Below are positions 1 to 64,000 of a stretch of 64,000 nt of DNA, piece after piece (position 1 is the stretch's first letter; every line of letters begins with the position of its first letter). Location of the stretch: positions 591,137 through 655,136 of the forward strand of contig NZ_CP021106.3 of the NCBI RefSeq assembly GCF_000355765.4, read 5' to 3'. This stretch comes from Nitrosospira lacus (GTDB taxonomy: Bacteria; Pseudomonadota; Gammaproteobacteria; Burkholderiales; Nitrosomonadaceae). The notes below the pieces were generated by a model that was given only the letters and a program-made list of their open reading frames with translations, did no database searches and was not told where the DNA came from. A program made the translations under genes and the position numbers.

Positions 1-2
1 TT

Positions 3-839
3 CTACTCGACGAACCGGGATTGAGCCTGCACGGACTCAAGCAGCGAGATTTTAGAAAGACTCTTTCGCGATTAGCGGAGAAGAACCAAACCCTTTACAG
101 TACTCACTCACCGTTTTTGGTGGGACCAGATGAACTGGATTTTGTGCGCGTGGTTGAGATGCCGGATCGAACAGCTGGAACAAAAATTCATTCGGAGGTA
201 ACTTCGGACGATCCTGCAGCACTTTTACCCCTTCAAGAATCGCTGGGGTACGACCTTGCTCAGAGTCTTTTCACCCAACAGCGCAATTTAATTTTAGAAG
301 GGTTAACCGACTATTGGTATCTTGATGCAGTTTCTCAACTTCTTCGCGAAGCAAATGACGGAGGTCTAAACGATAAAATCGCGCTTGTACCTGCGCAAAG
401 TGCGGGAAAAGTCGTCTACTTTGCGACGATTCTCCATGCTCATAAACTGAAAGTGGCTGCGCTTCTTGACTCAGACAGCGCGGGAGATCAAGCCGCACAG
501 CAACAGATCTTAGTTCATCGACTCGGCAATAAAGCAATCCTTCGGACCAAAGATGTGTACGTCGGTAGCGTTGCTAAACCGGAGATTGAGGAATTACTTA
601 GAGATACCTTAGTTATGGTGGCGAAGGAACTCGCATGGGATGTTTCGAGCGTTGCGGCACAGGACATCTCAAGATCAATTGTAGAAATATTCGCCCAGGA
701 AATTGACAACTTCTCGAAATACAAACTCGCAAAGGCATTTGTTCGATGGAGCCGTGACCATACGGCAGCTGATTTGACTCCAACGGAGACAGTTCAGTGG
801 CGAAATCTAATTAATACTGTAAACAAGGTCCTTAAATGA
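3..839 (+). CDS. OLD-like ATPase/TOPRIM nuclease, 5' part outside window
   Basis: This is the 3' part of an AAA-type ATPase fused to a TOPRIM nuclease domain, as in OLD-family and RecF/SMC-like defence or repair nucleases. The frame is already open at the window edge, where codons 3-20 read LLDEPG, a Walker B motif, so the TTG at 21 is internal and not the start. A His switch motif (STHS, about 102-113) follows. The TOPRIM part has a conserved Glu at 297-299 (LILEGLTD) and an Asp-x-Asp pair at 468-476 (LLDSDSAG), typical of metal-dependent strand cleavage. The family acts on DNA; some members are paired with a helicase (Gabija GajA), but no partner is visible downstream. The gene seems accessory because debris and a tRNA follow it. 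Confidence 0.8.
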   Translation, partial: LLDEPGLSLHGLKQRDFRKTLSRLAEKNQTLYSTHSPFLVGPDELDFVRVVEMPDRTAGTKIHSEVTSDDPAALLPLQESLGYDLAQSLFTQQRNLILEGLTDYWYLDAVSQLLREANDGGLNDKIALVPAQSAGKVVYFATILHAHKLKVAALLDSDSAGDQAAQQQILVHRLGNKAILRTKDVYVGSVAKPEIEELLRDTLVMVAKELAWDVSSVAAQDISRSIVEIFAQEIDNFSKYKLAKAFVRWSRDHTAADLTPTETVQWRNLINTVNKVLK

Positions 840-901
840 AACAGGTATCTGGAATTATTTTAGGACCGTCGTTGAGAACGACTCATGAGCGACAGCGTTG
901 A

Positions 902-1096
902 AAATCTCGTAAAGCTATTCACTCCGGCTGGGCCGCCTTCTATCAATACACCGACTATACGGCGACCCTGTTTGGCAGGCTGGACCGTACCGTCTTCTGG
1001 AAACTCAAAGGGCGCGCGCGTTTACATCAGGCGAGAATAATGCCGTTAAACAGTCAATTAGTACGGCTATCGTCTACACCTCGTCTACATTCCTAG
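902..1096 (+). pseudogene. possible group II intron maturase C-terminal remnant
   Basis: A 64-codon stretch lies between stop codons at 899-901 and 1094-1096 and contains no plausible start. Its translation has the spacing of domain X of group II intron reverse transcriptase/maturases: GWAAFYQY, then about ten residues later GRLDRTVFWKL, then a basic segment. No RT domain and no intron RNA structure were recognised around it. It is probably a leftover 3' end of an intron-encoded protein. The similarity is judged by eye and is not strong. Confidence 0.4.
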
Positions 1097-1136
1097 ACTC
1101 TATCTCCTTGGAATGGTCGTAAGATGCTGATAAACA

Positions 1137-1212
<76 letters not shown>

Positions 1213-1595
1213 TTCGAAGAAAAAATTGAATTACGATTATAGAGGTTTGGGAAACAGCGGGCAAATTGGTTGATGTCTGAAATCCAGCGCGTGAATGGAA
1301 TGTGGACGTCACGAGATGTGGCAAGTTCGTGCCGTCAAGCGAGGGACACATCGCACCTGCGCTCCTTCGAAAGTAGTCTTCAGTCTCTCATGATTGACCG
1401 GATTTATCACCTCATTTTATCGAGAAGACGGGGAAGGAAGCGCCGGGCGGCGCGCAGCAAAGCCTTAATTCCATTGTGGTCGGTCATTTCACCATATCTC
1501 TCATCCGCATGCTCAAGTATGGATATTTTCCTCTATTTTCGCCGATTGTCACCTAACATCTGGACATTCTTGGCGGGTTGCGGCACACTTATCGG
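1213..1595. other. intergenic region, tRNA-Thr to aroQ
   Basis: These 383 bases lie between the divergently oriented tRNA-Thr and aroQ. A 109-codon open frame at 1270-1599 is rich in Ser and Arg, has no recognisable domain, and is probably chance. The aroQ promoter should be here and the tRNA promoter at its left end, but no convincing -35/-10 pair was seen. Confidence 0.5.
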
Positions 1596-2051
1596 ATGAA
1601 AACCAAAGCAAATGGGTCTAAAAGTATTTTAGTCCTTCATGGCCCTAACCTCAATCTTTTAGGCAGACGTGAGCCTGAAGTCTACGGATCCATGACGTTA
1701 GAAGAAATTAACGAGAATTTGCTGAATTTGGCAAAGAAGTCTGGCATAGAGTTAGTTGCTTTCCAAAGTAATATGGAGGGTGAATTAATTGATCGTATTC
1801 AGCAGGCCATGGATGACGATGTCGATTTTATTATTATTAACCCGGCGGCTTATACGCATACCAGTATTGCCTTGCGTGACGCACTTGCCGCCACAGGATT
1901 GCCATTCATCGAAGTTCATCTCTCGAATATTTTTTCCCGGGAGTCTTTTCGCAAGGAGTCGTATTTTTCCGATCTGGCGCTTGGCGTTATCAGCGGTTTG
2001 GGCGCCAAAGGTTATGAGCTGGCCTTGAAATATGCTCTGACAGCTCGTTAG
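1596..2051 (+). CDS. aroQ: type II 3-dehydroquinate dehydratase
   Basis: It converts 3-dehydroquinate to 3-dehydroshikimate in the cytosolic shikimate pathway. The 151-residue protein has the type II signatures in order: [16 protein letters not shown] with the active-site Tyr near residue 30, [19 protein letters not shown], and EVHLSN with the catalytic His. ATG 1596 is preferred over an in-frame TTG at 1578, which would add six unconserved residues. It is the first gene of the usual betaproteobacterial aroQ-accB-accC-prmA cluster. The 195-bp gap to accB suggests a second promoter or a processed leader there. Confidence 0.96.
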
Positions 2052-2211
2052 CGCGCATTCCTCAAATCGGAAAATCCTCAATATTTTTGACGGTGCCTGT
2101 TCACTGAGTGGAATTGGCAGAAGATAGAAGCCATTTCCGCCGATTTACCGGCCGATGGAATGCTGCAAGCAGAAAATGCTACAGGGCTGATGGCAGGTTT
2201 GGATAATTAGA

Positions 2212-2230
2212 AATGCCCAAAATGGGCGTT
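2212..2230 (+). promoter_or_regulatory. hairpin just upstream of the accB ribosome site
   Basis: AATGCCCA and TGGGCGTT can pair (7-8 bp, one G-U) around an AAA loop. The hairpin ends about 5 nt before the AGGAGG ribosome site at 2236-2241, so it could influence accB translation or act as a weak attenuator. Only the pairing is seen; a role is inferred. Confidence 0.3.
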
Positions 2231-2246
2231 GTTCCAGGAGGTCTTT

Positions 2247-2696
2247 ATGGATCTACGAAAACTTAAAAAACTGATTGAGCTGGTGGAAGAATCGGGTATT
2301 GGCGAACTGGAAATTACAGAAGGTGAGGAAAAAGTTCGCATCAGCAAGTCCGTATCCTCCACGCAGGCTTATGTAACTGCGCCACCCGTCATGCAGGCAG
2401 TCACGCCCGCCGCCACCGAACCCGTGCCGGCCGCTGCGGCACCTGCCGAGTTATTGACGCAAGGCCACGTGGTGAAGTCACCCATGGTGGGAACATTTTA
2501 TCGCACCTCTACCCCTGGTGCGAACCCATTCGTGGAGATAGGACAGGCAGTGAAGGCTGGCGATACCTTATGCATCATTGAAGCAATGAAGCTGCTCAAC
2601 GAGATTGAATCGGACAAGGATGGAATTATCAAGGCGGTTCTCGTCGAAAACGGGCAGCCGGTCGAGTACGGCGAGCCGCTATTTGTGATCGAATGA
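2247..2696 (+). CDS. accB: biotin carboxyl carrier protein of acetyl-CoA carboxylase
   Basis: It carries the biotin that shuttles CO2 between biotin carboxylase (AccC, next gene) and the AccAD carboxyltransferase, the first committed step of fatty-acid synthesis. The 149-residue product has an N-terminal helical region, a flexible Ala/Pro linker at about residues 50-75, and a biotinyl domain with [10 protein letters not shown], where Lys115 is the biotinylation site. ATG 2247 is chosen because a perfect AGGAGG lies 5 nt upstream. An in-frame upstream start at 2229 has no such site. It is co-directional with accC, 87 bp upstream of it. Confidence 0.97.
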
Positions 2697-2783
2697 TTGT
2701 AAGCGCTATCTCCCATCTTTCTTTACAGGGGCCACAGAATAGAAAAGATGGCCAGAACCCTCGTAGTTCAATAGAGATATTCC

Positions 2784-4139
2784 ATGTTTGAAAAAATTCT
2801 AATAGCCAATCGTGGTGAAATCGCCCTGCGGATCCAGCGGGCCTGCCGTGAGATGGGAATTAAAACGGTGGCGGTGCATTCCGAGGCGGATGCCAATGCA
2901 AAATATGTGAAGCTCGCCGATGAGTCCGTGTGCATCGGACCGGCGCCATCGGCTCAGAGCTACCTTAATATTCCCGCCATCATCAGTGCAGCCGAAGTGA
3001 CCGATGCGGAAGCGATTCATCCCGGTTATGGTTTTCTCTCCGAAAACGCCGACTTCGCCGAGCGCGTGGAAAGCAGCGGTTTTGTCTTCATCGGGCCGCG
3101 TCCCGAAACGATCCGTATGATGGGCGACAAGGTCAGTGCCAAGAATGCAATGAAAAAAGCAGGAGTTCCCTGTGTTCCAGGGTCCAACGGTGCATTACCG
3201 GAATCCCTCGATGAGGTCCGGGGGGTTATCCGTGCTGTTGGCTATCCTGTCATTATCAAGGCATCAGCCGGTGGTGGCGGGCGCGGGATGCGCGTGGTTC
3301 ACACCGAGGCCGCGTTGTCGAATGCGGTCATAATCACCCGCAACGAGGCACAGGCAGCATTCGGCAATCCGACGGTCTATGCCGAAAAATTTCTGGAAAA
3401 TCCACGTCATATCGAATTCCAGGTACTGGTTGACGAACACCGCAATGCAATCCATTTGGGTGAACGTGAGTGTTCAATGCAGCGCCGCCATCAGAAAATT
3501 CTGGAGGAAGCACCTGCTCTGGGCATTTCCCCCCGGCTGCGCGACAGGATAGGGGGCCGCTGCGCCGATGCGTGCCGCCGTATCGGTTATCGTGGTGTGG
3601 GAACGTTCGAGTTCCTGTTTGAAAAAAACGAGTTTTATTTCATCGAAATGAACACCCGTTTACAAGTGGAACATCCCGTTACGGAGGCAATTACCGGGAT
3701 AGATCTGGTAAAAGCACAAATTCGTGTTGCCGCGGGCGAGAAATTGAGCATTCGCCAACGAGACGTTTCATGGAAGGGTCATGCCATCGAATGCCGCATC
3801 AATGCCGAGGACCCTTACAAGCTCACGCCTTCCGCCGGCCGTATCACGCAGTATCATGCTCCCGGCGGCCCGGGCATTCGTGTCGACTCTCACATTTATC
3901 ATAACTACATGGTGCCGCCCTATTATGATTCCATGATCGCCAAGGTTATTGCTTATGGGGATAACCGCGACCAGGCAATCGCCCGAATGCGCATTGCGCT
4001 GTCGGAAATGGTGGTGGAAGGCATCAGCACCAATATCCCGTTGCATCTCGATCTGTTGTCGGACGCCGCGTTTCTGACGGGTGGCACTAGCATCCACTAT
4101 CTTGAGCAGAAGCTTGCCAACTACAATAAGCCGGGCTAA
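2784..4139 (+). CDS. accC: biotin carboxylase subunit of acetyl-CoA carboxylase
   Basis: It carboxylates AccB-bound biotin with ATP and bicarbonate. The 451-residue protein has the full family length: an N-terminal fold ([11 protein letters not shown]), an ATP-grasp domain with the glycine-rich loop [11 protein letters not shown] near residue 159, and metal/substrate residues in [16 protein letters not shown] near residue 288, followed by the C-terminal domain (ECRINAEDP). All expected catalytic segments are intact. It follows accB, and prmA lies 46 bp downstream, as in many Proteobacteria. Confidence 0.98.
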
Positions 4140-4185
4140 AAGCGGTGAGCCGCGTGGCGGCGAGTTTTTCTGAGTAGCGCGATAT

Positions 4186-5103
4186 ATGTCCTGGATTTCT
4201 CTCACCCTGGAAACCGATGATTTGCATGCCGAAATTCTGAGCGATGCAATGCTTGAACTCGGTGCGTTATCAACGGACATCCACGATGCGGCTGCAGGGA
4301 CTGAACGAGAGCAGCCATTATTTGACGAGCCCGGTGAGTTAGCCGGGGAAATCTGGTCCATGTCAGAACTTACCGCCTTATTCGAAGCGGATGCCGATAT
4401 AGCGTCCATTGTGCAGGCTGCGGCGCAAGCGGCTCAGCTTCCCACCCCGCCTGCCTACCACCTGGCGCTTGTGGAAGAGCAGGATTGGGTACGGATAACG
4501 CAATCGCAATTCGATCCGATACAGATATCGTCACGCTTGTGGATCGTCCCCACCTGGCATCGGGCGCCCGATCCCGCCGCCATCAACCTGGCACTCGATC
4601 CCGGATTGGCCTTCGGCACAGGCAGTCATCCTACCACCCAGCTTTGCCTTGCCTGGCTTGACGAAAATCTGCAAGGAGGCGAAGATCTTCTTGATTACGG
4701 TTGTGGTTCCGGCATACTTGCTATTGCCGCGTCGAAGCTCGGCGCCCGCTACGTGGTGGGCGTGGACATAGATGCGCAGGCGGTTGCAGCCAGTCGCGAA
4801 AATGCATTGCTTAATCAATGTGACGAAACAGCAATTGAGTTTCATGCGGCGCATTTGGCGACTTGGGAAGATTCCGCACGTGAAGCCTGGGCGGATGTGG
4901 TTCTCGCCAATATTCTTGCCAATCCTTTGATCATGCTGGCCCCGATACTGACGCGCGCTGTCCGGCCGGGAGGCCATATAGTCCTTTCAGGCATACTCGT
5001 GGAGCAGGCGGAGGAAGTAAGGCATGCCTATCGAGAATGGTGCAATATGCATGTCGCCGACGTGCGGGAGGGCTGGGTATTGCTGACAGGGATCAGAACG
5101 TGA
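4186..5103 (+). CDS. prmA: ribosomal protein L11 methyltransferase
   Basis: It trimethylates ribosomal protein L11 using S-adenosylmethionine. The 305-residue product has an N-terminal L11-recognition domain and a C-terminal Rossmann methyltransferase. The SAM loop LLDYGCGSGILAIAA is near residues 168-182, preceded by the family signature DPGLAFGTGSHPTT. The substrate loop VLANILANPL replaces the NPPY motif, as is typical of PrmA. It is normal length and sits downstream of accC, the conserved order. Confidence 0.95.
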   Translation: MSWISLTLETDDLHAEILSDAMLELGALSTDIHDAAAGTEREQPLFDEPGELAGEIWSMSELTALFEADADIASIVQAAAQAAQLPTPPAYHLALVEEQDWVRITQSQFDPIQISSRLWIVPTWHRAPDPAAINLALDPGLAFGTGSHPTTQLCLAWLDENLQGGEDLLDYGCGSGILAIAASKLGARYVVGVDIDAQAVAASRENALLNQCDETAIEFHAAHLATWEDSAREAWADVVLANILANPLIMLAPILTRAVRPGGHIVLSGILVEQAEEVRHAYREWCNMHVADVREGWVLLTGIRT

Positions 5104-5130
5104 ATTTGAATTTCTTGTAAAATAAGGGCC

Positions 5131-5874
5131 ATGGCGCTTATTACCCGCTGCCCTAACTGTGCCACGGCTTTCCGTGTAACGCCACTGCAGTTGCAGGCGC
5201 ACGGCGGGGATGTGCGTTGCGGACGCTGCGCGCATATATTCCATGGGTTTGCCACGCTGGCCACCATGAAGGGGCCGGAATCCGTTGATTTATCCCGGAA
5301 GACGGTTTCGGACCAAGCGGGAAGCCCGGAGATTCCTTCCGTAAGCAATTCGCCCCGAACGGCTTTAACTGATCGACAAGTCTCCTCCCAGGCGCCCGGT
5401 AATGAAACAGCGCAGACCGGAACCGTACCGGAGCGCCCCGCTCGGGTGCCAGCGCCGGAAGCGCCGGGTATAAAAGAACCGGCCTTGCAAGAACCGTACC
5501 CCGCCAGCATGCCGGAGAGCGAATCAGCGGAAAATTACTCCCAGAACGATTACGCAGATGACCATGCCCCCGATGTGGCACCGTCGCACAAGACTTCTCC
5601 CGCATGGGGTATGGGAAGTCTGTTTTTGCTTGTCGTGCTGGTCGCGCAGGCCATTTATTTTTATCGTGCCGAGCTTTCTGTCATCGCGCCCGCTACCCGA
5701 CCCTATCTGGAACAATACTGCGAATTATTGGGATGTACAGTTCCGCTGCCACAGAATGCAGTGCTGAACGGTTCATCCAAAATGCCGGCCGCGATACGAC
5801 ATTTCAATGTCATTACACTTGATGCCGCTGTACGTAACGGCGCTTTTTATCTCCCAGGCATCTCCGTCGTTTGA
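5131..5874 (+). pseudogene. zinc-ribbon/DUF3426 membrane protein, C-terminus frameshifted
   Basis: This betaproteobacterial family has an N-terminal MJ0042-type zinc ribbon and a C-terminal DUF3426 domain; its function is unknown. Here Cys7/Cys10 and Cys30/Cys33 form the ribbon, followed by a Pro/Ser/Glu-rich linker, one membrane segment (about residues 160-182) and the start of DUF3426 (LEQYCELLGCTVPLP). The frame then ends at 5874 with YLPGISVV. The expected sequence continues in the +1 frame (SQASPSFEFTIADHTPG, about 5849-5901) and then back in the original frame (TLQPAQLPDV, and after a TGA at 5941, PISFYLAQAHTTGIKIK to TAA 6019). The gene therefore looks decayed or carries sequencing indels. 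The first 240 codons may still be translated as a truncated protein. Confidence 0.8.
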
Positions 5875-6021
5875 ATTTACGATTGCCGACCATACCCCGG
5901 GAATCGCACGCTCCAACCTGCCCAGTTGCCGGATGTAAGTTGAATGCAGCCGGTACCCATCTCATTTTATCTGGCGCAGGCTCATACGACCGGAATCAAA
6001 ATCAAACGGCTCACATCATAA
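5875..6021 (+). pseudogene. decayed 3' end of the DUF3426 gene
   Basis: This stretch after the premature stop still encodes DUF3426-like residues, but split between two frames and interrupted by TGA at 5941-5943. At least two indels and one nonsense change separate it from an intact reading frame. A 67-codon frame over 5871-6074 is not similar to the family and is probably not a gene. Confidence 0.6.
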
Positions 6022-6116
6022 CGGGATTGCACCGCATCAAATTATGGGCTGTGTTCGCAGTCCATTTGAATTAAAATTGAAACCCTGTCAAATCCGGCAA
6101 CTGCCTTCAAGCAAAA

Positions 6117-6929
6117 ATGAGCTCCGAGACGTTGATTGAAATCAAAGGCTTGAACTTCTCCTATGGAGAACGTTCCATCCTGAAGGGGATCGACATGACC
6201 ATGTTGCGTGGCAAAGTCATCGCCATCATGGGCGGCAGCGGGAGCGGCAAGACTACGCTGTTGCGTCTGATCGGTGGTGCAGTGCGTCCATCCTCGGGCT
6301 ACGTCAAGGTTGCGGGCAAGGTGGTGCATGAGCTAAAAAGGGATGAACTTTTCCAGATGCGCCGGAAAATGAGCATGTTATTCCAATTCGGCGCGCTGTT
6401 TACCGATCTGTCGGTATTCGACAATGTGGCTTTCCAGATGCGTGAACATACCGATTTGTCCGAATCCATGATTCGTGATCTGGTGCTGATGAAACTACAG
6501 GCTGTCGGTTTGCGTGGCGCGCATGATTTGATGCCTGCGCAACTTTCGGGAGGAATGGCGCGGCGGGTGGCATTGGCTCGCTCGATTGCACTTGACCCAT
6601 TGCTTATCATGTATGACGAACCGTTTACCGGGCTCGATCCAATTTCACTGACCGTAATCGGCAATTTGGTCCGTCGCCTGACCGACGCACTCGGCATGAC
6701 CTCCATTGTAGTCACGCACGATGTACAGGAGTCGTTAAAAATCGTGGATTATGTCTATTTCATAGCAGGAGGAGTCATCGTAGCACACGGTACACCCGCC
6801 GAAGTGCGCGGATCGGTAATGCCCTTTGTCCACCAGTTCGTGCATGGCGAAGAAGATGGGCCCGTTTCATTCCACTACCCGGCAGAGACTTACGCAAGCG
6901 ATCTGAAACTGGAGGGTGGGTTTGCCTAA
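6117..6929 (+). CDS. mlaF: lipid transport ABC ATPase MlaF
   Basis: It is the ATPase of the MlaFEDB inner-membrane complex, which moves phospholipids between the inner membrane and periplasmic MlaC to keep the outer membrane asymmetric. The 270-residue protein has Walker [10 protein letters not shown] (39-47), signature [16 protein letters not shown] (about 143) and Walker [15 protein letters not shown] (about 161). ATG 6117 begins a normal-length protein. It overlaps mlaE by 14 nt, so the two are translationally coupled. Confidence 0.96.
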
Positions 6930-7719
6930 GCGCATCGTCATCGGCATCAGGGGTGTCGGTCACCGCGTGATAGACAGTGTTTGGCGGCTGGGCTATGCCA
7001 GCCGCTTTTTCCTGTTGACGCTGCTGAAGTCGGGTATCAGCTTTCGACGCTTCGGCCTGATTATCCGTGAGCTATATTTTACGGGTGTACTGTCACTGAT
7101 CATTATTATTGTGTCAGGCCTTTTTGTCGGCATGGTGCTGGGTTTGCAGGGCTATGAGACGTTGCAGAGATTCGGCGCCGAATCGGCTGTAGGTACGATG
7201 GTTGCACTGTCGCTCGTCCGGGAGCTGGGTCCCGTGGTGGCGGCGCTATTGTTTGCCAGCCGTGCCGGCTCCGCCATTACCGCCGAAATCGGCTTGATGA
7301 AGGCTACCGATCAATTGGCGGCAATGGAAATGATGGCAGTGGACCCCATTGCGCGGGTGGTTGCTCCCCGGTTCTGGGCGGGTGTGATATCCATGCCGTT
7401 TCTGGCGGCGATGTTTTCGGTGGTTGGCGTGTTTGGCGGTTATTTGGTGGCGGTGGTACTTATCGGTGTGGACGAGGGTTCATTCTGGTCTCAGATGCAA
7501 AACGCGGTGGATTTCCGGTACGACATCGTCAACGGCGTCATCAAGACTTGTGTATTTGGTGTGGCAGTAACAGCAATCGCAGTGTTCGAGGGGTATGATG
7601 CATCGCCCACGGCTGAAGGAGTGTCCGGCGCGACCACGCGCACCGTGGTGACCTCTTCGCTGGCGATTCTGGGACTGGATTTTGTTTTGACCTCGGTCAT
7701 GTTCAGGGGAATGAGCTGA
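6916..7719 (+). CDS. mlaE: lipid transport permease MlaE
   Basis: It is the membrane permease of the Mla complex (MlaE/YrbE family). The 267 residues form five to six hydrophobic segments with the family core [20 protein letters not shown] and the conserved [23 protein letters not shown] split over the middle. GTG 6916, preceded by a GGAGG-like site, is the chosen start and lies inside mlaF. The stop overlaps the ATG of mlaD (TGATG at 7717-7721). Confidence 0.95.
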
Positions 7720-8219
7720 TGCAGCGAACAACAATGGATTTGTGGGTCGGAGTATTTGTCATGGCTGGAATCGGCGCATTGCTGATACTGGCTCTGAAGG
7801 TGGGAAACCTGGGTACCTACAGTACGGCGGAGACCTACACACTTATTGGAAATTTCGAGAATATCGGCGGTTTGAAGGTGAGGGCGCCAGTCAAAAGCGC
7901 TGGCGTGGTCGTGGGACGTATAGCGGATATTCAGTTTAACACCCAGACATTCGATGCCGCGGTAACCATGAATATCGACCGCCGTTATCAATTTCCCAAG
8001 GATACGTTCGCCAGCATTCTCACATCGGGGCTTCTAGGCGAGCAATACATTGGTCTGGCAGCGGGTGGCGACGAGACAGTGCTGAAGAATGGCGATAAAA
8101 TCATGAAAACCAACTCCGCAATGGTTCTGGAAGAAATGATCGGACGATTCCTATTTGATAAGGCATCGGAAAATAAGGCATCTGAGGCCGATGACAGCGA
8201 AAATGGCGGCAAGAAATAG
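7719..8219 (+). CDS. mlaD: lipid transport MCE protein MlaD
   Basis: It is the periplasmic MCE-domain protein that forms a hexameric ring on MlaE. The 166 residues comprise a short cytoplasmic end, one membrane anchor (about 8-28, LWVGVFVMAGIGALLILAL), and an MCE domain (ENIGGLKVRAPVKSAGVVVGRI, SGLLGEQYIGL). The charged C-terminal tail is rich in Glu, Asp and Lys. In many Betaproteobacteria a mlaA (vacJ) gene follows mlaD; here mlaC comes next and no mlaA is present. Confidence 0.95.
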   Translation: MQRTTMDLWVGVFVMAGIGALLILALKVGNLGTYSTAETYTLIGNFENIGGLKVRAPVKSAGVVVGRIADIQFNTQTFDAAVTMNIDRRYQFPKDTFASILTSGLLGEQYIGLAAGGDETVLKNGDKIMKTNSAMVLEEMIGRFLFDKASENKASEADDSENGGKK

Positions 8220-8292
8220 TCATATATTCACGGTGCAGCGGCTTATGATGCGGTTAAAATGAGCGGTTCAACTAAATTCTAGTGAGGAAATC

Positions 8293-8931
8293 ATGAAAAA
8301 ATACCTTGGTATCTTTGTATTGCTGGCGGTGTGGCTGCCTGCGCTGCCCGCATGGTCAATGGAAGCCACCAGTCCCGATAAGCTGGTGGATAACACCGCT
8401 CAGGAGGTGCTTACAATTGTCAGGCAGGACAAGAGCTTGCAAAGCAGTCACGCCAAGATTCTTGACCTGGTGGAGGCCAAGATACTGCCGCATTTCAATT
8501 TCACCCGCATGACGCGCCTGGCGATGGGCAAGAACTGGTCCAAGGCGACGCCTGACCAACAGCAGCAATTGGTGAAGGAGTTCCGTACCCTTCTGGTGCG
8601 CACCTATTCCAACGCACTGACCGATTATCGCGACCATACCATCAAGGTCGAGCCGCTCAAAACTGCGGCGGATGAAACCGATACCACAGTCAAGACGAAG
8701 GTGATGCAAGATCACGGTCAGCAGCCGGTTCCCATCGACTACAGCATGGAAAGAACCGGTGAGGGCTGGAAAGTGTACGACGTCACGGTCGCGGGGGTAA
8801 GTCTGGTAACCAATTACCGCAGCACTTTCAATAACCAGGTTCGCGATGGCGGCGTCGATAAATTACTCAAAACACTGGTGGATAAAAATCGCTCGCTGAT
8901 AGCCGCGGATAAAAAGGCTGATGCGCAGTAA
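8293..8931 (+). CDS. mlaC: periplasmic phospholipid-binding protein MlaC
   Basis: It is the soluble shuttle that carries phospholipid between the MlaA outer-membrane site and the MlaFEDB complex. The 212 residues begin with a Sec signal peptide (MKKYLGIFVLLAVWLPALPAWS), followed by the MlaC/Ttg2 fold with HFNFTRMTRLAMGKNW, LLVRTYSNAL and YDVTVAGVSLVTNYRSTF. A ribosome site (AGTGAGGAAATC) precedes ATG 8293. It lies in the same operon as mlaFED. Confidence 0.95.
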   Translation: MKKYLGIFVLLAVWLPALPAWSMEATSPDKLVDNTAQEVLTIVRQDKSLQSSHAKILDLVEAKILPHFNFTRMTRLAMGKNWSKATPDQQQQLVKEFRTLLVRTYSNALTDYRDHTIKVEPLKTAADETDTTVKTKVMQDHGQQPVPIDYSMERTGEGWKVYDVTVAGVSLVTNYRSTFNNQVRDGGVDKLLKTLVDKNRSLIAADKKADAQ

Positions 8932-9052
8932 TCGATAATCCTGAATCAGTCCGCTGATCTGCCTGCTTTTCACTCATTTTTCAGCTTGGCGCTATGATCC
9001 ATGGAGATGTTTTGCACGTCGACGTTTTCCGTCAACTATCGGATGCGGCAGA

Positions 9053-9343
9053 ATGGCTGAAGTAGTTCTGTCCGGCGACGGCAAACTGAGCGTCGAGGGA
9101 TCCATCAACTTCAATAATGTGGCTACGGTGGTCGAGCAGGGCATTGCATTGTTCAATCATGATAATCTGGTAATCGATCTGGCGCGAGTGACTGAAGTGG
9201 ACTCTTCAGCCGTCAGCATGTTGCTGGAATGGCAGCGCGAGGCTGGTCGCCGTAATCACCGGATGGGTTTCGCCAACATGCCGCAAAACCTGCGAGGCCT
9301 GGCTCAACTGTATGGTGTTTCCGAATTGATACTTCAGGCGTAA
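9053..9343 (+). CDS. mlaB: STAS-domain protein MlaB
   Basis: It is a small cytoplasmic STAS-domain subunit that binds and stabilises MlaF. The 96 residues include the STAS core LVIDLARVTEVDSSAVSMLLEWQREA; MlaB proteins use the corresponding TxxDSxGLALL-type loop. The 121-bp gap after mlaC holds no gene. It is the last of the five mla genes here and is followed by an unrelated ABC exporter pair. Confidence 0.9.
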   Translation: MAEVVLSGDGKLSVEGSINFNNVATVVEQGIALFNHDNLVIDLARVTEVDSSAVSMLLEWQREAGRRNHRMGFANMPQNLRGLAQLYGVSELILQA

Positions 9344-9491
9344 ATCAAAAATCGGCTATGCGTGGGATGAAGTGCCAAAAACTGGCACTTCCCGGCCAGC
9401 GGCGGGCGGCTCGCATGGGGAATACCCAAAATCGCTACCCATGCCCGTTACGCACGCCTCCTCCGATATTCCTTATCCTGATTACATCCCA

Positions 9492-10412
9492 ATGACGCCG
9501 GCAATTGAAGTCAAGCAGATACATAAGCGCTTCGGTGCATTGCAGGCTTTGGGCGGTATCGATCTTGAAATCGATACCGGCGAGTTTTTTGCGCTGCTTG
9601 GTCCCAACGGTGCGGGCAAGACCACGCTCATCAACATTATTGCGGGTCTGACTCTTGCCAGCAGCGGCAGCGCCAGGGTAATGGGGTACGATGTCGTTGC
9701 CGATTACCGGGAAGCGCGGCGCATGTTGGGCGTGGTGCCGCAGGAACTCGTATTTGATCCGTTTTTTACCGTCAGGGAAACGCTCGTTATTCAATCAGGT
9801 TATTATGGCCTGAAGAATAACAACTCCTGGATAGAGGAGATAATCCACCATCTGGATCTTACCGACAAAGCCGATGCCAACATGCGTACGTTGTCCGGTG
9901 GCATGAAGCGACGCGTGCTTGTGGCCCAGGCGCTGGTGCACAAGCCCCCGGTGATCATTCTGGACGAACCCACCGCCGGGGTGGATGTGGAATTGCGCCA
10001 GGCGCTTTGGCGTTTCATCAAACGGTTGAACCACGACGGCCACACCATCGTGCTTACAACCCATTATCTCGAGGAAGCAGAAGCTTTATGCAGCCGCGTA
10101 GCGATGCTCAAACATGGTAATATCGTCGCGCTCGACAGCATCAGGAATCTTGTTAATAGCGTTTCCGGATTTTTGGTGCGATTGCGGTTATCGCCCGATA
10201 TATTGCCTTTATCGCTACAATCGTTAATGAGCAGCCATGAGGACGAATGCTACATCCTGGCGATCAGAGAGTATTCCCAGCTGGAAAGTGTAATGGCGGC
10301 GTTGCGCATGGCAGGGGCGCAAGTCCTGGAAATGCAGGTGTTGCAGCCTGATCTGGAAGAAGTATTCGTGAAAGTCATGGGCCATACCGAAAATCCGCAG
10401 CCAGTACGATGA
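9492..10412 (+). CDS. ABC-2 type exporter ATPase (YadG/CcmA-like)
   Basis: It is the ATP-binding subunit of a two-gene ABC-2 exporter whose permease is the next gene. The substrate is unknown. From ATG 9492 the protein has 306 residues with GPNGAGKTT (Walker A), LSGGMKRRVLVAQALV (signature) and VIILDEPTAGVD (Walker B), then a C-terminal regulatory region ending LEEVFVKVMG. Upstream in-frame starts at 9441 (ATG) and 9372 (GTG) would add 17 or 40 poorly conserved residues, so the start is uncertain. The stop overlaps the permease start (ATGA). In other Betaproteobacteria this pair also lies between mlaB and the BolA gene. Confidence 0.9.
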   Translation: MTPAIEVKQIHKRFGALQALGGIDLEIDTGEFFALLGPNGAGKTTLINIIAGLTLASSGSARVMGYDVVADYREARRMLGVVPQELVFDPFFTVRETLVIQSGYYGLKNNNSWIEEIIHHLDLTDKADANMRTLSGGMKRRVLVAQALVHKPPVIILDEPTAGVDVELRQALWRFIKRLNHDGHTIVLTTHYLEEAEALCSRVAMLKHGNIVALDSIRNLVNSVSGFLVRLRLSPDILPLSLQSLMSSHEDECYILAIREYSQLESVMAALRMAGAQVLEMQVLQPDLEEVFVKVMGHTENPQPVR

Positions 10413-11164
10413 CAGGGTTCCTTACCCTGCTCCACAAGGAGTTGCTGCGCTTCTGGAAAGTCGGGTTGCAGACCGTATTGGCGCCGATGCTTTCGACGTT
10501 GCTCTATCTGCTGATTTTTTCTCATGTGCTGGAAGAACACGTGCAGGCCTATCCCGGTGTGGCATACGTCGTCTTTCTGGTTCCGGGTTTGGTGATGATG
10601 GCCATGTTGCAGAACGCTTTTGCCAACTCGTCATCCAGCTTGATTCAATCGAAGATCTCCGGCAATCTCGTCTTTGTCCTGTTATCGCCGCTTTCCTACC
10701 AGGAAATATTTTTGGCCTATGTGCTGGCATCGGTGATGCGCGGCCTGGCGGTGGGACTGGGGGTCTACCTGGTGACACTCGGATTTTTCGAAATACCGGT
10801 AAGCTCATTTCTATGGGTATTCGTGTTTGCCCTGATGGGCAGCGCGTTACTGGGCGCGCTAGGCATTATTGCCGGTATCTGGGCAGAAAAATTTGATCAG
10901 TTGGCCGCATTTCAGAATTTTGTCATTCTGCCTCTGACGTTTTTATCCGGAGTGTTCTACACAATCCACTCGTTACCTCCCTTCTGGCAGGGGTTGTCAC
11001 ACTTGAATCCGTTTTTTTACATGATCGATGGCTTCCGCTACGGTTTTTTCAGTGTGTCGGATATTTCACCCTATGTCAGCCTCGGGATTGTGTTGGCGTG
11101 CTTTCTGGCGGTATCATGGCTGACATTGGGGATGCTTAAGGCGGGCTATAAGATCCGCCATTAA
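10409..11164 (+). CDS. ABC-2 type exporter permease (YadH-like)
   Basis: It is the membrane subunit partnering the preceding ATPase. The 251 residues hold about six hydrophobic segments with the ABC-2 pattern, including FVLLSPLSYQEIFLAYVLAS and PLTFLSGVFYTIHSLPPFWQ. It is translationally coupled to the ATPase through ATGA at 10409-10412. The substrate is not deducible; placement in the mla cluster hints at an envelope component, but this is inference. Confidence 0.92.
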   Translation: MTGFLTLLHKELLRFWKVGLQTVLAPMLSTLLYLLIFSHVLEEHVQAYPGVAYVVFLVPGLVMMAMLQNAFANSSSSLIQSKISGNLVFVLLSPLSYQEIFLAYVLASVMRGLAVGLGVYLVTLGFFEIPVSSFLWVFVFALMGSALLGALGIIAGIWAEKFDQLAAFQNFVILPLTFLSGVFYTIHSLPPFWQGLSHLNPFFYMIDGFRYGFFSVSDISPYVSLGIVLACFLAVSWLTLGMLKAGYKIRH

Positions 11165-11270
11165 GGGCATCATAAAAATCCATATTTTGTGACGATCCGC
11201 TTCACAGGTTTGATAAATACGCTTGTTTAGATAGCGCACAGTCTACGGATCGAAGACGAATCGCCAGAGT

Positions 11271-11299
11271 AGCAATTATTCGAAATCGGAATAATTGCT
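11271..11299. promoter_or_regulatory. perfect 11-bp inverted repeat upstream of ibaG
   Basis: AGCAATTATTC (11271-11281) and its exact complement GAATAATTGCT (11289-11299) flank a 7-nt spacer. The arms are AT-rich and no T-run follows, so an operator is as likely as a terminator for the ABC exporter operon. It lies 75 bp before ibaG. Confidence 0.45.
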
Positions 11300-11373
11300 T
11301 GGCATTAAACCTAAATCATCCCGTCCAACTACCAGATTTAGATTGAAGAATCATTAATATAAAGGAAGAAAAA

Positions 11374-11616
11374 ATGGTCACACCAGAAAGCATAAAAAAT
11401 CATATTGAAGCCTCAATGCCATGCGAGCTGGTGCGTGTCGAAGGCGATGACGGCCGTCATTTCAGCGCCATCATCGTCAGCGCTGAATTCCGGGAAAAGA
11501 ATATGGTGCAGCAACACCAGCTGGTCTACCGCGCACTGGGTGACAGGATGAAGCAGGAGATTCATGCCCTGTCCATGAAAACCCTCACCCCGGAACAGTG
11601 GGCGGAAAGCAATTAG
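11374..11616 (+). CDS. ibaG: BolA/IbaG family protein
   Basis: It is an 80-residue BolA-fold protein of the IbaG (YrbA) group. Such proteins bind monothiol glutaredoxin and 2Fe-2S clusters; IbaG is linked to acid stress and envelope homeostasis. The core is LVRVEGDDGRHFSAIIVS and VQQHQLVYRALGDRM, with a His in the motif KNMVQQHQ. AAGGAAG precedes ATG 11374. It follows the mla and ABC genes as in many Proteobacteria, but the usual next gene murA is absent here. Confidence 0.93.
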   Translation: MVTPESIKNHIEASMPCELVRVEGDDGRHFSAIIVSAEFREKNMVQQHQLVYRALGDRMKQEIHALSMKTLTPEQWAESN

Positions 11617-11755
11617 ACAGTATCGGGATCGTCAGTTATGCTGAAAAGCTATACGGAAATAGTCAAATGGCGCCAATTTTCTGTCAGGACCGGACGATGA
11701 AGGTTGAGAAGGCTAGACATATGACCGCCTACCTTCATCGGCAGCGTGTTATTCC

Positions 11756-12277
11756 TCACTCCTGGCTCCCGTTCTTCTCGATAAACTCCCCAATCTGACT
11801 GACTGAATATGCGATCAATCCCATGCGCGTTGCCTCGTCGGACTTGAACGTGGGATTATCCACCAACTCCAGACCATGGTAGGCTTTGCCGCCCTCAAGT
11901 TCCGCCAACAGCTTACCCATGGGGGTCTTGAAACGGGCGGTGTACTTCAAGACCGCCCGCCCCGCCCCGAAACCAATCAGTGTACGCAGAGCCCGGTTTC
12001 CCGGATCAAATTCATGTACGTTCACCTCAAGAATCATTTGGGGGGCCGCGTCGACCAGCGCATACCCTATGGATTGCAGCCTGCCTCTGAGCCGGCCTGC
12101 AAACATGGGCAGGCCGTTTTTGGAATAGGCGGTGTTGACGGAATCGGTTACGATCAACTCTATTTTCTGGAATCCCTTCAAATTCACAGGATCCATGGAG
12201 GGTCGCGTGACTTGCGGTGTAACGCAGCCGGACAGCAATAACGCTACGCTAAAAATGAAGACTTCTTTTACGGTCAC
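11756..12277 (-). CDS. DUF4410-like lipoprotein
   Basis: This is a predicted lipoprotein of unknown function. The 173 residues begin with a lipoprotein signal (FIFSVALLLSGC, Cys18 after the lipobox LLSG) and continue with a domain like DUF4410: a beta strand LKGFQKIELIVTD, a middle LRGRLQSIGYALVDAAPQMILEV and a Gly-rich segment LIGFGAGRAVLKYTARF. GTG 12277 is the only plausible start, and no good ribosome site precedes it. It is downstream of rpoH on the same strand but 102 bp away, so co-transcription is possible but unproven. Confidence 0.75.
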   Translation of the reverse strand: MTVKEVFIFSVALLLSGCVTPQVTRPSMDPVNLKGFQKIELIVTDSVNTAYSKNGLPMFAGRLRGRLQSIGYALVDAAPQMILEVNVHEFDPGNRALRTLIGFGAGRAVLKYTARFKTPMGKLLAELEGGKAYHGLELVDNPTFKSDEATRMGLIAYSVSQIGEFIEKNGSQE

Positions 12278-12379
12278 AAGGAAAAGGAAAAGGGTCGCGA
12301 GCTCGTTTCGCCGCTGTTAATTTTATGACATCAATAATCGGGCCCGATATGCGACTTCCCGTTCCCGATTACTTGACTA

Positions 12380-13225
12380 TTATGCAACCGCTACCATCGC
12401 CCCCCGCATTTTCTCCATTGCCTTGGCTTCGATCTGGCGTATCCGCTCGGCAGATACGCCCAATTCACCGGCAAGATCATGCAGCGTTGCGCTATCGTTT
12501 TCACGCAGCCAGCGCGCCTCGATGATGTGCCGGCTACGTGCATCCAGGCTTGCCAGCGCCCGCTCCAGCCCTTCCCCACGCAAACGCCTGGTTTGTTCGG
12601 CCTCCAGCAATTGTGGCGGTTCCGAGCCATCGGTAAGATAAGCGACGGGACTGAATGTATCGTCATCGTCTTCAGATAGTGGTTCCAGCGAGATATCGCG
12701 CCCGTTGAAACGGGTTTCCATTTCTACCACTTCCTCGGCCTTGACGCCTAACTGTTTGGCCATGGTGTTAACTTCCGCAGGATTCATGGTATCCAGAACC
12801 GGCTTCATGCTGCGCAGGTTAAAGAACAATTTCCGCTGTGCCTTCGTTGTGGCGATTTTTACCAGTCGCCAGTTGCGCAGTATGAATTCGTGAATTTCCG
12901 CCTTGATCCAGTGCACCGCGAACGATACCAGCCGTACGCCACGCTCAGGGTCATAGCGTTTGACCGCTTTCATGAGACCGATGTTGCCCTCCTGGATCAG
13001 ATCCGCCTGGGGCAGACCGTAGCCTTTGTAACCGCGAGCAATGGCAACCACCACGCGCAAGTGCGATAAAACCAATTGACGGGCCGCGTCTATATTGTCC
13101 TCATCTCTCAGGGATCGTGCCAGACGGATTTCTTCTTCCTGAGAAAGAATGCGAAAGCGATTAACAGATTGAATGTAACTTTCAATGCTGCCGCCAGCGG
13201 AAGGTATGGCTAAAGCGAAAGTCAT
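12380..13225 (-). CDS. rpoH: heat-shock sigma factor RpoH (sigma-32)
   Basis: It directs RNA polymerase to heat-shock promoters. The 281-residue protein has the sigma-70 family regions in order: region 2 with LVLSHLRVVVAIARGYKGYGLPQADLIQEGNIGL and RLVSFAVHWIKAEI, the RpoH-specific box QRKLFFNLR in region C, and region 4 with LHDLAGELGVSAERIRQIEAKAM. ATG 13225 is chosen because AGGAGA lies 6 nt upstream; a start 13 codons earlier lacks one. It lies after ftsX, the conserved ftsY-ftsE-ftsX-rpoH order of Proteobacteria. Confidence 0.96.
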   Translation of the reverse strand: MTFALAIPSAGGSIESYIQSVNRFRILSQEEEIRLARSLRDEDNIDAARQLVLSHLRVVVAIARGYKGYGLPQADLIQEGNIGLMKAVKRYDPERGVRLVSFAVHWIKAEIHEFILRNWRLVKIATTKAQRKLFFNLRSMKPVLDTMNPAEVNTMAKQLGVKAEEVVEMETRFNGRDISLEPLSEDDDDTFSPVAYLTDGSEPPQLLEAEQTRRLRGEGLERALASLDARSRHIIEARWLRENDSATLHDLAGELGVSAERIRQIEAKAMEKMRGAMVAVA

Positions 13226-13318
13226 ATGTTCTCCTTGAATTCTGCAAAAAGTAACCTTTCCCAATCAGAAAGTCAACCGCGTGAAAAGTTCCCTGGGGGA
13301 AGCGGCTAACTTTATGAA

Positions 13319-14227
13319 TTAACTTGGTTCTATCTGCCACAGATGGTTTGCCACCGACAGCCACGCCCCCGCCCAGCCCAGGCATGTCGAAAGTAGCAGC
13401 AGCGTCAGGCTGTCCTCCGGTGAAAGATGATAGAGAGGAAAATCCACCACATAGAGCTGCGTCAAATTCCTTAGCTCATCGTCTATCAGGTGGATTCCCA
13501 GAGAGATGATGAGCCACGCCGCCGCCCCCCCAGCCATTCCCTGGATAGCCCCGAAGTACAGAAAAGGACGGCGGATGAAACCGTTGGTAGCTCCGATCAA
13601 TTTCGATACCTCTATTTCATCCCGCTTAGTGAGAATCTGTAGGCGTATGGTATTGAAAGTCACGGCCACCAAGGCGAAACTCAGCAAGGCAGCGAGCATC
13701 AGCACCGCCAGCCGGCCCAGATTGATCAGTGCGTCCAGCCGCTTTGCCCATGCCGAATCCAGTTGCACGTGTTCGATCCGGGGCCATTTCTGCAGCTCTG
13801 CACGAAGTTCTTCCAGCGCCGCGGGCGCGAGACTCCCGGCATTAATCACGAAAGCGTCGGGTAGGGGGTTTCGTTCAAGACCATCCACGAGATCCGCCAA
13901 TCCATTATTTTGCTTGAGCTGCTCCAGAGCACTCTCTCTGGGAATAAACTCGAAGCTCGCCACCTGCGGATGCTCCTTAAGGCGGGCTTCAATCTGTGCC
14001 ACCTCGTCGCCGTCCGTATTCAGCTCAAGAAACAGGCTCAGTTGCGGTGCACCTGAAACCTGCGTGGAGAACGCCTGAAGATTTCCCAGCAGCATGTAAA
14101 TTCCTGCTGGCAGGCTGAAGGCAATCCCGATCACGATAATGCTGAGCAGGTTCCCGATGGGCGCGCCAATCAGCCGTTTAAGCGCCAGTACGAAAGCATA
14201 CCAGTGATGAGCAAACCATACGCTCAT
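13319..14227 (-). CDS. ftsX: cell-division membrane protein FtsX
   Basis: It partners FtsE in a divisome ABC complex that activates septal peptidoglycan hydrolysis through periplasmic regulators. The 302 residues show one N-terminal membrane segment, a periplasmic domain (about 55-165, including QLSLFLELNTDGDE) and three C-terminal membrane segments. The conserved cytoplasmic loop EIEVSKLIGATNGFIRRPFLY is present. It overlaps ftsE by 4 nt (ATGA, 14224-14227), showing coupling. Confidence 0.95.
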   Translation of the reverse strand: MSVWFAHHWYAFVLALKRLIGAPIGNLLSIIVIGIAFSLPAGIYMLLGNLQAFSTQVSGAPQLSLFLELNTDGDEVAQIEARLKEHPQVASFEFIPRESALEQLKQNNGLADLVDGLERNPLPDAFVINAGSLAPAALEELRAELQKWPRIEHVQLDSAWAKRLDALINLGRLAVLMLAALLSFALVAVTFNTIRLQILTKRDEIEVSKLIGATNGFIRRPFLYFGAIQGMAGGAAAWLIISLGIHLIDDELRNLTQLYVVDFPLYHLSPEDSLTLLLLSTCLGWAGAWLSVANHLWQIEPS

Positions 14228-14877
14228 ACCGTCAATTCACCATGATTGAGCGTGAAAATACGCAGCGGCATGTCGCCCAGCAAATTCACATCGTGGGTGG
14301 CAATCAGGACAGTCACGCCCACTTGATGAAATGACTTAAACATCGCCATGATGTCTCTTGCATAATCAGCGTCAAGGTTGCTGGTCGGTTCATCGGCGAT
14401 CAGTATGGAAGGCCGGTTTACGATTGCGCGAGCGATGCAAAGGCGTTGCTGCTCACCTCCGGAGAGCGTGATGGGCCGCGTTTTTTCCCTGTCCAGCAAT
14501 CCTACCTTATCGAGCGCCGCGCGCACCCGCCCGGTTGCCGCCCTGGAATCAAAACCACTGATCTGCAGTGGCAGCAGCACATTATCGAATACGGTGCGGT
14601 CAAACAGGATTTTTTGATCCTGAAAAACCAGCCCGAGATTACGTCTCAAAAACGGGATCGCGCCGCTCTTGAGCGCGCTGATATTCTGGCCGTTGACAAC
14701 AATACTGCCTGAAGTAGGGCGCTCGATGGCGGCAATGAGTCTCAGCAGCGTACTTTTGCCCGCACCCGAATGGCCGGTAATCAACGCCATCTCGCCTGCC
14801 TCGAGCGTAAACCCGATATTTCTGAGCGCATTGAAACCATTGGGATAGCGCTTACAGACCTGATTGAAGCTGATCAT
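14224..14877 (-). CDS. ftsE: cell-division ATPase FtsE
   Basis: It is the ATPase of the FtsEX divisome complex. The 217 residues contain Walker [13 protein letters not shown] (about 36), signature [16 protein letters not shown] (about 138) and Walker [13 protein letters not shown]. The sequence keeps the FtsE-typical [14 protein letters not shown] start. It overlaps ftsX and lies 94 bp downstream of ftsY. Confidence 0.96.
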
Positions 14878-14971
14878 GGAAAGGTCTTCGCCGCAAAGGG
14901 TTTATTTTAACCCGTCAAGCGTGCCTGCGTCCCATGAGGATTGAAACCCGTGGTACCGGATTATTCTATCC

Positions 14972-15958
14972 TCAGTCAAACAGCGCCTCGACAAATTCAC
15001 GCGCGTCGAACGGTCTCAAATCATCCATGCCTTCGCCTACGCCTATAAAGCGTATTGGCAGTGGCTGTTTTTGCCGGCGTTGTCTGGCGATGGCGGCAAT
15101 CACCCCCCCCTTGGCGGTACCGTCAAGCTTGGTAATGATGAGGCCGGTAAGACCCAGCGCGTCATCGAAGGCTTGCACCTGGTTGACCGCGTTCTGCCCC
15201 GTATTGGCGTCGAGCACCAACAGTACCTCGTGAGGCGCATCCGGTTCGGCTTTGGCGATTACACGCTTCACCTTCTTGATTTCTTCCATCAGGTGCAGTT
15301 GGGTGGAGAGCCGTCCGGCAGTGTCCGCCAGTACAATGTCTATACCGCGTGCCTTGGCGGCGCTTACTGCATCGAATATCACTGCCGCGGGATCTCCTTT
15401 TTGTTGACCGCCGGTCTCCTGTGCGATCACGGCGACGTTGTTACGCTCACCCCAGGCCATGAGTTGTTCACGCGCGGCGGCGCGAAAGGTGTCGCCCGCA
15501 GCAAGCAGCACGGTTTTCCCTTGTGACTGAAAATGATGAGCGAGCTTGCCGATCGAGGTGGTTTTACCTGCCCCATTCACGCCTGTCAGCATAATGATAA
15601 AGGGTTTGTTTGTGTCCGTATCAAGCGGCTGCGCCAGTGGCGCGAGCAGGTTGATGAGTGCTTGCTGCAACGCACCCTTGAGTTGTGCCGCATCAGTCAG
15701 GCCATCGCGTTTGACCTGTCTCCGCAGTTCGTCAAGCAGCCAGGTGGTGGCGTTTACGCCGGTATCGGCTGTCAGCAATATGGTTTCCAGTTCTTCATAG
15801 AGGGCTTCATCGATTTTGCCCCCGCCTAATAACCCGGATAGCTGTTTGCCCAGATTATCCCGGGTGCGGGAAAGGCCCTGCCGAACCCTGGTCGCCCAGC
15901 TCGCGGGCTGCACGTCCGCGGGCACGGCGCTATTTTTGGATTTGAAGAAACTTGGCAT
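14972..15958 (-). CDS. ftsY: signal recognition particle receptor FtsY
   Basis: It is the SRP-receptor GTPase that docks ribosome-SRP complexes at the membrane. The 328 residues contain an N domain and a G domain with GVNGAGKTTSIGKLA (P loop), DTAGR, and TKLDGTAKGG. The acidic A domain of the E. coli protein (497 residues) is missing apart from about 30 residues, a normal short form in many Betaproteobacteria. It is the first gene of ftsY-ftsE-ftsX. Confidence 0.96.
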   Translation of the reverse strand: MPSFFKSKNSAVPADVQPASWATRVRQGLSRTRDNLGKQLSGLLGGGKIDEALYEELETILLTADTGVNATTWLLDELRRQVKRDGLTDAAQLKGALQQALINLLAPLAQPLDTDTNKPFIIMLTGVNGAGKTTSIGKLAHHFQSQGKTVLLAAGDTFRAAAREQLMAWGERNNVAVIAQETGGQQKGDPAAVIFDAVSAAKARGIDIVLADTAGRLSTQLHLMEEIKKVKRVIAKAEPDAPHEVLLVLDANTGQNAVNQVQAFDDALGLTGLIITKLDGTAKGGVIAAIARQRRQKQPLPIRFIGVGEGMDDLRPFDAREFVEALFD

Positions 15959-16062
15959 TCTGTTAGGCTGTCTACATTTGTCGAAATACGTGGGCGAAAG
16001 CTTGCGAGCAGACTATCATCCCGGAATTTTATTCCGTTTACCCGGATTTAGGTTATTAAAAA

Positions 16063-17475
16063 ATGAGAGTTTATTGTCGTGCCACCGTTCCTTCTTCTAT
16101 TTCGCGGCCTGTCGCAAAAATGGTGGCGCTACTGGTGCTACTCCTGGTTTCTTCGGGAGCGTCCGCCACTACGCATGAGTTCACCCTCGCCAACGGGCTC
16201 AAGTTGATCGTCAAAGAAGACCATCGCTCTCCCGTGGTCATTTCACAGATCTGGTACAAGGCGGGCAGCATAGATGAGTTGAATGGAACTACAGGGGTGG
16301 CCCATGTATTGGAACATATGATGTTCAAGGGGACCCATAAAGTTCCCGGCGGTGAATTTTCCCGGCGTATCGCAGCGGCGGGCGGTCGCGAAAATGCATT
16401 CACCAGCCGCGACTACACTGCTTATTTCCAGCAATTGCAAAAATCCAGGCTACCGCTCGCCATGGAACTGGAGTCCGATCGGATGCGAAATCTGGTGCTG
16501 ACCGAAGGCGAATTTACCAAAGAAATCAAGGTGGTGATGGAGGAGCGGCGCCTGCGTACCGATGACCAGCCGCGTGCGCTGGTGCACGAAAAAATGACTG
16601 CCATGTCTTTTCAGTCGCATCCAAATCGGCATCCCGTCATAGGCTGGATGAACGATCTGGAAAACATGAATGTCCAGGACGCCAAGGAATGGTATGACCG
16701 CTGGTACGCACCCAATAATGCCGTGCTGGTGGTGGTGGGTGACGTAAACCCCAAAGATGTGTTCGTTCTGGCGCAAAAATACTATGGTCCCATACAGTCC
16801 CGCCTGCTGTTGCCCTTGGACAAACGCAAGCCGCAGGTTGAACCGGCGCAGATCGGCATCAAGCGGCTTACGGTAAAAGCGCCGGCGCGGCTGCCCTATC
16901 TCGCGATGGGGTATCATGCGCCGGTAATTCGCAATCCCGGCACGGATTGGGAACCGTATGCGCTGGAAATGCTTGCCGGGGTGCTGGATGGCAACGAATC
17001 CGCGCGCCTCAATAAGGCGCTGGTGCGCGAGCAGCGCATCGCCAGCTCGGCAGGCGCAGGTTACGACTCCACCGCGCGCGGCCCGGGCATGTTTTATCTC
17101 GATGGCACGCCTAGCGAAGGAAGAACGGCGGCTGATCTGGAAGCTGCGCTACGTGCCGAAGTGGAAAAACTCGTGCGCGAGGGGGTAACCGAAGAAGAGC
17201 TTGCGCGAGTCAAGGCCCAAGTCGTGGCTGGTCATGTCTTTCAGCTTGACTCGATGTTTTATCAAGCGATGCAGATCGGCCAGCTGGAAAGTATCGGAAT
17301 GTCCCACCGTGATGTGGATACGATGTTGAAGAAACTGCAAGCTGTTACCGCCGAACAGGTGCGCGAGGTGGCAAAAAAATATTTGAAGGATGACGGTCTG
17401 ACAGTTGCCGTACTCGACCCTCAGCCACTGGAACAGAAGACCCCTTTTGCCGCGCCTGGCGGGTTGCGTCACTGA
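16063..17475 (+). CDS. M16 zinc metallopeptidase, catalytic subunit
   Basis: It is a periplasmic M16-family peptidase (pitrilysin/mitochondrial-processing-peptidase clan). The 470 residues start with a signal segment (about 20-37, MVALLVLLLVSSGASA). The inverted zinc site HVLEH lies at His81, Glu84, His85, with the distal Glu ligand near residue 160 (VVMEERRLRTDD). The C-terminal half has the M16 fold (GVLDGNESARLNKALVRE). It is followed 99 bp later by a paralogue without the zinc site, the usual two-gene arrangement in which the partner supplies substrate contacts. Confidence 0.92.
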   Translation: MRVYCRATVPSSISRPVAKMVALLVLLLVSSGASATTHEFTLANGLKLIVKEDHRSPVVISQIWYKAGSIDELNGTTGVAHVLEHMMFKGTHKVPGGEFSRRIAAAGGRENAFTSRDYTAYFQQLQKSRLPLAMELESDRMRNLVLTEGEFTKEIKVVMEERRLRTDDQPRALVHEKMTAMSFQSHPNRHPVIGWMNDLENMNVQDAKEWYDRWYAPNNAVLVVVGDVNPKDVFVLAQKYYGPIQSRLLLPLDKRKPQVEPAQIGIKRLTVKAPARLPYLAMGYHAPVIRNPGTDWEPYALEMLAGVLDGNESARLNKALVREQRIASSAGAGYDSTARGPGMFYLDGTPSEGRTAADLEAALRAEVEKLVREGVTEEELARVKAQVVAGHVFQLDSMFYQAMQIGQLESIGMSHRDVDTMLKKLQAVTAEQVREVAKKYLKDDGLTVAVLDPQPLEQKTPFAAPGGLRH

Positions 17476-17507
17476 GCGGGATGACTGCGGTCCGTCACAA
17501 ATTACTG

Positions 17508-17531
17508 CTGATCAGCAACGACGCTGATCAG
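17508..17531. promoter_or_regulatory. perfect 9-bp inverted repeat between the two M16 genes
   Basis: CTGATCAGC (17508-17516) and GCTGATCAG (17523-17531) pair exactly around AACGAC. It lies 33 bp after the first peptidase gene with no downstream T-run, so it may be an attenuating or mRNA-stabilising hairpin, or a protein-binding site. Function is inferred. Confidence 0.4.
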
Positions 17532-17574
17532 TTATCGAGTTAGAAGTCATTCAGAATTATCCGGAGAGTTTTTG

Positions 17575-18885
17575 ATGCAAGTAGCACGTTGCGTATTTAT
17601 TCTGTTTTTGGGCGCCTGCTCCCAATGGGCATCGGCCACGCTACCGATTCAGCACTGGCGGGCAGTTTCCGGCGCACAGGTATATTTTGTGGAAAGCCGC
17701 GATTTGCCGATACTCGATGTCAGTGTGGATTTCAGCGCGGGTAGCAGCACCGACACGCCGGATAAATCCGGACGCGCCGGACTCGCACTGTATCTGCTGA
17801 GTCTTGGCGCGGGCGGGTTGTCCGAAGATCAGATTGCCAAAGCGATAGCGGACGTCGGCGCCCAGCTGGGCGCTCATTTCGATCAGGACCGCGCGGGCGT
17901 TACGCTGCGCACGTTGAGCAGCGCGCGGGAACGAAAGCAAGCGCTTGATATACTCGGCCGTGTCATACAACACCCCGAATTTGTTGTAACCGTACTGGAG
18001 CGAGAGCAGGCACGGATAATCGCCGGGCTGAAGGAAGCCGACACCAAGCCAGACATCATCGCTGACCGCGCGCTGATGAAGATGCTCTACGGCAATCATC
18101 CTTACGGATTGCGAGGCTCGGGCGAGATTGAGACAGTGGGCGCACTGCGACGCGCCGATCTGATGGATTTTTACCGGTCTCGTTATTCGGCGCCGGGTGC
18201 TGTCGTATCCATCATGGGTGACGTGAGCCGTGCGGAAGCGGCCGCTATCGCTGAATCGCTCACGAACGAACTGCCGCAAGGCAAGCCTGCGGATGGGGTG
18301 CCGATGGTGACAGATCCGGTTCCTGAGACCAAAAGAATTGCGCATCCTGCAACACAAAGTCATATTCTGCTTGCTTATCCGGGACTGCGCCGTGACGATC
18401 CTGATTATTTTCCGCTCCTCGTCGGCAATTATGTGCTGGGGGGGGGCGGATTTACTTCGCGTCTGATGGAAGAGATCCGGCAGAAGCGTGGACTGGCCTA
18501 CAGCGTTCATAGCCATTTTTCACCACTCCGTGAGAACGGGCCCTTCGAAATCAGCTTACAAACCAGAAAGGAGCAGTCAGAAGAGGCATTGATACTGACG
18601 CGAAAAGTTCTGGCGGACTTTGTGTCGGGTGGTCCCACAGCAAAAGAGCTCGCAGAAGCCAAGCAGAATATTATCGGCAGTTTTCCATTGCGCCTAGACA
18701 GCAACAGGAAAATTCTCGGATATCTCGCCGTGATCGGTTTTTACAATCTGCCTCTTACCTATCTGGATGACTACCTGAAGGCGGTGGGGAATGTGACAGT
18801 CGCCCAGGTCAAGGAAGCATTTCAGCGCCGTATCAAACCCGAAGGGATGGTGAGCGTTGTGGTGGGGGCACTGGAAAAGAAATAG
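17575..18885 (+). CDS. M16 peptidase-like partner without zinc site
   Basis: It is a 436-residue M16 paralogue. The signal peptide is at about 1-21. Where the first protein has HVLEH, this one reads LALYLLSLGAGG, so the zinc ligands are absent and it should not be catalytic. It keeps the C-terminal Arg/Tyr segment GGGGFTSRLMEEIRQKRGLAYSV, which contacts substrate in active heterodimers. The start is ATG 17575, 7 nt after GGAGAG; a TTG one codon earlier is also possible. It probably forms a dimer with the 16063-17475 product. Confidence 0.9.
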   Translation: MQVARCVFILFLGACSQWASATLPIQHWRAVSGAQVYFVESRDLPILDVSVDFSAGSSTDTPDKSGRAGLALYLLSLGAGGLSEDQIAKAIADVGAQLGAHFDQDRAGVTLRTLSSARERKQALDILGRVIQHPEFVVTVLEREQARIIAGLKEADTKPDIIADRALMKMLYGNHPYGLRGSGEIETVGALRRADLMDFYRSRYSAPGAVVSIMGDVSRAEAAAIAESLTNELPQGKPADGVPMVTDPVPETKRIAHPATQSHILLAYPGLRRDDPDYFPLLVGNYVLGGGGFTSRLMEEIRQKRGLAYSVHSHFSPLRENGPFEISLQTRKEQSEEALILTRKVLADFVSGGPTAKELAEAKQNIIGSFPLRLDSNRKILGYLAVIGFYNLPLTYLDDYLKAVGNVTVAQVKEAFQRRIKPEGMVSVVVGALEKK

Positions 18886-18928
18886 AAAAATTATTTTATT
18901 TTCACTTCCTTACCAAATGCCTGCCTGA

Positions 18929-19466
18929 ATGAGAAACAAAGTCCGCATCATAGGCGGGGAATGGCGCAGCCGTATTATTACTTTTCCTGGTGGCGCGGAT
19001 TTGCGCCCCACCCCCGATCGCATACGCGAGACGGTGTTCAACTGGCTGGGACAGGATCTGAGCGGCAAGGCCTGTCTTGACCTGTTTGCGGGCAGCGGAG
19101 CCATGGGCTTTGAAGCTGCATCCCGGGGAGCGGCGCAGGTACTCATGGTGGAACTCGACCCTGAAGTATTGAAGGTGCTGAAAGCCAACTCGCAAAAACT
19201 GGGAGCCATGCAAATCCAATTGATGTCAATGGATGCGTTAAAATTCATGGAATCCGATCGACGGCGGTTTGATGTGATTTTTCTTGATCCCCCTTATCGG
19301 CTGGGCCTGCTGCCCAAACTGCTGCCTCTGCTTCCCTCACACCTTACGGAAGATGGACTGGTTTATGTAGAAGACGATAAGTTTTTGGGGTCAGGGGTGG
19401 ACTGGTTGGTTTGGCGCAAGGGACAAGCAGGTAAAGTATATTATCAACTATTGAAATCCGCAAAAA

Positions 19467-19474
<8 letters not shown>
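18929..19474 (+). CDS. rsmD: 16S rRNA (guanine966-N2)-methyltransferase
   Basis: It methylates G966 of 16S rRNA on the small subunit. The 181 residues have the RsmD pattern [27 protein letters not shown], the SAM loop [20 protein letters not shown], and the catalytic DPPY at residues 120-123. It overlaps coaD by 8 nt, the widespread rsmD-coaD order. It follows the M16 pair by 43 bp, also a frequent neighbourhood. Confidence 0.95.
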
Positions 19475-20227
<753 letters not shown>

Positions 20228-20236
20228 GCAAGTATT

Positions 20237-20251
20237 CCGGGCAGCGCCCGG
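20237..20251. terminator. hairpin between convergent ferredoxin and yggS genes
   Basis: CCGGGC and GCCCGG pair around AGC, 9 bp after the ferredoxin stop and between two converging genes. The position suits a terminator, but neither side has a clear T-run, so termination is uncertain. Confidence 0.35.
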
Positions 20252-20267
20252 CCAACAAAATGGGAGG

Positions 20268-21008
20268 TCACTCCGGCTTCCCTTGCCGGATAGCAAGCTC
20301 CTCGGGGATAGCATAGCGTCGTGGTCCAAAGATTGCCGTACCGATGCGGACCATGGTTGCGCCTTCTTCGATGGCAATATCCAGGTCTTCCGACATACCC
20401 ATCGAGATGGTGTCAAGATCATAGCCGGCCTGCTTAAGCCGATCATACGTTTCTTTCAGCATGCGGAACTGGCTGCGCTGCAGAGCGGTGGCTTGGGTAA
20501 GCTCGGGAATGGCCATGACTCCCCGTAGCTTCAGGCGGGGCAGCTCCACGATATACGCCGCCAGATCGGCGGCCTCATCGGGCGCCACACCGCTCTTGCT
20601 GTCCTCTCCGCTCACGTTTACCTGCACGCATACCTGAAGGGGAGGCAATGATTCGGGTCTATCCTTCGATAAACGGCCGGCAATTTTTTTCCGGTCTATG
20701 CTATGTACCCAGGCAAAATTTTCTGCGATGCGTTTTGTTTTATTGCTCTGTATGGGGCCGATAAAATGCCACTCGATGGGCAGATCTGCGAGCGCCGGAA
20801 TCTTCCCCAGCGCCTCCTGAAGATAATTTTCTCCGAAAATCGTCTGTCCGGCGACAAAGGCTTCACGCAGGCACTCGACAGGATTGGTTTTGCTTGCAGC
20901 TAAAAGCGTAATGGCTTCGGGTTGCCGGCCCGCTTTGTCCGCGATCTCGCTTATGCGGGCTTTTACCTTCTGCAAGCCCGAGGCAATAGTTGTGGTATTG
21001 GGTTCCAT
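20268..21008 (-). CDS. PLP homeostasis protein (YggS/PLPBP family)
   Basis: It is a pyridoxal-phosphate-binding alanine-racemase-fold protein that helps control free PLP and amino/keto acid pools; it has no known catalytic role. The 246 residues include the PLP Lys40 in TLLAASKTNP, EWHFIGPIQSNKTK, and SMGMSEDLDIAIEEGATMVRIGTAIFG, all family hallmarks. It is 432 bp downstream of dnaE on the same strand and converges on the ferredoxin gene. Confidence 0.93.
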   Translation of the reverse strand: MEPNTTTIASGLQKVKARISEIADKAGRQPEAITLLAASKTNPVECLREAFVAGQTIFGENYLQEALGKIPALADLPIEWHFIGPIQSNKTKRIAENFAWVHSIDRKKIAGRLSKDRPESLPPLQVCVQVNVSGEDSKSGVAPDEAADLAAYIVELPRLKLRGVMAIPELTQATALQRSQFRMLKETYDRLKQAGYDLDTISMGMSEDLDIAIEEGATMVRIGTAIFGPRRYAIPEELAIRQGKPE

Positions 21009-21440
21009 TTTTTACCTTTTATGATGTTTCCATGTCATTTCAGTGGGATGAGGGAAGCAAAGCGCAGCCTGTCATTTGGCAAGTCTTGTTCCTTACAACC
21101 CGCCGTCGCTCTCAACTCAGTGCTTTTGGTCCAGTCCAGCATGAGGAATAGCCCCGGTCCGCGAGGAAATAGAGCCCGGTGCTTGTCGTGGGTCATGGTT
21201 GGATGTGTATCGTATTATGTATGTCCGGGTTTGATGGGTTATGTTACGTCTTATCCATTCTACATAAGCCCCAAACCGGGGCTCGTAGGCGGATCTTTAA
21301 TTGGTCCGTAGCCCAGCAATGTTCTCTACGAGAATGCAAAAATATCGAGTGAGCGGAAGCATAGTAGAACTCCTGAACTATTCGGTCAAGAATAAGGCGC
21401 CCAAACAAGGATGCTCGGATAAAGGCACCGGTACCTTCCG
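21009..21440. other. intergenic region between yggS and dnaE
   Basis: These 432 bases hold no supported gene; short frames here look random. At 21267-21283 AGCCCC and GGGGCT pair around AAACC, a possible dnaE terminator on the minus strand, though no T-run follows it. The yggS promoter should lie near the left end. No repeat or mobile element was recognised. Confidence 0.45.
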
Positions 21441-24400
21441 TCAGTAAATCACCTTGACATTTTCCGCCTTGAAATGCGCTGACAAGGATTGCAGCAAATT
21501 GTCCTGCAGGCTTACGCGCCAGGCATCTCCCAGTTTCAGTTCGCAAACCGCATCCTTATTGCGATAAATCACCGATACCGGACAGTACCCATCGCCATGT
21601 TGACTATTGCCGGCGTTGACGGTATTAGCGTTGATACGATAGGGTGCAAGTAATTCCTTTAGCTTGGCCGCGTTCGACAGGCCATTGCAGTGGAGCTTCA
21701 TGCATTTTGCGTAGCGCGAGCGGGCACTGTCCAGATTATAGAGCTGATCGGCGGAAATACGCAGTTCATCGCCATTCCCGTCGTCACCCCTTTTACTGTT
21801 CACCCTGGCTTCTACCAAAAGCAGTTGATCTTCTTTCAGCCAACTACGGGCAGACTCGAATAACTCGTTGTACACAACTATCTCCACCCGCGCACTGGCG
21901 TCATCCAATACGATCACCCCCATCTTGCCACGCCGGGTCATTTGAGTGCGTACGGCATAGACGATTCCTGCCAGAAGTTGCGGTTCTCGCTGGGGATTCA
22001 ACCGATTCAGCCGCGTGCGTACAAAGTCTTTCAGTTCTTCCGCACAGGCATTGAATGGGTGGCCGCTCAAATAGAATCCCAGCGCCATTTTTTCATTCTT
22101 CAGCTTATCCTTCTCCACCCACTGCGGCACATTGATCAAACTCTGCTGTTCCATCGAATCGTCACCCTCACCAAATAAACTCACCTGGTTGACCGCACGG
22201 CCGGCCTGTTCGGCCGATTCGAGGGCAATGCCGACCGATGCCAGCAAGCCCGCCCGATGGCTATTGACAGAATCAAATGCGCCAGCGCGGATGAGTGATT
22301 CCACCACGCGGCGGTTGACAATGCGCTTGTCCACCCGCTGGCAAAAATCGAACAAATCAGTGTAGGTCCCACCCTGATCGCGCGCCTTGATAATTGCAGC
22401 GATTGCCGATTCGCCCGTCCCTTTTACCGCTCCCAGACCATATCGTATGGTTTTTTCCTCCACAGGAATGAAACGGTGACCGGAAAGATTGATGTCGGGG
22501 GGCAGGATGGTGAGCCCATTGGCAATGCCATCCTCAAAAAAAGCATGCACCTTGTCCGTATCGTCCATATCGGCGGACAGTGTGGCGGCCAGGAATTCAG
22601 CGGGATAATGTGCCTTGAGGTAGGCGGTCTGAAATGCAATCAAGGCATAAGCCGCCGCATGCGACTTGTTGAAACCATAGCCCGCAAATTTTTCCATCAG
22701 GCTGAACAGTTCGGTCGCATCGCGCTCTGTCAAACCATTCCTGGTGGCGCCGGCAACGAAAATATCGCGCTGCATGGCCATTTCTTCGACTTTTTTCTTA
22801 CCCATTGCCCGCCGCAGCAGATCGGCACTCCCTAGACTGTAGCCGCCTATCACCTGCGCGATTTGCATGACCTGTTCCTGGTAAATCATCACGCCATATG
22901 TGGGCTCAAGTATGGGTTGCAAACGCGGATCGAGATACTCCACGCGCTTGCCATGCTTGCGCTCGGTAAATTCGGGAATCAGGGCCATCGGTCCCGGACG
23001 GTACAGCGCCACCAGCGCGATGATGTCCTCAAAACAGTCGGGCTTTGCTTTCTGCAACAGATCTTTCATGCCGCGCGATTCGAACTGGAATACCCCTACG
23101 GCGTTTCCCTGCCGCAACAGCGCGTAGGTGGCCGGATCATCCAGAGGGAGGTTCTCCAGGGAAAAGGATTGCATGCTTCCAATTCCGGTTTCAGCAATGT
23201 TCCCATCGGCACTCGGTACGGTGCGCCCGGACCCCTGTACGCCGGGGGGCGCATTTCCCTGCCTGATGTATCTGACGGTCCAGTCGAGGATAGTCAACGT
23301 CCGCAACCCGAGGAAGTCGAACTTCACCAGGCCGATTTTCTCAACATCATCTTTGTCCAGCTGGCTTATTACCGAATTACCCGAGTCTGTGCAGTAAACG
23401 GGGCAAAAATCAGTAATCTTTCCCGATGCGATCAGGACGCCCCCGGCATGCATGCCTACATTGCGTGTAAGCCCTTCGAGGCGTTCGGCCAGTTCCAGCA
23501 GATTACGCACCTCTTCTTCTGCCTGCGCGCGTTGGTTCAGTTGTGGCTCTTCCGCACGCGCCTTTTTCAACGTCATGCCAAGATCAAACGGTACCAGCTT
23601 CGCCAACTGATCGACGAAGTTATAAGGCAGATCCAGCACCCGCCCGACATCGCGCACTACCGCTTTTGCCGCCATGGTGCCAAATGTGGCAATCTGCGAA
23701 ACACTCTCGGCGCCATACTTCTGTTTGACATAATCTATGACATGTTCGCGCCCATCCTGACAGAAATCGATGTCAAAATCAGGCATGGAAACACGTTCCG
23801 GATTAAGGAAGCGTTCAAACAGTAAATCGTAACGAAGCGGATCGAGGTCGGTAATGCCAAGGGAATAAGCGACCAGCGAACCCGCACCGGAGCCTCGGCC
23901 AGGGCCGACAGGCACACCATTGTGCTTGGCCCAGTTGATGAAATCGGCAACGATCAGGAAGTAGCCCGCGAACCCCATCTGCACGATGGTGGATGCCTCG
24001 AAATCCAGCCGCGCGCGATATTTGGGCATTTGCGCATTGCGCTCAGTTCTATCGGGATAAAGAGCTTGCATGCGCTCTTCGAGGCCGGTTTCCGCTTGGG
24101 CGCGCAAATACAGCTCCAGGCTCTGGTTGTTGGGCGTCGGAAATAATGGGAGGCGATTGACTCCCAACTCCAGGGCGAGATTACAGCGCTTGGCGAGTTC
24201 CACGGTGTTGGCGAGTGCCGCCGGTATGTCAGCGAACAATGCCGCCATTTCCGCCTGGGTCTTGAAATACTGCTCTTCAGTGCAATGCTTTGGGCGGCGG
24301 CGGTCACCCAGCACGTAACCTTCGGCGATGCACACCCTCGCTTCATGCGCCTTGTAATCGTCGGGATTTAGAAACTGTACCGATTGGGTTGCCACTACCG

Positions 24401-24995
24401 GCAGATGCAATGCGGATGCCAGCGCCAGTGAGTTCTGCACGAGCGTCTCGGTATTGGGGTGCCCTACCCGCTGTACCTCGATGTAAAAACGGTTTGGGAA
24501 CAAATCCGCCCACCCTCGCGCGAGCATTTCCGCCTGAATCAAATTATTCTGCATCAACATCAGGCCAATATCGCCAAGGTCTGCCCCGGACAGGGCAATC
24601 AGTCCCGCCGTCCCCGTTTGGCTCTCGGCAAGCCAGGATTTTCTGATTTCTGCCCGTCCCTGGCGCTGGTTTTCGCGATAGGCGCGGGACAGCAGCTGGC
24701 ACAATAAGAGATAGCCCGAGTTGGACTGGCACAACAATAAAATACGCGCGGGTTTGTTCCGGTCATCTTCGTTGCTTATCCAGACATCGCAGCCGATGAT
24801 CGGTTTTATGCCTTTGGCTCGCGCCTCCTGATAAAACTTCACCATGCCGAACAAGTTGGAAAGATCCGTAAGCGACAATGCCGGCATACCGTCGGACGCC
24901 GCTTTTGCCACCGCGTCGTCGATACGCACAATGCCATCCACGATGGAATACTCGCTGTGCATGCGCAGGTGGACAAAGGTGGGGGATGTAGACAT
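21441..24995 (-). CDS. dnaE: DNA polymerase III alpha subunit
   Basis: It is the replicative polymerase catalytic subunit. The 1184 residues match DnaE: an N-terminal PHP domain (HLRMHSEYSIVDG), the catalytic site PDFDIDFCQDGREHVI with Asp406 and Asp408, the palm/fingers segment FQFESRGMKDLL and IALVALYRPGPM, a beta-clamp-binding region, and the OB fold near the C-terminus. No disruption is visible. A long antisense frame at 22863-23825 is a shadow of this gene. Confidence 0.98.
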   Translation of the reverse strand: MSTSPTFVHLRMHSEYSIVDGIVRIDDAVAKAASDGMPALSLTDLSNLFGMVKFYQEARAKGIKPIIGCDVWISNEDDRNKPARILLLCQSNSGYLLLCQLLSRAYRENQRQGRAEIRKSWLAESQTGTAGLIALSGADLGDIGLMLMQNNLIQAEMLARGWADLFPNRFYIEVQRVGHPNTETLVQNSLALASALHLPVVATQSVQFLNPDDYKAHEARVCIAEGYVLGDRRRPKHCTEEQYFKTQAEMAALFADIPAALANTVELAKRCNLALELGVNRLPLFPTPNNQSLELYLRAQAETGLEERMQALYPDRTERNAQMPKYRARLDFEASTIVQMGFAGYFLIVADFINWAKHNGVPVGPGRGSGAGSLVAYSLGITDLDPLRYDLLFERFLNPERVSMPDFDIDFCQDGREHVIDYVKQKYGAESVSQIATFGTMAAKAVVRDVGRVLDLPYNFVDQLAKLVPFDLGMTLKKARAEEPQLNQRAQAEEEVRNLLELAERLEGLTRNVGMHAGGVLIASGKITDFCPVYCTDSGNSVISQLDKDDVEKIGLVKFDFLGLRTLTILDWTVRYIRQGNAPPGVQGSGRTVPSADGNIAETGIGSMQSFSLENLPLDDPATYALLRQGNAVGVFQFESRGMKDLLQKAKPDCFEDIIALVALYRPGPMALIPEFTERKHGKRVEYLDPRLQPILEPTYGVMIYQEQVMQIAQVIGGYSLGSADLLRRAMGKKKVEEMAMQRDIFVAGATRNGLTERDATELFSLMEKFAGYGFNKSHAAAYALIAFQTAYLKAHYPAEFLAATLSADMDDTDKVHAFFEDGIANGLTILPPDINLSGHRFIPVEEKTIRYGLGAVKGTGESAIAAIIKARDQGGTYTDLFDFCQRVDKRIVNRRVVESLIRAGAFDSVNSHRAGLLASVGIALESAEQAGRAVNQVSLFGEGDDSMEQQSLINVPQWVEKDKLKNEKMALGFYLSGHPFNACAEELKDFVRTRLNRLNPQREPQLLAGIVYAVRTQMTRRGKMGVIVLDDASARVEIVVYNELFESARSWLKEDQLLLVEARVNSKRGDDGNGDELRISADQLYNLDSARSRYAKCMKLHCNGLSNAAKLKELLAPYRINANTVNAGNSQHGDGYCPVSVIYRNKDAVCELKLGDAWRVSLQDNLLQSLSAHFKAENVKVIY

Positions 24996-25162
24996 GTTGC
25001 CGTGATCCTGACTTGATGTTTGGCATGGGTGCTGGCCATGGTACCCACTCTCATGGGACTCGACTCCCGGCTGGACCCTCAGGCAATATTGAAAATCGGA
25101 TTCGATTTTACACCAATTGCCCCATCCTCAAACCCGAGGGGATATCTAATCCGAATTTATAA

Positions 25163-26212
25163 TCATCCGGGCGACGGGGCTCCCAGCTCAGTTAAATTCA
25201 TCTGGGAATTGCGGTAAATCTCGGATTCTTGCTCCGCGAAGAAACTGATAATTCTCTCGGGGAGCCATGTCAATCTGCCCGGAAAAGGCGAATTCAGAAA
25301 TCCGGCGTGCCCCCCCTCTTCGGGAAATTCCAGCGTGACCGCGGATGAGACCTCATTCGATTCAGGCAATGCGGAGGCCGGCATGAAAGGATCGTTAAAG
25401 GCATTGATGACAAGGGTGGGCACTTGGACATGCTTGAGCCACGGCTTGCTGCTGGATTGATGCCAGTAGTCTTCGGCATCTTGAAAGCCATGCAGCGGTG
25501 CGGTCACGAGATTATCGAATTGATGCAATGTAGTGCATGCGGCCACTGCGGCAGCGTCAAATAAATCAGGAAAGCGATCAAGCTTCTCCAGCGCCTTGCG
25601 TTTCAGCGTATCGAGAAAGTGGCGGGTATAGAGCAGGTTGAAACCTGATGCCAAAGCGCTGCCCGCGGCGGCCAGATCCAGCGGCACGGAAACCGCCGCG
25701 GCACCATCGATCAACTGACAGGCTTGCCGACCTTGCTCACCCAGCCATTTCAGAAAAGCGTTGCCACCCAGTGATACCCCCGCTACATAAAGCGGCGCGG
25801 AGCCCGACAGCTTGTTTTGTCCGCTTATCCTGCGTAGTATCCAATCGATTTCTGTGGAATCGCCGGCGTGATAAGCGCGCGGCAAGCGATTGGGGGATCC
25901 CGAACAGCCGCGAAAATGTACCACCCCGCCGCGCCATCCCAGATCCCGCAGCATGGCCATCATGCTCAGAACGTAATGACTGCATGAATCTCCTTCAAGC
26001 CCGTGAAACAGTATTACCAGCGGCGCATCGGCAGGATTATCCAGCCAATCGATATCGATGAAGTCGCCATCATCCAGTTCCCAGCGTTCACGCCGGTAAG
26101 CAATCAAGGGGCGTGCCAACAGGTAGGGATAAATGGTTTGCGCATGCCCCCCCCGCAGCCAGATAGGGGCCATGTAGGGTGTGGTGCGCAACGGAAGGGT
26201 GGAAATTTTCAC
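25163..26212 (-). CDS. YheT-family alpha/beta hydrolase
   Basis: It is a putative carboxylesterase of the YheT/ABHD1-3 group; the physiological substrate is unknown. The 349 residues show the group hallmarks WLRGGHAQTIYP near the N-terminus, HGLEG (oxyanion region), NFRGC-like HFRGCSGSPN and the nucleophile elbow GVSLGGN with Ser147. The catalytic Asp is probably in INAFNDPFMP, and the His in EEGGHAGF. GTG 26212 is the likely start, but an ATG 12 codons in is possible. It lies 167 bp upstream of dnaE. Confidence 0.88.
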   Translation of the reverse strand: MKISTLPLRTTPYMAPIWLRGGHAQTIYPYLLARPLIAYRRERWELDDGDFIDIDWLDNPADAPLVILFHGLEGDSCSHYVLSMMAMLRDLGWRGGVVHFRGCSGSPNRLPRAYHAGDSTEIDWILRRISGQNKLSGSAPLYVAGVSLGGNAFLKWLGEQGRQACQLIDGAAAVSVPLDLAAAGSALASGFNLLYTRHFLDTLKRKALEKLDRFPDLFDAAAVAACTTLHQFDNLVTAPLHGFQDAEDYWHQSSSKPWLKHVQVPTLVINAFNDPFMPASALPESNEVSSAVTLEFPEEGGHAGFLNSPFPGRLTWLPERIISFFAEQESEIYRNSQMNLTELGAPSPG

Positions 26213-26545
26213 GCGAGGTCTTTATCAGGCATTGTCACATTCCAACCGGTGGCCAATAAACTGAAGATCATGCCAATCAATAAGTTACAATACAACGAAC
26301 TATCAGAACCGATCACACATAATAACACGCGGGGCTCATTGTCAGTTATGGCGAGTTGTTTTCGGCCCATGGCAAAGGCGGACGCGGCGATGCCAGTGCA
26401 GCACCGCACTGCTTCTCAATTGAGGATGAGCGTTATATTTTCCTTTTTAGCGGCAGAACCTTGAGTAAAAATATCATGCAATACTTCTCCCCCATGCAAA
26501 CAAAAACCCGCCGAAGCGGGTCTGTTTTTGACTTGCGAATTGCTT
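26213..26545. other. intergenic region between YheT-like and PEP-CTERM genes
   Basis: These 333 bases separate two minus-strand genes. The PEP-CTERM gene terminator is at 26502-26521. The remainder should hold the promoter of the YheT-like gene, but no clear -35/-10 pair was found. Short frames (for example 26209-26409, minus strand) have no recognisable similarity. Confidence 0.45.
26502..26521 (-). terminator. rho-independent terminator of the PEP-CTERM gene
   Basis: On the minus strand ACCCGC and GCGGGT pair around the stable tetraloop TTCG and are followed at once by TTTTTG. It lies about 25 bp after the PEP-CTERM stop codon. Confidence 0.85.
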
Positions 26546-27679
26546 TTACGATTTCCTGCGGCGGCTGAAACCCAGACCCGCCAAGCCGAGGCCAAGAAGA
26601 GCAAGAGTGCCAGGTTCGGGTACCTCACCGATCTGCGCTGCTGGAACCGGTATCTCGTTTACTGTGCCAGTCAGATTCAGGGTAAGGCTATAGGCAGCCC
26701 GGCTGGATGCGGCACCGACATCCGCGTCTGACAGGCCCAATATGTAGCTGGCACTGAAAATTCCGGCTGAGGAGGTATCCAGCATGGCCAGCCAGCTGTT
26801 GCTCGAACCTTGGCCCAACCCGCTGAAGCCACCCAGGTTGGTTAATAGCGTGCTGATGTTACCACTGCCGGAGATGTTGTCGAGATCCAGGCCGACGCGA
26901 TTGGCATCTGCCAGATTGAAGAGGCTGAATCCGAGGGTGGCGGCATCACCCACGAAGAAAGTTCCGAAGTCCAGGTTCAGGGTCAGCATCGTTGACGAAC
27001 CATCGAAGGACGGCGCGGCATGCAGCAGGTAGTCATAGGTCGCACCAACATTACCCGCCCAGGTGACCGCATACTGTGTTGTCTCCGCGCCGGTGAATTG
27101 GGCACTTGTCTGCGTTGCCGTCAGTGTCGGGGCGGTGCGTGCCAGTGTTACATCACCGTTGCCGACATAGCTGTCAAGGTTGGCGGATGGCACAACCTGA
27201 TTCAGGCTGGTTGCGGTAGCGGAACTCGTGGTGGCGCTGCCGGTACAGGCACCCTGACGGTGATCCGCGCATGAATCGCTACCATTAATGGCCGGTAAGA
27301 AGCTGGCGTTTACGCCCGGGCCAGAGATACTGGCGGTGCTGCTGCCGGTACCATTCGAGGTGACGGTACCGTTACCGTTGGTATTGGCTCCATCAGTGGA
27401 TCGAACCCAGGTGCTTTGTGTCCGCGTTGAGGTGAGATTCAGGGTGGTACCCATCAGCACACCCTGATTTGGATTAAACTGGCTAACGGCGCTGGTCCCG
27501 AGGCTGGCGCCATTATTATTGCTGGCACCTCCGCCCTCAGCGTCGGTAACGCTTGCGGAGTTGCTAAAACCCACCGGTGCGGTATTGATCAAAAGAGCGC
27601 TGGCTGGCAATGGAATCATTGCCAAGGCGCTCAATGCGAGGGCAATTTTTTGGTTCATTGTCTTCGGTACGAATCGCAT
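26546..27679 (-). CDS. secreted PEP-CTERM protein
   Basis: It is a 377-residue exported protein of unknown function that an exosortase is expected to process. It has an N-terminal signal peptide (about 8-30, MNQKIALALSALAMIPLPASA), a long Ser/Thr/Asn/Gly-rich low-complexity body with a single Cys pair (SCADHRQGAC), and a C-terminal sorting tag: VPEPGTLALLGLGLAGLG followed by SRRRKS. This tripartite tag is the PEP-CTERM hallmark. ATG 27679 follows AGGAAATAAA. A -24/-12 promoter lies upstream and a terminator downstream, so it appears to be a one-gene transcript. No exosortase gene is in the window. Confidence 0.9.
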   Translation of the reverse strand: MRFVPKTMNQKIALALSALAMIPLPASALLINTAPVGFSNSASVTDAEGGGASNNNGASLGTSAVSQFNPNQGVLMGTTLNLTSTRTQSTWVRSTDGANTNGNGTVTSNGTGSSTASISGPGVNASFLPAINGSDSCADHRQGACTGSATTSSATATSLNQVVPSANLDSYVGNGDVTLARTAPTLTATQTSAQFTGAETTQYAVTWAGNVGATYDYLLHAAPSFDGSSTMLTLNLDFGTFFVGDAATLGFSLFNLADANRVGLDLDNISGSGNISTLLTNLGGFSGLGQGSSNSWLAMLDTSSAGIFSASYILGLSDADVGAASSRAAYSLTLNLTGTVNEIPVPAAQIGEVPEPGTLALLGLGLAGLGFSRRRKS

Positions 27680-28030
27680 TTTATTTCCTGTTGGAAAAGT
27701 AATAGTTTCTAGAGGAGCGCTATAAACTCGCTCTCATTCACAGTAGTGTATTAAGCATTTTCCATGCCAGGTATGAAATATCATTAATATTAAACGAGTT
27801 GCGCGTGTATCATTTTTTAACATATACCCGGGTGTAATATTCTTCGACAGCGGGATGGTCAGAGTCAAGCTTTGGCTTGTTCAAAGCCAGGACTCCAGGC
27901 TCGTTGAAGGTATTAATCGGTTCTTGGGGAATCAGCGGTAAGAAGGAGATCTACCCTGAGATATGGGGCTGAACCTAGCGCTTCGGCAACAAAAATCACT
28001 TAGTCAGTGAACTGAGCTAAGCAATTGATT
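27680..28030. other. regulatory gap between PEP-CTERM gene and tRNA-Lys
   Basis: These 351 bases carry the candidate sigma-54 site of the PEP-CTERM gene (27754-27769) and an AT-rich stretch upstream of it (27775-27840). A short hairpin, TGGCTT/AAGCCA, is at 27873-27889. No gene was recognised. Confidence 0.5.
27754..27769 (-). promoter_or_regulatory. candidate sigma-54 (-24/-12) promoter of the PEP-CTERM gene
   Basis: The minus strand reads TGGCATGGAAAATGCT. GG (complement of 27767-27768) and GC (complement of 27755-27756) are separated by exactly 10 nt, as required by sigma-54, and only one base of the TTGC(A/T) half differs. The predicted start site is about 60-65 nt before the coding start. 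PEP-CTERM genes in Proteobacteria are often linked to sigma-54 and the PrsK/PrsR pair. Confidence 0.6.
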
Positions 28031-28106
28031 TGGTAGGCCGTGCCAGATTCGAACTGGCGACCAACGGATTAAAAGTCCGCTGCTCTACCGGCTGAGCTAA
28101 CGACCC
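28031..28106 (-). tRNA. tRNA-Lys(TTT)
   Basis: The reverse complement folds as a 76-nt tRNA starting GGGTCGTTAGCTCAG, with acceptor strands GGGTCGT and ACGGCCT, T arm GCCAGTTCGAATCTGGC and encoded CCA (28031-28033). The anticodon loop CTTTTAA gives anticodon TTT (28071-28073). It is divergent from thiO. Confidence 0.97.
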
Positions 28107-28248
28107 AAAGATACGCAAGGGACGTGCATTATACCGACTCGCCCCTCCGATATAAAGTTTTTTGGATCAGGCCAGTCGGACGAGCACCTCCCTGTTCTGT
28201 TTCGCTGCAAAATTTGCTTTAAACTGCCCGTATGCGAGGAATCAATTT

Positions 28249-29361
28249 TTGAACGACGTTATCGTTATTGGCGGGGGGGTCGCCGGGCTGGCTACGGCAC
28301 GCGAATTATTACAGCAGGGAGCGAGTGTAACCATACTGGAGCGCAATCGCTGCGGGGAAGAGTCGTCCTGGGCGGGCGCGGGCATACTTTCACCGCTATT
28401 GCCGTGGGATTACTCCGAGTCGGTAACGCAATTGACGCAATGGAGCAACAGCTTGTATCCTGGGTTTATCCAGGCGTTGTGTACGGAAACAGGCATCGAC
28501 CCGGAATTTCATGTGAGTGGCATGCTGGTGCTGCCCGCCTTCTCCAGCGAACCGGGGGTGGGGCTACAGGAAGATCGCCTGCGTGCAGCGGAAGCCTGGT
28601 GTGTCCGGCATGACTTCCCCATAAGAAGCGTGCGCTCTCACGAAATCGTGCCAGTGCTTGCGCTCGACGAGCCGGCGCTTTGGCTGCCTGAAGTCTGCCA
28701 AGTGCGCAATCCCCGCTTGCTGCGGGCGCTGGTACAAGCTGTGGAGATGAAAGGAGGCACCATCATCGAACATGCCGAAATCACAAGCTGGAAGATGGCG
28801 CATGAGCAGATCCAGTCGATCGGTACCAGCCATGGCGAGGAATATACCGCAGCCAGTTACATCGTTACCGCCGGGGCATGGAGCCGCCAGCTCTTACGCG
28901 AATATGCGCTCAAGCTCGATATCTGGCCGGTGCGGGGACAGATCCTGCTGTTCAAGACACAGCCCGGTTTGCTCGCCACGATCGTATTGCAGGAACCCGA
29001 TAATTTCTATCTGATACCACGCCGGGACGGATATATTCTAGCCGGCAGTACGGTGGAGGAAGCCGCTTTCGACAAACGTACAACCGCTCCTGTGCGGAAA
29101 GAACTGCTGGAAAAGGCGCATAGGCTGATGCCTGCATTGACCGAAGAAATTCTGACCGGTCACTGGGCGGGTCTGCGTCCAGGTTCGCCAGGGAATATAC
29201 CGGTTATCGATCGCCATCCCGTCATTACAAACCTGTATCTGAACAGTGGTCATTACCGCTACGGCGTTACCATGGCACCAGGCGGCGCGCAGCTTATATC
29301 CAACATGATTCTGAACAAGCTCCAGTCGCTCGACGTTACACCCTATCGATGGCCGGCATGA
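28249..29361 (+). CDS. thiO: glycine oxidase ThiO-like FAD enzyme
   Basis: It probably oxidises glycine to iminoglycine for the thiazole ring of thiamine, although other D-amino-acid oxidase roles are possible. From TTG 28249 the protein has 370 residues, beginning with the FAD-binding VIVIGGGVAGLATAREL (GxGxxG at 8-13). Later DAO-fold motifs include EESSWAGAGILSP, WPVRGQILLF, YLIPRRDGYILAGSTVE and GHYRYGVTMAPG. TTG is chosen because AGGA lies 8 nt upstream and the Rossmann motif starts at once; the longer frame from 28162 adds unconserved residues. No TPP riboswitch or other thi gene is adjacent. Confidence 0.87.
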   Translation: MNDVIVIGGGVAGLATARELLQQGASVTILERNRCGEESSWAGAGILSPLLPWDYSESVTQLTQWSNSLYPGFIQALCTETGIDPEFHVSGMLVLPAFSSEPGVGLQEDRLRAAEAWCVRHDFPIRSVRSHEIVPVLALDEPALWLPEVCQVRNPRLLRALVQAVEMKGGTIIEHAEITSWKMAHEQIQSIGTSHGEEYTAASYIVTAGAWSRQLLREYALKLDIWPVRGQILLFKTQPGLLATIVLQEPDNFYLIPRRDGYILAGSTVEEAAFDKRTTAPVRKELLEKAHRLMPALTEEILTGHWAGLRPGSPGNIPVIDRHPVITNLYLNSGHYRYGVTMAPGGAQLISNMILNKLQSLDVTPYRWPA

Positions 29362-29499
29362 ACAACGGAGACAACCGAGAGTAATTTCCTTCGGGGCACA
29401 CCATTGTTTCGAATAACGCTTTCCCCGCGCTTTATCCACGGCATGCGGGATGGTAACATTGCATCCACTTCAACAAAGAGACATAAGGGCATACGTATC

Positions 29500-30225
29500 A
29501 TGGCCGGTCATAGCAAGTGGGCGAATATCAAGCACAAGAAAGCCGCGCAGGACGCCAAGCGCGGCAAAATTTTCACCCGGCTCATCAAGGAAATTACCGT
29601 CGCCGCGCGGCTCGGCGGGGGCGATCCCAACAGTAATCCGCGGTTGCGTCTGGCTGTCGACAAGGCTTACGAGCAGAATATGCCCAAGGACAACGTCGAG
29701 CGTGCAATCAAGCGCGGCAGCGGCGATCTGGAGGGCGTGAATTATGAAGAGATACGTTATGAAGGTTACGGTATCGCCGGTGCGGCCGTACTGGTCGATT
29801 GCATGACTGATAACCGCGTGCGCACGGTCGCGGATGTACGCCACGCCTTCACCAAGTACGGCGGCAACCTCGGCACCGACGGCTCGGTCGCGTTCATGTT
29901 CAAACACTGCGGGCAACTGCTTTTTGCGCCCGGTACCAGTGAGGACAAGCTAATGGAAGCAGCGCTGGAGGTGGGTGCGGAAGATGTCATCAGCAACAGC
30001 GATGGCAGTATCGAAGTCATTACGGCGCCATATGAATTTGTCGGCGTCAGGGCGGCGCTGGAGAAAGCCGGTTTCAAGGCGGAGCTCGCCGAAGTGACAA
30101 TGAAACCGGCCAGTGAATCCACGCTGACAGGTGACGAGGCGGTGAAAATGCAAAAACTGCTGGATGCGCTGGAAAATATCGACGACGTGCAGGAAGTCTA
30201 TACGACGGCGGTAATTGATGAATAG
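29500..30225 (+). CDS. yebC: YebC/TACO1-family regulator or translation factor
   Basis: It is a 241-residue YebC-family protein. Members have been described as DNA-binding regulators and, more recently, as ribosome-associated factors that relieve stalling. It starts with the invariant [18 protein letters not shown] and keeps RIRLAVDKA-like [36 protein letters not shown] and the GSVAFMF segment. It sits directly upstream of ruvC-ruvA-ruvB, as in many Proteobacteria. Confidence 0.95.
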
Positions 30226-30259
30226 ATTCTTATTCTGCGGGTGAAAAAGGAGTCCATAA

Positions 30260-30778
30260 ATCCGTATTCTTGGCATAGACCCCGGCTTGCGCATTACAGG
30301 GTTCGGGGTCATCGATAAAACCGGCAGCAAGCTGACCTATGTCGGCAGCGGTTGTATCAAGACAGTGGACGGTGAGCTCCCGTCGCGTCTGAAGTCCATC
30401 ATGGACCATCTAAATGAAGTCATCGTGCAGCACCGTCCCGATCAGGTCGCGGTGGAACAAGTATTTGTCAATGTCAATCCGAAATCCACGTTGATGCTGG
30501 GACAGGCGCGGGGGGCCGCGATCTGCACCGCAGTGCTGAATAATCTCGTTGTGGCCGAATACACCGCGCTGCAGATCAAGCAGGCGGTTGTCGGCAAAGG
30601 TCATGCGAAAAAAGAACAAGTGCAGGATATGGTGAAGCGGTTGCTGCAGCTCGCCGGCAGCCCCAGCCCCGATGCAGCGGATGCGCTTGCCTGCGCGATT
30701 TGCCATGCCCATGGCGGACTGGGGCTGGGGGGAATTTCGACAGCGGGCTACCGCATGAAACGAGGGCGGCTGGTATGA
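30260..30778 (+). CDS. ruvC: Holliday junction resolvase RuvC, apparent ATC start
   Basis: It is the endonuclease of the RuvABC resolvasome that cuts Holliday junctions. Counting the ATC at 30260 as residue 1 gives 172 residues, with Asp7, Glu66, Asp138 and Asp141 in exactly the E. coli catalytic positions. The conserved [16 protein letters not shown] begins at this ATC, which is preceded in frame by TAA (30257-30259). AGGAG (30248-30252) lies 7 nt before the ATC, an ideal spacing. The first in-frame ATG/GTG/TTG is TTG 30287, which would lose Asp7. So either a rare ATC start is used, or the start codon was damaged by a small indel or a sequencing error (ATGATC changed to ATAAATC). The stop overlaps ruvA (ATGA). 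Confidence 0.85.
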
Positions 30779-31362
30779 TCGGCAGGATTAAAGGGCTGCT
30801 GGTGGAAAAGTTGCCGCCACTGGTGCTGGTTGACGTGCAGGGTGTGGGATATGAAATTGATGTACCGATGAGCACGTTCTATAACCTGCCCGCCATCGGC
30901 GCGCAAATCACGCTGCATACTCATCTCGTAGTGCGCGAAGACGTGCATTTGCTTTTTGGTTTCGCCACCGAAGCGGAGCGGCAAGCCTTTCGCCAGCTTG
31001 TAAAAATCTCCGGTGTCGGTGCGCGAACCGCGCTGGCTTTGCTGTCCGGCCTGAGCGTAGCCGACTTGCAGCAAGCGGTGGCTGCTCAGGATAGCGGACG
31101 GCTGATCAAGATCCCCGGTATCGGAAAAAAAACCGCCGAACGCTTATTGCTGGAGTTGCGCGATAAGCTCAATGCCGGCATGACGGGCCCCATTGGGGGA
31201 GGAATGCCAACGTCAATGGGTAGCAGCGACGTGCTCAATGCCTTGTTATCTCTGGGATATAATGACCGGGAAGCCAATTGGGCGACGCGGCAGTTACCCG
31301 CAGGCGTTGCCGTATCCGATGGCATACGCCAGGCATTGAAACTTCTATCGAAAGAAAAGTAA
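30775..31362 (+). CDS. ruvA: Holliday junction branch-migration protein RuvA
   Basis: It is the junction-binding subunit that loads RuvB. The 195 residues comprise an OB-fold domain I ([20 protein letters not shown]), helix-hairpin-helix domain II with [19 protein letters not shown] and [19 protein letters not shown], and a C-terminal RuvB-interacting domain III after a Gly/Met-rich linker. ATG 30775 overlaps the ruvC stop. Normal length. Confidence 0.97.
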
Positions 31363-31455
31363 TTTAACTGAGTTCCAAGGTTAAGCCTGCCCTCATGAAT
31401 TTACCTGCCATATGCAATCAAGCCACATCGGGCGAATTGCAATTGCATAATTTGA

Positions 31456-32496
31456 ATGATTGAAACCGATCGATTAATCGCCTCCGCATCCGTTTCTCTT
31501 CAGGAAGAAGAGCTGGAGCGAGCGCTGCGCCCCAAGCATCTGAGCGAATATGTCGGTCAGGAAAAAATTCGCGGGCAGTTGCAGATATTTATCGAAGCAG
31601 CAAGGCGGCGCCGGGAAGCGCTTGATCATGTGCTGTTGTTTGGTCCACCTGGCTTGGGCAAAACCACACTTGCCCACATTATTGCCAGAGAGATGGGCGT
31701 GAGCCTGCGTCAGACTTCCGGCCCGGTGCTGGAGCGCCCCGGCGATCTGGCGGCGCTGCTGACCAATCTTGAGCCCAACGACGTGCTCTTCATCGACGAA
31801 ATCCACCGTCTCTCTCCGGTGGTGGAAGAAATTCTTTACCCCGCGCTGGAGGATTATCAGCTTGACATCATGATCGGCGAAGGCCCCGCGGCACGATCGG
31901 TCAAGCTCGATTTGCCGCCATTCACCCTGGTGGGCGCCACCACGCGCGCGGGCATGCTGACCAACCCATTGCGTGACCGCTTTGGCATTATTTCGCGGCT
32001 TGAGTTTTATACCGTGGAAGAGCTGACAAAAATCGTGACGCGCTCAGCGGGGTTGCTGAATGTGGAAATTTCGACGGATGGGGCGTTGGAAATCGCGCGC
32101 CGCTCGCGTGGCACGCCGCGCATTGTCAACCGCCTGCTGCGGCGGGTGCGCGATTTCGCTGAAGTCAAAGCCGACGGTTACATCACCCGGCCGGTGGCTG
32201 ACGCGGCATTGATCATGCTGGATGTGGATCTCCTTGGCCTGGACGTGATGGACAGAAAGCTGCTGCTGGCCGTCATGGAAAAATTCGGTGGGGGACCGGT
32301 GGGCGTGGATAATCTCGCTGCCGCCATCAGTGAAGAGCGTGGCACCATTGAAGATGTGCTGGAACCGTACCTGATCCAGCAGGGCTACATGAAGCGCACG
32401 CCGCGCGGCCGCATGGCCACGGTCATCGCCTATCGGCATTTCGGCATGGCGCTGCCAAAGAATGGGTTGAGCGGAGAGCTGTGGGAAGATCAATAG
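31456..32496 (+). CDS. ruvB: Holliday junction branch-migration helicase RuvB
   Basis: It is the AAA+ motor that drives branch migration with RuvA. The 346 residues include [12 protein letters not shown], Walker [14 protein letters not shown] (about 63), Walker [14 protein letters not shown], sensor 1 [11 protein letters not shown], arginine finger LRDRFGI, and the C-terminal winged helix ending [15 protein letters not shown]. It lies 93 bp after ruvA in the same direction. Confidence 0.98.
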
Positions 32497-32640
32497 CAAT
32501 AGTGATCCTCGGTAGAACATTGGAATCGGTAGGAATAATCAGGGATTCATTCTATTTATTTCATTCCGGCACCTTTGTTTTCAAATTCAGATTCGCAATT
32601 TTTTGAAAGTATGAGAACAGCAGCGGAAAGCGGCTCATTC

Positions 32641-33060
32641 ATGGTTAATTCGAGCAAGACTATTTTCACCCTGCCTGTCCGGGTCTATTATCAGGACACC
32701 GATGCGGGCGGAGTGGTTTATCATTCCACTTATCTTGATTTCATGGAGCGGGCCCGCTACGAATGGCTGCGGGAACTGGGATTTGATATTCATTCGCTGA
32801 TTCAGGTTCACAAGGTTATTTTCATGATACGTTCGCTCAATATCGAATACTTCAAACCCGCTTTGCTGGACGATTCTTTACAGGTAGCCGTGCAGCCTAC
32901 AGAGTTGGGCAGAAGCCGCATAACACTCTCCCAACATATACTGCGTGGTACTGTCACCTTGGCCGGTGCCACTGTCCATGCGGTATGCGTGGGTGCCGAC
33001 AGTCTCAAGCCAGTGAGCGTGCCAGCGCCGCTGCGCCACAAACTTGGAAAATTCGCATGA
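32641..33060 (+). CDS. ybgC: YbgC-family acyl-CoA thioesterase
   Basis: It is a hot-dog-fold thioesterase associated with the Tol-Pal cluster; it acts on acyl-CoA or acyl-ACP esters, possibly in phospholipid metabolism. The 139 residues have VYYQDTDAGGVVYHSTYLDFMERAR, with the catalytic Asp in QDTDAGG, and IRSLNIEYFKPA. Upstream ATGs at 32611 and 32575 are in frame but add residues not expected in the family; the start is therefore tentative. The stop overlaps the tolQ start (ATGA). Confidence 0.93.
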   Translation: MVNSSKTIFTLPVRVYYQDTDAGGVVYHSTYLDFMERARYEWLRELGFDIHSLIQVHKVIFMIRSLNIEYFKPALLDDSLQVAVQPTELGRSRITLSQHILRGTVTLAGATVHAVCVGADSLKPVSVPAPLRHKLGKFA

Positions 33061-33743
33061 GCGCATCGGTAACGCAGGATATGTCCCTTTTTCACCTCAT
33101 CAGCAGCGCCAGCTTGCCGGTGCAGCTGGTGATGGCGCTGTTGCTGGTGACTTCATTTCTGTCTTGGTGGTTCATCTTTCGCAAGCTGTTTGTCATCCGT
33201 CAGGCAATGAAGCAGAGCGATGAATTCGAGAATGTTTTCTGGAAAGGTCCCGATCTCAATGCGCTCTTCCAAAGCGCCGCCAGTTCGCGCCATACGGCAG
33301 GGAGCATGGAACGGATTTTTGAGGCGGGGTTCCGCGAGTTCATCAAACACAAGCGCCAGCCGGGGATGGATATCAGCACGGTGATGGACGGCACCCGCAG
33401 GGCCATGCGGGCCACATACCAGCGGGAGATGGACAGTCTTGAATCGCACCTTTCCTTTCTGGCGACGGTAGGATCGGTAAGCCCTTACGTCGGCCTGTTC
33501 GGTACCGTCTGGGGAATCATGAATTCTTTCCGGGGTTTGTCCAACGTAACCCAGGCTACCATCGCTCATGTCGCACCGGGCATTGCGGAAGCATTGATAG
33601 CGACTGCGATGGGCTTGTTCGCGGCGATTCCCGCGGTCATCGCCTATAATCGTTATGCTAATAACATAGACCGGCTGGCGACCCGTTTCGAGAGCTTCAT
33701 GGAAGAGTTATCCAATGTGTTACAGCGGCAGGCAACCGGATAG
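33057..33743 (+). CDS. tolQ: Tol-Pal system proton channel subunit TolQ
   Basis: It is the inner-membrane ExbB/TolQ-type proton channel that energises TolA during cell constriction. The 228 residues have three membrane segments (about 20-42, 133-157 and 170-192), with the TolQ/ExbB signatures LATVGSVSPYVGLFGTVWGIM and APGIAEALIATAMGLFAAIPAV. ATG 33057 overlaps the ybgC stop, and tolR follows 20 bp later. Confidence 0.96.
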   Translation: MSASVTQDMSLFHLISSASLPVQLVMALLLVTSFLSWWFIFRKLFVIRQAMKQSDEFENVFWKGPDLNALFQSAASSRHTAGSMERIFEAGFREFIKHKRQPGMDISTVMDGTRRAMRATYQREMDSLESHLSFLATVGSVSPYVGLFGTVWGIMNSFRGLSNVTQATIAHVAPGIAEALIATAMGLFAAIPAVIAYNRYANNIDRLATRFESFMEELSNVLQRQATG

Positions 33744-33763
33744 GATTTCAGAGGACGGATATT

Positions 33764-34183
33764 GTGACTGAGCGCCGCGCCAAACGCCGTCTGATGAACG
33801 AGATAAACGTCGTGCCATACATCGACGTAATGCTGGTATTGCTGGTGATATTCATGATTACGGCGCCGCTTATCAGCCCCGGTCAGATTGAATTGCCGCA
33901 AATTGGCAAATCCCTCACGCCCCCTGTTGCGCCACTGGAAGTGATCATAAAAGCCGACGGCAGCCTGAGATTGCACGACCGTGCCACGTCGGGCGGCGAA
34001 CAAAAGGTCAGCCGGACGGAGCTGGTCGAGGCAATCAAACGGAAGCAGGCGCAAAACGCTGAGCAGGCAGTGGTGATTGCCGCCGACAAAAGTGTGCGTT
34101 ACGAGGAAGTGACGAATGTGATGGACATTTTACAACAGCAGCAGGTAAAGAAGGTGGGGCTGCTGGCCAGGCCGAAATCTTGA
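33764..34183 (+). CDS. tolR: Tol-Pal system protein TolR
   Basis: It is a membrane-anchored ExbD-family subunit that couples proton flow to TolA. The 139 residues have one membrane segment with the critical Asp in NEINVVPYIDVMLVLLVIFM and a periplasmic domain. GTG 33764 is the start, with GAGGACG upstream. The stop overlaps the tolA ATG (TGATG, 34181-34185). Confidence 0.95.
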   Translation: MTERRAKRRLMNEINVVPYIDVMLVLLVIFMITAPLISPGQIELPQIGKSLTPPVAPLEVIIKADGSLRLHDRATSGGEQKVSRTELVEAIKRKQAQNAEQAVVIAADKSVRYEEVTNVMDILQQQQVKKVGLLARPKS

Positions 34184-35013
34184 TGAGCGGGATGGCATTG
34201 CGAGGTTCCTCGCACATTGAGCCAGGGCGTGTACCGGCAGGCGTGCTGGCGGTATTGGTGCATATCATTTTTTTTGCGTTCATGATTTTTGGCCTCAACT
34301 GGAAAACCTATCCGCCGGAACCCATGATGGTGGATTTATGGAGTAATCTGCCTCAGCCGGAACAATCACCGGTGATCAAAGCAACGCCACCTCCGCCGGT
34401 GCCCAAGCCGGTCCAGCCGCCGCCCGACGCAAAGCCGTTGCCGCCGGAGCCAAAGATGCCGCCACCGCCCCCCAAGCCTGATATCGCCCTCAAGGAAAAG
34501 ATTGAGCCCAAACCCATAGAAAAAAAGCAACCGGCACAAAAAGATCAAAAAGAGGCGAAAGAAAAAGAACTGAAAGCTCAAAAAGAGAAAGAGCAAGACC
34601 TGAAGGCCCAGAAAGAAAAGGAATTGAAGGACCAGCAGGCAAGGGTGGCCGCTGAAATAGAGCAGCTTCAGCGAGAGCAGGAAGCGCGAAACAAGCTTCA
34701 GGCGCAGGCGGCAGCGCAGTCCCGCCAAGGAAACGAGATAGCGGAATACAAGGCCAGAATACTGGCTAAAATCAAAAGCCATATTATCATGCCGCCCGAT
34801 TTGCCAGGAAACCCGGTGGCGGAATTCGACGTTACCCTGCTGCCTGGGGGCGACATTCTCGATGTCAAATTGCGCAGAAGCAGCGGGTTTGCCGCCTTTG
34901 ACAGTGCGGTGGAACGCGCCATCTTTCTGGCCAAGCCGCTCCCCTTGCCGCCCGACCCCGCAATGTTTCCAAAATTCCGTAATTTAAGCCTCAAGGTACA
35001 TTATCGCGAATGA
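34183..35013 (+). CDS. tolA: Tol-Pal system protein TolA (TonB-like)
   Basis: It spans the periplasm and links TolQR to TolB/Pal. The 276 residues consist of an N-terminal membrane anchor (about 20-42), a Pro-rich stretch (PPPPVPKPVQPPP, PKMPPPPPKP), a Lys/Glu/Gln-rich helical region with near-repeats of KEKELKAQKEKE (about 115-175) and a TonB-like C-terminal domain (FDVTLLPGGDILDVKLRRSSG). ATG 34183 overlaps tolR; a TTG one codon earlier is less likely. The helical region is compositionally biased, so its length may vary between strains. Confidence 0.93.
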   Translation: MSGMALRGSSHIEPGRVPAGVLAVLVHIIFFAFMIFGLNWKTYPPEPMMVDLWSNLPQPEQSPVIKATPPPPVPKPVQPPPDAKPLPPEPKMPPPPPKPDIALKEKIEPKPIEKKQPAQKDQKEAKEKELKAQKEKEQDLKAQKEKELKDQQARVAAEIEQLQREQEARNKLQAQAAAQSRQGNEIAEYKARILAKIKSHIIMPPDLPGNPVAEFDVTLLPGGDILDVKLRRSSGFAAFDSAVERAIFLAKPLPLPPDPAMFPKFRNLSLKVHYRE

Positions 35014-35062
35014 CTGAGGTATACTCCACGGTACTATCGCGAACTCCTTGAGAGCTATTTCC

Positions 35063-36361
35063 ATGCAGATTCGCTCGCCTGAATTTTCCCCGTATATCCT
35101 TGTCTTGTTCCTGTGGTTGATCGGTGCGCCTGCCCATGCCGCGCTCGACATCGAGATTTTTGGCGGGGGCGCGACACAGATTCCTGTGGCTATTGTTCCC
35201 TTCGCCGCGGAAGAAAGGCTCAATCAAGGCATTACACCGGTGGTGGCCGCAGATTTACAGCGCAGTGGCTTATTCAGAATGATTGATCCAGCGGGTCTTG
35301 CGCCACACGAACCGGTCGAGGTCGTTTATTCAGAATGGATCAATCGCGGTGCCAATGCACTGGTTATCGGCAGCACTACAGCCCTGCCCGGCGGACAGGT
35401 GGCCGTGCGCGTCCGTCTGCTGGACGTCGCAAAACAGGTGCAATTGGCCAGCTATACTGAAACCGTTCCTGCAGGACAGTTGCGTGCCGCCGCGCATCGG
35501 ATAGCGGATCTGATTTATGAGAAACTGACCGGTGATGTGGGGGTATTCAGCACACGTATCGCCTATGTGGTGAAAGACGGTAAAAGATATTCTTTGCAGG
35601 TAGCGGACGCCGATGGGTTTAACGCCCAGCCGGTGATCGAATATACCGAGCCGATTATTTCGCCCGCGTGGTCACCGGACGGCAAGCAACTGGCCTACGT
35701 ATCCTTCGAGAACAAGAAACCGGTGGTTTACATCCAGACCCTTGCCACGCGGACGCGCAAGGCAGTGGCGAATTTCAGGGGGAGCAACAGCGCACCGGCC
35801 TGGTCGCCGGACGGAAAGAGACTGGCAGTGGTGTTATCACTGGTAGGTGGTTCGCAGATTTTTTTGATTAACACCGATGGCAGCGGCTTGCAAAGATTCA
35901 CCCAGAGTTCCGGAATCGATACCGAACCCAGTTTTTCGCCCGATGGCCAGTCGATCATTTTTACTTCCGATCGTGGCGGCAGTCCGCAAATCTATCGTAT
36001 GCAAATAACGGGACGTCCATCCGGAATGGCGGAGCGCCTTACCTTCGAGGGTAGCTATAACGTCAGTCCCGAATACAGCCGCGATGGAAAAAGCTTTACT
36101 TTTATTCATCGCAATGGTGATAGATTCAATGTCGCGACACAGGATCTGGCAACCCGGCAGGTGCAACTGCTAACCGATTCGAAATTCGATGAGTCGCCCA
36201 GTTTCGCGCCCAATGGCAGAATCATTTTGTATGCAACCGAGGTAAAAGGCCGTGGTATATTATCTGCGGTATCAAGTGATGGCAAAACAAGACAGCAGCT
36301 TTCAACGCAAGCCGGTGATGTACGAGAACCGGCGTGGGGTCCTTTGCCAAGGCTGCAGTAG
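35063..36361 (+). CDS. tolB: Tol-Pal system beta-propeller protein TolB
   Basis: It is the periplasmic propeller that regulates Pal attachment to peptidoglycan. The 432 residues start with a Sec signal (LVLFLWLIGAPAHA), then a D1 domain (VAIVPFAAEERLNQGI, ADLQRSGLFRMID), then six PD40-type repeats around PAWSPDGKQLAYVSF, PAWSPDGKRLAVVLS and PSFSPDGQSIIFTSD. ATG 35063 is preferred over TTG 35048 because GAGAG lies 8 nt upstream of it. It is in the tolQRAB-pal operon. Confidence 0.95.
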   Translation: MQIRSPEFSPYILVLFLWLIGAPAHAALDIEIFGGGATQIPVAIVPFAAEERLNQGITPVVAADLQRSGLFRMIDPAGLAPHEPVEVVYSEWINRGANALVIGSTTALPGGQVAVRVRLLDVAKQVQLASYTETVPAGQLRAAAHRIADLIYEKLTGDVGVFSTRIAYVVKDGKRYSLQVADADGFNAQPVIEYTEPIISPAWSPDGKQLAYVSFENKKPVVYIQTLATRTRKAVANFRGSNSAPAWSPDGKRLAVVLSLVGGSQIFLINTDGSGLQRFTQSSGIDTEPSFSPDGQSIIFTSDRGGSPQIYRMQITGRPSGMAERLTFEGSYNVSPEYSRDGKSFTFIHRNGDRFNVATQDLATRQVQLLTDSKFDESPSFAPNGRIILYATEVKGRGILSAVSSDGKTRQQLSTQAGDVREPAWGPLPRLQ

Positions 36362-36401
36362 TTCCGAATCCGATATTTAGTTCAACTATAAAGGAATGCC
36401 C

Positions 36402-36920
36402 ATGAAAAACATATTTGGCGTGTTATTGATCAGTTTGCTGGTGGCATGCTCCAGCCAGAGTACGAAGCCCTCCGCTGAAGTGGAGGACAAGTCCATCGGC
36501 ACCCAGTCGGGGGCGGTGGAAAGCGGCGGTCCTACAACCGGGGCCGTACCCAACCTGAACCCGCTTACCGATCCAAACAATATCCTCTCCAAACGCAGCG
36601 TCTACTTTGACTTCGATAGCTATGTCGTGAAGGATGAATATCGATCTTTGGTACAGGCCCATGCCCAGTATCTGCGCGAGAACGGAAATGCCAGAGTGCT
36701 ATTGCAGGGCAACGCCGACGAACGCGGCAGCCGGGAGTACAACCTCGCACTGGGTCAGCGCCGTGCCGACGCGGTAAGGAACGCCATGACGTTGTCAGGC
36801 GCCAAGGAATCCCAGATCGAATCTGTCAGCCTGGGCGAAGAGAAACCACGGGCAACAGGTCATGACGAATCCTCGTGGGCGGAGAACCGCCGCACTGATA
36901 TCCGCTATCAGGGCGAGTAA
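36402..36920 (+). CDS. pal: peptidoglycan-associated lipoprotein Pal
   Basis: It anchors the outer membrane to peptidoglycan. The 172 residues include a lipoprotein signal (FGVLLISLLVACSS, Cys16), a Ser/Gly linker and an OmpA-like domain (VYFDFDSYVVKDEY, QGNADERGSREYNLALGQRRADAV). ATG 36402 lies 6 nt after AAGGA; the ATG two codons earlier overlaps that site. It ends 2 bp before cpoB. Confidence 0.95.
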   Translation: MKNIFGVLLISLLVACSSQSTKPSAEVEDKSIGTQSGAVESGGPTTGAVPNLNPLTDPNNILSKRSVYFDFDSYVVKDEYRSLVQAHAQYLRENGNARVLLQGNADERGSREYNLALGQRRADAVRNAMTLSGAKESQIESVSLGEEKPRATGHDESSWAENRRTDIRYQGE

Positions 36921-36922
36921 CG

Positions 36923-37792
36923 GTGCGGTTGCGCGCTTTCTGGTTATTGTTCCTGATCGGTTGTAATTCAAGTTACGCCGGGCTGTTCGACGACCAGGAA
37001 GCGCGCAAGCAGATTGCTACGCAGCAGACATTGATTGAAGATCTGCGCAATCAGGGGCGGACGCTGGAAACGCGCCTCGTCAAACTGGAGGCAGCCCTCA
37101 ATGATCAACCGCTGCTGGAACTTCATAATCAGATCGAGACTCTCAGGCTCGACCTGAATAAACTGCAGGGGCAGATCGAAGTACTGGTCAACGAGAACGA
37201 GTTGGCAAAGAAGCGGCAAAAGGATTTTTACATTGATCTGGATAGCCGATTAAGGCGGATAGAACAGCCGGAAGAATCCGCCGCTTCGGAATCCCCACCT
37301 CCGGAATCTCCTGCGGCACCAGCTACCCGGTCTGAGGTCGCACCGGAACCAACCGTTGAGGCTCCGGCCAGGGTTGTTGCGGTGGTTCCACCTGCGGCAG
37401 GTGCTGCACCCACGGAAACCACGGAAAGCCGTGACTATGAGGCTGCCTACAGCCTGTTCAGGAATGCCAAGTATCAAGAGGCCATTTCAAAGTTCAAGCA
37501 ATTTATCAAAAATTACCCCGGATCCAGTCTTGTACCGAGCGCTCATTACTGGACCGGTAATGCTTATTACGCGAAGCGTGACTTCAAGAACGCCATCGAT
37601 ACTCAGGAAAAACTGATCGCCGCTTTCCCCGCCAGCTCCAAGGCTCCTGATGCGATGCTCAATATTGCCAGTAGCCAGCAGGAAATGAATCAAAAAGCTG
37701 CTGCCAAGAAAACCCTGGAAAATCTTATTGCCAGATATCCAGGGAGCGACGCGGCACAAAAAGCCAAGCAGCGGCTGGCCACTAGAAAGTAG
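36923..37792 (+). CDS. cpoB: cell-division coordinator CpoB (YbgF)
   Basis: It is a periplasmic Tol-Pal-associated protein that links outer-membrane constriction with PBP1B-mediated peptidoglycan synthesis. The 289 residues have a signal peptide (about 1-18, LRAFWLLFLIGCNSSYA), a coiled coil (about 30-105), a Glu/Pro/Ala-rich linker and C-terminal TPR repeats (YSLFRNAKYQEAISKFKQFI, YWTGNAYYAKRDFKNAI). It starts with GTG 36923, 2 bp after pal. It is the last gene of the Tol-Pal operon. Confidence 0.94.
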   Translation: MRLRAFWLLFLIGCNSSYAGLFDDQEARKQIATQQTLIEDLRNQGRTLETRLVKLEAALNDQPLLELHNQIETLRLDLNKLQGQIEVLVNENELAKKRQKDFYIDLDSRLRRIEQPEESAASESPPPESPAAPATRSEVAPEPTVEAPARVVAVVPPAAGAAPTETTESRDYEAAYSLFRNAKYQEAISKFKQFIKNYPGSSLVPSAHYWTGNAYYAKRDFKNAIDTQEKLIAAFPASSKAPDAMLNIASSQQEMNQKAAAKKTLENLIARYPGSDAAQKAKQRLATRK

Positions 37793-37833
37793 TGCACCAG
37801 GATCCTTTCGTGGTAATGGCGTACCGTTCTTAG

Positions 37834-38526
37834 ATGGTTCATACCCCTTTTCCATTGCAGCACTCCATTACGCAACCTGCTGATGCGGTAAATTTACGCG
37901 TCAGCGAAATATTTTTTTCCCTGCAGGGAGAGACCAGCCGCGCCGGATTACCCACGGTATTTGTGCGTCTTACCGGATGTCCGCTCCGTTGCGGTTATTG
38001 CGACACCGGATATGCGTTCTACGGGGGTAAGAGCCTGTCAATTTCCACCATTCTGGCAGAGGTTGCCCGCTATGTGCCCCATTATGTTACGGTCACGGGT
38101 GGCGAGCCCCTGGCGCAGAAGGAATGCCTGGTATTGCTCAGGCTACTGTGCGATGCCGGTTACTCGGTTTCGCTTGAAACCAGTGGCGCCCTGGATATCT
38201 CCAGGGTGGATGCGCGTGTTTCCCGAATCCTGGACATCAAAACACCTGGCTCGGGCGAAGTGGAAAAAAACCAATGGTCCAATCTCGATCATCTTACCCG
38301 CCACGATGAAGTCAAGTTTGTATTATGCGATGAAGCGGATTATGAATGGGCGGTTGAAGCCATACGTGAGCGTAAGCTGGATCTCATTTGTCCCATCCTG
38401 TTCTCACCGGTTTATGACAAGCTTGATCCCGCAACGCTCGCGGAATGGGTGCTACGCGACCGTCTGCCGGTACGGGTCCAGATCCAGCTGCACAAGCTGT
38501 TGTGGGGTGAGGGGCCGGGGCGATGA
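37834..38526 (+). CDS. queE: 7-carboxy-7-deazaguanine synthase QueE
   Basis: It is the radical-SAM enzyme converting 6-carboxytetrahydropterin to 7-carboxy-7-deazaguanine in queuosine synthesis. The 230 residues have VSEIFFSLQGETSRAG, the cluster motif CPLRCGYCDT (CxxxCxxC) and VTVTGGEPLAQ. The next gene, queC, acts on its product, and the two lie 54 bp apart. The order cpoB-queE-queC is widespread in Proteobacteria. Confidence 0.95.
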   Translation: MVHTPFPLQHSITQPADAVNLRVSEIFFSLQGETSRAGLPTVFVRLTGCPLRCGYCDTGYAFYGGKSLSISTILAEVARYVPHYVTVTGGEPLAQKECLVLLRLLCDAGYSVSLETSGALDISRVDARVSRILDIKTPGSGEVEKNQWSNLDHLTRHDEVKFVLCDEADYEWAVEAIRERKLDLICPILFSPVYDKLDPATLAEWVLRDRLPVRVQIQLHKLLWGEGPGR

Positions 38527-38580
38527 GAAGCAGGCGGAAGCACTTCGCAAACCCGGATTCTTAGCGCCACCTGCCACCTT

Positions 38581-39267
38581 ATGACAAAGGCTGTGGTGCT
38601 TTTATCCGGCGGACTGGATTCCGCCACTACGCTTGCCATCGCTCGCAGTCGCGGATATGAATGTTATGCTTTGAGCGTGGACTATGGACAGCGCCATGAA
38701 TCGGAGTTGGCGGCAGCGGCGACAACGGCCCGGTTTCTCGGCACTCGTGAGCATAAAACCATGAAAGTCGATCTGGGCGAGATCGGCGGATCGGCGCTCA
38801 CCGATGAATTCATTGCCGTGCCTACCGAAGGAACGAAAGCGGGAATCCCCGTCACCTACGTCCCCGCCCGGAATACCATCATGCTATCGCTTGCCCTGGC
38901 TTGGGCCGAGGTAATCAAAAGCCGCGATATTTTTATTGGCGTTAATGTGGTGGACTACTCGGGTTATCCGGATTGCCGGCCGGAATATATCGCGGCATTT
39001 GAAAAAATGGCGAATCTGGCCACTAAAGCTGCAATTGAGGGCGCCAGGCTGAGCATTCACGCACCACTTATCAATTTGTCGAAGGCGGAGATTATTCTGC
39101 TGGGAATTTCACTGGGCGTGGATTACAGCCTGACGGTATCCTGTTATCAGGCGGATGACACCGGATTGGCCTGCGGTGTATGCGATTCATGCCGATTACG
39201 CCAGGCGGGGTTTGAATCAGCGAATGTGCCGGATGTGACACGTTATCAATTCGGATCGGGCGGCTGA
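38581..39267 (+). CDS. queC: 7-cyano-7-deazaguanine synthase QueC
   Basis: It makes preQ0 from 7-carboxy-7-deazaguanine, ATP and ammonia. The 228 residues have the PP-loop [13 protein letters not shown] (8-20), [18 protein letters not shown], and a C-terminal zinc site ([19 protein letters not shown]). It begins right after a short gap from queE and both likely share one transcript. Confidence 0.96.
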
Positions 39268-39408
39268 GGCCCTGTATTTAATTTTAATGATATGATTCAC
39301 AAGACTTTTGTCCACCAGTCCGTTTTCGGTAAAAACCGCATTCAATTTGATTGATAGCTGCAAACCTGAGAATTGCGATGATAATTCGTACAGGTCATTC
39401 CATTCCGT

Positions 39409-40107
39409 ATGATTCCCTGGCTTACTCCTGAATCTCGTTTTCCCCCGTTGAACTCCGCACTTCTCAAGCCCAATGGCTTGCTTGCCGCAGGTGGCGATCT
39501 CTCGCCACAGCGTCTGATCGAAGCTTACCGCTGTGGAATCTTTCCCTGGTTTAACGAGGGAGAGCCTATTCTATGGTGGAGCCCGGATCCGCGCATGGTG
39601 CTGTTTCCGGGCGAGCTTAAAATTTCTCGATCGCTAAGAAAAACGCTGAAGAAAAGCAACTATGAAATTCGTGTCGATAGCGCTTTTAGAGAGGTCATGC
39701 AGGCATGCGCCGCGCCACGCGGAGACCAGCCCGGGACGTGGATTCATGCGGGAATGATTTCAGCCTATGCTGCGTTGCATGAAATGGGAGTGGCGCATTC
39801 CGTCGAAGTGTGGATGCGTGGCGAATTAATGGGTGGGTTATATGGTGTTGCCCTGGGGAAAGTATTTTTTGGCGAATCGATGTTCTCCCGGATCTCGAAC
39901 GCTTCCAAAATCGCATTCGTGCATCTGGTAAGACAACTGGAGCGCCGGGATTTCCACATGATTGACTGCCAAATGAAAACCGCACATCTCGCTTCTCTCG
40001 GCGGACGTGAAATTTCCCGGCACGAATTTGGTCAGAAATTAAAAGAATTGGTAAACTACACTGAGCAAGTTGAAAAATGGTGCTTTGATCATGAGCCAAT
40101 TGAATGA
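39409..40107 (+). CDS. aat: leucyl/phenylalanyl-tRNA-protein transferase
   Basis: It adds Leu or Phe to proteins with N-terminal Lys or Arg, marking them for ClpS/ClpAP degradation. The 232 residues show [67 protein letters not shown] and [19 protein letters not shown], all hallmarks. It overlaps the next gene by 17 nt, so it is coupled to the second N-degron transferase. Confidence 0.96.
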
Positions 40108-40837
40108 TCTGCCTTCATCGGTACTACAGTTTTACACTACCGCATCCTATCCGTGTAGCTATCTACCGGAGAAATTGGCGCGGTCCCAGGTGGCGACTCC
40201 CAGTCACCTGATCGATACAGGCGTCTATGGCAAATTGGTGAAGGCCGGCTTCCGCCGGAGTGGTGCCTTTACCTATCGTCCTTACTGCGATAATTGTCGC
40301 GCCTGCGTGCCCGTGCGGATCGTCGTTGACGAATTGATTCTCAGGCGTGCTCATCGCCGCTCCTGGAAACGGCACCAGCACCTGGTTGCAACGCAACACG
40401 ATCTGTATTATCACGCCGACCACTACGCACTCTATCTGCGCTATCAGATGCGGCGCCACTACGGCGGGGGCATGGATCGCGACAGTCGCGAACAATACCG
40501 TCATTTTTTGTTGCCAAGCAATGTCAATTCCAGATTGGTCGAGTTTCACGAAAACGGACAGCTGCGCATGGTCAGCATCATCGACAAATTGCCGGATGGT
40601 ATATCATCTGTCTATACCTTCTTCGATCCGGATGTGCCAGGGGCGAGCTTTGGTACCTACAATATCTTGTGGCAGGCGCAGCAGTGTCTCACACTACGGC
40701 TCCCCTATCTCTATCTCGGCTACTGGATCAAGGAAAGCCGGAAAATGGCCTACAAAGCCGGCTTTGGGCCGTTACAAGGCCTGACTGATGGACAATGGGG
40801 GCCGTTGAGCAATGTACAAGACAGAGGTCGCACATAG
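40091..40837 (+). CDS. bpt: bacterial arginyl/leucyl-tRNA-protein transferase (Bpt/Ate)
   Basis: It adds Leu to N-terminal Asp or Glu in bacteria such as Vibrio (Bpt) and belongs to the ATE fold family. The 248 residues have the Cys-rich N-terminal motif [30 protein letters not shown], and [23 protein letters not shown] 40091 lies within the end of aat; a start at 40070 lacks conservation. The arrangement aat-bpt is common in Beta- and Gammaproteobacteria. Confidence 0.94.
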
Positions 40838-40885
40838 AAACTGTCGATGTTGGGCTCAACGATAAGCAGGCGTCTGATAGCAGTT

Positions 40886-41821
40886 CTATCGCTGCATTTT
40901 CCGTATGGCTGCCGCACGTTTTTCCAAAGGCGCTGCTTTGCTTGCGTAGCCAATATCACGATATAGCTGCGCCAAATTTTCAAGGCTCGTCGCAACATTT
41001 GGATGATCCGGGCCAAGCGTTTTTTCAGAAATAGCTAGTGCGCGCTTGAAAAGAGGCTCAGCATGCGGGAATTTCCCCTGGTCTCTATACAATCCTCCCA
41101 GGTTATTCAGACTGAGTGCCACGTTCGGATGATCCGGGCCAAGCGCTTTTTTTGAAATGATGAATGCACGTTTATAAAGCGGCTCGGCCTGCGCATACTG
41201 TTCCTGGGCCTGATATAGTTGACCCAGGTTGTTCAGGCTTATGGCGACATTGGGATGATCCGGGCCGAGAGCCTTTTCTAAAATTGCCAGCGCGCGTTTG
41301 AGAAGCGGCTCGGCCTGCGCATACTGTTCCTGGGCTTGATATAGCTGACCCAGGTTATTCAGGCTTATGGCGACATTGGGATGATCCGGGCCGAGGGTTT
41401 TTTCATCAATTGCCAATGCACGCTGATAGAGCGACTCGGCCTGCGTATATCGCTCCTGATTTCTGTACAGTGTTGCAAGATTATTCAGGCTTGCAGCGAC
41501 TTCCGGGCTCTCCGGGCCAAAGGATTTCTCAAAAATAGCCAGTGCGCGTTTGAAAAGCGGCTCAGCCTGCGTATACTGACCTTGTGCATTATGCAACAAG
41601 GCAAGGCTATTCAAACTCGTGGCCACGTCAGGATGATCAGGGTTCCGGATTTGTTCGGCTGTTTGCAGCGCCTTCTTCGCGGTTGCAGTGGCACGGGCAT
41701 AGTCCCCCTGCTGATAAAGTGATTCTACCTCCGAATTGAGCATCTCCCATTCCTCAGCGGCACGGGCGTACCCGCCAAGGGTCAGCAGAACGAGAACAAG
41801 AGAAAAAAAAACCTGCTTCAT
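40886..41821 (-). CDS. secreted TPR (kinesin-light-chain-like) repeat protein
   Basis: It is a 311-residue exported protein of unknown function. A signal peptide (about 1-21, QVFFSLVLVLLTLGGYARA) is followed by about six 42-residue tetratricopeptide units of the TPR_10/12 kind, each resembling LGPDHPNVAxSLNNLGxLYxxQ with QAEPLxKRALAI. The units are highly alike; two share 90 of 93 nt (see the repeat entry). Such proteins usually bind partners; none is obvious. It converges on bpt and diverges from pyrD. Confidence 0.85.
   Translation of the reverse strand: MKQVFFSLVLVLLTLGGYARAAEEWEMLNSEVESLYQQGDYARATATAKKALQTAEQIRNPDHPDVATSLNSLALLHNAQGQYTQAEPLFKRALAIFEKSFGPESPEVAASLNNLATLYRNQERYTQAESLYQRALAIDEKTLGPDHPNVAISLNNLGQLYQAQEQYAQAEPLLKRALAILEKALGPDHPNVAISLNNLGQLYQAQEQYAQAEPLYKRAFIISKKALGPDHPNVALSLNNLGGLYRDQGKFPHAEPLFKRALAISEKTLGPDHPNVATSLENLAQLYRDIGYASKAAPLEKRAAAIRKMQR
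41177..41395 (-). repeat. duplicated 126-bp TPR coding unit
   Basis: Bases 41177-41269 and 41303-41395 are 93 bp each, offset by exactly 126 bp, and differ at only three positions. The pattern continues with more diverged copies on both sides. It is a recent in-frame duplication inside the TPR gene. Confidence 0.85.
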
Positions 41822-42103
41822 AAGTGCGTCCCCCTAAAAACCCCGCGGATGATAGTGAAGATAGTGAATAATCCGCGATGATATCCATAAACATGAGCAG
41901 AAATAGCCGGATCGGATGTAACCAAGGATACTCTGAATAGATCCCGTGGATTGCGGCAATATATCCCACGCAAGATCTCTTTACATATTACCCGAGGTGC
42001 AATGCCCCGACTCCTTTCGGTAGACACCGTTTTTCGATCGTTGTCACCCATCCCAGAATAATCGTTTAGCAGGCTCACTATAGTTCCGGGTTAAAATGGG
42101 ACC

Positions 42104-43150
42104 ATGCTCTATTCATTGATCCGTCCGTTGCTATTCAGTCTCGATCCCGAAACAGCGCATCGTGCTACGTTCAATGCGATTGAGAAAGTTCACCGGCTTG
42201 GACTGCTAACCGGTGGCCCGATACCTTGCCAGCCGCGCAACGTCATGGGTCTGGATTTTCCCAATCCCGTCGGAGTGGCCGCCGGAATGGACAAGAATGG
42301 TGAGCATCTTGAGGCGCTTGCGTCGCTCGGCTTCGGTTTTATTGAAATTGGCACCGTTACACCTCGCCCCCAGCCGGGAAATCCCCGGCCACGTTTGTTC
42401 CGCATCCCTGAGGCAAACGCCATTATCAATCGCATGGGCTTCAATAATCAGGGTGTGGACAATCTGGTGGCGAATGTCAGGCGGTCAAATTACTATGGCA
42501 TACTCGGTATTAATATCGGCAAAAATTTCGATACGCCGGTGGAACGAGCCGCAGATGATTATCTGATTTGCTTGAGCAAGATCTATCGCCATGCAGGCTA
42601 TGTTGTCGTCAACATTTCTTCCCCTAACACGCCCCATCTTCGTCAACTGCAAAATGCCGAGGAGCTGGATCATTTATTGGGACTGTTGAAATCGAAGCAA
42701 ATGGAACTCGCCGACGAACACGCCAAATACACGCCCCTGGCGGTAAAGATTGCTCCCGATCTTGAGCCGCCGCAAATCGCGTCCATCGCGGCCTTGCTGA
42801 TGAAACATCAGATTGACGGCATTATCGCCACGAACACCACGCTTTCCCGGACTGGTGTGGAAGCATTGCCTCACGCCAGCGAGAAGGGTGGGTTAAGCGG
42901 TGCTCCGCTTAGAGAACGTGCCACCGCGGTTGTTCGCCACCTGCATGGTGTACTGCAAGGGGCGATACCCATCATCTCCGTGGGCGGCATCATGTGCGCG
43001 GCGGATGCAAAGGAAAAAATCGACGCGGGCGCAAGCCTGGTGCAGATTTACAGCGGCCTGATTTATCGTGGCCCCCAGCTCGTGAGTGAAGTTGCTCGTG
43101 CGCTCTGCGCATCGTCCGTGCCAGATCTTTTATGCCCGGGTTCGGGATGA
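42104..43150 (+). CDS. pyrD: dihydroorotate dehydrogenase (quinone), class 2
   Basis: It oxidises dihydroorotate to orotate with quinone in pyrimidine synthesis at the inner membrane. The 348 residues match class 2: an N-terminal membrane-associated helix pair, [43 protein letters not shown] with the catalytic Ser, and [17 protein letters not shown] with the FMN phosphate site. It overlaps the next gene by four bases (ATGA). Confidence 0.96.
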
Positions 43151-43821
43151 GCAGAGATTTGCTGATAGCGGATATCGATGCCATCCTGCCGCAAACACAG
43201 TGCCGTCAATGTGGCTTCTCTGGTTGTGAACCGTACGCGACAGCCATTGTGGAAGGCCGCGCCAATATTAACCAGTGCCCTCCCGGCGGGGAGCGAGGGA
43301 TACACAAACTGGCGGAGCTGCTGGGAGTGAAACCACTCCCGCTAGATACCCGACATGGCGTGGCAAAGCCGAAGGCGGTAGCGGTTATCGACGAGCAAGT
43401 CTGTATTGGTTGTACACTTTGCGTCCTGGCCTGTCCGGTCGATGCCATCGTGGGCGCGGCCAAACAAATGCATACTGTGCTCGCCGCGGAATGTACCGGC
43501 TGTGAACTGTGCGTCGCGCCCTGCCCGGTGGATTGCATCAAGATGATTCCCCTTAAGCAGCCGGGCAGCAGCATCTGGGCTGACCCTTATGCCCTGCTCG
43601 ATGATTCGCTGACGTACGAGGACCAGAAAAGAAAAGCCGCCGATCGCGCACGTGTGCGTTACCGGTTCAGATTAAAAAGGCTTGAGCGTGAAAAGCAGGA
43701 ACAGGAAGAAAGGCTTGCACAAAAAAACGGAGTAGTGAAATCCGTAAATGGCTCCTCAAACGGTGATTTGAAGAAAGCTGCCATCCAGGCTGTATTGGAA
43801 CGTGCCAAGGCTGACGGATAA
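43147..43821 (+). CDS. orphan RnfB/RsxB-like iron-sulfur protein
   Basis: It is a soluble relative of the RnfB subunit of the Rnf/Rsx electron-transfer complex. The 224 residues contain a 4Fe-4S domain ([21 protein letters not shown]) and two ferredoxin motifs ([16 protein letters not shown] and [16 protein letters not shown]). The hydrophobic N-terminal anchor of true RnfB is missing, and no rnfA, C, D, E or G is near, so it probably acts alone. The C-terminus is a charged helix. ATG 43147 overlaps the pyrD stop. Its placement just before nth suggests a possible link with the nth iron-sulfur cluster, but this is inference. Confidence 0.88.
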
Positions 43822-43870
43822 CTGAAGAGCCTAATAGTACTAATCGTAGTAGCTATTTCCCCAAAAATAT

Positions 43871-44503
43871 ATGAATTCAACCATTCGCCGCGAAATTTTT
43901 ACCCGCTTCCAGGCGGTTAATCCTCATCCCACCACCGAGTTGGAATACGACTCCCCATTCGAGTTGCTGGTAGCGGTGGTGCTCTCCGCTCAAGCCACCG
44001 ATAAGAGCGTGAATCTGGCAACCCGGAAATTGTTTCTCAAGGCCAATACACCGGAGAAAATTCTCGCCCTGGGTGAAGCAGGATTGCGGGATGCCATCAA
44101 GAGCATCGGCCTATATAAAACTAAAGCAAAGAACCTTCTGGCGACTTGCACTCTGCTCATTGAGGACCACGGTAGCAAAGTGCCCCAAACTCGAGAGCAA
44201 CTGGAAAAATTGCCTGGCGTGGGACGTAAGACCGCCAATGTAATACTAAACACTGCATTTGGTGAACCCACTATCGCAGTGGATACCCATATTTTTCGTG
44301 TCGCCAACCGAACGGGAATCGCACCCGGCAAAACCGTACTCGAAGTGGAACTGAAACTCCTGAAGTGCATTCCAAGAGAATTCCGCCACGATGCCCACCA
44401 CTGGCTCATTTTGCATGGACGCTATGTATGCGTAGCGAGGAAACCGAAATGTGCCATATGCATCATTAATGATTTGTGCGAGTACAAGGACAAAAATCTT
44501 TGA
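43871..44503 (+). CDS. nth: endonuclease III
   Basis: It is a DNA glycosylase/AP lyase that removes oxidised pyrimidines in base-excision repair. The 210 residues have the helix-hairpin-helix LEKLPGVGRKTANV with the catalytic Lys near 120, the catalytic Asp in AVDTHIFRVANR, and a C-terminal 4Fe-4S motif with Cys spacing 6-2-5 (CVARKPKCAICIINDLC). Normal length. It follows the rnfB-like gene by 49 bp, as in many Proteobacteria. Confidence 0.97.
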   Translation: MNSTIRREIFTRFQAVNPHPTTELEYDSPFELLVAVVLSAQATDKSVNLATRKLFLKANTPEKILALGEAGLRDAIKSIGLYKTKAKNLLATCTLLIEDHGSKVPQTREQLEKLPGVGRKTANVILNTAFGEPTIAVDTHIFRVANRTGIAPGKTVLEVELKLLKCIPREFRHDAHHWLILHGRYVCVARKPKCAICIINDLCEYKDKNL

Positions 44504-44535
44504 TGAAAAACATCCCTGTTTTGGTTACGTCTTGA

Positions 44536-44964
44536 ATGTTTAATCCCTCAAGAGAACAAGCGCGCCAATTTTTCTTCGATACCTGGCAAAAATACAGGGA
44601 GCGAGAGATGCTCTCCGCGATGGAAGGCATGGCGCTTGAGGTGATCTTGCAGCATCCGGAATACCATACCCTGCTTGACGACATAGAGCATTATCAAGAC
44701 AAGGATTACTTGCCCGAAATGGGCGATACCAATCCTTTTCTGCATATGAGCATGCATATCGCCATCAGGGAACAACTTTCGATAGACCAGCCTGCGGGAA
44801 TTCGCCAGCGATTTGAGCGATTGCTAACCAAGACCGGCGATGAACATGCCGTTATGCATCAAGTGATGGAGTGTCTGGCGGAAATGATCTGGCAAGCGCA
44901 ACGCAGCCGATCAGCGCTGGATGCAACGGTTTACTTCGAATGCCTGGATCGGTGGGGTAATTGA
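44536..44964 (+). CDS. DUF1841 family protein
   Basis: It is a conserved 142-residue proteobacterial protein of unknown function. It begins MFNPSREQARQFFFDTW and has NPFLHMSMHIAIREQLSIDQPAGI and HQVMECLAEMIWQAQR, the hallmarks of DUF1841. It is 32 bp downstream of nth in the same orientation, the usual neighbour. Role unknown; the His-containing motif HMSMHIA could bind metal, but this is speculation. Confidence 0.88.
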   Translation: MFNPSREQARQFFFDTWQKYREREMLSAMEGMALEVILQHPEYHTLLDDIEHYQDKDYLPEMGDTNPFLHMSMHIAIREQLSIDQPAGIRQRFERLLTKTGDEHAVMHQVMECLAEMIWQAQRSRSALDATVYFECLDRWGN

Positions 44965-45316
44965 TCCGTACTTGATGAGTCGCGCGATCTTGTTTATCTG
45001 CACACTGGTGAGCGGACAGGAAAAAGTTCTTCCTGTTCGCTGGAGCTTCCGGACTTCCGTGGAGCGTATTGCGGCTAAACAAGAATACCCACAAGACATA
45101 CGATGAAGACCATACTTAACTACGATCCCAAGAAGCGCAACACCATAAGCCTCAAATGAGCGTCAGATTTAGCCGCTCATTTGAGCCGCACAAAAGGGTG
45201 GTCGGCTTTGTCAGAAGGCTTGGCGCGGAAGGTCCGCCACTTTCGCCGTCACCGTTCGCGTGCCCTGTCTCGCAAAGGCGTCGCGCGGGCCGCCTGGTAT
45301 CTATTCAGGCTCCCAA
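44965..45316. other. intergenic region with an inverted repeat
   Basis: These 352 bases lie between DUF1841 (plus) and a cytochrome gene (minus), so the two converge. A perfect 12-bp inverted repeat lies at 45151-45185. A mini frame at 45103-45159 continues in frame past its TGA as an open stretch to 45348 but is not similar to a recognised family. Confidence 0.5.
45151..45185. terminator. 12-bp perfect inverted repeat, possible bidirectional terminator
   Basis: CTCAAATGAGCG (45151-45162) and CGCTCATTTGAG (45174-45185) are exact complements around an 11-nt spacer. It lies between converging genes, which suits termination, but no T-run follows; it might instead be a binding site. Confidence 0.45.
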
Positions 45317-45643
45317 TCAATATTTGGTTTTCAGACCAGATTGAGTAGCAAAATAGGCCGCCAGATTTTCAATGTCTTCTTTGCTTAACGCCGCAGCCAT
45401 GCCTGCCATTATGGGATCTTTACGGGCACCTGATTTATATTCATTCAGGGATTTTTCAACATAGCTTGCATGCTGTCCGGCAATCTTCGGGAAAGCTGGG
45501 GCGGGACTGTTGCCATCAGGGCCGTGACACGCAGCGCAAACCTCAGCCGCCTTCTTCTTGCCAGCCTCGATATTGGCTGCTATCCCATGACCGGAAATCA
45601 CAAGCAATGCACCGCTCACCGCGGCAATAACAAAATTTTTCAT
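45317..45643 (-). CDS. periplasmic monoheme cytochrome c (c553-like)
   Basis: It is a small class I cytochrome that shuttles electrons in the periplasm. The 108 residues have a signal peptide (about 1-22, VIAAVSGALLVISGHGIA), the heme site CAACH and Met ligand in DPIMAGMAAALS. The C-terminal helix is ENLAAYFATQ. It is 26 bp downstream of a second, related cytochrome on the same strand; the two look like the halves of a diheme cytochrome c4. Partners are not in the window. Confidence 0.9.
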   Translation of the reverse strand: MKNFVIAAVSGALLVISGHGIAANIEAGKKKAAEVCAACHGPDGNSPAPAFPKIAGQHASYVEKSLNEYKSGARKDPIMAGMAAALSKEDIENLAAYFATQSGLKTKY

Positions 45644-45669
45644 AAGGCCTTCCTTGCGTAATAAATAAA

Positions 45670-45999
45670 TTATTTTCCGGAACCTGCATAATAAGCAGCC
45701 AAGTCTTCCATATCCTGGTCGGAGAGGGTGGCAGCGATGCCCTTCATGCTGGGATGATTGCGGGCATCCGTTTTATATGCCTGGAGCGCCTTGACCAGGT
45801 ATTCCGCATGCTGGCCGCCGATTCGCGGGACGTTATATACCGTGGGATAGGATGTCCGGTATCCTTCTATGCCATGACAGCCGACGCACATGGCATTTTT
45901 CTGTTTTCCCGCTACCGGGTCACCGGCTGCATGAGCGGCGCCGGCAAATGCCAGAAGCAAACCCCATGCAAATATATTCACAATTGCTGGTCGTTTCAT
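45670..45999 (-). CDS. periplasmic monoheme cytochrome c
   Basis: It is a paralogue of the preceding cytochrome (109 residues). The signal peptide covers about 1-24 (NIFAWGLLLAFAGAAHA). It has the heme site CVGCH and Met ligand region HPSMKGIAATLS, and the segment RIGGQHAEYLVKALQAYKTDARNHP aligns with KIAGQHASYVEKSLNEYKSGARKDP in its neighbour. ATG 45999 with GAGGG upstream is preferred over a start 19 codons earlier. It is first in a two-gene transcript. Confidence 0.9.
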   Translation of the reverse strand: MKRPAIVNIFAWGLLLAFAGAAHAAGDPVAGKQKNAMCVGCHGIEGYRTSYPTVYNVPRIGGQHAEYLVKALQAYKTDARNHPSMKGIAATLSDQDMEDLAAYYAGSGK

Positions 46000-46090
46000 T
46001 ATAAGTGCCCTCTTTTCAAAAAGAGCGACTCTAAACGATGTGTCATTCCTGGTCAACGAATAAAATAGCAGGATGTATGTGAACTTATTG

Positions 46091-48016
46091 TTACTTTTTT
46101 TGTCTTGGTGCTGATTGTTTCGCTTCCAGTTCTTCCCACCGGGTGAGATGTTTCATGAGTTCCGCCTCAATGACAGCAAGGCGCTCCTGCAGGGATTTGG
46201 CCTCCTCCGGGTAGTCACGGTAGATATCCGGGGAGCATAAGTGGCGGGTAATATCGGCTTGCTCGCGTTCCAGAGTCTCGATTTTTGCGGGTAACTCGTC
46301 AAGTTCGCGCGTTTCATTGTAACCCAATTTGACGCGGGTGACCGTTTCTTGCATTTTCTCGGTCGAGATAGGAGATCGTGGTTTGGTCGTTTGTGGCTTT
46401 ATTGCTGTTTTCAAATGGCTTTTTGCCCGGACCCAATCTTCGTAGCCCCCCACGTACTCACGTAGTATGCCATTGCCTTCGAATGCGATTACCTGGGTTA
46501 CCACATTATCAAGAAACTCCCGGTCATGGCTTACCAGGAACAGTGTGCCGGAATAGTTTTGCAGCAATACCTCAAGCAGCTCCAGTGTTTCGATATCCAG
46601 ATCGTTCGTCGGCTCATCCAGGACCAGTATGTTAGCCGGGCGGGTGAACAACCTTGCCAGCAGCAGCCGGTTGCGTTCTCCGCCAGACAGCGATTTTACG
46701 GGCGAACGCGTCCGCGCGGGTGCAAACAAGAAGTCCTCCAGGTAACTGATAACATGCTTCTTTATCCCGCCGATGTCGATGAAATCGGAGCCTTGGCTAA
46801 TCGTCTCGATCAGTGTCGCTTCCTCATCTAATTGTTCGCGCATCTGATCAAAATAGGCGACCGTGAGCTTGGTCCCTTGCCGTACGTTTCCCGCATCAGG
46901 CTGCAACTCACCCAGTATCAGCTTGAGTAAGGTAGATTTTCCCGCACCATTGGGCCCCAGCAACCCTACGCGGTCGCCACGCAGGATGCGGCAGGAAAAG
47001 TCTTCGATGATGATTTTATCGCCGTAGCTTTTGCTGACATGTTCCAGCTCGGCGACCATCCGGCCTGATCTCGCGCCTTCGTCGACGTTGAGACGAACGG
47101 TTCCCACCCGTTCGCGGCGAGCGGCACGTTCCAGCCGCAACGTTTCCAGCCGCCGCACCCTCCCCTCATTCCGGGTACGGCGCGCCTGGATCCCCTTGCG
47201 TATCCACACTTCTTCCTGCGCCAGCACTTTGTCGAATTTTTGATTATGAGTGGCTTCAACTTCCAGCAACTCCATTTTCTTCTGTTGATATTCAGCAAAA
47301 TTACCGGGAAAAACCGTTAAATTTCCGCGATCGAGTTCGATAATTCGCGTTGCCACGTTATTAAGAAAGCGGCGATCATGGGTAACAAACAGTACGCTTC
47401 CGATAAAATCTCGAAGTAGTCCTTCCAGCCATTCGATAGAGAGAAAATCAAGATGGTTTGTCGGTTCATCCAGCAGCAGCACGTCGGGAGATATCACAAG
47501 CGCACGGGCCAGTGCAACCCGCTTTTTTAGCCCGCCGGAAAGCTGTCCGATCAACGCATCGGTGGGAAGGTTGAGTTTGTCAATGGCGGTTTCCACCCTT
47601 CCCTGAATACGCCATCCATCCTGGGTCTCCAGCTCGGTTTGCAAATCCTGTAGACGAGAAAGAAGTGCGCCGGTATCTCCCGTGCCGTCGCTCAAGGCAT
47701 GAGAAACTGCATGGTAATCGAGTAATGTTTGACTGACCGCACCTAATCCCTTGGAGACTTCCTGAAATACGGTGAGAGCCGCATCCAGTTCCGGCTCCTG
47801 CGGCACGTAAGCCAGTCTCAAGGCGGGCGCACGCCAGATTTTGCCATCGTCCGCCTTGCTTTCTTCCGCCAGAATGCGCAGCAGGCTTGACTTGCCGCCG
47901 CCATTTCTGCCGATCAGGCCAATACGCTCGCCGGAATCCAGCTGCAAATCCACCTGATCAAGCAATGTATGATGTCCGAAAGCCAGACTGACTTTTTCGA
48001 GAGTGAGGAGAGGCAT
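46091..48016 (-). CDS. uup: ABC-F ATPase (Uup-like)
   Basis: It is a soluble tandem-ABC protein of the Uup branch of ABC-F ATPases, linked to ribosome function and genome stability. The 641 residues hold two ATPase domains: first GRNGGGKSSLLR and LSGGLKKRVALARAL with LLDEPTNHLD, then [12 protein letters not shown] and LSGGERNRLLLARLF with LVLDEPTNDLD. A C-terminal coiled coil (about 550-635) is the Uup hallmark. No membrane segment is seen, as expected. Confidence 0.92.
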   Translation of the reverse strand: MPLLTLEKVSLAFGHHTLLDQVDLQLDSGERIGLIGRNGGGKSSLLRILAEESKADDGKIWRAPALRLAYVPQEPELDAALTVFQEVSKGLGAVSQTLLDYHAVSHALSDGTGDTGALLSRLQDLQTELETQDGWRIQGRVETAIDKLNLPTDALIGQLSGGLKKRVALARALVISPDVLLLDEPTNHLDFLSIEWLEGLLRDFIGSVLFVTHDRRFLNNVATRIIELDRGNLTVFPGNFAEYQQKKMELLEVEATHNQKFDKVLAQEEVWIRKGIQARRTRNEGRVRRLETLRLERAARRERVGTVRLNVDEGARSGRMVAELEHVSKSYGDKIIIEDFSCRILRGDRVGLLGPNGAGKSTLLKLILGELQPDAGNVRQGTKLTVAYFDQMREQLDEEATLIETISQGSDFIDIGGIKKHVISYLEDFLFAPARTRSPVKSLSGGERNRLLLARLFTRPANILVLDEPTNDLDIETLELLEVLLQNYSGTLFLVSHDREFLDNVVTQVIAFEGNGILREYVGGYEDWVRAKSHLKTAIKPQTTKPRSPISTEKMQETVTRVKLGYNETRELDELPAKIETLEREQADITRHLCSPDIYRDYPEEAKSLQERLAVIEAELMKHLTRWEELEAKQSAPRQKK

Positions 48017-48139
48017 GATGGGGAAGCGCTATTTCAGCATAATTAACAGGGGGCGCAATTCTGCCATGCTTGACACGCCTTGGCAAAATCTATTCTTCGG
48101 TATCGGGGTATGCCTTGTTCGCTGACGGAGCGGGCTTCA

Positions 48140-48655
48140 TCAAAAGTCAAGCGGTGGCCCCTGCCACATACCGTCTCGCGGCCGCGCGCGAGCGAGCGCC
48201 TGAATTGCGCCGCACCACCCCTCGCACGCGTTGCGTCCCGGCCGGCTGCGCCAGATATTCAACAACCCCTTGCACCTCGCATAGAAATGGAAAAATTGCA
48301 TGACTCGCCGGCGTTGCAGGAGGTCTGGAGAATGATTACTGCAGATGAGCTTGTCGTCCGTCATGCCGCGGTCTGTCAAAATTACGGCTCCCCAGGCCTT
48401 GACTCGTATCCGTGTACCATACGGCAGGCGTGGACCCAGCACCACTGCATCGAGAAGGTCACCCTCGAGGCCCACGTAACTCGGTACAGAGCCGTAGTTG
48501 AAGGGACATGGCAAGGGTGAGATAAAATCAATGCTGCCCGTGGAGCCACGTTTAAGGAAGCTGCCTCGCGGAACCTCGATTACCACCTCCACTACCGGGG
48601 GTTCGGGCGGCGTCCCCTGGTCTGCGTGTGGGGGATAGCAATCCGTGGCACTCAC
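48140..48655 (-). CDS. divergent family I inorganic pyrophosphatase-like protein
   Basis: It is a 171-residue relative of family I inorganic pyrophosphatase. It keeps VVIEVPRG, a Lys in FLKRG, FNYG, GLEGDLLDAVVLGP and TDRGMTDDKLIC, so several acidic and Lys residues of the active site align. The E. coli Glu31, Arg43 and Tyr51 positions seem lost (KRG for KYE, a shortened loop, Cys for Tyr), Asp65 is Glu, and Lys142 is Ala. The C-terminal part (FFHFYARCKGLLN, GRNACEGW) is Cys-rich. GTG 48655 is chosen because GAGGGG lies about 9 nt upstream. It lies 31 bp after corC, where lnt is commonly found. Activity is uncertain. Confidence 0.8.
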   Translation of the reverse strand: MSATDCYPPHADQGTPPEPPVVEVVIEVPRGSFLKRGSTGSIDFISPLPCPFNYGSVPSYVGLEGDLLDAVVLGPRLPYGTRIRVKAWGAVILTDRGMTDDKLICSNHSPDLLQRRRVMQFFHFYARCKGLLNIWRSRPGRNACEGWCGAIQALARARPRDGMWQGPPLDF

Positions 48656-48686
48656 GGTCTGAATCCCCTCAACGTTTGTCGTATTC

Positions 48687-49529
48687 TCAACCGGACTCCC
48701 GGACCTCACCCTCATTTTTCTCCACCAGCAGGGTATGCAATCTGCGGCTATCGGCGCGCAACACAATGAACTTGAGAGCGCCAACGGTAACCGATTCACC
48801 ACGTTTGGGAAGCCTGCCGAATTTATTCAGTATCAGGCCACCGATAGTATCGTAGTCCACGTCACTCAACTCCGCTCCAAGCCTTTCATTAAAATCTGCG
48901 ATTTCGGTCACGGCTTTCACCCGGTAACCGCCGCCGGGATCCGGTACGATGTTGTCTTCTACTTGGTCAAAATCGTGTTCGTCCTCAATATCGCCGACGA
49001 TTTGTTCCAGTACGTCTTCGATGGTTATCAACCCCGCCACGCCCCCGTATTCATCCACAACGATGGCTACGTGATTGCGGCTGCTGCGAAAATCCTTGAG
49101 CAACACGTTGAGGCGCTTGGATTCCGGAATAAATACCACCGGTCGCAGCATCTCACGCACGTTGAACTCTTCCTGGCTGGCATAATAACGCAGCAGATCT
49201 TTTGCCAATAGGATGCCGATCACATTATTTTTATCATTTTCGATGACAGGAAAGCGCGAGTGAGCGGTTTCGATAATCAAGGGAATAAACTTGTCCGGAG
49301 GTTCGCTGATGTCGATGACATCCATTTGCGAACGCGGGATCATGATATCGCGTGCCCGCATTTCAGATACTTGTATTACCCCCTCGATCATGTTCAGCGC
49401 ATCGGAATCAAACAGATTTCGCTCATAGGCGGAGTGCAGTAATGCCACCAGCTGCTCACGGTCTCCAGGTTCGCGCAGAACCAAAGCACTGACGCGCTCG
49501 AGCCAGCCAGGTTTGGGAGGATCATCCAT
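48687..49529 (-). CDS. corC: CorC/YbeX-family CBS-domain protein
   Basis: It is a cytosolic hemolysin-like protein with two CBS domains and a C-terminal CorC_HlyC domain, linked to magnesium/cobalt resistance or ribosome maturation (YbeX). The 280 residues include RDIMIPRSQMDVID (first CBS), HVAIVVDEYGGVAGLITIEDVLEQIVGDI (second CBS) and a FNERLGAELSDVDYDTIGGLIL C-terminus. No membrane segment is present. It follows ybeZ-ybeY, the standard order. Confidence 0.93.
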   Translation of the reverse strand: MDDPPKPGWLERVSALVLREPGDREQLVALLHSAYERNLFDSDALNMIEGVIQVSEMRARDIMIPRSQMDVIDISEPPDKFIPLIIETAHSRFPVIENDKNNVIGILLAKDLLRYYASQEEFNVREMLRPVVFIPESKRLNVLLKDFRSSRNHVAIVVDEYGGVAGLITIEDVLEQIVGDIEDEHDFDQVEDNIVPDPGGGYRVKAVTEIADFNERLGAELSDVDYDTIGGLILNKFGRLPKRGESVTVGALKFIVLRADSRRLHTLLVEKNEGEVRESG

Positions 49530-49604
49530 ATTAATGTGCCGGTTAATAGATAAGATGTAGGTTAATCGAGGGTGGCATGGATAAGGAAGCCATTCCGTTC
49601 AGAA

Positions 49605-50114
49605 TCAGGGTTCTTCAGCGTTCCCTCCAGTATCTTTGTAAGGATCGTCATGTCCCAGCTTCATGACAATATCGGTCTCCAGCTTCTCCATTATCATTGC
49701 GCCGGCATCACTGTCATGGTCATAGCCCTGCAGATGCAAAACGCCATGCACGGTAAGGTGGGCATAATGTGCTGCCAGAGTTTTATCCTGCTGCGCCGCT
49801 TCCTTTTCCATGATGGGGGCACACAGCACGACATCGCCGGACAGAGGTGGAACATCGCTATATACGAAAGTCAGCACGTTGGTAGCGCAATCTCTACCGC
49901 GGAAATCCCGGTTGAGATTGTGACCCTCTGCTTCATCCACAATGCGCAGCACAATCTCGGCATCTTGCATCAGCGCAGCTTTGACCCACCTGCGGAATTG
50001 CGACCGGGCCGGAACATTCTTGTCGCGAGTTGCGTATTGGGTTGTCAATTTCAGCTTGGCTTCCTTGTGAGTAACCCCTTCGGAAAGCTTGGAAACGCTA
50101 CTCCTGTTTTTCAT
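49605..50114 (-). CDS. ybeY: endoribonuclease YbeY
   Basis: It is a zinc endoribonuclease for 16S rRNA 3' maturation and ribosome quality control. The 169 residues have the family signature HLTVHGVLHLQGYDHD, which includes the His-x3-His-x5-His zinc site. The conserved NVLTF motif is also present. The first 25 residues are weakly conserved. It overlaps the end of ybeZ by 17 nt and precedes corC. Confidence 0.95.
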   Translation of the reverse strand: MKNRSSVSKLSEGVTHKEAKLKLTTQYATRDKNVPARSQFRRWVKAALMQDAEIVLRIVDEAEGHNLNRDFRGRDCATNVLTFVYSDVPPLSGDVVLCAPIMEKEAAQQDKTLAAHYAHLTVHGVLHLQGYDHDSDAGAMIMEKLETDIVMKLGHDDPYKDTGGNAEEP

Positions 50115-51075
50115 ATTTCTCGTAGGCGTTTACAATTCTTTGTACGAGCGGATGTCGCACCACATCCTCAGCACCAAAATAGGTAAAGGAGATACCGCGC
50201 ACCTTTCCAAGAACCTGCTTGGCCTCTACCAGGCCGCTTTTCTGATGCTTGGCCAGATCAATCTGCGTGACATCGCCGGTCACCACTGCCTTGGAGCCGA
50301 AGCCGATACGGGTCAGGAACATTTTCATCTGTTCCGGAGTCGTATTTTGCGCTTCATCAAGAATGATGAACGACTGATTCAAGGTGCGTCCGCGCATGAA
50401 AGCCAGCGGTGCAATTTCAATTGCGTTGCGCTCGAACTGTTTGCCGGTTTTATCAAATCCCATCAGATCGTAAAGTGCATCGTAGAGTGGGCGCAAATAG
50501 GGATCCACTTTCTGCACCAGATCACCCGGCAGGAAACCCAAACGTTCGCCCGCCTCCACCGCCGGGCGCACCAGAACAATGCGCGCCACCATGTCGCGTT
50601 CAAGCGCGTCGACCGCGCTTGCCACAGCAAGATACGTTTTGCCGGTGCCGGCCGGACCAATGGCAAATGTAATGTCATGCTTCTGGATTTGTTGCAGATA
50701 TTGAATCTGACGCGGCGTCCGGCCGCGCAAATCGCTGCGCCGGGTAATCAGCACCGGCACGGCCGGTTCTTTTGACCTGGTGTCGACGGTGGCCTTTACC
50801 GAAGGATGAGGATTCATCACCTCGATCAAGCCCAATTGAATTTGCTCGATACCCAGATGATGTTGCGCCTGACTATAAAAATTTCGCAGCGCTTCTGCGG
50901 CAAGCGCGGTTTGGGCCGATTTGCCATGCAAACTGAAATGCTCTCCCCGGCGTGCAATAATGACATCAAGCACGGTTTCGATCTGCTTGAGATTCTCATC
51001 AAGCGCCCCGCACAGGTTGGCAAGGCGCTGATTATCGATCGGTGAAAATGAGATTTCGACAGGCTGGGGTTTCAA
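50098..51075 (-). CDS. ybeZ: PhoH-like ATPase YbeZ
   Basis: It is a PhoH-family ATPase that works with YbeY in RNA metabolism. The 325 residues have Walker A GPAGTGKTYLAVA (about 140), Walker B SFIILDEAQNTTPEQMKMFLTRIG and the motif AVVTGDVTQIDL. It precedes ybeY by overlap. The N-terminal 100 residues are a helical KH-like segment. Confidence 0.95.
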   Translation of the reverse strand: MKPQPVEISFSPIDNQRLANLCGALDENLKQIETVLDVIIARRGEHFSLHGKSAQTALAAEALRNFYSQAQHHLGIEQIQLGLIEVMNPHPSVKATVDTRSKEPAVPVLITRRSDLRGRTPRQIQYLQQIQKHDITFAIGPAGTGKTYLAVASAVDALERDMVARIVLVRPAVEAGERLGFLPGDLVQKVDPYLRPLYDALYDLMGFDKTGKQFERNAIEIAPLAFMRGRTLNQSFIILDEAQNTTPEQMKMFLTRIGFGSKAVVTGDVTQIDLAKHQKSGLVEAKQVLGKVRGISFTYFGAEDVVRHPLVQRIVNAYEKYEKQE

Positions 51076-51384
51076 AGGCTCGGTGCAGCGATTGTAAGGG
51101 CTTAATTCTCGCAGTGACCAGCGCGCTTTGCAAGAAATGAAGATACAAACCGGATTTCAATACTATTCACCATATGCCATTGCCCATGCTGCTCGAGATA
51201 ATTTTCGGGCCGGGCTGGCGAAATATCCAAGTCAGCAGTTTGCCCGATTTGAAGGAAAACTAGCTGCAAAAGCGTCTGATCAGCCGACATTTCACCACTT
51301 TTTGAGTGGCAGAAAAACTATGGGCCTTCAAAATCCGTTCTTACCCATTATTTTTTGCTTTAATTCATCAAGTCCGGCAGGCTG
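51076..51384. other. intergenic region between ybeZ and miaB
   Basis: These 309 bases separate two minus-strand genes normally found together (miaB-ybeZ-ybeY-corC). An 87-codon plus-strand frame at 51128-51388 has no recognisable domain and is probably chance. No promoter or hairpin stood out. Confidence 0.45.
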
Positions 51385-52728
51385 CTAGCACTCAGCATTT
51401 AAGATTTCACCCCGCAATGAATGGGATAGCGCGGCGGTAATTTGGATATTCATAAAATGACCGACTTTTACCGGATCTCCCGGGAAATTCACCATGCGAT
51501 TGTTGTCGGTACGCCCGCAAAGCTCGTCGGCGTTCTTTTTGGATACACCTTCCACCAGAACGCGCTGTATTGAACCAATCATGCGTTGGCTGATGGCTTG
51601 CGCCTGCTGTTCGATCTTCCCCTGCAAGCGTTGCAGGCGCTCCAATTTGATTTCGTAGGGAGTATCGTCAAGCAGCCCCGCGGCGGGCGTGCCGGGGCGC
51701 GGACTATAAACGAAGCTGAAGGAATCATCGAAGTTTACGTTTTCAATCAGTTTCATGGTCGCTTCGAAATCGGCTTCGGTTTCACCGGGAAAGCCGATAA
51801 TAAAATCGGATGTAAGGGAAATATCAGGGCGGGCGGCGCGGAGCCTGCGAATGATGGATTTATATTCCAGCGTGGTATAGCCACGTTTCATCGCCCCCAG
51901 TATCCGATCCGAGCCCGACTGAACCGGCAAATGCAAATGACTTACCAGCTTCGGCAATTTCATATAGGCATCAATCAGCCGCGAAGTGACTTCTCTGGGA
52001 TGGGACGTTGTGTAACGAATGCGTTCGATACCGGGAATTTCACTGATGTATTCAAGCAACAGCGCCAAGTCCGCAATTTCACCTTCTTCCGCATGCTCCA
52101 TCGCCCCTCGGTATGCGTTCACGTTCTGCCCCAGTAGCGTCACTTCCTTGATTCCCTGATTTGCCAGTCTCGCGATTTCCACCAGCACATCGTCCAGAGG
52201 GCGCGAGATTTCCTCACCCCGCGTGTAAGGCACCACGCAAAAGCTGCAATACTTGCTGCACCCCTCCATAATGGAAACGAAGGCAGTCACGCCTTCGGAC
52301 CGTGCGGGGGGCAGATGATCGAATTTTTCGATTTCGGGAAAGGAGATATCCACCTGCGGACGACCGGTAGCATGACGTGCCGAAATCAATTGCGGCAACC
52401 GGTGCAGGGTTTGCGGACCAAATACCAGATCCACATATGGCGCGCGCTTCACGATTTCAGCCCCTTCCTGGCTGGCGACGCAACCCCCCACGCCGATGAG
52501 CAGATTGGGATTGGATTTTTTCAGATGCCTGACACGTCCGAGATCGTGAAATACTTTTTCCTGGGCTTTCTCTCGTACTGAGCAAGTGTTGAACAGAATT
52601 ACGTCGGCATCGGCGGGATTGTCGGTTTTCTCCATGCCTTGCGCAGCATGCAGCACGTCCGCCATTTTATCCGAGTCGTACTCGTTCATCTGGCAACCAA
52701 AGGTTTTGATGTAAAGTTTTTTTACCAT
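51385..52728 (-). CDS. miaB: tRNA methylthiotransferase MiaB
   Basis: It methylthiolates N6-isopentenyladenosine-37 of tRNAs. The 447 residues have an N-terminal UPF0004 domain ([24 protein letters not shown]), the radical-SAM motif [15 protein letters not shown] and a C-terminal TRAM domain ([13 protein letters not shown]). The usual six-Cys two-cluster set is present. It leads the miaB-ybeZ-ybeY-corC cluster. Confidence 0.97.
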
Positions 52729-52808
52729 GAATGTACCGGGAGCCTTATTAATTTATCCTGAGGATGCCGCTGCCGATGCGTGCGACAGCATGGCTTTACG
52801 TGACTTGG

Positions 52809-55622
52809 TTATCCGCTGTTTCTCAACCCGGCAGCCACACCGTTAATGGTAAGCTGTATGGCGCGCTTTACGGTATCGGCGGCATCACCCGAGCGATAAC
52901 GGCGTAACAGTTCTACCTGCAAATGATTGAGCGGATCAATATAGGGGGTGCGGTTACGAATGCTGCGAGCCAGCGTAGGATTGTCCTGCAGCAGCTCTGT
53001 GCGGCCCGTTACCGCGAATAACCATTTTACGCTGCGATCCCACTCCGCCTGGATGCGACCGAAAATTTCCTCACGTAGCCCGATATCGCTAACCAGTTCA
53101 GCGTAACGTGAGGCGATACCCATATCCGTTTTTGCCAGCACCATGTCCATGTTGGAAAGCAGTGTTTGCATGAAAGGCCAGGTGCGGTGCATTTCCTGTA
53201 GAAGTTCAAGTCCTTTTTCACCTTGGCCTTCGCGCCGGACAAATGCTTCCACGGCCGTACCAAAGCCGTACCAGCCGGGAATCATCGCACGATTGACACT
53301 CCAGCTGAAAACCCAGGGAATGGCGCGTAAATCTTCTATAAGATCGGATTGCTTGCGTGATGGCGGGCGGCTGCCGATATTGAGTCCAGCGATCTCCCTT
53401 ATCGGCGTGGACTCTTGAAAGTAACGTTTAAAGCCCGGGGTCTCATAGACCAGATTGCGATAAGCCGCGAACGCATCGCGGGCCAGAACCTCCATGATCA
53501 GGTAATATTCGGCGGCGCGCTCACCAAGGGGGTCGTGGCTTAACAACGTGGCCTCGACCGTGGCGGCGACTAACGTTTCGAGATTGCGCCGCCCGATTTC
53601 CGGGTCGGCATATTTGCTGCCGATGACCTCACCCTGCTCGGTGATGCGTATCTGACCATTGACGCTACCCGGGGGCTGAGCCAGTATCGCCTGGTAGCTC
53701 GGACCCCCGCCACGTCCGACGGTGCCGCCGCGCCCATGAAAAAGGCGCAATTCAACCTTATGCTTGGCAAATACCTTGGTCAGCTCGGTTTCGGCTTTGT
53801 AGAGCTCCCAATTGGCAGTAAGAAAGCCACCATCCTTGTTGCTATCGGAATAACCCAGCATGACTTCCTGAACGTTGCCGCGTGAATCCAAGAGCTTGCG
53901 ATAATAGGGCAGCGAGAACAAATCGTCCATGACACGGCTGCACTCGCGCAAGTCCGCGATGGTCTCGAACAAAGGAATGATATTGACATGAAGATGGGGG
54001 ATTTCCCCGGCTTGCAACAGCCCCACCTCCTTCAACAGCAATGCAACCTCGAGTATGTCGGAAATGCCGTCAGTTTTGGAAATAATATAATTTGGCAGCG
54101 CGGCACGGCCGAAGCGCCGTTGAATTTCCGCTGCCGCTTGCAGTATGCATAGTTCGCTCTGGATGAGCTCGGAATAATCCAGATAAGGCGAACGCAGGGG
54201 GCGAGGACTGGTGATCTCGCTCAGCAGCCACCGTATGCGTTCCGCCTCTGTCAGCTCGGAATAGCCTCTTTGATGTGCCCCGTACTCGAACAATTCCGCC
54301 ACTACCTGCTCATGCACATTGCTGTGCTGGCGCATGTCCAGCGGTGCGAGATGAAAGCCGAAGACCTCTGCAGCCCGTCGCAGATGACGTAAATCCCCGC
54401 GCGCCAGCAAGTCTGATTTGTGCTGCTTCAGGGAGTGAATGACAATCTCCAGATCATGAACAAAATCAGTGCCTTCCGCGTAAGGCGCGGCGGGGCCGAC
54501 GGGCCGCCTTTGCCTAATGACGTGACCGAGTTCCTGACTGGTAGCGGCAAGACGCGCATAAATACCGATTAAGGCGCGCCGATAGGGCTCATCGATGCGG
54601 CTGGGAGCGCGGTCCGGAGATGTCTCGGATAATGCCGCAAGCTCGTCATCCACGCCTACCAGGCGCTCTGTGAGGCTCAGCCGGCGGCCGATCAGGTGCA
54701 CTTCGCCCATGTAATAATCCAACGCCAGCGCCGATTGACGTTCAGCCGCGTGCAGCATTACCTCATGGGTAACGAAGGGATTGCCGTCGCGGTCGCTTCC
54801 TATCCAGCTGCCGATGCGTAAGAACGGTGGAATGTGTGGTGCATCCGCGCCCATTCGGCGTTCGAGCAAATCCTCAATTTCCGCGTAAAGACGCGGTACC
54901 TCGGTAAGAAAAGTATATCGGTAATAGGCCAGGCCATTCTTGATTTCGTCATACACTGAAAGACGTTCCGGACGCAGCATGCGAGTTTGCCATAATATCT
55001 GAATGGCGGAGCGCAACCCCTCTTCGTTGCTGCGTAATTCGTCGGGTGTTAGCTGAATGCGATCACGCTCATTCAACAGATGCGCAATGGTCAACTGACA
55101 ATCAAGTATGCTTCTGCGCTGTACTTCTGTGGGATGGGCGGTCAAAACCGGTGAAACCAACGCTTTGGCGAAGAATCCGGTTAAGGCCGCACCATCGGTT
55201 CCACTGGAGAAGACTCGATCAAGCGCCAGCGCCACGCTACCCGCCTGGGGGGGCGACCCTGCTCGAAGATGAGTACGGCGTCGACGATTGTGATGCATGT
55301 CCTCGGCAATGTTTGAAAGCTGAGAGAAGTGGCTGAATGCGCGCACGACCGCCACAGTGGCCTTGTTACTCAACTGATTGAGTATCATATCCAGCTCCTG
55401 CCGCGCCTTGGGATCCTGTTCGCGGCGAAAGCGAATCGCGGTTTGGCGGATATTTTCGACCAGATCGAAAGTGGGCTCACCCTCCTGCTCGCGCAATGTG
55501 TCGCCCAGCATGCGTCCCAGCAGGCGGATGTCCTCACGCAAGGGATCATCCTTTACCGGCCTGTCTTTTTCATCGGTATGATTTGTATCGATACCTCCAT
55601 TCTGCGTAGCAAATGAATTCAT
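52809..55622 (-). CDS. ppc: phosphoenolpyruvate carboxylase
   Basis: It carboxylates phosphoenolpyruvate to oxaloacetate, replenishing the TCA cycle. The 937 residues include the catalytic His motif LTAHPTEVQRRSIL (about 165), the bicarbonate/PEP site GYSDSNKDGGFLTANW and the loop FHGRGGTVGRGGGP. The C-terminus ends with ITINGVAAGLRNSG, the expected allosteric-site tail. Full length. It diverges from hemC (124-bp gap). Confidence 0.97.
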   Translation of the reverse strand: MNSFATQNGGIDTNHTDEKDRPVKDDPLREDIRLLGRMLGDTLREQEGEPTFDLVENIRQTAIRFRREQDPKARQELDMILNQLSNKATVAVVRAFSHFSQLSNIAEDMHHNRRRRTHLRAGSPPQAGSVALALDRVFSSGTDGAALTGFFAKALVSPVLTAHPTEVQRRSILDCQLTIAHLLNERDRIQLTPDELRSNEEGLRSAIQILWQTRMLRPERLSVYDEIKNGLAYYRYTFLTEVPRLYAEIEDLLERRMGADAPHIPPFLRIGSWIGSDRDGNPFVTHEVMLHAAERQSALALDYYMGEVHLIGRRLSLTERLVGVDDELAALSETSPDRAPSRIDEPYRRALIGIYARLAATSQELGHVIRQRRPVGPAAPYAEGTDFVHDLEIVIHSLKQHKSDLLARGDLRHLRRAAEVFGFHLAPLDMRQHSNVHEQVVAELFEYGAHQRGYSELTEAERIRWLLSEITSPRPLRSPYLDYSELIQSELCILQAAAEIQRRFGRAALPNYIISKTDGISDILEVALLLKEVGLLQAGEIPHLHVNIIPLFETIADLRECSRVMDDLFSLPYYRKLLDSRGNVQEVMLGYSDSNKDGGFLTANWELYKAETELTKVFAKHKVELRLFHGRGGTVGRGGGPSYQAILAQPPGSVNGQIRITEQGEVIGSKYADPEIGRRNLETLVAATVEATLLSHDPLGERAAEYYLIMEVLARDAFAAYRNLVYETPGFKRYFQESTPIREIAGLNIGSRPPSRKQSDLIEDLRAIPWVFSWSVNRAMIPGWYGFGTAVEAFVRREGQGEKGLELLQEMHRTWPFMQTLLSNMDMVLAKTDMGIASRYAELVSDIGLREEIFGRIQAEWDRSVKWLFAVTGRTELLQDNPTLARSIRNRTPYIDPLNHLQVELLRRYRSGDAADTVKRAIQLTINGVAAGLRNSG

Positions 55623-55746
55623 GACTCAGTTTTCCCTTGTGACGTACAGGCGAGCAGATGCCCTAAGCACTTCAATCCAGGCTGGCGGCCGGCGTGCTAA
55701 AATGAACACTGGAAAATGATCCCGTAATTTACTTACTGTAATAATA

Positions 55747-56712
55747 ATGTCCAATTCGTCCATCCCCGCAAAAATCATTATCGCTACACGGGAAAGTGCT
55801 CTTGCCTTGTGGCAGGCAAATTTCATCCGGGAGCGACTGTCGAAATTATACCCACAAACCGAGTTCAACATATTCGGGATGACTACTCGCGGCGATCAGA
55901 TACTTGATATGTCCCTCTCCAAGATCGGCGGTAAGGGATTGTTCATTAAGGAACTGGAGCAAGCGCTGGAGAATAACTGCGCTGATATTGCGGTACATTC
56001 GATGAAGGATGTACCGATGGATATGCCGGAAGGATTCGTGCTGGCCGCCATCGCTGAACGCGAAGATCCGCGCGATGCCTTTGTTTCCAATCAGTACGCC
56101 AGTCTTTCCGAGCTTCCTTCGGGCGGCGTAGTGGGGACTTCCAGTCTGCGACGCGAAAGCCAGTTGCGCGCGCGCTTTCCGCATTTGCAGGTGAAGCCTC
56201 TACGTGGCAACGTGCAGACCCGCTTGCGTAAGCTGGATGACGGACAGTTCGCGGCGATTATTCTGGCCGCGGCGGGTCTAAAACGACTGGGTCTGGCTGA
56301 TCGTATTACCGCACTATTGAGTCCTGAATTGAGTTTACCGGCAGTGGGCCAGGGAGCGTTAGGAATTGAGTGCCGGGCCGATCGGGCGGACTTGATCAAG
56401 CTTATGCAGCCATTGCATCATCCTGAAACTGCTCAGTGCGTGGAGGCCGAACGCGCCATGAGCCGGGCGTTGGGTGGAAGTTGTCAGGTACCACTGGGTG
56501 GTTTTGCGGAAATTACCGCGGGAGTATTGCGGCTGCGAGGGTTTGTCGCGAGTCCTGACGGAACCCGCATGATAAGTAACGAATTAAGCGGTGAGCCTGA
56601 AGCGGGCACGGGTATGGGTGCGCAACTGGCGCGGAATCTGAAGGAGCAAGGAGCGGCGGAAATTCTGGCAGCGCTGGAATCGACCATGGTTGCACCCGTG
56701 AGCCATCCGTGA
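55747..56712 (+). CDS. hemC: hydroxymethylbilane synthase
   Basis: It polymerises porphobilinogen into hydroxymethylbilane for heme synthesis. The 321 residues have the start [18 protein letters not shown], the catalytic Asp motif HSMKDVP, and the dipyrromethane cofactor Cys246 in [12 protein letters not shown]. Normal length. It overlaps hemD by four bases (ATGA-like, 56709-56712). Confidence 0.97.
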
Positions 56713-57512
56713 GCAAGCCGCTGACCGGGATCAGTGTCCTGGTCACGCGCCCGGCGCACCAGGCGGAGGGTCTTGCCGCCAGGATTCGTCTGGCGGGAGG
56801 TAACCCGGTCCTGTTTCCGGTGCTTGAGATCGTCGATATAGGGGACCAGCGTCCGTTACTGGATCTGGTTGCGCGCCTCGATGAATTCGATCTGGCGATT
56901 TTTATCAGCCCCAACGCGGTCAACAAGGCGATGAGCGTGATACAGGCAAAACGGTCCTTGCCGCCGACCTTGAAAGTGGCCGCCGTTGGCCAGGGAACCA
57001 CCAAGGCGCTGGGAAATTTTGGCATCGATGAGGTAATCGTGCCGGCCTTACGTTTTGATAGCGAGGCGTTACTCGAAATGACCGAATTGCAATGGGTCCA
57101 AGGTAAACGCGTCGTCATCTTTCGTGGAGACAGCGGGCGCGAGTTGCTGGGGGATAGCCTGCTGAAACGGGGCGCCATGCTTGAGTATGCGGAATGTTAC
57201 CGCCGCGTCCGGCCTGATACCGATATTGAGCCGCTACTGCGAGCAGGGGCAAGAGGCGAGATAAATGCGATTACCATAACAAGTAGTGAAGGGTTGCGCA
57301 ATTTATTCGATATGGTTGGCGAGCCAGGTCAATTATGGTTCAAGAAAATACCATTGTTCGCATCCCATGAACGCATAGCACAAATCGCAGGAAAACTCGG
57401 ATTTGATCAAGTCATTCTTACCGCTGCAGGAGATGAAGGTTTGCTGCAAGGCCTGTTAAATTATTTCCGGCTAGAAGGCAACGGCGGCGATTGTGTTTCC
57501 AGAAAATCATGA
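56709..57512 (+). CDS. hemD: uroporphyrinogen-III synthase
   Basis: It cyclises hydroxymethylbilane to uroporphyrinogen III with D-ring inversion. The 267 residues keep the weakly conserved family pattern [43 protein letters not shown] and [13 protein letters not shown]. The start overlaps hemC and the stop overlaps hemX (ATGA), so hemC-hemD-hemX are coupled. Confidence 0.93.
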
Positions 57513-58570
57513 GTGCGGAAATTCAACAGACCGAAACCGATAAGCCGCGTGGATTACGCAAGGGAATACCCAGGATATTGCCCAAGCATATCAATCCGGT
57601 TTTGATTTTTGTCTTGATTTTTACCCTCATTGTAGCGTGGCAGTGGTACGACACCCGTGATCAGATTGCGGGCTTGCAGCTTGAGTTGGCAAAACGCCTG
57701 GCTGAGGCGAATACCTCGGGAAAAGAGTCGCGCAATCTTGCAACGGAAGCGACCGAGGCCGGGCGCCGTGCGGAAACAAAACTCAGCATGCTCGAGGCCA
57801 GGCTGGCCGAATCGCAGAGCCAGCAACTCGCCCTGGAGGCACTCTACCAGGAGCTTACACGTAATCGTGATGAAGTGACGCTGGAGGAGGTGGAGCAATT
57901 GCTGCTTATCGCCAGTCAACAACTGCAACTGGCAAGCAATGTCAAGGCTGCCCTGATCGCAATGCAAGAGGCCGATGCCCGCCTGCAACGTATCGATCGC
58001 CCGCAGCTATCTCCCTTGCGTAAAATCCTGGCAAAAGACATGGATCTCCTGAAAGCGGCGCCATATGTCGATACCGTGGGAATCAGCCTGCGTCTGGACA
58101 ATCTCGCTGCTGCATCCGAAACATTGCCATTGGCGATGGAGCTTCGTCCGCCGGAACGCAGTTCTTTCCCGGCCCAGGCTCCAGCAGCGGAAAACGTGTG
58201 GCTCAAGTTTCTGCGTGAGGCATGGGAGGACGTGAAGCGGTTGGTGCGTATCCAGCGCATGGATAAGCCGGATGTCGCGCTGTTATCGCCCACCCAGGCC
58301 TATTTTTTGCGTGAGAATTTGAAATTGCGCTTATTGTCGGCCCGGCATGCGTTGCTTGCCCGCGATGGAGCCAGTTTCAAGGTTGATATCAACACTTCCC
58401 TGGACTGGATCAACCGGTATTACGACAACAAATCGGAAGCAGTCGTCAATATGCTGGAAGTACTGTATCAGTTGCAAGACAGTCAGATTGGCATCGAATT
58501 GCCCGGTATTTCCGCGAGCCTCGATGCGGTGCGCAATTACCGTCTTGCGCACGAACGGGCAAATAGATGA
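57509..58570 (+). CDS. hemX: HemX-like membrane protein of the hem cluster
   Basis: It is a 353-residue inner-membrane protein whose biochemical role is not established; it travels with hemC-hemD-hemY. It has one N-terminal membrane segment (about 30-48, INPVLIFVLIFTLIVAW), a coiled coil (about 55-125) and a helical periplasmic domain (LKFLREAWEDVKRLVRIQ, PTQAYFLRENLKLRLLSARHALL). ATG 57509 overlaps the hemD stop; a start six codons earlier is less likely. Confidence 0.9.
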   Translation: MSAEIQQTETDKPRGLRKGIPRILPKHINPVLIFVLIFTLIVAWQWYDTRDQIAGLQLELAKRLAEANTSGKESRNLATEATEAGRRAETKLSMLEARLAESQSQQLALEALYQELTRNRDEVTLEEVEQLLLIASQQLQLASNVKAALIAMQEADARLQRIDRPQLSPLRKILAKDMDLLKAAPYVDTVGISLRLDNLAAASETLPLAMELRPPERSSFPAQAPAAENVWLKFLREAWEDVKRLVRIQRMDKPDVALLSPTQAYFLRENLKLRLLSARHALLARDGASFKVDINTSLDWINRYYDNKSEAVVNMLEVLYQLQDSQIGIELPGISASLDAVRNYRLAHERANR

Positions 58571-58681
58571 TCCTGAATCTGGTGGTTGATCGCGTATTTA
58601 TCAGGTTAGCATGATGATTCACAAAGGTTTTACGTATTACTCGACCGTCATCCATGTGGTCAGCCTGCCACCGGATCCAGC

Positions 58682-59890
58682 ATGAAGTGGGTGCTCTGGC
58701 TATTGGCGTTGTTTGCCGCGGCGGTAGCAGTAACGCTTGCAACCCGATACAACAGCGGTTATGTGTTGGTGGTGGCCCAGCCTTATCGCATTGAATTATC
58801 ACTCAATCTGCTCGTGGTATTGCTGGTGATACTGGTTTTTATTGCCTATTTCGTAGTGCGCCTGGCGATCATCGCCCTGCGACTGCCAGCAGAGGTAAGC
58901 GAGTTGCGCCTGCGCCGGCGTCGCGAAAACGCACAAAAGATGTTGCTGGATGGTCTCAAGGCCTTCTTTGAGGGCCGTTACGCCAAGGCGGAGAAAGCAT
59001 CCGCTACGGCGCTGGAACTGCGAGAATCACCCATGGCTGGTGCGATCAACGCCATGGTTGCCGCGCGTTCCGCACATGAACTAAGAAAATATTCTCAGCG
59101 TGATGAGTTTATAGCCATTGCGGAAAATATTGCACCAGAAGAGGTTGTGCTGCGCCTTATGACGCAAGCCGAACTACTGCTGGATGAACGCCGCCCTGGA
59201 GAAGCCCTGAAAATACTGCAATCCTTGCGTGCAACGGGCGCGCGTCAGCACACTGCCGCACTGCGTCTGGAATTGAAGGCGCAACAGGGGTCCAAAAACT
59301 GGGATGCGGTATTGGATCTGCTGCGGCAACTGGAACAGCGTAATGCCTTCGATAAGACGCTGATACGGCAATTACGATGCAGCGCTCATGCGGAAAATCT
59401 CAAAAGCAGGATATTGAATCCGAATGCATTGAAGGAATACTGGCAAACAATATCCCCGGCGGATAAGAACGACAGCAAACTCGCCGCTACTGCGGCTCAC
59501 GCGTGCACGGCGATAGGCGATTGCGCGACTGCTCATCAGATTATCGAGCAGAGTCTGGACAGACAGTGGGATTCCGAATTGGCCGGGCTCTATGCGGAAT
59601 GTCTGGAAGCCGATGCAATCAGTCAGATTGAGCGCGCCGAAGGATGGCTTGAGGCTCATCCCAATGATGCGAGTCTGCTGCTTGTTCTCGGCAAACTTTG
59701 CGTTCATTGCGAACTGTGGGGTAAAGCCCAGAATTATCTGGAAGCGAGCTTGTCGGTGGAACCGAACTATCCAACCTATCTCATGTTGGCCCAATTAAAT
59801 GAGAAAATTGGCAGACCCGAACTGGCAAAGGATCACTACAGTAAAGGACTGGAACTTGCGTTGAAGCGGCTGGAGCGTATGGGGGGATAA
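58682..59890 (+). CDS. hemY: HemY-family TPR membrane protein
   Basis: It is the inner-membrane HemY/DUF TPR protein linked to late heme synthesis; its catalytic role, if any, is unclear. The 402 residues have two N-terminal membrane segments (about 1-20 and 40-65) and a TPR domain (KAFFEGRYAKAEKASATAL, LAQLNEKIGRPELAKDHYSKGLELAL). It is 111 bp after hemX and the last gene of the cluster. It is distinct from the Gram-positive protoporphyrinogen oxidase of the same name. Confidence 0.91.
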   Translation: MKWVLWLLALFAAAVAVTLATRYNSGYVLVVAQPYRIELSLNLLVVLLVILVFIAYFVVRLAIIALRLPAEVSELRLRRRRENAQKMLLDGLKAFFEGRYAKAEKASATALELRESPMAGAINAMVAARSAHELRKYSQRDEFIAIAENIAPEEVVLRLMTQAELLLDERRPGEALKILQSLRATGARQHTAALRLELKAQQGSKNWDAVLDLLRQLEQRNAFDKTLIRQLRCSAHAENLKSRILNPNALKEYWQTISPADKNDSKLAATAAHACTAIGDCATAHQIIEQSLDRQWDSELAGLYAECLEADAISQIERAEGWLEAHPNDASLLLVLGKLCVHCELWGKAQNYLEASLSVEPNYPTYLMLAQLNEKIGRPELAKDHYSKGLELALKRLERMGG

Positions 59891-59940
59891 GACCAGCGGA
59901 ATTATCCAGCCCGAACTGTTAATGCGGGCGAGCTAAGAAC

Positions 59941-60990
59941 TTAGGATCCTGGGGCGCTGGTCGAAGCGGTGGATGCGATAAATGCATCGGAAAAGAATTC
60001 ATCTTCTGGCAGGCCGCGCAGTCGGATGAAATCCGTATGGGCGGCCTCGACCATTGCCGGCGCGCCGCAGGCATATACCTGATATCCGGCGAGATCCTCG
60101 AAGTCCTGCAGCACGGCTTGATGCACCAGGCCGGTTCTTCCGTGCCAGTTATCCGTCGGAAGTGCTTCCGATAGAACCGGGATAAAAGTGAAATTGTCGT
60201 GTTCCTGCTGCCAGCTTCCCGCCAGATTCGCCATATACAGATCCGCTTTTGTGCGATTGCCCCAGTAAAGTACCATTTGCCGCTCGCTGCCACGCAGATT
60301 TCGCACGTAAAAGGCGTGTTCAAGTATGCTTTTAACCGGCGCAAAGCCGGTGCCGCTGGCCACGAATATAATCGGTTTGTCTGAATCTTCGCGCAGGAAG
60401 AACGTACCGAGCGGTCCCTCAAAACGCAGGATATCCCGTTCCTTCATGTGCGTGAACACATGTTCGGCGAATGTGCCGCCGGAGTAGTTGCGGACATGCA
60501 GCTGCAGCAGTTCATCGTCATGAGGTGCGTTAGCCAGCGAAAAACTCCGGCGTTTGCCATTTTTCATGAAAATATCGATATATTGCCCGGCAAGAAACTG
60601 CAATCGTTCATTGGTGGGAAGCTTGAGGGAAATAACCATTACGCTAGGCGCGACGCGTTCCAGCTTATGTACGCGGCACGGCAGGGTTTTGATCTTGATG
60701 TCCTTGATTGCGCCGATTTCGCGGCATTGGATTACCAGGTCCGATAACGGCACGGCGCGGCAAAATAATGCCATGCCCGCCCGCTTCTCAATTTCCGTCA
60801 GCGCATCTTCATTATGGCTGCCGAAATCGACCGTTCCCTGTATGATTTTGCCCTTGCAAGTGCCGCAGGCTCCATTGCGGCAACCGTAGGGGAGCGGGAA
60901 ACCTTCGCGCAGCGCGGCTTCCAGCACTGTTTCGCCGGGCTGGGCGCGTAAGACGTGCCCGCTGGGCTGGATGGTTATTTGATGCGACAT
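59941..60990 (-). CDS. 2Fe-2S/flavin NAD(P)H reductase (AscD-like)
   Basis: It is an electron-transfer flavoprotein of 349 residues: an N-terminal plant-type 2Fe-2S ferredoxin domain (Cys37, Cys42, Cys45, Cys77), a FAD domain with RRSFSLANAP, and a C-terminal NAD(P)H domain (IIFVASGTGFAPVKSIL, GYQVYACGAPAMV). Related enzymes reduce CDP-6-deoxy-hexulose dehydrase or oxygenases, but the partner is not adjacent here. It converges on hemY and diverges from the SDR gene. The annotation as an oxygenase or sugar reductase is unproven. Confidence 0.85.
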   Translation of the reverse strand: MSHQITIQPSGHVLRAQPGETVLEAALREGFPLPYGCRNGACGTCKGKIIQGTVDFGSHNEDALTEIEKRAGMALFCRAVPLSDLVIQCREIGAIKDIKIKTLPCRVHKLERVAPSVMVISLKLPTNERLQFLAGQYIDIFMKNGKRRSFSLANAPHDDELLQLHVRNYSGGTFAEHVFTHMKERDILRFEGPLGTFFLREDSDKPIIFVASGTGFAPVKSILEHAFYVRNLRGSERQMVLYWGNRTKADLYMANLAGSWQQEHDNFTFIPVLSEALPTDNWHGRTGLVHQAVLQDFEDLAGYQVYACGAPAMVEAAHTDFIRLRGLPEDEFFSDAFIASTASTSAPGS

Positions 60991-61043
60991 TCGGTTACGA
61001 GTGAGTCAACAAAGATAAGAATTACAGGCAGTAAATAAATGTT

Positions 61044-61949
61044 ATGAAACGAACACTTTTAATTGTGGGTTGCGGCGATATTGCCTTGCGCGCGGCGCCT
61101 CTGCTGCTGCCTCACTACCGGCTGCTGGGCCTTTGCCGGAGACCGGAGCATCGTGCCGCGTTGCGTGTGCAAGGCATTACACCTGTGCTCGGAGATCTCG
61201 ACAACCCCGGCAGTCTCGGAAAGCTTGCCGGGATGGCACATGCGGTCCTGCATCTGGCGCCCCCGCCCGATCATGGCGAACGAGATACCCGCACCGCGAA
61301 TCTCCTGGCGGCATTGACAAAGCGGCCAAAGAGAAAGGGGGCAATGTTACCACAACGGCTTATTTACATCAGCACCAGCGGGGTGTACGGCGATTGCAAT
61401 GGAGCCTGGGTGGATGAAACTCGCTTGATCAATCCCCAAACCGGTCGTGCATTGCGTCGCGTTGATGCGGAGAGGCAGGTGCGAAACTGGGGCCTGCGCA
61501 ATCATGCGAGTGCCTCGATCCTACGAGTACCCGGCATTTATGCATTGAATCGTCTTCCGCTTGGCCGTCTGCGTGACGCTTGCCCGGCGCTATTGCCGGA
61601 AGAGGATAGCTATACCAACCACATCCATGCTGACGATCTTGCCCGTATTATTTTTGCCGCCTTGCGTCACGCGAGACCCGGCAGGATTTACCATGCCTGC
61701 GACGACTCCAACCTGAAAATGGGTGAGTATTTTGATTTGATAGCGGATCGATTTGATCTGCCAAGGCCGCCGCGCATTGCCCGTACCCAGGCCGAAGGCA
61801 GTATATCCCCCGGCATGTTATCGTTCATGCGGGAATCACGGCGGCTCGCGAATGCCCGTATAAAGCATGAGTTGCATGTAAACCTGCGCTATCCCACGGT
61901 GGCCGGGTGTATTGCGAGCGGGGGAGCAAGGGTTGGGGAAAGCAGGTAA
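61044..61949 (+). CDS. NAD-dependent SDR epimerase-like protein
   Basis: It is an extended short-chain dehydrogenase/reductase of 301 residues with a Rossmann N-terminus (LLIVGCGDIALRAAPLL, a GxGxxA form), the strand RLIYISTSGVYGDCNG, and LRVPGIYALNRLPLGRLR. The usual catalytic Tyr-x3-Lys is not clearly present at the expected site (GRALRRVDAERQV), as in many YeeZ/YbjT-like members of unknown substrate. It is divergent from the reductase gene. Confidence 0.8.
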   Translation: MKRTLLIVGCGDIALRAAPLLLPHYRLLGLCRRPEHRAALRVQGITPVLGDLDNPGSLGKLAGMAHAVLHLAPPPDHGERDTRTANLLAALTKRPKRKGAMLPQRLIYISTSGVYGDCNGAWVDETRLINPQTGRALRRVDAERQVRNWGLRNHASASILRVPGIYALNRLPLGRLRDACPALLPEEDSYTNHIHADDLARIIFAALRHARPGRIYHACDDSNLKMGEYFDLIADRFDLPRPPRIARTQAEGSISPGMLSFMRESRRLANARIKHELHVNLRYPTVAGCIASGGARVGESR

Positions 61950-62139
61950 AATTCCCCTTTGCCGATTGGTCCTGGCGGAATAATTTAACTTGATTCCTGC
62001 GGTCGACCGCGCTTTTTTCAGGTTATCGTTATGATTAATAGCAATATCTTTGTGCTATCTGATCCTCATCCTTTAGGCGAGTCGGTCCAACTGCCGGATG
62101 CAGGTTCAACAAATATTGCGCGTAAAATTTCTCACTGCC

Positions 62140-62469
62140 ATGGAATCCATACTCATCGTTACTAATTTGCCCGATAGAGAAAGGGCCATGGCACTGGCTC
62201 ACAGGCTGATCGAGGAGCGATTAGCTGCTTGCGTTAACGTGATGGCAGACTGTACTTCCGTATACCACTGGCAGGGAAAAAGCGAAACCGCCAGCGAGGT
62301 GCCGGTTCTTATTAAAACCCTGGCCCAGCATTATGTCCGGTTGGAGCAGTTGATACTGTCGATGCATCCTTACGAACTACCCGAAATCATTGCTGTCCCA
62401 GTAACGAATGGTCTACCCGCTTATTTGAGGTGGATTGCCGACGAAACGTTGGTTTCAGACAAAAAATGA
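62140..62469 (+). CDS. cutA: CutA-family divalent-cation tolerance protein
   Basis: It is a 109-residue trimeric PII-like protein associated with divalent metal tolerance; its molecular role is unresolved. It has LIVTNLPDRERAMALAHRLIEERLAACVN, VYHWQGKSETASEVPVLIKT and HPYELPEIIAVPV, all CutA hallmarks. ATG 62140 is preferred over a start 14 codons earlier. Its stop overlaps the dsbD start (ATGA), as in many Proteobacteria where cutA and dsbD form an operon. Confidence 0.95.
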   Translation: MESILIVTNLPDRERAMALAHRLIEERLAACVNVMADCTSVYHWQGKSETASEVPVLIKTLAQHYVRLEQLILSMHPYELPEIIAVPVTNGLPAYLRWIADETLVSDKK

Positions 62470-64000
62470 ACGCTGCCAGGTTACCCGTGCATCTGATCCG
62501 ATACATTCTGGTATTAATCTATTTTTTCAGTATAAACGCCTTTGCTGAAGAGAAGACGTCATCCGGTTTCCTTTCGGGATTAAAGCAACTCGGCGCGGCC
62601 TTTGATCAGGACGAGCAGGAGTTATTACCACCGGATCAGGCTTTTAAGCTGACCGTCAGGGTGCGCGATGAGAATACGTTGGTGGCACAATTTGAGCCGG
62701 CAAAGAACTATTATCTTTATCGGGATAAGGTAGCGTTCAAGCCGCAAAATACCGAAACTTCAATCGAGAAAATCTCGCTGCCCCAGGGAGCGGTAAAAAG
62801 CGATTTGACTTTTGGCCAGGTGGAGGTTTTTCATAAGCCGTTCGAAGCGGTAATTTCGTTGAAGCGGGATGCATCTTCGCCTAACAAACTGACTCTCGTC
62901 GCCACCTACCAGGGCTGCAATGAACCGATAGGCGTCTGCTATGCACCTATCAATAAGGTAATCGAGCTGACGCTCCCGGTGGCAAAGGCGGCGGTAGGGG
63001 CCGTCGCCAACGCGGTAAGCAGTGACGCGGCGGCAGCAACACCTTTTTCAGCCGCAAAACCGGACGCTGCTGCGGAACTGTTTGCAACCGCCCCATCTCC
63101 TGCCGTGGAAACCGAATCTCTCAAAATAGAGCGTATGTTCGAGAGCGGCAACTTCTGGCTGATTCTGACCGGTTTCTTTGGCATCGGTCTGCTTCTGTCA
63201 TTCACGCCTTGCGTCTTTCCGATGTTTCCCATTCTGTCGGGCATTATCGCCAAGCGGGGTGAGCATATTACCAAGACCCGCGGATTCATATTATCACTGG
63301 CCTATGTCATGGGAATGGCGATCACTTATGCTGTCGCCGGTGTCGCAGCCGGGCTTTCCGGTGCAATGCTGTCCGCGGCTTTGCAAAATGCCTGGGTACT
63401 GGGCACCTTTGCGGCAGTCTTTATAACACTGGCTTTTTCCATGTTTGGTTTCTATGAACTGCAATTACCCACCTTTCTGCAAAGCAAGCTCTCCGAGGAG
63501 GCCGGGCATTTAAAGGGGGGACAACTGACGGGCGTATTCGGGATGGGAGCATTGTCCGCATTAATTGTCGGGCCGTGTGTAGCCGCCCCGCTGGCTGGAG
63601 CATTGCTTTACATCAGCCAGACCCGGGACGTGGTACTGGGTGGTTCAGCATTGTTCGTCATGGCGTTGGGTATGGGGGTACCGCTGTTATTGCTGGGTGC
63701 ATCCGCCGGAGTGCTTCTGCCCAAAGCCGGACCCTGGATGGAGTCAGTCAAACACTTTTTTGGCGTATTGCTACTTGGGGTAGCCATATGGCTGATATCG
63801 CCAGTTATCCCGGCGGTGGCACATATGTTGCTGTGGGCGACACTATTGATCGTCTCGGCCATTTATTTGCATGCCGTTGATCCGCTAAGACCCGATGCTT
63901 CGGGCTTTCGGAAATTCTTGAAAGGTTTGGGCATGATCGCGCTGCTGACCGGTGTTGCCTTGCTGATAGGCGTTTTATCCGGCAGCCGTGACATTCTGCA
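62466..64000 (+). CDS. dsbD: thiol:disulfide interchange protein DsbD, 3' end outside window
   Basis: It transfers reducing power from cytosolic thioredoxin across the inner membrane to periplasmic proteins (DsbC, CcmG). The 511 residues in the window begin with a signal segment (LIRYILVLIYFFSINAFA), then the N-terminal domain with its Cys pair in YQGCNEPIGVCYAP, then membrane segments carrying the Cys pair in SFTPCVFPMFP and IVGPCVAAPLAG. The thioredoxin-like C-terminal domain is cut off by the window edge. ATG 62466 overlaps cutA. A 60-70-residue Ala/Pro-rich insert lies between the N-terminal and membrane domains. Confidence 0.94.
   Translation, partial: MNAARLPVHLIRYILVLIYFFSINAFAEEKTSSGFLSGLKQLGAAFDQDEQELLPPDQAFKLTVRVRDENTLVAQFEPAKNYYLYRDKVAFKPQNTETSIEKISLPQGAVKSDLTFGQVEVFHKPFEAVISLKRDASSPNKLTLVATYQGCNEPIGVCYAPINKVIELTLPVAKAAVGAVANAVSSDAAAATPFSAAKPDAAAELFATAPSPAVETESLKIERMFESGNFWLILTGFFGIGLLLSFTPCVFPMFPILSGIIAKRGEHITKTRGFILSLAYVMGMAITYAVAGVAAGLSGAMLSAALQNAWVLGTFAAVFITLAFSMFGFYELQLPTFLQSKLSEEAGHLKGGQLTGVFGMGALSALIVGPCVAAPLAGALLYISQTRDVVLGGSALFVMALGMGVPLLLLGASAGVLLPKAGPWMESVKHFFGVLLLGVAIWLISPVIPAVAHMLLWATLLIVSAIYLHAVDPLRPDASGFRKFLKGLGMIALLTGVALLIGVLSGSRDIL

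Follow-up and report, generated by a model that had tools for sequence, protein, structure and literature searches.

Where does translation of ruvC begin in Nitrosospira lacus? In the 64,000-nucleotide stretch of DNA analysed here (the window), this gene carries no in-frame ATG, GTG or TTG ahead of the codon for its catalytic Asp7. The window belongs to a genome of 3.26 Mb, assembled as one contig; among named bacteria, its closest relatives are Nitrosospira, Nitrosovibrio and Nitrosomonas. The gene follows yebC and precedes ruvA and ruvB (Table 1), and its opening codons are ATC CGT ATT CTT GGC ATA GAC (I-R-I-L-G-I-D). An AGGAG motif (30248–30252) is separated from the ATC by the 7-nt spacer TCCATAA, which ends in an in-frame stop. 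The original prediction had the frame begin at ATC 30260 directly after this TAA, with AGGAG 7 nt upstream, and named TTG 30287 as the only in-frame canonical start, at which Asp7 would be lost; the sequence agrees, this TTG (codon 10) being the first canonical codon in frame. Because the TAA directly precedes the ATC and the TTG comes only at codon 10, no canonical start is usable without losing essential sequence. From the comparison of ruvC loci described below, we estimate a probability of about 0.88 that translation of ruvC begins at the near-cognate codon AUC at 30260 and that nearly all Nitrosomonadaceae have retained an AUC or AUU start.

Table 1. Features of the ruvC locus, in window coordinates.
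Feature	Position	Strand	Basis
yebC (YebC/PmpR family), gene 5' of ruvC; stop TAG 30223–30225	29500..30225	+	NF001030, 361 bits
Shine–Dalgarno sequence AAGGAG, 7 nt ahead of ATC	30247..30252	+	sequence; duplex -8.2 kcal/mol
TAA, in frame, adjoins ATC on its 5' side; excludes an N-terminal extension	30257..30259	+	sequence, family loci
ATC, proposed near-cognate ruvC start (read as fMet)	30260..30262	+	family codon counts, tree counts
ruvC (172 codons plus stop) with intact catalytic residues	30260..30778	+	TIGR00228, PF02075, 1hjr
GAC, catalytic Asp7	30278..30280	+	1hjr alignment
TTG, codon 10, first in-frame canonical codon; a start here loses Asp7	30287..30289	+	sequence
ATGA, ruvA start overlapping the ruvC stop (TGA 30776–30778)	30775..30778	+	sequence
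ruvA	30775..31362	+	TIGR00084, 195 bits
ruvB, after ruvA	31456..32496	+	NF000868, 538 bits

The identity of the product is clear from two protein family models, TIGR00228 (193.3 bits, cut-off 100.65) and PF02075 (185.9 bits, cut-off 22.2), while the score against a second model, NF000711, is slightly below its cut-off (162.2 versus 163). PF02075 has a single match in the whole genome, which is ruvC. Residues 3–152 align without gaps to residues 3–152 of the E. coli RuvC structure (PDB id: 1hjr), and D7, E66, D138 and D141, which we take to be the catalytic residues, have the same numbers in both proteins. This coincidence of numbers had been put forward as an argument for the ATC start. The numbers do coincide, but the argument is weaker than it seemed: E. 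coli ruvC starts ATG GCT ATT ATT CTC and the numbering of 1hjr omits the initiator Met, so that the E. coli ATG aligns with the window TAA and the window ATC aligns with Ala1. The match therefore makes the ATC homologous to a structural residue and is, by itself, no proof of a start. What favours the ATC as a start is the presence of an aligned ATG, GTG or TTG at the same codon in 25 of 60 loci from other families, together with the pattern across the family. The E. coli K-12 gene encodes the same enzyme and occupies the same place after yebC; it differs in having its ATG one codon earlier and in that ruvA and ruvB are apart from ruvC, beyond yebB and yobI.

Initiation at TTG 30287, the first in-frame canonical codon, would yield a RuvC without Asp7 from a gene that is decaying or inactive. 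This is hardly credible, because the residues of codons 1–9 (IRILGIDPG) are nearly invariant in 122 family loci, a TTG is present at codon 10 in only 58 of them, and the gene encodes the single RuvC of the genome within an intact ruvCAB run.

The family survey covered 125 Nitrosomonadaceae genomes; a RuvC match was found in 122, and every one of these 122 loci was read. In the remaining three genomes, a protein search, repeated with a family model, found no RuvC match. Codon 1 is ATC in 70 loci, ATT in 47, ATA in two, and ATG, ACT and ACC in one each, which gives ATC or ATT in 117 of the 122. The suggestion that the gene uses a very rare start codon is thus backed by the 122 family loci. A conserved ATG at the same position in relatives, which the original prediction had named as evidence against it, was looked for, and just one locus with ATG turned up. 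The same start is common to independent isolates and metagenome-assembled genomes, for example, Nitrosospira multiformis Nl18, Nitrosovibrio tenuis Nv1 and Nitrosomonas oligotropha Nm75. In view of this, we give next to no chance to a sequencing or assembly error, for which nothing speaks beyond the oddity of the start itself. The other explanation offered earlier, that an indel in the organism or its assembly destroyed a canonical start, does not hold, since the nearest relatives have the same ATC preceded by other bases than TAA (...CAGCGT ATC in locus L003 and ...CAGCCT ATC in L004). As a separate observation, genome G069 of the same family (group g3, 2.9 Mb, 2 contigs, 99% complete) gave no RuvC match with either the protein or the family model and no RuvA match with the window protein, the latter in a search without a positive control; this is either a true loss of ruvCA or an assembly gap.

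Start codons further upstream have to be considered for the family as a whole. In 98 of the 122 loci the stretch from the upstream stop to codon 1 has no in-frame ATG, GTG or TTG and, with the ATG locus set aside, 97 lack any canonical start up to and including codon 1. In 8 of these 97 loci the distance to the upstream in-frame stop is 0 or 1 codon, and in 31 it is at most six codons. The remaining 24 loci do have an in-frame canonical codon upstream, as do 29 of the 60 loci from other families, and Ile1 could be an internal residue of an extended RuvC there. As a general explanation this is very unlikely: such a start is impossible in the window, where TAA adjoins the ATC, it has no codon to use in the 97 loci, and canonical codons upstream do not exceed the background, being no commoner in frame (27 of 837) than out of frame (71 of 1470, with the last 12 nt excluded). 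Moreover, in 12 of the 24 loci (L005, L009, L013, L014, L021, L117, L127, L128, L131, L138, L144 and L167) codon 1 is ATC, ATT or ATA, and the Shine–Dalgarno (SD) duplex ahead of it is stronger, by at least 1.4 kcal/mol, than the duplex ahead of the closest canonical codon upstream. Threonine codons occupy position 1 only in L126 (ACT) and L187 (ACC), each of which has its own in-frame upstream canonical codon.

One Nitrosomonas subclade may be a genuine case of an upstream start. TTG is found at codon -7 in L184, L185, L187, L191, L196 and L200, and at codons -5 and -6 in L192. The SD ahead of codon 1 is weak in these loci (-1.7 to -4.9 kcal/mol), and the ruvC start of all seven may have moved to the upstream TTG near the yebC stop, although the SD ahead of the TTG is also weak (-1.1 to -6.2 kcal/mol). 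The locus with ATG at codon 1, L194, is the sister of this subclade on a quick tree.

The infC gene, which encodes initiation factor IF3, served as a yardstick for the reading of near-cognate starts. Matches were found in 59 of the 61 genomes searched and 30 loci were read. ATA is present at the codon aligned with the infC start of the window genome in all 30 (L204, at 1477–1479, and L206–L234); 28 of these lack an in-frame canonical codon upstream, and the other two, L213 and L215, have a TTG. The method thus recognises near-cognate starts. The base rate of such cases was obtained from 58 conserved genes of the window, 15 of which were flagged by an automatic rule. In eight of these, the flagged stretch overlaps a neighbouring gene. 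Among the other seven, which were judged by eye, only ruvC has conserved protein sequence ahead of its first canonical codon; the other six show conservation of a leader or an SD, or have poor alignments.

The anti-SD of the genome's own 16S rRNA, GGATCACCTCCTT, is ordinary. In the 98 loci with no upstream canonical codon, an SD match of at least 6 nt lies within positions -25 to 0 of codon 1 in 65 and one of at least 5 nt in 81; the eight control windows gave 0 to 13 and 0 to 34 of 98, respectively. The modal spacing in the alignment, between the last G of AGGAGG and codon 1, is 7 nt. The SD is strong and well placed in most loci and absent or weak in a minority: two of the 98 have no match and 15 have a match of only 4 nt. 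The median duplex energy ahead of codon 1 is -9.0 kcal/mol over all 122 loci versus medians of -1.6 to -6.5 kcal/mol in six control windows. It is -9.3 kcal/mol in the 97 near-cognate loci versus -5.4 kcal/mol for the 25 canonical codon-1 starts of the order's other families (Mann–Whitney p 7e-8, a value that gives the direction only, as the loci are related). In the ATG locus L194 the duplex energy is only -2.5 kcal/mol. This is what a weak start compensated by a strong SD would look like.

The SD region of many relatives contains a second candidate, the GTG of an AGGTGA motif. In 68 of the 98 loci there is a canonical codon 8 nt ahead of codon 1, in most cases this GTG, and ruvC genes with a GTG-x-x-Ile start are present in other lineages (L107 and L110). 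Translation could then begin out of frame at the GTG and shift into the ruvC frame. We regard this as highly improbable: in 19 of the 97 near-cognate loci, the window included, the 18 nt ahead of codon 1 are free of canonical codons in all three frames, and the nearest GTG of the window (30241) is 19 nt before the ATC, 5' of the SD and in a frame unlike that of the GTG at 8 nt. The distance of the GGTG is also variable (8, 9 or 11 nt, and 20 nt in one locus). Furthermore, the GTG lies inside the SD as it does in Streptomyces sigR, where, according to the part of PMC5472188 that concerns this gene, experiment excluded it as the start. We have considered that the AGGTGA motif could descend from a GTG that was once an in-frame start, of the GTG-x-x-Ile form present in other lineages, and was put out of frame by a 1-nt deletion.

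Outside the family, the comparison took in 60 ruvC loci belonging to 45 further families of the order. Forty-five of them (L255–L299) represent one locus per family, hand-picked among the matches listed; the other 15 (L300–L314) are extra loci from the same families, several of which were picked for short open frames. In addition to the 25 loci in which codon 1 is canonical and the 29 with a canonical codon upstream, there are six with neither, a rate (6 of 60) biased by that choice; among the one-per-family loci the figure is 4 of 45. All six loci without a canonical start have ATC or ATT at codon 1, versus 11 of the 29 with an upstream one (Fisher p 0.008), and the SD energies of the six range from -5.9 to -8.6 kcal/mol (p 0.027). 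Within family f26, the same spot is occupied by ATG in L276 and ATC in L312. So, as far as sequence comparison can tell, near-cognate ruvC starts would recur in the order, with Nitrosomonadaceae as the case in which the state has become fixed in nearly the whole family. The loci of other betaproteobacterial lineages in which only ATC or ATT is available as a ruvC start are L084, L087, L285, L291, L297, L298, L303 and L312.

Why such a start persists is a separate matter. Codon 1 reads ATC in 57, ATT in 39, and ATA and ATG in one each of the 98 loci that have no canonical codon upstream. In the same genes ATA accounts for one of 97 isoleucine codons at position 1, for 85 of 98 at Ile6 and for 16 of 98 at Ile3. 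On a quick tree of 121 family loci (L203, a fragment, was left out), parsimony places about 14 changes between C and T at codon 1, one change to ATG, one to ATA and two to threonine codons. At 40 fourfold-degenerate sites, changes from a pyrimidine to G number 180 and those to A 145, relative to 346 changes between C and T. These ratios predict 7.3 changes to ATG and 5.9 to ATA at codon 1, compared with one of each seen; the Poisson probabilities of at most one change, 0.006 and 0.019, are approximate, as they come from parsimony counts on a quick tree with saturated sites. Under the same approximation, 7.9 changes involving ATA would be expected from eight other isoleucine columns (P 0.003), and removal of the loci with an upstream canonical codon leaves 12 changes between C and T and an expectation of 6.2 gains of ATG compared with the one seen (P 0.014). 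This comparison of genomes suggests that the near-cognate ruvC start is kept for a reason.

The start may, on the other hand, be real and merely tolerated, having been fixed in an ancestor, rescued by its strong SD and left to drift with no regulatory value; this would rival the reason for the start and not the start itself. RuvC is required in small amounts only, the compensation by the SD is visible, and the sporadic near-cognate-only starts of other families occur as if such starts were easily tolerated. The deficit of ATG and ATA beside some 14 changes between C and T stands against it. We consider mere tolerance a serious possibility that falls somewhat short of an even chance.

The mechanism that we propose begins with the strong and well-spaced SD, which would position the ribosome at AUC 30260. 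The initiator fMet-tRNA would pair with the AU of this codon, leaving the third base mismatched, and the resulting N-terminus, fMet-Arg-Ile-Leu-Gly-Ile-Asp, would equal that of ATG-started RuvC elsewhere in the order. IF3 disfavours weak third-base pairs, as stated in the pertinent section of PMC10158994. Initiation would really take place at the AUC, would be weak, and would probably be subject to discrimination by IF3 as it is for infC and sigR. The near-cognate state is presumably as old as the family, and the start may have been kept since it holds RuvC low relative to RuvAB. Of the 121 family loci in which the ruvC stop was found, 75 have ATGA and 30 have GTGA at this stop (105 together). 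It is natural to guess, by analogy with sigR, that RuvC is limited relative to RuvAB, and it is plausible, in line with the rarity of ATG, that the rare start could keep RuvC at a low level. In its full form, the proposal is that selection against AUG keeps AUC and AUU at codon 1, that IF3, itself apparently started from AUA in the same genomes, sets RuvC low relative to the coupled ruvA and ruvB and thereby links junction resolution to the state of translation, and that this trick was adopted several times in the order. We put this forward tentatively, as possible but on balance doubtful.

Genes with near-cognate starts are a known kind. PMC5472188 states that very few are known in bacteria and remarks that gene finders assuming ATG, GTG and TTG miss them. 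A change to AUU was reconstructed in one of 61,358 ancestral AUG starts in PMC5622118, a measure of how rare such a state is. The best-known example is infC, which starts with ATT in E. coli and ATC in Streptomyces and is autoregulated through IF3 (as summarised in PMC5472188). Both infC and ruvC are core genes with a conserved near-cognate start. They differ in that infC is controlled by a feedback loop through its own product and has ATA at the aligned start in the family loci read, whereas ruvC is a recombination gene and keeps ATC or ATT. We know of no feedback loop through the product of ruvC. The pcnB gene of E. coli, which starts with AUU and encodes a low-abundance enzyme, is comparable in these respects, although it is another gene in another lineage. 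Hecht et al. 2017 reportedly measured initiation from all 64 codons.

The closest parallel is sigR of Streptomyces. The account of this gene in PMC5472188 describes a GTC start, a strong SD that holds a misleading GTG, repression by IF3 and an ATGA overlap with rsrA, and reports that a canonical start upsets the balance of the two proteins. As far as that account goes, the likeness to ruvC extends to the strong SD with a GTG inside (in most relatives, though not in the window), the conservation of the start, in sigR across a genus, and the ATGA overlap with the next gene in a setting where the stoichiometry of the products is at stake; the ruvC–ruvA–ruvB run is formally alike. The differences are that sigR starts with GTC, encodes a sigma factor and has a start proven by experiment, whereas the ruvC start is deduced by comparison. 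Among the matches listed from titles and abstracts of the open-access literature, we found no report of a near-cognate ruvC start in Nitrosospira or elsewhere. The use of such a start by ruvC and its upkeep throughout a family appear to be new.

To judge by its sequence, ruvC looks like a new and conserved addition to the small group of genes that begin at near-cognate codons. The occurrence of one gene in near-cognate, ATG and TTG-extended versions offers a natural series in which to ask why weak starts persist. For the ammonia oxidisers themselves, a practical consequence is that automatic annotations may truncate ruvC or miss it.
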